DNA from: an uncultured bacterium
Lineage (GTDB): Bacteria > Patescibacteriota > Minisyncoccia > Phycocordibacterales > GWA1-40-21
DNA length: 32,156 bases
Reading direction: 5' to 3'
Assembly (NCBI GenBank): GCA_903850545.1
Contig: CAINLW010000063.1
Span: 1 to 32,156, forward strand
The translations under genes and the position numbers were made by a program. Below the pieces are notes generated by a model that saw only the letters and a program-made list of their open reading frames with translations, did not search any database and had not been told where the DNA came from. Positions 1-32,156 of the stretch are shown here, one piece after another; the first letter of the stretch is position 1; the number at the start of each line of letters is the position of its first letter.

Positions 1-37
1 CCACTCGCCTATAGGCGAGTGGTTTTGTTTATAATTA

Positions 38-1096
38 TTATAATTGTTGTTGCGGTTGTGGTGATTGTGGTGGTTCTTCTTTAGCAACAAATTTAAACTT
101 TTTGAAGAATAAGTACAGACCCAAAACTATAACCAGCACTATTACTAGAGTTATTACTGCTATCTTCCAAGGAATAACCCAGAATGTTACAGTTTTTGTG
201 TCTATTAAGTCTGATCCATATCCTCTGTTGATGTCTGAAGATGCTGTATATCTACCAAAAAGAAATGGCGCACTCCATTCAACTTCTCTATATCTTATTG
301 ATTTAGGCATAGCAAAATATGCATCTACAGGAAATTTACCAATCATCTTACCAAAAGTGTTCGTCACTGTTATCCATCCATAAGGTACCAAGTGAACATT
401 ACCATCATTTTTAAATAATATGTTAAATTTATATAAATTTGGATTATCTTTTGTTGGATAAATAACTTTTAAATCATCAAGTGCACCGCTTTCCTTAGCG
501 ACACCATTAACTCTAACAAAGAATAGTGTACCCACTCTTGAAACAATTTTTGTAGTCCCTTCAACTTCGCTAGACTGGGCTCCAGAATCTACTGACGGTG
601 CGTTTGATACAAGAACCGAAGTATAAAACCCTCCCGGTTGAGCATCTATCGGAACATTTATTTTTACTGGAATTACAATGCTTCCATTTGATTCTAATGA
701 AAAAGTTGTAATTTCTGGAATCACATTGTCTTTAAAAGAATAGGGACTTTTTTCACTACCAAGAAGGACTACGGGTTTATCTTGATCGCTTGATCCTATA
801 AAATCCTCAACTTCCACTTTAAAAGATACCCTTGAAGACGCCCTGTTTGTAATAGTAATTGATTTATCAACAGATTCTCCGGGATTGGCAAATATTTCTA
901 CTTTTCCAGGTTCTAGAACAAAATCATTTTTGGCATCGGAGGCATTTGTGATCTCAGGTGCAGGAGTATTTGTTATTTCAGGAGTACTCGTAGCTTGTGC
1001 TCTAACTGAAACAGCAAAACTAAAAACAAAAACAGATAAAAAAGTTGCTAAAAAAACTTTTTTACAAAAAGAACTGTTCTTCAAAAATAAATTCAT
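38..1096 (-). CDS. Secreted/membrane-anchored protein, DUF916-like N-terminal Ig-like domain, C-terminal TM helix
   Basis: ORF with signal peptide, 'VLEPGKVEIFANPGESVDKSITITNRASSRVSFKVEVEDF' and C-terminal TM (WVIPWKIAVITLVIVLVIVLGLYLFF). Confidence 0.65.
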   Translation of the reverse strand: MNLFLKNSSFCKKVFLATFLSVFVFSFAVSVRAQATSTPEITNTPAPEITNASDAKNDFVLEPGKVEIFANPGESVDKSITITNRASSRVSFKVEVEDFIGSSDQDKPVVLLGSEKSPYSFKDNVIPEITTFSLESNGSIVIPVKINVPIDAQPGGFYTSVLVSNAPSVDSGAQSSEVEGTTKIVSRVGTLFFVRVNGVAKESGALDDLKVIYPTKDNPNLYKFNILFKNDGNVHLVPYGWITVTNTFGKMIGKFPVDAYFAMPKSIRYREVEWSAPFLFGRYTASSDINRGYGSDLIDTKTVTFWVIPWKIAVITLVIVLVIVLGLYLFFKKFKFVAKEEPPQSPQPQQQL

Positions 1097-1177
1097 ATTT
1101 TAATAATAATATACTAATAATAAGAGTGACCAACGTTAACCATATTTAACAAACTTGCAACTAAAAAACGATAAAAA

Positions 1178-1858
1178 TTAAATGGTAACCGCAGTAGCTG
1201 TAATTGTAGCTGAATAAGCTCCGGATGGAATATAAAATCCGTTTTGTTCTACCGCAAAACAAACTGTGGTAGCACTCCCTGCAAAAGTGGTTGTGGCAGA
1301 TCTTCTTGCTATTTCAGGAGAACTTGTGCTTGTTGTAAAACCTAAATATTTTAAAGTGGTTGAGGGAACATGAGCGGAGACTGGAGCGCATGAACTTCCT
1401 GATCCCCAAGGATTTGTTGGTACTGTTGTGACATCTGTCCCATAAGCGGAAAAACCGAACTTTGCATTTCCAGAAGTAACTGCCCACGTATTAGGAGCGG
1501 CTGTCTGATAATCGGCTATTGTGGTTGTCGAGTTTTGTTGCATTGCTGGAGAACTTGTAGCCTTTATCGTCAAACTATAACCAGTAATATTATTTGTTGT
1601 TACTGTCCAAGTAGATGTGCCGATAGCAGTCATGTTGGTCATTGATAAAGCTCTGCTCATTGCCACGTCTGCTGGACTATCTATGGCAATTCCCGCGGTA
1701 ACATTTAATGTAACCACTACTGAATCTGTAGCTGCTTGAGCCAAAGCCACGCTTGGTCCCATATAAGCCAAACTATTTACGAATATAATTGTTGTAATTA
1801 CAAGTAATGATAAAAGAAGAGCAGCTAATTTTTTAGGTATATATATTATATTTTTCAT
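1178..1858 (-). CDS. Secreted surface protein of unknown function, Ser/Thr-rich
   Basis: Signal peptide followed by T/S-rich beta-type sequence. Confidence 0.6.
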   Translation of the reverse strand: MKNIIYIPKKLAALLLSLLVITTIIFVNSLAYMGPSVALAQAATDSVVVTLNVTAGIAIDSPADVAMSRALSMTNMTAIGTSTWTVTTNNITGYSLTIKATSSPAMQQNSTTTIADYQTAAPNTWAVTSGNAKFGFSAYGTDVTTVPTNPWGSGSSCAPVSAHVPSTTLKYLGFTTSTSSPEIARRSATTTFAGSATTVCFAVEQNGFYIPSGAYSATITATAVTI

Positions 1859-1962
1859 ATTAGTGGTAATTATAAACTATTGCTAGAATAATACAAGCGT
1901 ATCATAAAAACGACATCTGTGGATAAGTTTTTATTCTAGAAAACACTAAAAATATAAAAAAC

Positions 1963-2853
1963 TCACGAACCAATTTCAATAGTTTGCCCATCGGAAACAA
2001 AATAAATATCCCCAAGATCATAGGTTCCTAAAATAATGCTTTTAATACCATTTAAAAAATCTAGAATTTCTTTGTGCGGATGGCCAAAACTGTTATCTTT
2101 TGATGCAGAAATGACCGAATATTCTGGAGAAACTGCTGACAAAAACTCTGGGGAAAGTGAGTTTCTAGAGCCATGATGAGCCACTTTTAATACATCGCTG
2201 TCTAATTCCGCTCCGTCTGTCATTGCTAAATACTGTTCTACGTTCGTCGGTGCATCCCCGGTAAATAAAAATGTTGAATTTCCATAATAAAGTTTGGCTA
2301 TTACTGAATTTTCATTAGTATCTTTACTTTTTAAATCATTTTCTGGATACAAAATCTTTAAATATGCTCCTCCGCCCAAATCTATCACTTCTCCAGCTAT
2401 CGCGATTTCTGTTTTTGTATTATTTTTTGCAAGTTCGTTTTTTAATTCTAAAAATGTGCCGGTACTTGATGTTGCTCCGCTGTCTATATATTCTCCAACC
2501 GTATAATTTTTCAAAACTTCTGGAATTCCACCGATATGATCTTGGTCTGGATGAGTTGTGAGTACAGCGTCTATCGTTTTATCATAAAATGGCATTACTC
2601 TACCGAGTGCATTTAAAATACTTGTACCAGGACCTCCATCAATAAGAAATTGATTCCCAGTCGGCGACTCTATAAAAATCGCATCGCCCTGTCCAACATC
2701 TAAAAACGTGACCTTCAAAAAATTACTTTTTGTTTCCGCAAATACAGTATAAAAAATCATCCCGTTTACGAGCAGAAGTAAAAGTAGAAAATATATTTTT
2801 ATTTGGCTGAATTTAAACATTTTTGTATTGTGTCTTTGCGAGGAACGAAGCAA
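1963..2853 (-). CDS. ComEC C-terminal-type metallo-beta-lactamase fold hydrolase
   Basis: 'VTFLDVGQGDAIFIESPTGNQFLIDGG', 'TTHPDQDHIGGI', 'KVAHHGSRNS' motifs; adjacent to the ComEC channel ORF. Confidence 0.88.
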   Translation of the reverse strand: MLRSSQRHNTKMFKFSQIKIYFLLLLLLVNGMIFYTVFAETKSNFLKVTFLDVGQGDAIFIESPTGNQFLIDGGPGTSILNALGRVMPFYDKTIDAVLTTHPDQDHIGGIPEVLKNYTVGEYIDSGATSSTGTFLELKNELAKNNTKTEIAIAGEVIDLGGGAYLKILYPENDLKSKDTNENSVIAKLYYGNSTFLFTGDAPTNVEQYLAMTDGAELDSDVLKVAHHGSRNSLSPEFLSAVSPEYSVISASKDNSFGHPHKEILDFLNGIKSIILGTYDLGDIYFVSDGQTIEIGS

Positions 2854-2931
2854 TCCAGGTTAAATTTGTATTATTTTAATATTCAATTCATTCCACCAGC
2901 CTGGATTGCCACGCTTCGCTCGCAAAGACAC
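2830..2931. repeat. REP-like inverted repeat, 'GTGTCTTTGCGAG..CAATCCAGG' arms
   Basis: Left arm 2830-2859 and reverse-complement arm 2900-2931; related to the copy at 7352-7437. Confidence 0.8.
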
Positions 2932-2934
2932 GCT

Positions 2935-4536
2935 TTAATTTTGATTTTTGATATTTAATTTTTGATTTTGTCTTATAATCCAAACCGTAATCATTATATA
3001 ACAAAAAACCATTACTCCGCTTGAAAAACATGAAACATTCACAGATGAAAAAGGTAAATTTGCAAATAACTCTGAAACATTAATCATATATGCCAGTATT
3101 ATCCAAGATATCCAAGCAAAAGGTAACGACAACGGAAGCCATATAAATCCTAGTGTTCCAGTAATAAAACCAAAAAGCATTACAGCCGGGATAAATGAAA
3201 GAACTAAAATATTTGCTGGTAGTGCCACGAGTGAGAGCATGCCCATTTTATAAAGGATTAATGGCAAAACCAATATTTGTGCACCAATAGTGGAAGAAAT
3301 TGTGTCTCTTAATTTAAGTTTCTCGGTAATAAAAGTGAACTTATTATTTAAAATTGGTGCAACATAAATAATAGCAATGGTTGCAAGAAATGAAAGTTGA
3401 AAAGAAATATCAAATACTAAAATTTTTGGATTAATAATTACCATCAAAAGTCCGGCAACAACAAGAGCCCTTCCCGCTTGATAATTTCTGCGCGTTATTC
3501 CAGCCAGGATAACAATAAGCGCCATCATTCCTGCTCGCACTGCGGTTGAGGAAGCTCCCGACATAATTACAAAAAGAATTATTCCAAATGTTCCGCCAAG
3601 AAATCCTACTGTTCGAGGTAAAAAAGAAAAAGTTTTTAGTATTGCATTTGCTACAACAGAAATATTGTATCCGGAAAGTGCCACAATGTGCGAGAGCCCA
3701 GCTTTTCGAAAAATTTCTGTAGTATTTTTATCTATAGAACTTTTTGTCCCTAGTAATATTCCTGAAAGTAACGGCGCTTCTGGCGCGCTTATTGTTCTGT
3801 TAATATTATCCGTAAAAGAATTTTTTATCTTAAATAAAAAATTCTTAATTGCATTCCCATGTCCACTAGAAATTAATTCAGTCTTCGCAAAATCCATTTT
3901 ATAAAAAATATCGTCTTTTCCCAAATAGGAAACGTAATCAAAGTCGGAGACCCCGTCAAATTGGCTTTTTATTTGACTGGGGGTGCTTGTTGTCGTAGTG
4001 CTTTCACTAGAATTCGCAAAGTTCTCCGGCTTCTCCAGTTTTCCATTAATATTTATTAGATCACCGTATTTAAACTCTGGATATAAATCTGTGCTCACAA
4101 TTGCCTTGCCATAAACAGCTATTGTAGTACTTGAAATAACGATTTTATTAAAATCTACCACCAATATAGCCTGTTTCTCCTTATTTTTTGGTTCATCTGA
4201 AACAATTCCAGAAATGGTAACTTTTTCACCAACCGAGTTTTCTAAATTAACATCCAACGGTTTTGAATCATTTATTTCATATCTAAAAATTCCCAAGGAA
4301 AAAAACAAAAGAAAAATCGCTATTAAAAAAATCTCATTGACCCCGTCAAATTGACTTTTCATTTGACTGGGGTGGCTCTCATGATTAACCATCAAAAACT
4401 TTTTGTAAAATAACAAAATTCCAGACAAAAATATCAAAAATATTGAAAAAGTGACTCCAATTTTAAAAAATGAACACAAAAAAATCGCGGTCGCAAATCC
4501 CGCAATTAAAATGGGTAGATAATAATTATTGTACAC
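2935..4536 (-). CDS. comEC: ComEC/Rec2 competence channel protein (DUF4131 + competence domain)
   Basis: 'SHIVALSGYNISVVANAI', 'RAGMMALIVILAGITRRNYQAGRALVVAGLLMV', multiple TMs. Confidence 0.88.
   Translation of the reverse strand: MYNNYYLPILIAGFATAIFLCSFFKIGVTFSIFLIFLSGILLFYKKFLMVNHESHPSQMKSQFDGVNEIFLIAIFLLFFSLGIFRYEINDSKPLDVNLENSVGEKVTISGIVSDEPKNKEKQAILVVDFNKIVISSTTIAVYGKAIVSTDLYPEFKYGDLININGKLEKPENFANSSESTTTTSTPSQIKSQFDGVSDFDYVSYLGKDDIFYKMDFAKTELISSGHGNAIKNFLFKIKNSFTDNINRTISAPEAPLLSGILLGTKSSIDKNTTEIFRKAGLSHIVALSGYNISVVANAILKTFSFLPRTVGFLGGTFGIILFVIMSGASSTAVRAGMMALIVILAGITRRNYQAGRALVVAGLLMVIINPKILVFDISFQLSFLATIAIIYVAPILNNKFTFITEKLKLRDTISSTIGAQILVLPLILYKMGMLSLVALPANILVLSFIPAVMLFGFITGTLGFIWLPLSLPFAWISWIILAYMINVSELFANLPFSSVNVSCFSSGVMVFCYIMITVWIIRQNQKLNIKNQN
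3951..3982 (-). repeat. Coding palindromic element copy 1 (encodes PSQIKSQFDG in ComEC)
   Basis: CCCCGTCAAATTGGCTTTTTATTTGACTGGGG on + strand; arms GTCAAAT/ATTTGAC plus CCCC/GGGG. Confidence 0.9.
4341..4372 (-). repeat. Coding palindromic element copy 2 (encodes PSQMKSQFDG in ComEC)
   Basis: CCCCGTCAAATTGACTTTTCATTTGACTGGGG on + strand. Confidence 0.88.
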
Positions 4537-4584
4537 ACAAACAGTTTAACACACAAACTAAAAAACAAAGGTACTTTCCTAATT

Positions 4585-5268
4585 TTATTTATTCTTGGTT
4601 ATCCAATAGTTATAAATTGGTTGTTGATTATAAAGCCACGATCCTGATTTTAATATTTTTACACAATTCTGTTTAATAACATTTTCAATTTCTTGCTTTT
4701 CCTGAACATAAAATGGTTTATACACATGAGCTGTTCCATCAAAAAATCTTGTTGATATTGTGGCTTGTTTTTTATTCTGATCTACCCATTTAAAATCAAA
4801 ATATGTTTCGCCCTCGACTTCTCTTATTGCAGGATCAATACTAGTTATTACGCTGTAATTGGTTTTATTCATCAAATTTTTTATTGCCAATTGAACATTT
4901 TCTTGTCCTTCGATATCTCTTAAAACTTGTATTAACAAACCGAGATTAAATTTGCTATTAGGTAAATCTCTTTCAAGTAAAATATTTCCTTTATGTATTC
5001 CGGCTTGTTCGTCTGCTTTTAAATCCATTTGATATAACTTTGTTTCAGAAACTTTGAGAATTTCTTTTATTCCTTTACCAAAACCACCCTGTAATCCACT
5101 TCCAACATCAATAATTGATTGAATATTGATGTTATTTTTATTTACTACCTCAATTATGGAATTAATAATTTCTAAACGAAAATTATCGCCATCGTTTTTC
5201 GATTCTATTTTCATACCCTCCAGATTAAACAATCTATTCTCTTGTCCCGGATCAAAAAGTTTGTCCAT
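4585..5268 (-). CDS. Class I SAM-dependent methyltransferase-like protein
   Basis: 'IQSIIDVGSGLQGGFGKGIKEIL' motif-I-like segment and overall length. Confidence 0.45.
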   Translation of the reverse strand: MDKLFDPGQENRLFNLEGMKIESKNDGDNFRLEIINSIIEVVNKNNINIQSIIDVGSGLQGGFGKGIKEILKVSETKLYQMDLKADEQAGIHKGNILLERDLPNSKFNLGLLIQVLRDIEGQENVQLAIKNLMNKTNYSVITSIDPAIREVEGETYFDFKWVDQNKKQATISTRFFDGTAHVYKPFYVQEKQEIENVIKQNCVKILKSGSWLYNQQPIYNYWITKNK

Positions 5269-5289
5269 AATTATAATTATTTGTTTAAT

Positions 5290-6093
5290 TTAAATTTTAG
5301 TTTTACCCAGCCATTCTTTAATTATTTCTTTTTCTTCCTCTAAACTCATCGCTTTTTTAAACTTTACATCACCTTTTACTCCTTTGACTCTTTTTTCACA
5401 TTCAGCCCATGTTTTATCAATTTTAAGTATTCCGTGTACCAAACTCAAATATGAATATGCCTTTCCTTTATTACTACTTTTTTTCTTTGTTTTTACCGCA
5501 GAGCCTTTTGTGTCCTCTAAATCATGTCCATAATCTGAAAGCTTTCCTTTAAAAAGTTCAATTTTTTCTCCATCGGCAAATGAAGTTGCTATAACATCAC
5601 ATCTTTCATTGCCCGGAACTCCAATATGCCCGCCAACGTAATTCCATTTTATTCTTGCCCCGTCAAATTGGCTTTTTATTTGACTGGGGTTTATGCCAGC
5701 GACCTCAATAAGTTTTTCCCATAAATCTCGATTTACAACATCCTCTTTAGTTGAACTTTTCCAACCATTTTTCTGCCAACCATAAACCCATTTTGTTATT
5801 CCATTTATCACATAGGATGAATCTGTGTTTACAACAATTTCTACCCAATCAAATTGACTTTCGACTTTGGACTTTCGACTTTGTACTTCCTTAAGTGCGT
5901 TTATTGCACCCAAAAGTTCCATTCTATTGTTTGTTGTATGTTTTTCTACCCCTCCAAGTTCAATTACATAGGATTCATCTTTTTGATTTTTGATTTTTGA
6001 TTTTTGCATTATAATTGCCCCCCAACCACCAGGACCTGGGTTTCCTCTTGAGGAACCGTCTGAGAATATTGTAATATTACCGATATTTTTCAT
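5290..6093 (-). CDS. rnhA: Ribonuclease HI with C-terminal viroplasmin/HBD-like domain
   Basis: 'IFSDGSSRGNPGPGGWGAII', 'TTNNRMELLGAINAL', 'VVNTDSSYVINGI', 'YVGGHIGVPGNERCD'; C-term 'KTWAECEKRVKGVKGDVKFKKAMSLEEEKEIIKEWL'. Confidence 0.93.
   Translation of the reverse strand: MKNIGNITIFSDGSSRGNPGPGGWGAIIMQKSKIKNQKDESYVIELGGVEKHTTNNRMELLGAINALKEVQSRKSKVESQFDWVEIVVNTDSSYVINGITKWVYGWQKNGWKSSTKEDVVNRDLWEKLIEVAGINPSQIKSQFDGARIKWNYVGGHIGVPGNERCDVIATSFADGEKIELFKGKLSDYGHDLEDTKGSAVKTKKKSSNKGKAYSYLSLVHGILKIDKTWAECEKRVKGVKGDVKFKKAMSLEEEKEIIKEWLGKTKI
5658..5689 (-). repeat. Coding palindromic element copy 3 (encodes PSQIKSQFDG in RNase HI)
   Basis: CCCCGTCAAATTGGCTTTTTATTTGACTGGGG on + strand, identical to copy 1. 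Confidence 0.9.
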
Positions 6094-6119
6094 GAGAATG
6101 ATTATAACATAAAATACAA

Positions 6120-6154
6120 AGATGGGTTTCGCAAAGCGAAACCCATCTTTTGTT
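6120..6154. terminator. Rho-independent terminator-like hairpin
   Basis: AAAGATGGGTTTCGC aaa GCGAAACCCATCTTTT. Confidence 0.8.
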
Positions 6155-6194
6155 TACTTTATAACTTTAGACATGATTTTTATGAGTGTAAAAA

Positions 6195-6770
6195 TCAACT
6201 TTCAACTATCTTTACCGCTCCTTCTCGCAAAACTTTGATTTCATCTTCATCAATTCTAACAAGAGTTGAAGGTTCAGAAATAATTTTACCTTCGTCAATA
6301 TAAAAATCGACTTTATTACCAAAATATTTTCTAGCTTCCTCGATATTTTTCGCGGGAATTTCACCTTCAGGATTAGCCGATGGAGCAACAAGTGGTCCTG
6401 TTTCTTTTAATAAATCAATCAAATCTTTCTTGTTTGGGAATCTAAACGCTAATGTTCCGCCCATTTTGTCTAAATATGACAATTTTTTGTCATTAAAACA
6501 CAAAATAATACTAACTTTGCCTGGCCAAAATTTTTGCATAAAAATTTTGGCCTTTTCTGTTATTTTCACACCAAAATTTTTTAAGTCGTCAATTGAAGAA
6601 ATAAGAACAATAAGAGATTTTTTTTCGCTTCTGTTTTTTAAACCATAAATTCTTTCAACTGCCTTTTCAGAATATGCTGATCCAACAAGTCCATACAAAG
6701 TGTCCGTAGGTAATACACCTACTCCATCTTTTTTTAGAATTTTTATTATTTCTGAGATTTCCTTTTCCAC
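6195..6770 (-). CDS. Sua5/YciO/YrdC family threonylcarbamoyl-AMP synthase
   Basis: 'GVGVLPTDTLYGLVGSAYSEKAVERIYGLKNR', 'GPLVAPSANPEGEIPA'. Confidence 0.92.
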   Translation of the reverse strand: MEKEISEIIKILKKDGVGVLPTDTLYGLVGSAYSEKAVERIYGLKNRSEKKSLIVLISSIDDLKNFGVKITEKAKIFMQKFWPGKVSIILCFNDKKLSYLDKMGGTLAFRFPNKKDLIDLLKETGPLVAPSANPEGEIPAKNIEEARKYFGNKVDFYIDEGKIISEPSTLVRIDEDEIKVLREGAVKIVES

Positions 6771-6872
6771 AAAAAAATTATTATTTACAAAAAACTTTCA
6801 AACACTTTGTGTTTTTAGTCTTTTTGCCAGATTTCTCGTAATAGGAGAAATCGACTCTTTTCACTTTAATCT

Positions 6873-7274
6873 TTACTTTTCTATATAAATATCGCTTCCA
6901 TCTGTTTCGGCGACTTCCGCATCAGCTTTTGTTTTATGTATTACTCCATCTTTATGATTTGGTGGCATATATATTGTATAAAGCTTCAAAGGTGCATCAG
7001 CCGAGGTGTTTATTACATTATGTTGTGAACCAGCTGGAACCAAAAAGGCAAAACCATTTGATATTTCCGCTTCTTCACCATCAATTATCAATTTTCCTTC
7101 TCCACTATCAACTCTAAAAAACTGATCAACAGTTTTGTGAACTTCCATTCCTATTTCTTCTTTAGGAAGTAGACTCATAACAACAATCTGTCCGTGTTTT
7201 GAAGTATAAAGAACTTTCCTAAAAAAATTGTTTTCCAATGTCTCTTTTTCAATATTTGTTATAAATCCTTTCAT
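6873..7274 (-). CDS. Cupin-domain protein
   Basis: 'GMEVHKTVDQFFRVDSGEGKLIIDGEEAEISNGFAFLVPAGSQHNVIN'. Confidence 0.88.
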   Translation of the reverse strand: MKGFITNIEKETLENNFFRKVLYTSKHGQIVVMSLLPKEEIGMEVHKTVDQFFRVDSGEGKLIIDGEEAEISNGFAFLVPAGSQHNVINTSADAPLKLYTIYMPPNHKDGVIHKTKADAEVAETDGSDIYIEK

Positions 7275-7351
7275 AAATTAGATGCTAGGTTATAGGTTCT
7301 AGTCCTATCGCCAATTAAATTAATAATAAATACATTATACCACTCGGGTGG

Positions 7352-7437
7352 TGTCATTGCGAGCGTAGCGTGGCAATCCAGATTAAAACATCATAATTTA
7401 TATTAGCCTGGATTGCCACGCCTTGCTCGCAACGACA
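7352..7437. repeat. REP-like inverted repeat, 'TGTCATTGCGAGC..GTGGCAATCCAG' arms
   Basis: Left arm from 7352, reverse-complement arm 7407-7437; related to 2830-2931. Confidence 0.82.
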
Positions 7438-7467
7438 ATATCACATAAATTGTGATATTATATATAC

Positions 7468-7662
7468 ATGGAACAAAAAATAATAGAGCTTGAGCAAAAA
7501 ATAGATAAGATTTATATTTCTGTTGAAAAGACAAGAAAATATTTTTTATGGACTGGGATTATTACTGCTGCAGTAATTATTCTGCCATTAATTGCTATGA
7601 TGTTTGTACTACCTTCTTTTATGAGTAATTATGTAGGTAATTTGCAAGGATTAGGACTCTAA
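7468..7662 (+). CDS. Small single-TM membrane protein
   Basis: 64 aa, ATG start, one hydrophobic segment. Confidence 0.5.
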   Translation: MEQKIIELEQKIDKIYISVEKTRKYFLWTGIITAAVIILPLIAMMFVLPSFMSNYVGNLQGLGL

Positions 7663-7698
7663 ACTAACTTGTAGGAATTAGCTTCTTAGATTTTTAGG

Positions 7699-7755
7699 AA
7701 AATGCAACAATCTCAAGTTCGCCATGGCAAACTTGAGATTGTTGCATTTTTATTA
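7699..7755. terminator. Long perfect hairpin, probable bidirectional terminator
   Basis: AAAATGCAACAATCTCAAGTT / AACTTGAGATTGTTGCATTTT, 21-bp stem with 10-nt loop, then T-rich. Confidence 0.85.
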
Positions 7756-7787
7756 CCTAACAAGCTACTGTTCTAAAAAGCTACAAG

Positions 7788-8231
7788 CTATTTATGGTGA
7801 TACGGCTCCTTCTTGATCACTGAAATCGCCCGATACAAAGATTCTGCCAAAATTAGTCTTACAAGTTGGTGTGGAAAAGTGAGTTTTGAAAGCGACCATT
7901 TAAAATTTGCTCTTTTGTACACATTTTCATGAAAACCATAGGCTCCACCAATTACAAAAACAATTCTTTTGTCACTGGCGTTCATTCTTTTTTCAATAAA
8001 TTGTGCGAGTTCAATTGTATTCATCTCTTTTCCCTTATCGTCTAAAATTACAACAAAATCACCACTATCTAGATTTTTTAAAATGACTTGAGCTTCTTTT
8101 TCTACATCTGAAGTTGGGATTAATTTCCATTCAATCTGAAAATATCTGCCGATTCTTTTTGTATAATCGGCAACTGCATTTTCAATATCAGAATCATTCT
8201 TTTTTCCAACTGAAATAAATGTGAATTTCAC
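7788..8231 (-). CDS. rlmH: 23S rRNA (pseudouridine1915-N3)-methyltransferase RlmH
   Basis: 'FVIGGAYGFHENVYKRANFKWSLSKLTFPHQLVRLILAESLYRAISVIKKEPYHHK'. Confidence 0.95.
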   Translation of the reverse strand: MKFTFISVGKKNDSDIENAVADYTKRIGRYFQIEWKLIPTSDVEKEAQVILKNLDSGDFVVILDDKGKEMNTIELAQFIEKRMNASDKRIVFVIGGAYGFHENVYKRANFKWSLSKLTFPHQLVRLILAESLYRAISVIKKEPYHHK

Positions 8232-8347
8232 CCCGTACGAAATAGGACGCGGACAAAATGATTTTTATCAGCAAACCTATATAAATTATGTTATTAAATT
8301 GACTTTTATTTTCCCGTGTCTTTTTCGCGTCCGCGATTTCGTACGGG
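8232..8347. repeat. MITE-like palindromic element with 12-bp terminal inverted repeats
   Basis: CCCGTACGAAAT (8232-8243) / ATTTCGTACGGG (8336-8347), second stem CGCGGAC (8248-8254) / GTCCGCG (8329-8335). Confidence 0.75.
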
Positions 8348-8391
8348 ATCATGATTAGGAAAGTATAGCAGATTTGTGCTAGAATCTCATT

Positions 8392-9168
8392 ATGTTTACA
8401 AAGAACCAAGCAAAATTAATAAAATCCCTTCAAGAAAAGAAAAACCGAGTAGAACTTGGACTTTTCCTAGTTGAAGGAGAAAAAAGTGTCTCGGAAGTCC
8501 TAAATTCTGATTTTGAAATAGATTTTTTACTTACCACCACAGAATTCTTTGATAAATATGGAGAAAAAATTAGAGAAAAATCAAATTCCTATGAAATAGT
8601 AAACCAATTTGAACTGGAAAAAGTTGGTACTTTCGCCACAAATGATTCTGCGATAGCTGTAGTAAAACAAAAAGTAAATAAGCCATTTGAAATTGAAAAC
8701 GACCCCGGTCAAATAAAAAGCCAATTTGACGGGGCAGGAATTGTATTGGCGCTTGATGAAATAAAAGATCCAGGAAATCTCGGGACAATCATTCGCATTG
8801 CTGATTGGTATGGAATCAAAAATATTGTAGCTTCAAAAAAAACTGTTGATTTTTATAATCCAAAGGTTATAACTGCAACAAAAGGCTCATTTACAAGAGT
8901 AAATATTTTCTACACAGATTTGAAAGATTTTCTCTCTGAACAAAAAATACCTATTCTTGGTGCATTTCTTGATGGAGAAAGTGTTCATAAAACAAAATTC
9001 CCTTCCAGTGGAATATTAGTAATGGGTAACGAATCAAATGGGGTTAGTGATGAAATAGAAAAATTAATTACAAAAAAAATCACTATTCCTTCATACGGTT
9101 GTGCGGAATCTTTAAATGTTGCAATTGCAACTGCAGTCATATTAGATAATTGGCTAAGACAAAATTAA
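8392..9168 (+). CDS. SpoU/TrmH family rRNA/tRNA 2'-O-methyltransferase
   Basis: 'ALDEIKDPGNLGTIIRIADWYGI', 'LVMGNESNGVSDEIE', 'IPSYGCAESLNVAIATAVIL'. Confidence 0.94.
   Translation: MFTKNQAKLIKSLQEKKNRVELGLFLVEGEKSVSEVLNSDFEIDFLLTTTEFFDKYGEKIREKSNSYEIVNQFELEKVGTFATNDSAIAVVKQKVNKPFEIENDPGQIKSQFDGAGIVLALDEIKDPGNLGTIIRIADWYGIKNIVASKKTVDFYNPKVITATKGSFTRVNIFYTDLKDFLSEQKIPILGAFLDGESVHKTKFPSSGILVMGNESNGVSDEIEKLITKKITIPSYGCAESLNVAIATAVILDNWLRQN
8703..8734 (+). repeat. Coding palindromic element copy 4 (encodes PGQIKSQFDG in TrmH-family gene)
   Basis: CCCCGGTCAAATAAAAAGCCAATTTGACGGGG; one substitution from the reverse complement of copies 1 and 3. Confidence 0.9.
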
Positions 9169-9174
9169 TATATT

Positions 9175-9801
9175 ATGTGTTTTTCAGCATCAGCTAGTTT
9201 TATAGCAGGAGGTGGACTCGTCGCACTTGGTGGTGCATCTTTACACGTCGCTAAAAAAGAGCATAAGGTACTTGCTGTTGTTCCCCTACTTTTCGGCGTA
9301 CAACAAATAATTGAGGGTGTTCAGTGGCTATATTTAAATAATGGGTCTTCGTCACTAGTTATGGGTTATAGCTTCTTGTTTTTTGCCTTTATTGTTTGGC
9401 CAATTTACACTCCAACCTTCATTTACATATTAGATAAAAAAAGGCGAAGCATACTCAAATGGTTCATTTTTCTTGGTATTGCTGTCGCACTGTATCTATC
9501 TGGAATACTTTTAATGAACGACCTAATAATTCACAAACTCGAGTCATGTATAAATTATGGTTTTAAATTTCCGCTACAAAATCTTACGAGTATATGCTAT
9601 ATGTTATCAACATTTGGCCCGTTTTTCCTTTCTAGTAAAAAGTTTTTAAATTGGTTTGGTGTGGTATTCGCTTTATTCGCAATTATCGCCTTGATATTTT
9701 ATACAGTAAACTTTATTTCTGTTTGGTGTTTCTTTGCTGCCATAGTCAGTTTTATGTTTTTCTTGTATGTAAGATCAAAAAGGTTAATAAAAAAATCTTA
9801 G
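9175..9801 (+). CDS. DUF6629-like integral membrane protein
   Basis: 'MCFSASASFIAGGGLVALGGASL', 'PLLFGVQQIIEGVQWLYL', multiple TMs. Confidence 0.65.
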   Translation: MCFSASASFIAGGGLVALGGASLHVAKKEHKVLAVVPLLFGVQQIIEGVQWLYLNNGSSSLVMGYSFLFFAFIVWPIYTPTFIYILDKKRRSILKWFIFLGIAVALYLSGILLMNDLIIHKLESCINYGFKFPLQNLTSICYMLSTFGPFFLSSKKFLNWFGVVFALFAIIALIFYTVNFISVWCFFAAIVSFMFFLYVRSKRLIKKS

Positions 9802-9845
9802 AATCTATTTAAAAAATTGCATGGTGGGTCATCATATACAAAATT

Positions 9846-9892
9846 AGTAATTTTTTAAAAACAACAAAAAGTTGTTTTTAAAATTACTTTTT
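9846..9892. terminator. Terminator-like hairpin between convergent genes
   Basis: AGTAATTTTTTAAAAACAAC aaaaa GTTGTTTTTAAAATTACTTTTT. Confidence 0.75.
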
Positions 9893-10796
9893 ATTTAAAT
9901 AATAAGTATACTCCAGTAAACATTATTATTATTGAAAGCAATTTCTGGGCAATTATCCTTTTTGTTAAACTTTCCTTACCAAGAGTCGGTAAAAACAAAG
10001 TTATAATAACTCCATATATAAAAACAATTAATGGTTGAAGTCCGTTTACCAACATAACAAGAACAAGTGGGGCCAAAAGACTGGCAAAATTTACAGCAAG
10101 TCTTCCAATAAGACTAACGAGCTCGGAAGTTACGTTTATCAATATAACAGCCTTTGCATTTCTTTTTATTACTGCAAAAAATTGCTGACGGTATAGCGGA
10201 ATGAATAAAAGCAAAAAACCAAAAATTCCGCCACCAATATATTCCCAAAAAACACTTCCCCAATATGTTTCGTCTATTGCCACAATTTTGAACATCAAAC
10301 CAGTCACTGCGAGCATAAAAGATGAAAGTAACATCAATAAAAGCGGTTTAATTTTTATTTTTATATTTTGAGAATAATCAAGAGATATCAATACGGCACC
10401 TGTAATTACTAAAAGTGAGGCAAGAATCTGCAAAAGAGTAAGTTTTTCATTCAAAAAAATCAATCCGAGAAAATATCCAAAAACTGGAATAAGCTGATAT
10501 AAGACTGTCACCCATGAAGCTTCTTCGTCTTGAAGTGCGTGAAGATATGGAATAAAAGCTGCGACTAAAATTGCACCGCTTATGGCAATTATTATGGCGT
10601 TTGTCGGTTTTATAAATATATATTCATGGTGAAATATAAAAACAAAAAAGGAAATTATAAAACCGCTAATGCTTGTAAAAATCATGAGTGAACCAACCCC
10701 GCGTCCAACAAAAAACTTACTGATGATATATTTATCAACATGAACGCAAAGTGACCAAAGTATGGGTCCTATCAAAGCAATAAAAAACCAATTCAT
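9891..10796 (-). CDS. EamA/DMT family transporter
   Basis: About 10 TM segments in two repeats; 'IPVFGYFLGLIFLNEKLTLLQILASLLVITGAVLI'. Confidence 0.85.
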   Translation of the reverse strand: MNWFFIALIGPILWSLCVHVDKYIISKFFVGRGVGSLMIFTSISGFIISFFVFIFHHEYIFIKPTNAIIIAISGAILVAAFIPYLHALQDEEASWVTVLYQLIPVFGYFLGLIFLNEKLTLLQILASLLVITGAVLISLDYSQNIKIKIKPLLLMLLSSFMLAVTGLMFKIVAIDETYWGSVFWEYIGGGIFGFLLLFIPLYRQQFFAVIKRNAKAVILINVTSELVSLIGRLAVNFASLLAPLVLVMLVNGLQPLIVFIYGVIITLFLPTLGKESLTKRIIAQKLLSIIIMFTGVYLLFK

Positions 10797-10852
10797 AAAA
10801 AGAGTATAACAAATTAAAAATTAATTATATAGATATCTTGTATCTGTATAAA

Positions 10853-11470
10853 TTAAAATTTAGCTGGTAATTTATTTAAATGAGTGGTGTCATTTACTAA
10901 CTGTTTAATAAATTTACCATCTTTATAATCAAAAATCGTAATTGAGGCATTATCGGGATTATACTTAAAGGTTTCTTCCTTCGGAAGACGTAGCAGATAT
11001 GGCATCAAAATTCTAATTGCCCCTCCATGAGAAATGACCGTCACTATTTTATCTTCATTTTGTTGTAATATTTTGATAATAGCATTCACCAATCTATCCT
11101 CTGCGTCCTTCCAAGATTCACCGCGTGGCGGAACATAAGAATATCGCTCTTCAGGTGACATGTTTTTTAGTACTGCTTCAACTTCTGACCAAGATTCACC
11201 GGAAAAATCACCCCATCCTCTTTTTTCTAGTCCAGAAACAAGTTCAAAAGGAATTTTTAATTTATTAGCTAACATTTTTGCACTTTCTTCCGCCCGTTCC
11301 TCACGAGAACTATAAACAATATGGGGATTAAATTTTTCTAATTCAAAAGCCACGGCCTCCATTTGAGCTATACCTTTTTTGGTTAGTTTTTCTATCGCAT
11401 TAATTTGATGTAGTTTTCCTACTGTATTTGCTTTAGTTTCCCCGTGTCTAATTAAGATTAATTTGGTCAT
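10853..11470 (-). CDS. Histidine phosphatase (phosphoglycerate mutase-like)
   Basis: 'LILIRHGETKANTVGKL', 'VISHGGAIRIL'. Confidence 0.92.
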   Translation of the reverse strand: MTKLILIRHGETKANTVGKLHQINAIEKLTKKGIAQMEAVAFELEKFNPHIVYSSREERAEESAKMLANKLKIPFELVSGLEKRGWGDFSGESWSEVEAVLKNMSPEERYSYVPPRGESWKDAEDRLVNAIIKILQQNEDKIVTVISHGGAIRILMPYLLRLPKEETFKYNPDNASITIFDYKDGKFIKQLVNDTTHLNKLPAKF

Positions 11471-11539
11471 AAATTCATTCTATCAAAAATTAAAAAAAAG
11501 AAAATCAAAAGAACTAAACTAAAAATATACTCCTTGTGA

Positions 11540-11854
11540 TTATTCTAATTTGTTACCTTCTGCTAACCACGACGAAATTCCACCTTTTAAATCATATATA
11601 TTTGTAAAACCATTCATTTCCATAAAAGAAACTGCCATTTCTGACCTATCGCCAGAAGCACAATACAAGCAATATGTTTTGTTTTTATCAAGATTCTTAA
11701 TTTTTGACATAAATTCTTTATCAGAAGCATCCATCCATTTTGCATTTGGAATTCTTCCTTTTTTTGTTTCTATTTCTGTACGTATATCAATAATAACAAA
11801 ATCAGGTTTATCTGATATGAGTTTTTTAAGTTCCTGTGAGTTTATTAAGGTCAT
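11540..11854 (-). CDS. Rhodanese-like domain protein
   Basis: 'VIIDIRTEIETKKGRIPNAKWMD', active-site 'YCASGDRSEMAVSFMEMNGF', 'LKGGISSW'. Confidence 0.92.
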   Translation of the reverse strand: MTLINSQELKKLISDKPDFVIIDIRTEIETKKGRIPNAKWMDASDKEFMSKIKNLDKNKTYCLYCASGDRSEMAVSFMEMNGFTNIYDLKGGISSWLAEGNKLE

Positions 11855-11865
11855 AATTGATAATT

Positions 11866-12804
11866 TTATTTAAACTCTTGCAATAAATTTGGTGTATAGA
11901 ATTTTGTTTTTTTGTCCTTTTTATTTTTCAAGGCTGTAAGCATTTTTTCTGCCCAAATTATATGATATTTTTGATCTGTGATAGCATTGTGGGCACCCTG
12001 CATCGTAAGAAAACCATCTATCGCTTTGGATTTTAACAATTTTTGTAATTTATAAGCAGGAAATACAGGATCATCTACTCCACTCATAACAACTATACCG
12101 ATACCCTTTTCATGAAGATAACTTATAAGATCATTGATTTGAAATTTAGATATTTCAAACGATTCTTTTGCTGCATATAAAGGATTTTTTAAAATATATT
12201 TAATTACAGATTTTAATATGGTTTTTTTGGTTTTGTTTTCTTCTTCGGTTATTGGTGTTTTATCAAGACTTTTGCCTCTTCCTACTAACAATTGTTTTAA
12301 AATAAATCGTTTAGTCAAATCAACAATATTATCTTTTCCAATTAAACCAGCTGGGGCAAACAAAACAATATTGCGAAATTTTTCCGGATGTATAACCGCA
12401 GCAATAATTGCCGTCATCGCTCCTTCTGAATGTGCAATAATATCAACCTGTGAAAGATTTTTTTGTTTAATTATATTAAGTAAATCATAAGCCAAGCGTA
12501 ATATCTCTTTAGGAAAAATCTCAATTTCTTCCTTTGTTGCTTCACTTTCTAAATCACCACCTTGATTTGAGTGATTATATGCGATAGCACGTCTATTTTT
12601 TTCCACCATTACTCCAAGAACATCTTTATAAACTGGAATATCAGCTCCCATGCCAGGAACCATAATGACGGGGACTTCGTCCGTTAATTTTTCTGGACTA
12701 ACATCAACAACTTCAATTTTTCTACCAGCAAGATCAAGGGACTCTATTTTATTAAATTGAGTTTCAAAATTATTGTTTTCTTGTGCTAAATTTTCTACAC
12801 CCAT
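11866..12804 (-). CDS. Alpha/beta hydrolase
   Basis: 'VPVIMVPGMGADIPVY', nucleophile elbow 'AHSEGAM', 'GAHNAI'. Confidence 0.87.
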   Translation of the reverse strand: MGVENLAQENNNFETQFNKIESLDLAGRKIEVVDVSPEKLTDEVPVIMVPGMGADIPVYKDVLGVMVEKNRRAIAYNHSNQGGDLESEATKEEIEIFPKEILRLAYDLLNIIKQKNLSQVDIIAHSEGAMTAIIAAVIHPEKFRNIVLFAPAGLIGKDNIVDLTKRFILKQLLVGRGKSLDKTPITEEENKTKKTILKSVIKYILKNPLYAAKESFEISKFQINDLISYLHEKGIGIVVMSGVDDPVFPAYKLQKLLKSKAIDGFLTMQGAHNAITDQKYHIIWAEKMLTALKNKKDKKTKFYTPNLLQEFK

Positions 12805-12836
12805 AAAAAGATGGTATGCTTAATTATATAATAAAA

Positions 12837-13799
12837 CTATTTAAACTCTTCCAATAAGTTTGGTGTGTAAAATTTTGTTTTTTTGTCCTTTTTGTTTTTC
12901 AAAGCTGTGAGAATTTTATCTACCCAAACAATATGATCTATCTGCTCGCCTATTGCACCATGGCCTCCTTTCATAGTCATAAAACCATCAATATTGTGTA
13001 TTAAATTTGGTTTTTTTATATTCCGTGTTCGAAATACTGGATCGTCTATTCCACTCATAACCACAATGCCAACACCTTTACTATGTAAATAGTCAATCAT
13101 GTCCAAAATTTGAAATTGAGACATCTCATATGATTCTTTTATTGCCCGCAATGGATTTGCTAAAACATACTCTTTGACTGATTTCAAAGCTGCTTGTCCA
13201 ACTTTTTTTTCTTCCTCAGTAATCGGTGTATCATCTAAACTCTTACCTCTATTTTGAGATGCAAATCATTTGGTTAAATCCAAAAAATTATCCTTTCCGA
13301 TCATCCCTGCTGGACCAAATAAAACAATATTTCTAAACTTTTCCGGATGTAAAACCGCGGCAAGAATAGCATTCATAGCACCCTCCGAATGAGCAAGAAC
13401 ATCAACTTTTTCAATGTTTTTTTGTTCAATTACATCTAAAATATTATATGATTTGCGTAATTTTTCTATAGGATATGTGTCTATTTCTGCCTCCGTCGCT
13501 TTGTTTTCCAAATCTCCACCTTGTCGCGGATGATTCAATGAGATGGTGCGACGCCCTCGTTCTACCATAATTTTAAAAACCTGTTCATAAACTTCTATAC
13601 TGCAACCCCAGCCTGACGCAATAAATAAAGGTACTTTGTCTTTTAATTGTTCAGGGATTACATCAACAACCTCAATCCTTCCACCTGCACCCTCAAAAAA
13701 CTCTCTTTTTTCAAATTGAGTTTTAAAATCATTTTTTTCTTCCTGTATAGGAAATTGGTTTTTGTTACTTTCGGCTGACATATGTCTATTATACACCAA
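12837..13799 (-). pseudogene. Tandem paralogue of the alpha/beta hydrolase with an in-frame TGA
   Basis: ORFs 13266-13799 and 12837-13187 are in one frame; '..DNFLDLTK*FASQNRGKSLDDTPITEEEKKVGQAALKSVKEYVL..' against intact '..NIVDLTKRFILKQLLVGRGKSLDKTPITEEENK..'. Confidence 0.75.
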
Positions 13800-13901
13800 A
13801 AAATAGTTGTTGAAAATACTTGGTTTTTAATAACCTATTTGACAAATTCGGTCGCAATAGTTGAGAAAATCACAACTTTTTAAAAGTACTTTGTTTTTCT
13901 T

Positions 13902-14348
13902 TTATTTAATTTCTTCTCTTATTTCCATCCATAATTTACCTAGATGATTTTTTCCATTTTTGTCTGGTCCCCAACCCCAGTATGAATCTAGCCAAGAATC
14001 TTCGATTAATTCTCTATCACCAGATTGTAATAATTTTTCCTTAATATATGAATGCTGTTCAACTTTTGCTATTAAAATCTCTTTCATAATTACCAGTTTA
14101 ACTTTGTCCCAATCTTTGCGACGTTTGTCTTTATTTATATCAGCAAACATATGAGAATCGTGAGCCGAACGTGTATTTCTTATTTGCTCTTTTAAATTTT
14201 CGTCTTCAAATTTCTCTGAATGATAAACATGTTCAGAAGTCATATATAATTTACCTTTCCATTCAAGTGCAAAAGCAGAATAGTTACAAAATGCAAAAAA
14301 TTCCGGTTCGTAAAAAAATATTTGTTTTTCTGTATCGTTTCCATGCAT
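13902..14348 (-). CDS. NADAR (YbiA/DUF1768) family protein
   Basis: 'FFAFCNYSAFALEWKGKLYMTSEHVYHSEKF', 'DRELIEDSWLDSYWGWGPDKNGKNHLGKLWMEIRE'. Confidence 0.9.
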   Translation of the reverse strand: MHGNDTEKQIFFYEPEFFAFCNYSAFALEWKGKLYMTSEHVYHSEKFEDENLKEQIRNTRSAHDSHMFADINKDKRRKDWDKVKLVIMKEILIAKVEQHSYIKEKLLQSGDRELIEDSWLDSYWGWGPDKNGKNHLGKLWMEIREEIK

Positions 14349-14726
14349 ATGAAAATTCTATCAGAATAAAACTGAAAAGTCATTGTTAAATATAGATAAT
14401 CAAGGAAAATTCCCGTTTGGGTGACGTCGTAGAGTGGAATAATGGGATGGAACCAATTATGCAAGACCTTTGATAGTTTTTACAAATTAATTTGAAGTAA
14501 AAACAGAAAAGGTGTACGACTTTGTTTTCTTACCAAACAAAGTGAATTAGAAAACAAGAAGTAACCTCGTGTTACAGCTTCTGTAAGAAGAGTTAGAACT
14601 GTGTTTGAGAAATTAAATGATACGAGTGTTTATATTCCTGCATTTTACCCTACTCTGTGATTTACTATATTTTCTATAAATTAGGTATGATTCAAACTTT
14701 TATGATACACTCGTATTCATAAAAAT

Positions 14727-15239
14727 ATGAATACAAAACTTATTATTTTGGACGGGGCTCGAGGAGCCGGCAAATCATCAGTTAGTGCATTGCTCAAAGA
14801 AAAGATGTCGAATACTGTTTTTGTTGGTCTTGATTTAATACGAAATTTAATTACTAAATCGAAGGCAAATGATGATTTTAATGACATAGCTTTTGATGCA
14901 ATATATTCAATTACTGATTCCTTCATCTCTAATGGTGTAAATGTTGTCATTGATAGTGGTCTTAAAGAAGGACGTGTTCAAAAACTAAAAGAGATTGCCT
15001 TAAAACATAAGGCGTTTATATTTATGTATTACTTATCAGCACCAAAAGATGTTCTGTGGGAAAGAATCCAAAAAAGAGGAAAAGAACGAAATAAAATGCC
15101 GAGTCCAGAACGTTTTGATTACACATTTAAAGCACAACAATCCAAGGACTTTTCAAATTTTACTGAAATCGATACGACCAAACACGACCCTGAAAAAATA
15201 GCTAATAAAATTTATGATGAGGTTTATAATTTAAAATAA
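14727..15239 (+). CDS. P-loop kinase (AAA/zeta-toxin-like small kinase)
   Basis: Walker A 'LDGARGAGKSSVS'. Confidence 0.78.
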   Translation: MNTKLIILDGARGAGKSSVSALLKEKMSNTVFVGLDLIRNLITKSKANDDFNDIAFDAIYSITDSFISNGVNVVIDSGLKEGRVQKLKEIALKHKAFIFMYYLSAPKDVLWERIQKRGKERNKMPSPERFDYTFKAQQSKDFSNFTEIDTTKHDPEKIANKIYDEVYNLK

Positions 15240-15307
15240 ATATATAATGTTTAGTTCGAAAGTATTTATAGAATAATCGTTTGAAACTCCTGCAATAATT
15301 AACAATT

Positions 15308-15865
15308 TTATAACCCCAAATCCTTAATAATTAATTGGGCTATTTCCTCAGATGAAAACTTTGTTGTGTCAAATGTCTTTCCAAGTTCGTATCTATTTTC
15401 TTGCCACTTTTTTAAATTTTCTTCAATTCGTTTTTTAGTCATTGGTGGTTTTCCAGGTGTATCTGGTCTGCCTTTAGCTCTATCTTTTAATATTTTCATC
15501 GGTGCTTCAAGTTGATAAAAATACAAATCAACCTTAAATTTATTCGCTAAATCTATATAAGGCTGAACGTATTCTTTTTTCCAAAAAGCTTGTTCTATAA
15601 GTAAATTACACCCTTGCTCAAGAAAAGTTTCCCCCATAACAATTATTACCTTACTTACAAGAGTATAATCTTCACTTCTTTGAAAATCAGAAAGAATCCA
15701 TTTAATCTTATCCATACTCAATAGCGCTGTTCGTGGAAGCTTTGAGTGAAGTAGATGAGAAATTGTCGTTTTACCAGCACCCATGGGGCCCTCCAAAATT
15801 ATTACAAATTGTTTTTTCATAGAAAAAGTATACCAGAGTAGAACTGGAAAATCAAAATGAAACAA
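15308..15865 (-). CDS. P-loop kinase, distant paralogue (true start probably the internal MKKQF, ~15820)
   Basis: Walker A 'LEGPMGAGKTTIS'; overall similarity to 14727-15239. Confidence 0.8.
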   Translation of the reverse strand: MFHFDFPVLLWYTFSMKKQFVIILEGPMGAGKTTISHLLHSKLPRTALLSMDKIKWILSDFQRSEDYTLVSKVIIVMGETFLEQGCNLLIEQAFWKKEYVQPYIDLANKFKVDLYFYQLEAPMKILKDRAKGRPDTPGKPPMTKKRIEENLKKWQENRYELGKTFDTTKFSSEEIAQLIIKDLGL

Positions 15866-15891
15866 GGACTTATTACCTAAAACTAACGATA

Positions 15892-16027
15892 GGTGCCTAT
15901 TGGGAATGTTTCTCCTTACAGGAGCAGTATACCTTTCCTATTTTCTCGCCATAGTAATGGCTCATAAATATAGGAGAAGGTCTTCAACTCCCGAACGTAA
16001 GCAAAATTGTTTGCTTACTTAGGCACC
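15892..16027 (+). ncRNA. Candidate structured tRNA-His-like RNA of unknown function
   Basis: GGTGCCTA/TAGGCACC closing stem plus four further stems, followed by a terminator hairpin; shares TTCAACTCCCGA and TAGGCACCCAA with the neighbouring tRNA-His. Confidence 0.5.
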
Positions 16028-16031
16028 CAAC

Positions 16032-16060
16032 AAAAAAGCCCGCTTTCGCAGACTTTTTTC
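16032..16060. terminator. Bidirectional terminator shared by tRNA-His (-) and the candidate ncRNA (+)
   Basis: AAAAAAGCCCGC tttc GCAGACTTTTTT. Confidence 0.8.
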
Positions 16061-16062
16061 TT

Positions 16063-16135
16063 GGGTGCCTATCGGGAGTTGAACCCGAAATAAAGGTTCC
16101 ACAAACCTCTGTGTTACCGCTACACCATAGGCACC
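16063..16135 (-). tRNA. tRNA-His (GTG)
   Basis: Cloverleaf with anticodon loop TTGTGGA, G-1 opposite C73, T-loop TTCAACT; CCA not encoded. Confidence 0.93.
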
Positions 16136-16209
16136 ATAAATCAAACTAGTGTTTGATTCACTATTTATAACAGATTTTTACAATAAAATCTAGGTTTTTA
16201 ATATTTTTG

Positions 16210-16291
16210 TGCTCGGGGCGGGACTTGAACCCGCAAGCCTTTCGGCGCTATCACCTCAAGATAGTAAGTTTACCAATTTCTCCACCCGAGC
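16210..16291 (-). tRNA. tRNA-Leu (GAG)
   Basis: Acceptor GCTCGGG/CCCGAGC, anticodon stem-loop CTATC-TTGAGGT-GATAG, long variable arm. Confidence 0.93.
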
Positions 16292-16292
16292 A

Positions 16293-16985
16293 TTATTTTG
16301 GAAATATTCGACCTTTATGTTTATGTACTATATCTAAACTTTTCTCTATTTTCAAGTATTTCCTCTTTAATTTTAGACCTTTTTTGTTCATATACATACA
16401 ACGAGTAAGTTGTATTGCTTCATATTTTGAATATTTTAATTGATAATATGAAGAGGTTCTTGTTTTAGAAACGCCTATATGGCCTCTTATTTTTAATCTT
16501 TTATCTATTTCTTTACGTAACCAAGTAACAAATTTAATACTACCAGAAGCAAAACTTATATAAAACATAAAACTTGATTTCCATCTCGGATCCCAATACG
16601 AGTATGAGCATCCGTCACCATCAAAACATCCTCTCAAAAAATCAAAAAACAAACTTGCTGGAATATCTAGTTCCCCAATTGTAAGAGACTTTCTTTTCGT
16701 TAAACCTATAGATTCTAAAAATTTGTAAAAAATAACATCGCCAAACTGAATATGGAAATATTTCTTCTCTTTTGCACTTCCACTGCTCTTGAGTCCAATT
16801 TTGACTTTAAGATCTAGGCATTTTACAAAGTTTTTTGCTTGTTCAATATCTTTTGTCGTTAAACTCATATGTCTTCCGTCATTATATAGACATCCATCTG
16901 TAGCTAAAAGACCTATTGCATAAGCAAAATTTGACGACCACTTTATTTTTACATTACCTTTTGGTTTTGTTCCCCTTTTTCCCAT
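16293..16985 (-). CDS. Free-standing LAGLIDADG-type homing endonuclease
   Basis: Two motifs: 'AYAIGLLATDG' and 'FLRGCFDGDG'. Confidence 0.8.
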   Translation of the reverse strand: MGKRGTKPKGNVKIKWSSNFAYAIGLLATDGCLYNDGRHMSLTTKDIEQAKNFVKCLDLKVKIGLKSSGSAKEKKYFHIQFGDVIFYKFLESIGLTKRKSLTIGELDIPASLFFDFLRGCFDGDGCSYSYWDPRWKSSFMFYISFASGSIKFVTWLRKEIDKRLKIRGHIGVSKTRTSSYYQLKYSKYEAIQLTRCMYMNKKGLKLKRKYLKIEKSLDIVHKHKGRIFPK

Positions 16986-17037
16986 ACGTCCATTATATCA
17001 CCTCAGTGTTGCTACGTCTACCAATTTATTCAATTTA

Positions 17038-17062
17038 AAAAGTTGCCCTTCAGCAACTTTTT
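17038..17062 (-). terminator. Terminator downstream of rplS
   Basis: AAAAAGTTGC ccttca GCAACTTTTT. Confidence 0.8.
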
Positions 17063-17071
17063 AAATTTTTC

Positions 17072-17482
17072 TTATTCTTTTACTTCTGCTTTCTTTGTAT
17101 CTGTATTACTTTCTTTTCTTGCTCCTAGAAGTTCGCTCTTCAAATGTCGTTTTAATTCCTTGGTTGCTTTCTCTCTGATGTAATAAAGTTTTGATCTTCT
17201 TACCTTTGCTCTCTTCAAAACTTCTATTGAATCAATAACTGGTGAATAAAGTGGAAAAATTCTTTCAACTCCAACTTCATCAATAACTTTTCTTACTGTA
17301 AAAGTTCCGCCATTCTCTTTTCCGTGCTTGATAGCCAAGATCATACCTTCAAAAGCCTGAGTTCTTGTCTTTTCTCCTTCTTTAACTTTTGTCCAAACAC
17401 GAACAGTATCTCCAGGTCTCATGTCAACCTTCTTTCTAGCCTCTATATCTATTGGTGATATTTTAATATTCTTTAAATTCAT
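17072..17482 (-). CDS. rplS: 50S ribosomal protein L19
   Basis: '[33 protein letters not shown]', '[34 protein letters not shown]'. Confidence 0.96.
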
Positions 17483-17548
17483 AGTGATGATAATTTAGCA
17501 CATAAGTTCATTTTTCGCAATGGGAATAAACAGAAAACAATCAATTAT

Positions 17549-19060
17549 TTAAATAACAAAATATACCTTTTTAAGATGTTTGGATAATTCAGATGTTGAT
17601 ATACCAAGAATAGGAGCGGTGTGTTCAATAAAATAATCCTCTTTGTTTTTATAATCATTTACTGCAATATTCCACGCCTCCTTCAATTTGACTATAAGAT
17701 CTTTGTTACTATCTATAAAATCTTTTTTTGAAACAAGCACATCAGATAAAAACGGATTGTTCTTCGTGGAAACCAATTCTTTCATTCCAGATAGTTCAAT
17801 GGCCTTAGAAAGCCACGGTTCCCACATAACCGCAGCATCTACTTGACCAGATATAAGCATCGAGCCCATTTCATCTCCCTTTAGATCTTTTAAAATAAAA
17901 TACTCTTCTTTTAAACCATATTTATTTAATATATGTTTAAAGAAAAAATGACTAACTTCACCTTTTTCAATTCCAATTATCTTTCCTTTTAATTCTTCTA
18001 TAGAATTTATATCTTTTGAAGTTACCATGGCGTCAGCTCCATTTGAAACATTAGTTTTAAAAATAATCTCTAGGTCAGGAATTTCTTTTTGTAAGGAAAG
18101 CGCAACTTCATCAGATACATTTAATATATCTATTTTACCTTGCTTAAAATATTCAATTTTTTGTCTATTGTCATTAAAAGAAACAAGTTCTAATTTTAAA
18201 CCTGAACCATTAAGAAGATTTTGATCTTCTAAATAGAAAAATGGTGCATTCCCTGCCCAGAAATATAGTCCTATTGTTACCGCATCAATGACCTGTTCAC
18301 GAGCAAGTGTCGCTTTTAGAGACTCTGAACGAATAATGAACGATAGAGATTTTCTTAATTTTTGAAATTCGATATCAAAACGAATACTGGATTCTCTAGG
18401 AAATTTATATGGAACATCAATAACTTCACGAATAATGCCAGGCCTAGAACCCATTACAACAATTTTGTGGGACAGAAAAATTGCCTCTTCAATATCGTGA
18501 GTAACGAAAATAAAAGTTTTTTTAGTCATTGCCCATATATCTAAAATCAATTCTTGAATTCTTAATTTGGTTTCAACGTCTAACGCAGAAAGAGGTTCAT
18601 CAAAAACAATAATCTCTGAATTTGTAAGCAGTGCTCGAGCTATAGCAAGTCTCTGACTCATTCCACCAGACAAATCTTTTGGATATGAATCTTTGTTTCT
18701 GAATAGTCCCACAGTCTTCAAAACTTTATCTATTTCTTCTTTTTGAATAGTAATTTTTTTATCTCTAACTGAGAGTTCCAGATTTTTATAAACAGTTAAA
18801 TGATCGAAGTTTGCATATTTTTGCGGAACATAAGCAATTCGGTTATTAATCAAATATCTTTCTAGGGGCATATTATCAATACTTATTGATCCTTGAAAAT
18901 CCTCTATACCTAATAGGGTTTTAATGAAAGTTGTTTTTCCACAACCACTCGGTCCAAGTATTGAAATAATTTGACCCATTTCACACAACAAAGAGACGTT
19001 GCGTAAAACTTCAACCTTTCCAAATGATTTATTTAGATTTTCGATATGTATTTTATTCAT
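17549..19060 (-). CDS. ABC ATPase (NitT/TauT family) fused to a C-terminal NMT1/THI5-like substrate-binding domain
   Basis: Walker A 'GPSGCGKTTF', 'LSGGMSQRLAIARALL', Walker B 'IIVFDEPLSALD'; C-terminal half 'IEELKGKIIGIEKGEVSHFFF..GQVDAAVMWEPWLSKA'. Confidence 0.92.
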   Translation of the reverse strand: MNKIHIENLNKSFGKVEVLRNVSLLCEMGQIISILGPSGCGKTTFIKTLLGIEDFQGSISIDNMPLERYLINNRIAYVPQKYANFDHLTVYKNLELSVRDKKITIQKEEIDKVLKTVGLFRNKDSYPKDLSGGMSQRLAIARALLTNSEIIVFDEPLSALDVETKLRIQELILDIWAMTKKTFIFVTHDIEEAIFLSHKIVVMGSRPGIIREVIDVPYKFPRESSIRFDIEFQKLRKSLSFIIRSESLKATLAREQVIDAVTIGLYFWAGNAPFFYLEDQNLLNGSGLKLELVSFNDNRQKIEYFKQGKIDILNVSDEVALSLQKEIPDLEIIFKTNVSNGADAMVTSKDINSIEELKGKIIGIEKGEVSHFFFKHILNKYGLKEEYFILKDLKGDEMGSMLISGQVDAAVMWEPWLSKAIELSGMKELVSTKNNPFLSDVLVSKKDFIDSNKDLIVKLKEAWNIAVNDYKNKEDYFIEHTAPILGISTSELSKHLKKVYFVI

Positions 19061-19061
19061 A

Positions 19062-19334
19062 TTATTTTTTCTTATGATATCTAAACATTAAACCAATTTG
19101 AACTACGGTCAATATGAGAGATACTCCACACGAAATTAACAATGGCAGATTATTGATAAAATACGCATATATAACCCAAAATATCATACTTAATCCATAT
19201 GTAATTATCATAAAGTTTGATACACCCTCAACGTTTTTAAGTCGGTAAGTCTTTATAATTTGAGGTAACATATTCAATAGAGTCAGTATTCCTCCTATGT
19301 ATCCTATAAGTTCAATAAAAAAATCTTTTGACAT
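19062..19334 (-). CDS. SemiSWEET/PQ-loop family small transporter
   Basis: 90 aa, three TMs, 'GYIGGILTLLNMLPQIIKTYRLKNVEGVSNFMI'. Confidence 0.9.
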   Translation of the reverse strand: MSKDFFIELIGYIGGILTLLNMLPQIIKTYRLKNVEGVSNFMIITYGLSMIFWVIYAYFINNLPLLISCGVSLILTVVQIGLMFRYHKKK

Positions 19335-19337
19335 AAA

Positions 19338-20174
19338 TTATTTTTTATATGGAAAAACTTTATTGTAACCAATTCTAAATAAATAATCTGATCCAAAACC
19401 AATAATACCCATCAAAATAATACCAACAAAAACATCAGAAGTATGGGAAAATCTTTGGGCTTCTTTTATCATATGGCCAATTCCCTTTTCAGAAGCAACT
19501 AACTCTACTATTACCACATAAGACCAGCAAAGACCCAATGATATCCTAATATTATTATACATTTCTGGAAGAGATGATTTTAATTTTAGTAAAACTTTTT
19601 CATACCAAGAAAACTTTAAAGTAAAAGCTAAGTCAAAATATTCTTGCGGAGTTTGAGAGATATCATCACAAAAAAGGAGAACTAATTGAAAAAAAGTTCC
19701 TACAAACAATAATACTATTTTTGCTTCCTCTTCTATTCCAAAAAATAAAATCGTAAGGGGAATCAATACTGGCACTGGAATATATCTTATAAAATCAATG
19801 TAAGGTAAAATTACTCTTTTAAAAACCACAGAACTCGAAATTATGAGTGATAGTGGTATCGCAATACCAACGGATAAAACAAAAGCAATCATTACTCGTC
19901 CGACAGTTGTATAAATATCAATAAGGAGGGAATTTTCTGTTAATAGTCTTATGAAAGAATTCGCTACTTGAAAAGGCGACGGCAAAAATAAAGGATTAAC
20001 TAAATGCAATAAATCTGTCACTAAAAGCCAAATTAAAAAAAGAATGCAAACAGAGGCCACAAAATAAATGTGACCCCTGATTGAATCCTTCTTTATTAGC
20101 AACTCTTTATTTGAAAGAGTTGACGATTGAGTTTGTAAGTTTTTCATTTGCATCAACTGTGATATTTGTATCAC
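19338..20174 (-). CDS. ABC transporter permease, NitT/TauT type
   Basis: Six TMs; EAA-loop region near 'SSLPEMYNNIRISLGLCWSYVVIVELVASEKGIGHMI'. Confidence 0.9.
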   Translation of the reverse strand: MIQISQLMQMKNLQTQSSTLSNKELLIKKDSIRGHIYFVASVCILFLIWLLVTDLLHLVNPLFLPSPFQVANSFIRLLTENSLLIDIYTTVGRVMIAFVLSVGIAIPLSLIISSSVVFKRVILPYIDFIRYIPVPVLIPLTILFFGIEEEAKIVLLFVGTFFQLVLLFCDDISQTPQEYFDLAFTLKFSWYEKVLLKLKSSLPEMYNNIRISLGLCWSYVVIVELVASEKGIGHMIKEAQRFSHTSDVFVGIILMGIIGFGSDYLFRIGYNKVFPYKK

Positions 20175-21111
20175 TATTCTCTCTCAATATGTCTCCCACG
20201 AGTTTGAATGTTGAGAAAACATTCACCTGTGAATCCTTGTTAAAATAATTTATGTTTGCATTCTTATCGGGCCATGAAATACCTGTTTGAAAATCCTCCA
20301 TGTCTTGTTTTGTGACAGCGAAAGCTTTTGCCATAATTTCAAATGCATCGTCATGATTTGTATTCATATATTCGACCGCTTTGAAATATCCTTCTGCTAT
20401 TTTTTTCAAAATATCTGGATTTTCCTTTGCAAAGGATTCGTCTGAAAACAAAAGATCTTGTACTAGATTTTCCGTCAATACAACAGTATCTGCCGTGGAC
20501 ACAAGAACCTTTGATCCAGCCCTAGCTTTTATACTAGCTGAAAGTGCTGGTTCGTATATAGCAGCAGCATCCAATTTGCCTGCGGAGAAAGCATTCGCCA
20601 CATCAGTCGTTGTCATATCTTTAAAGTTAACGTCCTTCAAAGACATACCCTCTTTATTTAACATATATTGCAAAACTAGATATGGAGGAAATCCTGGTTC
20701 AGCACCGACTATTTTACCCCTTAAATCTTTTATTGATTCAATTTCTTTAGCAACAGCCAATCCATCACCGCCATGAGATGTGTCTACAGCAAGAAAGCCA
20801 ACACCATTAGGAACTTCGTCTTTTATTGTCTGGAAGATATCATACGTCGCCATGAACATTTGAACATCTCCACTTCTTACCGCAGAGCGAATATCACTTA
20901 TAGATTCAATTCTTCTCAAATCAACATTCAAGTCACCGAAAAAACCTTTTTCTTTGGCTAAATAAAGCGGTCCATACCCAGGGAAAGTAACCATGGCTAT
21001 GGTGACTTTTTGCGGACTTTGACTTGCTATATCTTTTTTATTATTTTTAACATAAAAAATCGTAGCTACTATTAATAAACACAAAACTAAAATACCAATT
21101 GTTTTTTTCAT
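20107..21111 (-). CDS. ABC substrate-binding protein, NMT1/THI5-like
   Basis: Signal/anchor, 'FPGYGPLYLAKEKGFFGDLNVDLRRIES', 'AGKLDAAAIYEP'. Confidence 0.9.
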   Translation of the reverse strand: MKKTIGILVLCLLIVATIFYVKNNKKDIASQSPQKVTIAMVTFPGYGPLYLAKEKGFFGDLNVDLRRIESISDIRSAVRSGDVQMFMATYDIFQTIKDEVPNGVGFLAVDTSHGGDGLAVAKEIESIKDLRGKIVGAEPGFPPYLVLQYMLNKEGMSLKDVNFKDMTTTDVANAFSAGKLDAAAIYEPALSASIKARAGSKVLVSTADTVVLTENLVQDLLFSDESFAKENPDILKKIAEGYFKAVEYMNTNHDDAFEIMAKAFAVTKQDMEDFQTGISWPDKNANINYFNKDSQVNVFSTFKLVGDILRENSDTNITVDANEKLTNSIVNSFK

Positions 21112-21321
21112 AATTTTACAAAATTAATTTCTACTAATAATATTATACCCGAATAACTAATAAATATCGAACCGACATCCAATATTCAATTGAGTAATTA
21201 TTTACTCATAATGAGTTTAAAACTAATTTTACAAGGTGTCAATATATGTATCCTTTTAATCATCATAAACTGCGCAAAATGAAGGATATTATGAATATTT
21301 AACTAAATTTCGTCAGAAAAC

Positions 21322-21350
21322 TTGACATTCAAATTTAGCTTTGTTAGTAT
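21322..21350 (+). promoter_or_regulatory. Sigma70-type promoter for the TrmB-like gene
   Basis: TTGACA (21322-21327), 17-nt spacer, TAGTAT (21345-21350); ATG at 21362 implies a very short leader. Confidence 0.65.
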
Positions 21351-21361
21351 ATCTTTACGAT

Positions 21362-22117
21362 ATGGACGAAACAAGAATTCTTACAAAATTAGGATTATCT
21401 GAAAAACAGGCAATTGTATACTCTGCCCTTCTTGAGCTTGGTGAGTCCTCAATGACTGATATAGCAAGAAGATCAAAACTCAAAAGACCGACGGTTTATT
21501 TGATTATTGAAGAACTTGAAATATTGGGTATCGTGTCTATGGTTTTGAAAGGTAAGAAAAAAATATATTCGGCTGCACACCCAAACAGAATTGGTGAGTT
21601 ACTTAGATTCAGAGAGCGCCAATTCAATGAGATTCTTCCCTCTTTGGTAGCAAAGTATGGATCACTTTCAGAAAAGCCCCGAGTGCAGATGTTTGAAGGC
21701 GTTACCGCAGTGAGAGATGCGTATAGGGATATATTTAAATCAATTTCAGAAAAAAATGAAGGGGTTTTATGGTTTGGTGATCTATCAGCTATTCAAGAAA
21801 GATTCCCTGAGATTATAAAAGAATACAAAATATTATTGAACAGTAAGCCGAACATTAAAATACGAGAGCTTATATATGGAAATGATAAAGCAGAAAAATT
21901 AGTTGAGGAAATTAAAACAAATATAAAGAGGCAAAATTACGAAATAAAGTTTTTAAAAATTAAGACAGATTTTTTTGGTCTGACAGACCAATGTATTATT
22001 GGAGATAAAGTTATATCTTTTTCCTTATCTAAAGAAATATTTATGCTTGTTGTCGAAAGCCAAGAATTGGCAAAAACACAAAAAGGAGTTTTTGAAATAC
22101 TCTGGAAAATTTCCTGA
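21362..22117 (+). CDS. TrmB-like HTH transcriptional regulator
   Basis: 'LGLSEKQAIVYSALLELGESSMTDIARRSKLKRPTVYLIIEELEILGIV'; ATG at 21362 preferred over the TTG at 21341. Confidence 0.88.
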   Translation: MDETRILTKLGLSEKQAIVYSALLELGESSMTDIARRSKLKRPTVYLIIEELEILGIVSMVLKGKKKIYSAAHPNRIGELLRFRERQFNEILPSLVAKYGSLSEKPRVQMFEGVTAVRDAYRDIFKSISEKNEGVLWFGDLSAIQERFPEIIKEYKILLNSKPNIKIRELIYGNDKAEKLVEEIKTNIKRQNYEIKFLKIKTDFFGLTDQCIIGDKVISFSLSKEIFMLVVESQELAKTQKGVFEILWKIS

Positions 22118-22138
22118 CAATAAAGACCGGCCTTATAC

Positions 22139-22261
22139 TATTTCTGAATTTTCTTTATCGCCTCCTCAAAATCTTCCGGATATGGAGCGACGATTTTCAA
22201 TAATTTTCCTGATGGCAATTTAATTTCTAACTCCCTTGCGTGAAGTGCGGTTCTTTTATAA
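22139..22261 (-). pseudogene. Duplicated 3' fragment of the rluD-type gene
   Basis: Minus strand encodes DYKRTALHARELEIKLPSGKLLKIVAPYPEDFEEAIKKIQK*, matching the C-terminus of 23157-23885. Confidence 0.88.
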
Positions 22262-23113
22262 TCAGCTTTCTTCTGGTATGTCATCTTCATTAAAAACATC
22301 GAAATGGTTTTTTATGCCATAATGTACCCCAAGCTGTTTAATTTTAATTAAATAATCCATACTTAAAAATTTTCTAAATACTCTCAAGGCAAAAGCGCTA
22401 GCGTTCCTTTCACCTCTCATAATTTTTTCTTGTTTTTTAACACTAGGTTTCTCAACATGATATTTATCAAACGCCTTTCCCTTGATTAGTCCTTTTAACA
22501 TACCTAAAATTTCTTCCCTTCGCTCTGCCCTCATATGATTTTCTTCAGAAACATAAGGAGTTTCTATTGCATGCCCGATTTCGTGCATCAACACAAACAA
22601 GCCCAAAATCGATGTTGGATCGGTTTCTGTTTCTACTAAAATTCCCTCTCTATTCATACCAATCTGACCATTTGAATTTTGCATTCTCTCTAAAAGCGAT
22701 AGTTTTTGAGTATCGGTAATATAATAGTATATAGAATATTTTTCACATAAATCCTTTAAATCTAAAATTTCTTTTCCTTTTCTTATTGTCAAACCTTTTA
22801 TTTTTCTATAATTTGCTCCTTTTGGTCTATCGTCCCAATAGTCTGGAGTACTAAATCTATTAAGATATGAGTATAGGGTTTCGTCATGAGTTGAATCATA
22901 CTCAATAGCACAAGTTGATACCTCTTTACCTTCTTCTTTTGGTAATTCAAAAGACATAACCCCTTCATCTTTCCATGGATTTTCTGTCAATCGACTTGTT
23001 AATTCTCTTACTGTGGTATCAAACATCTCAGAAGATAAAGTAGCTTCTCTTTTTGACTCGTCTTTAGTCCTTTCAAGATATTCTTCTGATTTATTTCCAA
23101 AAAATTTAAACAT
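22262..23113 (-). CDS. Putative zinc metallopeptidase
   Basis: 'LFVLMHEIGHAIETPYVSEENHMRAERREEIL' (HExxH). Confidence 0.65.
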   Translation of the reverse strand: MFKFFGNKSEEYLERTKDESKREATLSSEMFDTTVRELTSRLTENPWKDEGVMSFELPKEEGKEVSTCAIEYDSTHDETLYSYLNRFSTPDYWDDRPKGANYRKIKGLTIRKGKEILDLKDLCEKYSIYYYITDTQKLSLLERMQNSNGQIGMNREGILVETETDPTSILGLFVLMHEIGHAIETPYVSEENHMRAERREEILGMLKGLIKGKAFDKYHVEKPSVKKQEKIMRGERNASAFALRVFRKFLSMDYLIKIKQLGVHYGIKNHFDVFNEDDIPEES

Positions 23114-23156
23114 AAAATTTATAATTAAATAATAATTTACTAAATTGTTTTAATAC

Positions 23157-23885
23157 TTAAATCTTGATTTTTTTCATCGCCTCCTCAAAATCTTCTGGAT
23201 AAGGAGCTGTGATTTTCAATAATTTTCCTGAAGGTAATTTGATTTCCAATTCTCTCGCATGAAGTGCCGTTCTTTTAAAATCTAATTGTTGTTTTTGGCT
23301 TAAATAAAAATCTGTGGCATAAAGCTTGTCCATAACCAAAGGGTGGTTTATTGCGCTAAAATGGACCCTTATTTGATGTGTTCTGCCAGTTTTAGGCATT
23401 GCCTCCACAAAGGTAAACCCATCCTTTCTATTCAAAACTTTAAAATAAGTAACAGCTTCACGCATTTCCCCGCGAGTCCCTCTTTGCGAAGTCCATTTAC
23501 GAAAATCATTTATACTTCTTCCTATTGGTCTGTCTATCATTCCCCTGTCCTCTTTCAAATCACCATAAAGAAAAGCTTGATAAACTTTATGAACTTTTCT
23601 TGCTTTAAATTGTCCTTTCAAAAATTCGTAAGCCTTTTGATTTTTTGCAATTATAAGAACACCGGTTGTATCTCTGTCTGTTCTGTGAACGATTCCTGGT
23701 CTTAGTATCTTTGTTCCATCATCTAAAATAATCGGTTCACCAACATTTTTAATTCTTGGATATTTTTTTAAAATCCAATCTACCAAAGTTTTTTCCTTCG
23801 TTCTTGAGTCTGGGTGAATAACCAGCCCAGCTGGCTTATTTATTACAACAACATCTTTGTCTTCATAGAGAATAGGAATTTTCAT
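23157..23885 (-). CDS. RluA/RluD family pseudouridine synthase
   Basis: 'VVINKPAGLVIHPD', 'GIVHRTDRDTTGVLIIAKN', 'GRTHQIRVHFSAINHPLVMDKLY'. Confidence 0.95.
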   Translation of the reverse strand: MKIPILYEDKDVVVINKPAGLVIHPDSRTKEKTLVDWILKKYPRIKNVGEPIILDDGTKILRPGIVHRTDRDTTGVLIIAKNQKAYEFLKGQFKARKVHKVYQAFLYGDLKEDRGMIDRPIGRSINDFRKWTSQRGTRGEMREAVTYFKVLNRKDGFTFVEAMPKTGRTHQIRVHFSAINHPLVMDKLYATDFYLSQKQQLDFKRTALHARELEIKLPSGKLLKITAPYPEDFEEAMKKIKI

Positions 23886-23902
23886 ATCATTTTAATATAT
23901 AT

Positions 23903-24574
23903 TTATTTAAAAATAAATCCTCTGAAAATAAACGGTCCTGGATGTTTTATTTCTTCTTCTGTAAAAAGATTTTCTGGAAAAACACGACGTGGAATTCTCA
24001 TCACAACACCCCTAATGTCATTTTTTGTGATTTTCCCCTCAACATGGCGACAAAGCCGTCTTCTTTCTACTGTATCTCTTATATCATCTTTAGATATTTC
24101 TATCTTATAAACTTTAAGATCGGGTGAATCTGGACTAAATCCAACAAGTGATTTACCAAGACCCATTGCCACCTTGAGCGGTCCTGATACGCGTGCCTCA
24201 CCGAAAGCGAGACCTATCGCATCAGATTCTGGTATCACTGCATTAGCATAATGAGAATCATTCATTTTGTCACCAACAATAAGATCTTTGTCCAAACCAA
24301 GTGTCTCTAAAATTTTTGTAAATTTCTCAACTCGAATCAAACACCCTTTCTTTTGCAGCTCTCGGTAAAGATTGTTTATTTCATCATCATCTTTTAATAA
24401 AGTTATACCAAGACCTGTCTGTAATAACATAAAAAGTTCAGGTAATTTCTTTTTTATGAATTCAATGTCTTTGGATCCTTCGAGTGTTTGGGAAAGCAAA
24501 ACTGCTTCTTTTTTTAAAGCTTCTCTATCCTCAATATTACTACCTAAAATTTCTGACGTTCCTATATTTTCCAT
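23903..24574 (-). CDS. Hypothetical protein
   Basis: Long ORF, no family recognised. Confidence 0.6.
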   Translation of the reverse strand: MENIGTSEILGSNIEDREALKKEAVLLSQTLEGSKDIEFIKKKLPELFMLLQTGLGITLLKDDDEINNLYRELQKKGCLIRVEKFTKILETLGLDKDLIVGDKMNDSHYANAVIPESDAIGLAFGEARVSGPLKVAMGLGKSLVGFSPDSPDLKVYKIEISKDDIRDTVERRRLCRHVEGKITKNDIRGVVMRIPRRVFPENLFTEEEIKHPGPFIFRGFIFK

Positions 24575-24644
24575 ATCACATTATAATAATTACCTTGATA
24601 ATCTAGCACAAATAGGCTATTCTATAAAGCACAACGAATACGTT

Positions 24645-24717
24645 GGGAGATTAGCTCAGTTGGTAGAGCGCTTCATTTACACTGAAGATGTCACAGGTTC
24701 GAGTCCTGTATCTCCCA
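24645..24717 (+). tRNA. tRNA-Val (TAC)
   Basis: GGGAGAT/ATCTCCC acceptor, anticodon stem-loop CTTCA-TTTACAC-TGAAG, GGTTCGAGTCC T-arm; CCA not encoded. Confidence 0.95.
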
Positions 24718-26240
24718 CACAAGGAAACTTCCATATTTTTACGGCCGGCGCGCAAGCGCGTATTATGGACAATGGGTTTAATAAAATCTAAATTGACCTT
24801 TTGTTTTAATACGAATTCGGTGGGAGGGCAAAATGAGATGGAAACGGATTTGTCACACAATTTATGGTTCGAGCCGATTTTTTTGAAATAATCACGAATT
24901 TCAAAAAAATCGTCGCTCGATACCAATTGCGTGGCTTTTTTTATATCTAAAATCCATTTCCGTAATGGTTCGACCCAATTATTTCTCTCCACTCGGGCGG
25001 AGTCCATTTTATGTGCGAGAGACACCTTTTGTCGCAACAAATCATTTTTCTTCGTAAGATAATTTTCTTTCGGAATATCGCCGTCTAAATATAACGTAAT
25101 CAAATCGTCGAGCTTTTTCTGCGTCTCTCGCTCATTATCTTTTATTCGCCCGACACAGCTTCCCGATAAAACTTTTGCCTCTTTTTCCCATTCGTCAGTT
25201 TTCTCACTCATATACTTTAGCCACTCATCGGGAAGCGTGATTCCTTGAAGCAGTTCTTTTAATTGTTGAACGAGCAAATCTTCTCGCAAATATTGTTGAG
25301 AACAATTTCCTTTTTTCTTCGTACAGCGATAATAGCGATAACGTCCGCCGTTACCTTTGACCCATTGTGCAGTTATCATGCTTCCACATTCACCGCAGTG
25401 AAGTAATCCAGTAAAAGGAAAATTGTGACCAACTTTTGTTTTGCGAGGCCTTGCTCGTTCTTTCAATCGCATCTGGACTGCTTCAAATAAATCTGGAGAA
25501 ATAATTGGTGCAAAGCTTCCTGGGAAATATTCATCTTTATGTTTTACTAAACCGAGATAAGCTTTATTCGTAAGCAACTCGCAAGTTGATGCTTTGCCAA
25601 GTGGCGTTCCGTTTTTCGTAATGACGCCGTGTTCCGCCAAAAATAATGACAATGACGGAAAGGTATGTTTTCCCGTGGCGTATTCTTCGTACGCTTTTAC
25701 AATAATTCTTGCGAGTACAGGATCAGGCTCAATATTTCTAGTTTTAGGATTATTCACGTAGCCCCGCGGGCCTTTCGTGAGCCATTCGCCTCGTCGTACT
25801 TTTTGGCGGATACCTCGCTCGACGTTTTGTTTCAGATTATCGGAATAATATTTCGATTGGCCGAACGCCACTTGAAGCATAAATAATCCTTGCGGAGTGG
25901 GTTCAAACCAAAATGTTGGAAAGCGTAAAGAAACTACTTTGGTCGTGTCTACTCCATAGATGATGCGTCCGCCGTCTATACTATTGCGAGCAAGTCTATC
26001 AGGATGCCATGCAAGAATACCAACACCATCCAATGATTCAATTTGCGACATCATCTCGTTGAATTTTTCACGACCAGGTTTCTTTGCGCTTTTTGACTCT
26101 TGAAATTCCGCGACAATTTCAAGATTTTCTTTATGCGCAAATTCTCGCAGTTCAAAAAGCTGAGCCTCGATAGACATTATTTGTTTATCGTCATCTTCCG
26201 TCGATTTGCGAGCATAAAGAAAATATTTTGGTTTAATCAT
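24651..26240 (-). CDS. Large serine recombinase (resolvase + recombinase + zinc ribbon); ORF reads through the inverted repeat into tRNA-Val
   Basis: 'YARKSTEDDDKQIMSIEAQ', 'GILAWHPDRLARNS', zinc ribbon 'LLHCGECGSMITAQ..YYRCTKKKGNCSQ'; tail 'GRYRTRTCDIFSVNEALYQLS' is antisense tRNA. Confidence 0.93.
   Translation of the reverse strand: MIKPKYFLYARKSTEDDDKQIMSIEAQLFELREFAHKENLEIVAEFQESKSAKKPGREKFNEMMSQIESLDGVGILAWHPDRLARNSIDGGRIIYGVDTTKVVSLRFPTFWFEPTPQGLFMLQVAFGQSKYYSDNLKQNVERGIRQKVRRGEWLTKGPRGYVNNPKTRNIEPDPVLARIIVKAYEEYATGKHTFPSLSLFLAEHGVITKNGTPLGKASTCELLTNKAYLGLVKHKDEYFPGSFAPIISPDLFEAVQMRLKERARPRKTKVGHNFPFTGLLHCGECGSMITAQWVKGNGGRYRYYRCTKKKGNCSQQYLREDLLVQQLKELLQGITLPDEWLKYMSEKTDEWEKEAKVLSGSCVGRIKDNERETQKKLDDLITLYLDGDIPKENYLTKKNDLLRQKVSLAHKMDSARVERNNWVEPLRKWILDIKKATQLVSSDDFFEIRDYFKKIGSNHKLCDKSVSISFCPPTEFVLKQKVNLDFIKPIVHNTRLRAGRKNMEVSLCGRYRTRTCDIFSVNEALYQLS
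24715..24829. repeat. Left inverted-repeat arm
   Basis: CCACACAAGGAAACTTCCATATTTTTACGG..GAATTCGGTGGGAGGGC. Confidence 0.93.
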
Positions 26241-26298
26241 AAAAAGTTTTAGATTATAAAAAAAGAAAAGTCCGTCTATATCTCATTTCTTGCTTTCA

Positions 26299-26413
26299 GC
26301 CCTCCCACCGAATTCGTATTAAAACAAAAGGTCAATTTAGATTTTATTAAACCCATTGTCCATAATACGCGCTTGCGCGCCGGCCGTAAAAATACGGAAG
26401 TTTCCTTGTGTGG
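26299..26413. repeat. Right inverted-repeat arm
   Basis: GCCCTCCCACCGAATTCG..CCGTAAAAATACGGAAGTTTCCTTGTGTGG. Confidence 0.93.
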
Positions 26414-26639
26414 TGATTTGCTAACCTTTGCGCGAAATTATTTTGAACAAAACTCTGATAAATTAATTTAATTAAACAAATGATTCGGCAAAGCAAACTT
26501 TTTGTCTGGGAAAATTGTTTTGCTTTGCCTCAACTCTTTCTCTCGCCCGCAGGAAGGGTCTGGGAAGGAATGCGGGCGATGATTCCAGTTTTGTTTTTTC
26601 GGGATTTGGGGCGGACGAAATTCATAATCAATAATATCA

Positions 26640-26662
26640 CAATATCCAAACTTTGGATATTG
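26640..26662. promoter_or_regulatory. Perfect 23-bp palindrome, candidate operator of the downstream HTH gene
   Basis: CAATATCCAAA-C-TTTGGATATTG, 28 bp upstream of ATG 26690. Confidence 0.6.
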
Positions 26663-26689
26663 AAACTTTAGATAGACAATGTTAGTATT

Positions 26690-26911
26690 ATGACTAAGTC
26701 GATAAGAACAAAAGAGTATGCTTACTTTGTCGAGAGATTAAGAAAAGCTCGTGAAGAAGCAGGTTTGACTCAAGTACAAGTTGCTAAGAAATTGAAACGT
26801 CCACAATCTCATATTTCAAATATAGAGTCAGGACAGCAAAGAGTTGATGTTGTCGAACTACAAGCCTTTGCAAAAATTTATAATAAAGATATTAAGTATT
26901 TTGTAAAATAA
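26690..26911 (+). CDS. XRE-family HTH regulator
   Basis: 'LRKAREEAGLTQVQVAKKLKRPQSHISNIESGQQRVDVVELQAFAKIY'. Confidence 0.92.
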   Translation: MTKSIRTKEYAYFVERLRKAREEAGLTQVQVAKKLKRPQSHISNIESGQQRVDVVELQAFAKIYNKDIKYFVK

Positions 26912-26915
26912 TTTT

Positions 26916-27812
26916 ATGAACTGTAAACAGTGTGATAATAAATTAGTTGATAATGCAAAGTTTTGTAATAAATGTGGTAAATCAGTCGAAACAGAAAAGT
27001 TACAGGATAATACTGAAATAGAAAAATCAAAAGTCACCATAATTAAATGCGGTAATTGTAATTATATTGGAGAAGCGGAGTCAAATCGTTCTCTTTGGGC
27101 AAAAATTCTAGCATGGCTTTGTGTTTTTTTTGCACCAATAATTACTATTCTTTATTTTGCATTTACAAAAAAATACAGATGTCCAAAATGTAAATCGACT
27201 TTTGTCGGCGTAAAAGATATAAAAGGAAATTTTGTAGATCAAAAGACAAAAGTTCTTAAGATTGTGTTAATAATTTTTGTTAGTATTTTTGTTATTGGGA
27301 TAATGTCTTCTGTAATTTTAGCTTCTTTAAATTCTGCAAGAGAAAAAGCGGGTCAACAACTATCTGGAGATTGGATAACATATAATGCTATTTCTGATAG
27401 ATTTAGTATCTTATTACCACATTCTCCTAGTTTTGAATCAAGTAATAGTGATACAACTAGTGGAATATCATACGAATACCACTCTTATTCAGCAGAAAAA
27501 ACACCAATTTCTTTTTTAGTCGCAAAATATATTTATTCAGAATCAATTGATATTTCTAATCCAGATAATCTTCTGGAAAAACTAATGAATGGCTTTGTTT
27601 CTGGTTCAGAAACAAAGTTAACTAATTCAAGTTATATTAATTATGAAACATATAGGGGGTTAGATTTTACAGCCAAGACAACTAACGAGACAATTAAAGG
27701 ACGAATTCTATTAATAGGAGAAACCCCGTATCTTCTTATTATAAGTTATCCTGCAGGTAGTAATGTAGATACTGATTATGATAAGTTTGTAAGTTCATTT
27801 GAAATAAAGTAA
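26916..27812 (+). CDS. Double zinc-ribbon, TM-anchored protein with extracytoplasmic C-terminal domain
   Basis: 'MNCKQCDNKLVDNAKFCNKCGK', 'CGNC..CPKC', two hydrophobic segments, beta-rich C-terminus. Confidence 0.75.
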   Translation: MNCKQCDNKLVDNAKFCNKCGKSVETEKLQDNTEIEKSKVTIIKCGNCNYIGEAESNRSLWAKILAWLCVFFAPIITILYFAFTKKYRCPKCKSTFVGVKDIKGNFVDQKTKVLKIVLIIFVSIFVIGIMSSVILASLNSAREKAGQQLSGDWITYNAISDRFSILLPHSPSFESSNSDTTSGISYEYHSYSAEKTPISFLVAKYIYSESIDISNPDNLLEKLMNGFVSGSETKLTNSSYINYETYRGLDFTAKTTNETIKGRILLIGETPYLLIISYPAGSNVDTDYDKFVSSFEIK

Positions 27813-27814
27813 TC

Positions 27815-28291
27815 ATGTTTTGTAAAAATTGTAATAATAAAATAAAAGAAGAGTCTAAATTTTGTTCATCCTGTGGAACAGAAGTAAAAATTATTTCTGA
27901 AAGTAATGTAGAGGTAAAAGAAAAGTTGTCAGACAAAACAAAAACGCCTTTGGATCAAATTGTTTCATTTATTAGTATAATTATAGGTTTCATTATCGGT
28001 AAGTATCTTGGTTTAGTTGTCTTTATATTTTTATTTGCATTTATTATTGGACAGTGGTTTCCTAAATGGTATTTAAAAAGAGAACATATAAATATCAATT
28101 TAGTTAAATGGGTTGTTTGGTCTAATGTTCTAACCTGGTTACTTCCACCTCTAGGAATTATGACTGGTTTTGCTGCTCTAGAATTCGGTAATCATTTTCC
28201 TGGTGAAAGTAAAAAATATAAAATTATTGCAATTATTGGAATAACGGCTTCGTTTATAAATTCTCTTAGTGGTATATTAATGCATATATAA
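27815..28291 (+). CDS. Zinc-ribbon TM protein
   Basis: 'MFCKNCNNKIKEESKFCSSCG' plus TM segments. Confidence 0.75.
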   Translation: MFCKNCNNKIKEESKFCSSCGTEVKIISESNVEVKEKLSDKTKTPLDQIVSFISIIIGFIIGKYLGLVVFIFLFAFIIGQWFPKWYLKREHININLVKWVVWSNVLTWLLPPLGIMTGFAALEFGNHFPGESKKYKIIAIIGITASFINSLSGILMHI

Positions 28292-28295
28292 TATT

Positions 28296-28889
28296 ATGGA
28301 TATCTTTTGTCATAAATGTGGAAATAAGTTAAATGTTAAAGATGAGTTTTGTCAATCTTGTGGTGTAAAAATTATTGCTGATGAAAATAAGAAAGAATCA
28401 AACCATAAAAGTTTGAAACGTAGTGATCTAGAAAAAAAAGCATGGTACAGAGCTTTAAAAGTTATTTATATAATAATAATTATTATTGCGGTTATTATAA
28501 CAGGTATTATTTCTTGGTCATCAAAACCGGAAACGAACTTAGATGGTAATAAATCTTCAATAGCTTGCGACAATGGTAAATCATATACCCCTAACCGCAA
28601 TGACATATATATTTATGGGAAAGAATTAAGCTCTTATGATGACGCACACGCTAGAATTCTTTGTAAATATGATTCTATAAATTTTTATTCCTCCTATTAT
28701 TCTGGATATATTGAAAAAAATTATACTTTTACCCCCGTATATGAAGATACGAAATATGGTTCTTGGCTGGGATATAATATTTTGGCATTTATTATTTTAT
28801 GGTTTGTTGCTTATATAATAAAAATTAGTTTCTTCTATATTGCTATAGGTGAAAAACCCAAAATTGATCTTTTTAGAGCTTTAGAATAA
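28296..28889 (+). CDS. Zinc-ribbon TM protein
   Basis: 'MDIFCHKCGNKLNVKDEFCQSCG' plus two TM segments. Confidence 0.75.
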   Translation: MDIFCHKCGNKLNVKDEFCQSCGVKIIADENKKESNHKSLKRSDLEKKAWYRALKVIYIIIIIIAVIITGIISWSSKPETNLDGNKSSIACDNGKSYTPNRNDIYIYGKELSSYDDAHARILCKYDSINFYSSYYSGYIEKNYTFTPVYEDTKYGSWLGYNILAFIILWFVAYIIKISFFYIAIGEKPKIDLFRALE

Positions 28890-29713
28890 TGTCAGAAGAT
28901 AATATAAAATCAATTGAAGAAGGAAGCACCCCTAAAGTAATTAGGGGTGCTTTGCAAGTGATTGGTGGAGCAGTTCCTTTTGCTGGCGGTTTACTTTCTG
29001 CAGCTGCGGGTGCTTGGTCAGAAAATGAACAAGAAAAAGTAAATAAATTTTTACGTCAATGGATAAAAATGTTAGAGGATGAAATAAAAGAAAAAGAAAT
29101 AACCATTTTAGAAATAATGGCTCGCTTAAATATTCATGATGAGAAAATATCAAAAAGATTAGAGAGTAAAGAATATCAATCTCTTTTAAAAAAGACATTT
29201 CGAGAATGGTCTGGTGCAGAAAGTGAAGATAAGAGAACTTATATAAGAAATATACTTGCTAATGCGGCGGCTTCGTCTATAACAAGTGATGAAGTGGTGC
29301 GTCTTTTTATTGATTGGCTAAAGATGTATTCCGAACTTCATTTCAAGGTTGTTTCTATTATTTATAAACATGGGACTAATGGAGTTTCTCGTGGCGAAAT
29401 TTGGCGAGACTTAGGAAAATCTGAAGTTGCAGAAAATTCTGCTGACGCAGATTTGTTTAAATTGTTAATCAGAGATTTGAGTACCGGTGGGGTGGTTAGA
29501 CAACACCGAGAGGTTGATTATTATGGTAATTTTATATCAAAGACTCCAGAACGTCGTCCCAAAGGATCTGGACCAAAACCAGTAACTTCTGCTTTTGATG
29601 ATGAGGACTCTTATGAACTAACAGAACTTGGTAAACAATTTGTGCACTACGCGATGACAGATTTACCGTTAAAAATTGAGTATAAACCAAAAACTGAAAA
29701 TGATTCGATATAA
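28889..29713 (+). CDS. Uncharacterised protein with Gly/Ala-rich hydrophobic N-terminus, candidate effector
   Basis: 'VIRGALQVIGGAVPFAGGLLSAAAGAWSENEQEK'; start codon overlaps the upstream stop (taATG). Confidence 0.7.
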   Translation: MSEDNIKSIEEGSTPKVIRGALQVIGGAVPFAGGLLSAAAGAWSENEQEKVNKFLRQWIKMLEDEIKEKEITILEIMARLNIHDEKISKRLESKEYQSLLKKTFREWSGAESEDKRTYIRNILANAAASSITSDEVVRLFIDWLKMYSELHFKVVSIIYKHGTNGVSRGEIWRDLGKSEVAENSADADLFKLLIRDLSTGGVVRQHREVDYYGNFISKTPERRPKGSGPKPVTSAFDDEDSYELTELGKQFVHYAMTDLPLKIEYKPKTENDSI

Positions 29714-29746
29714 AAAAAGAACGAGTTGCGGTCTCGTTCTTTTTTC
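29712..29746. terminator. Bidirectional terminator
   Basis: AAAAAAAGAACGAG ttgcggt CTCGTTCTTTTTT. Confidence 0.85.
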
Positions 29747-29750
29747 TTGT

Positions 29751-29954
29751 TTACTTTCTTCTATTATACGGTGACTGATTTGTTGGCTTCAGGCTAAGAC
29801 CAAGTTTGTTGGCCTCTGCTCTAATCGCATTTTCAGTTCTACCAATTTTGAATCCAGCTACTCGTGTCGGTGTATTTTGTTTAACCAATTGTTTAAGTTG
29901 ACTGACATCTTTAGACGTCCACGATTTACCGGTATTACGTGTGTAATAAGGCAT
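29751..29954 (-). CDS. Small SANT/Myb-like HTH protein
   Basis: 'SWTSKDVSQLKQLVKQNTPTRVAGFKIGRTENAIRAEANKLGLSL'. Confidence 0.7.
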   Translation of the reverse strand: MPYYTRNTGKSWTSKDVSQLKQLVKQNTPTRVAGFKIGRTENAIRAEANKLGLSLKPTNQSPYNRRK

Positions 29955-29982
29955 TTGTATTGTATTAATTAGACGCCCTTAT

Positions 29983-30010
29983 TTGTTAAAAATACTAAAT
30001 CTGATAAAAT
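29983..30010 (+). promoter_or_regulatory. Candidate promoter of the small RNA
   Basis: TTGTTA (29983-29988), 16-nt spacer, TAAAAT (30005-30010). Confidence 0.4.
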
Positions 30011-30016
30011 AAAAGT

Positions 30017-30122
30017 GTTCAAATTTTTACTTGTGGTTTAGCTGAAATACCCCAAAGGGCAAAAAAGACATTTCTGATTAATATGGAGAAGGGGTTACCG
30101 CAAATAACTACTTCTCTTTTTT
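30017..30122 (+). ncRNA. Candidate small structured RNA ending in a terminator
   Basis: TTGTGGT/ACCGCAA and ACCCC/GGGGT nested pairing; GAGAAG..CTTCTC followed by TTTTTT. Confidence 0.4.
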
Positions 30123-30169
30123 AATTTTATACCCTTGTTTTTATATGTCAAATTATCCACATAAATTGA

Positions 30170-30198
30170 TTGACTTTTTTACAAGTTTTCTATATACT
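30170..30198 (+). promoter_or_regulatory. Sigma70-type promoter of the TA-like pair
   Basis: TTGACT (30170-30175), 17-nt spacer, TATACT (30193-30198); ATG at 30210. Confidence 0.7.
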
Positions 30199-30209
30199 TA
30201 TTCATAAAT

Positions 30210-30902
30210 ATGAACAAGTATATAGAAAAAATTAAAGGGTTGCGAAATGAAAAAGGATTAAGTCAAGAGGAAGTGGCAAAAATAATTGGAGTATCACGAC
30301 CTACATATACTGCTATCGAAAAAGGGAAACAAAAACTTAATTTAGATGAGGCACAAAAACTAGCCAATATTTTTGGTATGGATGTGAATTCTTTTTTGTC
30401 TGGAAATATTCCTAATTTTGATAAATATAAACAAATGATTTTAACTTTTTTGCGGATGAATCTTTCTAAAGATGGAAAGGTGCCGAAAACAAAACTCGCA
30501 AAACTTCTGTATCTTGCTGATTTTGCCTGGTATTATAATAATTTAGAAAGCATGAGCGGAATGTCATATAAAAAAAATACATATGGTCCTGTACCAGATA
30601 ATTTTTTTCGTGCTCTAGCTGAACTTGAAGAAAGTGGAAAAATTACCATAGATCATAAAAATGATAATGGTAAAGAGATGTTTTTAGTTAGTGAGGCAGA
30701 TAGTAATAAAAACGAAAAGATCAATACAGTTTCAAAAGAAGAGAAAGGCTTGATTTCTGAAATTGTAAAAAAATGGAAAGATAAAAAGACTCAAGAAATT
30801 GTTAATTTTACTCACAATCAATTACCGTACACCCTTTGTCGACAGGATGAAATTATTCCGTATGAGTTGATAACACAAGAGGACCCTGAAATGGTTTTCT
30901 AG
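30210..30902 (+). CDS. HTH + Panacea (DUF4065/SocA-like) antitoxin
   Basis: XRE HTH 'LRNEKGLSQEEVAKIIGVSRPTYTAIEKGKQKL'; Panacea-like 'KTKLAKLLYLADFAWYYNNLESMSGMSYKKNTYGPVPDNFFRALAELEESGKI'. Confidence 0.85.
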   Translation: MNKYIEKIKGLRNEKGLSQEEVAKIIGVSRPTYTAIEKGKQKLNLDEAQKLANIFGMDVNSFLSGNIPNFDKYKQMILTFLRMNLSKDGKVPKTKLAKLLYLADFAWYYNNLESMSGMSYKKNTYGPVPDNFFRALAELEESGKITIDHKNDNGKEMFLVSEADSNKNEKINTVSKEEKGLISEIVKKWKDKKTQEIVNFTHNQLPYTLCRQDEIIPYELITQEDPEMVF

Positions 30903-30910
30903 TCTATAAC

Positions 30911-31306
30911 ATGCAAGGTAACTATTCTGTACAGATTGAGTCGTTTGCTGAACGCCACTACATAAAAAGTTTTGAGAAAAAGTATAAGGCTCATTGGGAT
31001 GTTACTTTGCGTGCAATTATTGCAGAGTTAGAGCGTATTGATATACTTATAGGGAAAACTAATATTGTTGAAGTAATTACTGACAAAGGAGATATCAAGA
31101 TTTATAAAACAGAATTTCGTGTTCATGGTACACAAGAATCCCGACATAAATCTGGTAATCGCTGTATTATTGCAGTTCATAAAACTATGTGTGTTATTAA
31201 GATTTTGCTTTTATATTGTAAAACTGATTTAGGTAGTAATAATGAAACATCGGAATGGAAAAAATTAATTAAGGAAAATTATCCTGAATATTGTAATTTA
31301 TTATAA
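30911..31306 (+). CDS. Putative toxin partner, RelE/ParE-like fold suspected
   Basis: 131 aa, 8 nt downstream of the antitoxin; 'YKTEFRVHG..NRCIIAVHKTMCVIKILLLYCKTD..WKKLIKENYPEY'. Confidence 0.6.
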   Translation: MQGNYSVQIESFAERHYIKSFEKKYKAHWDVTLRAIIAELERIDILIGKTNIVEVITDKGDIKIYKTEFRVHGTQESRHKSGNRCIIAVHKTMCVIKILLLYCKTDLGSNNETSEWKKLIKENYPEYCNLL

Positions 31307-31310
31307 AAAT

Positions 31311-31886
31311 ATGCCCGACGAAAATCAACAAACAATAACCACAGATAACACTCAAGCTCCTGAAACGACTCAAGCTATAAATACTGATACTCCAGTTATT
31401 ACAACTGATTCTACACCTGTCGAAGTGCCATCAGAGGCCCCAGAAAGCCCTACAAACGTAGTAGATATGCCTCTGGGCAAAGATGATAATGGAGCATCAA
31501 TTCAAGCTGAGAGCCAAGTAGAAAAAGCACCCGAAATCACCGAAACTCAACCTTCTAACACCCAAACGCCCGTCAAAAGTAGTAACTTTTCTTCGAGTGA
31601 GCAAACGGCTCAAATGGTAGGAAATGAGCCGATCAGAACTCAAAGCTTCATCCGTGGATTACTAGAGAAAGCTAAACTTGCAATACAAAGTAGAAAGAGA
31701 AAGAAACTAGATAAGATTATGAATTTGTTTGCGAAGCAAACAAATATATCTAATAACGACGTACAAAAACTTTTGTATGTGTCTGATGCAACCGCAACAA
31801 GATATCTTGGTATTTTAATAAAAGAAGGAAAAATAAAACAAGAAGGAAAAACTGGAAAGTCTGTATTTTATATTTTAGTAAAATAA
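31311..31886 (+). CDS. Low-complexity N-terminus plus C-terminal winged-HTH protein
   Basis: T/P/E/S-rich N-term; 'NISNNDVQKLLYVSDATATRYLGILIKEGKIKQEGKTGKSVFYIL'. Confidence 0.7.
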   Translation: MPDENQQTITTDNTQAPETTQAINTDTPVITTDSTPVEVPSEAPESPTNVVDMPLGKDDNGASIQAESQVEKAPEITETQPSNTQTPVKSSNFSSSEQTAQMVGNEPIRTQSFIRGLLEKAKLAIQSRKRKKLDKIMNLFAKQTNISNNDVQKLLYVSDATATRYLGILIKEGKIKQEGKTGKSVFYILVK

Positions 31887-31894
31887 TATTCTGG

Positions 31895-31914
31895 ATTCCC
31901 GCCTTCGCGGGAAT
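31895..31914. repeat. REP-like hairpin ATTCCCGC-cttc-GCGGGAAT
   Basis: Perfect 8-bp stem within 'CTGGATTCCCGCCTTCGCGGGAATGACA'. Confidence 0.7.
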
Positions 31915-31927
31915 GACACAAAGGGAG

Positions 31928-31950
31928 TCACTCGTAAGAGTGATTTTTTT
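31928..31950 (+). terminator. Rho-independent terminator
   Basis: TCACTC gtaa GAGTGA TTTTTTT. Confidence 0.8.
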
Positions 31951-32156
31951 GTGCGCGCACGGTGGGTGGGGCAAGCACAAGTGCATTTGCATTTGAGTCT
32001 CGGACATTTCCGCTAGGGCGTCCATGAATAAAGGATGAGCGCCGTCGTAACCGAAGCAACATAATGTAATAGCGAAAGCGACACCACAAACTCTAATATG
32101 AAAAAGTGAAGAGGGGTTGTGCGAGGGCGGACTCCGAAGGTGACCAAACAAACTCA

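Follow-up and report, generated by a model that had tools for sequence, protein, structure and literature searches.

The window, a stretch of 32,156 nucleotides taken as a whole from contig CAINLW010000063.1 of an uncultured Patescibacteria genome, carries a tRNA-Val(tac) gene, a large serine recombinase (integrase) gene enclosed between two long inverted repeats and, beyond these, a run of cargo genes. The element also includes what lies beyond the right arm, from 26414 to about 26622; the island runs on past the far arm and its other end lies outside the window. The following features have been identified:

24645..24718, + strand: tRNA-Val(tac), found with ARAGORN (Rfam RF00005 at 24645-24717); its T arm and acceptor, towards the 3' end, supply the attB-derived half of attL
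24651..26240, - strand: open reading frame of the large serine recombinase/integrase; element-encoded part 24720-26240
24715..24719: attL core CCACA, that is tRNA nucleotides 71-73 followed by CA; common to the far junction and to the expected attR on contigs C8/C11
24715..24829, - strand: near arm, which is the 3' end of the integrase gene and the element half of attL
26256..26411, + strand: inverted fragment of the integrase 3' coding end, taking in the far arm
26299..26413, + strand: far arm, an inverted copy of the near arm; putative element half of an internal intact attP
26409..26413: core of the putative internal attP, TGTGG on the + strand and CCACA on the - strand
26412..26471, + strand: putative native C-terminal tail of the integrase, GDLLTFARNYFEQNSDKLI*, in frame within the P module (from translation)
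26414..26622 (about): P module, with the conserved P half-site and hairpins, ending at GGGGCGGAC
26690..26911, + strand: XRE-type helix-turn-helix gene adjoining the P module (Pfam HTH_3, 5.8e-13)
26916..31886, + strand: remaining cargo, with zinc-ribbon proteins and an HTH-Panacea protein

Three Pfam domains, all over the curated cut-offs, have been detected in the integrase: Resolvase (4e-22), Recombinase (7e-10) and Zn_ribbon_recom (5e-13). The large serine recombinase (LSR) family is characterised by this order, with the catalytic Resolvase domain first and the Recombinase and zinc-ribbon domains after it, and the sequence also matches PDB 3guv. The inverted-repeat search returned arms of 115 nt each (24715-24829 and 26299-26413), 99% complementary with a single mismatch and separated by 1469 nt; no other inverted pair in the 4 kb searched exceeds 36 nt at 72%. 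Weak similarity goes on inward of the arms (24831-24854 with 26265-26288, 79%), and no near-identical copy of the arm pair was found elsewhere in the host genome (985 kb, 64 contigs). An earlier sequence-only reading of this DNA had described both the arms and the start of the left arm within the last nucleotides of tRNA-Val, where it also encodes the recombinase C-terminus; the arms are real, and the overlap agrees with the ARAGORN prediction and the reading frame on the reverse strand. The integrase tail, 'RYRTRTCDIFSVNEALYQLS', is read from antisense tRNA-Val, and, in the opposite orientation, positions 26265-26408 encode integrase residues 463-507 at 91% identity. At the near junction, between arm and tRNA-Val, lies attL; in this arm-core-tRNA arrangement the native tail has been swapped for antisense tRNA. 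One attP half sits in the 3' end of the integrase gene, the native form of which most likely ends in the P module, so that arm-core-P would represent the undivided attP.

Apart from this locus, the window contains a second, partial copy of the C-terminus of an RluD-type pseudouridine synthase (22144-22284, - strand, 77% identity), an apparent broken second copy (12837-13187 and 13266-13799) of the alpha/beta-hydrolase-like gene at 11866-12804, and a protein (16293-16985, - strand) resembling, by eye, a free-standing LAGLIDADG-type endonuclease, which adjoins tRNA-Leu and tRNA-His.

Recurrence and orientation of the integrase cassette in Patescibacteria

A total of 185 distinct homologous recombinase loci have been collected, and the repeat was scored where both sides were present, at an identity of at least 38%. 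Under these terms the inverted repeat occurs in 130 of the 139 checkable Patescibacteria loci, so that the search for like cassettes called for in the sequence-only reading has recovered the same arrangement widely; among distant integrases located at tRNAs it is found in none of four. The best 80 relatives in the scan of genome contigs all come from Patescibacteria where a phylum is named, except for one MAG labelled Deltaproteobacteria, and strong integrase matches are present in 102 of 397 genomes of the order. Inverted repeats of about 70-150 bp enclose the gene in most relatives, and the arm on its 3' side adjoins the 3' end of a tRNA or tmRNA that is encoded on the opposite strand. The near arm usually reaches 4-8 nt into the tRNA as annotated, for 15 tRNA types as well as tmRNA. 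No relatives were recovered in a scan of IMG/VR for phage carriers.

The arms within a locus are closely matched: over their outer 100 bp, identity reaches 95% or more in 79 of 101 loci, and in 91 of 101 neither arm is closer to an arm of another locus than to its partner. At sites varying between related loci, the locus-specific base is present in both arms in 190 of 217 cases. This pattern of substitutions indicates that the two arms evolve in concert.

Two orientations of the cassette have been observed. Orientation A, with the integrase 3' end at the tRNA, accounts for 146 loci and the opposite orientation B for seven (L022, L025, L057, L184, L210, L212 and L231). The same locus has been seen in both orientations in one pair, L056 and L057, which share a 4-kb flank at 99.7% identity around an inverted cassette; the L057 contig ends at the repeat. 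Most B contigs likewise stop at the repeat, and two (L212, L210) run past it. L212 lies fully within a 131.8-kb contig and its arms are only 77% identical, which makes confusion of the arms by the assembler unlikely; no recognisable P module was found on its far side. In L210, which points away from the tRNA, the arms have diverged and the integrase ends in a native-type tail, ...LDEVRTFFDENPEN*. In a further locus (L243) the cassette is placed between tRNA-Phe and tRNA-Leu, both with the core GCA, a layout as expected had the internal attP reacted with a second tRNA.

Attachment cores, island ends and empty sites

The sequence just outside the far arm is conserved between islands. Read outward from the arm, the P module continues the integrase frame to a tail in nearly all of 89 islands, and the residues of this tail conform to xxFART(Y/F/H)F or to a near variant of it, a motif of xRT(Y/F/H)F type (…FARTYFEQN*). 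TANNAT-like bases beside the core had hinted at a promoter in the P module; a consensus scan gave nothing there, and the in-frame tail accounts for the conservation of the module better than a promoter does, although one may still be present.

Alignment of the far arm with the tRNA end in the 89 islands shows identity at tRNA nucleotides 72 and 73, as well as at the two bases that follow, in all 89, at nucleotide 71 in 80 and at nucleotide 70 in only nine. The matched bases vary by tRNA (CCA, TCA, CCG, GCA, CAG, GGA, CGA), and the attachment site therefore co-varies with the target. From this match and the continuing reading frame, the far junction (arm/P module) appears to be an intact attP in inverted orientation. 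Integration by way of a single attP splits that site and leaves none intact, whereas the window and about 89 islands retain the internal arm-core-P arrangement undivided.

At the other end of the island, a second P module in inverted orientation lies 1.2-7 kb from the first in about 25 distinct islands, usually at 90-100% identity. It is present in 15 of the 18 loci with long upstream sequence; in the other three long flanks no second P module was found. In most islands the match between P modules ends with the core, about 4-7 nt beyond the limit of the arm, and the B' side of attR often opens with a tRNA-type terminator hairpin. Comparison of attP, attR and attL in 23 entries (two of them, L096 and L285, being the same locus) revealed a core common to all three in most; boundaries are less clean or cut off in L261, L267, L273, L274 and L289. 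The islands delimited in this way are 3-9 kb long. In one locus (L265, 9489-9641) a third copy of the P module, in direct orientation and with 95% identity, lies beyond attR, hinting at tandem or successive insertions.

In the genome of the window, contigs C8 and C11 overlap by 141 bp and carry a P module, CCACA, and a terminator with an inverted tRNA-Val(tac)-like 3' end, in this order. By its layout, this arrangement would be the expected attR of the window's island. The second P module, at the end of C8, is 83% identical to that of the window and the intervening stretch is unassembled; C8 does not simply adjoin the window end, and the island of the window is not joined end to end across contigs.

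Empty sites have been found in relatives. The flanks of the island in genome G119 overlap by 5 bp, GCACA; a genome of the same genus, G168, matches straight across the junction without the island, and in a second same-genus genome, G041, the match extends 23 bp past the junction and resumes 10 bp on. At the empty site the integrase, the P modules and the cargo are absent together. Relatives thus lack a unit that is bounded by attL and attR with a short common core, as is characteristic of LSR integrative elements. The sequence-only reading had set long inverted repeats against the short cores of serine integrases: the repeat is indeed unusual for such an enzyme, but a short attL/attR core of 5 bp (CCACA) exists as well.

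The cargo is varied and often consists of restriction or defence genes. The 84 cargo proteins of the delimited islands include matches to an EcoRI-type methylase and a type II restriction enzyme (E down to 2e-139), to GmrSD, an OLD-like nuclease, AbiLi and HTH regulators, together with a cytochrome d1-domain protein and an aromatic amino acid lyase. An XRE-type regulator gene stands beside the P module in several islands (window 26690-26911; L096 3308-3505) and may regulate the integrase.

Other observations concern the surroundings of tRNA genes. Small non-coding sequences lie beside tRNAs in the window's own genome (C11:180-420, L253; C47:440-700, L254; C17:400-500, L256) and in L131 (1311-1450), L132 and L134. 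They are composed of a terminator hairpin, an inverted tRNA 3'-end copy with an inserted hairpin, variable stems and a TACTGxTCxTGTAA motif, and look like mobile or decoy elements at tRNA ends. In relatives (L130-L139), tRNA-Val(tac) neighbours rluD, but close relatives differ in how the two genes are oriented to each other, which suggests that the DNA around the tRNA has been rearranged locally.

Proposed mechanism and rival explanations

It is likely that the window holds the tRNA-proximal end of an island moved by a large serine integrase, in which a second, inverted attP stays intact after integration. This reading draws on comparison of the loci: their anatomy, the matched cores, the attL/attP/attR triples, the empty sites, the concerted evolution of the arms and the two cassette orientations. 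The attP site would overlap the 3' end of the integrase gene, and integration at the 3' end of a tRNA would fuse the end of that gene to the tRNA (attL), leaving the tRNA intact and placing the remaining half-site (P module) at the opposite end, in attR. The intact attP (arm-core-P module) after integration would come from a further, inverted copy of the complete site upstream of the integrase. Catalysis of attP x attB by the integrase, excision and a free circle are predicted; the circle would contain two inverted attP sites dividing the integrase segment from the cargo segment. Integration via either site, or recombination of attL with the internal attP, would give the two orientations, recombination through the repeats would keep the copies identical, and the spare attP could also join a second tRNA. 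Several points count against this mechanism. The bias of 146 to 7 between the orientations is unaccounted for by two equivalent attP sites, and serine integrases do not normally act on attP x attP, nor on attL x attP unless a directionality factor is present. The ending of most B contigs at the repeat, the far side of L212, the diverged arms of L210, the identity of only 83% between the P modules of the window's genome and the three long flanks with one P module also weigh against it.

The sequence-only reading had considered an invertible element, and both orientations do occur in nature, including one nearly identical pair; the mobile unit, however, is larger and the repeat lies inside it. 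A self-inverting switch, with the arms as inversion sites and the integrase flipping its own gene ON or OFF relative to the P module and the tRNA promoter, is unlikely: 146 of 153 oriented loci point one way, the same sites serve as attL/attR of the whole island and the consensus scan supported no promoter in the P module. Inversion may still take place with no role as a regulatory switch. The far arm, a piece of an integrase 3' end, is what would be left by two integrases inserted at one tRNA in opposite orientation, one of them since mostly deleted. Such a relic composite may have been the first origin of the arrangement, but as an account of the present islands it is very unlikely, given that the architecture recurs in 130 of 139 loci, the arms are near-identical by concerted evolution, the core co-varies with the tRNA and the tail is in frame.

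One-gene cassettes between near-perfect inverted repeats at many different tRNAs could also suggest a terminal-inverted-repeat transposon with the arms as its ends, the new transposon architecture of the earlier proposal. This is highly improbable, for the sequence beyond the far arm is conserved and part of the element, and relatives with the empty site are without integrase, P modules and cargo alike. The arms flank the integrase only; the real ends are the arm at the tRNA (attL) and the second, inverted P module several kb off, where the unit ends (attR). The probability of an assembly or amplification artefact, i.e. a palindromic misassembly, is close to nil, even though contigs often end in the upstream arm: upstream of the start codon, a contig end lies no more than 500 bp away in 76 of 161 loci; on the 3' side, one lies within 1.4 kb in 16 of 166. 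A repeat longer than the k-mer causes such ends, which explains the contig breaks beside this arm. Dozens of independent genomes have the repeat, its arms differ by mismatches and indels, and it lies inside contigs of 131 to 831 kb; the arms are 69-77% identical in some contigs, and arms of 100% identity are found inside contigs of 425 and 523 kb. The palindrome suspected in the sequence-only reading can thus be set aside.

Relation to known systems and significance

Taken as islands moved by a large serine integrase, the Patescibacteria elements are LSR integrative elements in the broad sense, which depart from the usual splitting of attP by integration. With LSR elements and phages (phiC31, A118, SCC/Ccr type) they share the Resolvase, Recombinase and zinc-ribbon protein, an attP beside the integrase gene, an attL and attR with a few bp of common core, and the restored empty attB. 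In contrast to phiC31, A118 and SCC/Ccr, they target the 3' ends of many tRNAs and of tmRNA, their attP is embedded in the 3' end of the coding sequence, a second attP in inverted orientation appears to be kept intact, and both half-sites are duplicated as inverted repeats. Tyrosine-integrase tRNA islands are similar in their insertion at the tRNA 3' end, the intact tRNA, the integrase beside it and the defence or accessory cargo; they differ from the present islands, which have a serine recombinase, a shared core of only about 5 bp and mirrored half-sites. The serine invertase switches Hin, Gin and PinQ also combine a recombinase with inverted recombination sites, and are seen in both orientations, whereas here the protein is large and of integrase type, the arms are long, the segment is part of a mobile island and the orientation is strongly biased.

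The yeast 2-micron plasmid encodes FLP and carries two inverted FRT sites. The likeness to the predicted circle, with two recombination sites in inverted repeats separating a recombinase part from the other part, is one of design, not kinship: the Patescibacteria islands have a serine rather than a tyrosine recombinase, are bacterial and integrate into the chromosome, and flipping or amplification is here only predicted. As a tentative idea suggested by this layout, excised circles with two identical inverted attP sites could constitute a bacterial 2-micron-like design, able to flip between isomers, integrate by either site, hook two tRNAs and maybe self-amplify by flipping.

No description of the mirrored-attP arrangement was found in the open-licence literature. 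Recombinases similar to ccrB are highly expressed in groundwater Doudnabacteria and Paceibacteria, and the passages at hand of that paper contain no mirrored architecture (PMC9938205); the same holds for the passages at hand of a report of genomic islands in Patescibacteria genomes, including nzgw456 (PMC12455944).

For the Patescibacteria, a very large and mostly uncultured group, the arrangement offers a mechanism behind gene islands and accounts for the breaking of many of their assemblies beside these integrases at tRNA genes. The precise island boundaries allow mining of the cargo for restriction genes, other defence genes and varied others. A core co-varying with the tRNA points to an integrase family aimed at tRNA ends, with a readable specificity. 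For recombinase biology, the islands would represent a natural serine-integrase system with a duplicated, inverted attP, in which attP overlaps the coding end of the enzyme; if this is true, the mirrored site would leave the integrated island still able to recombine.
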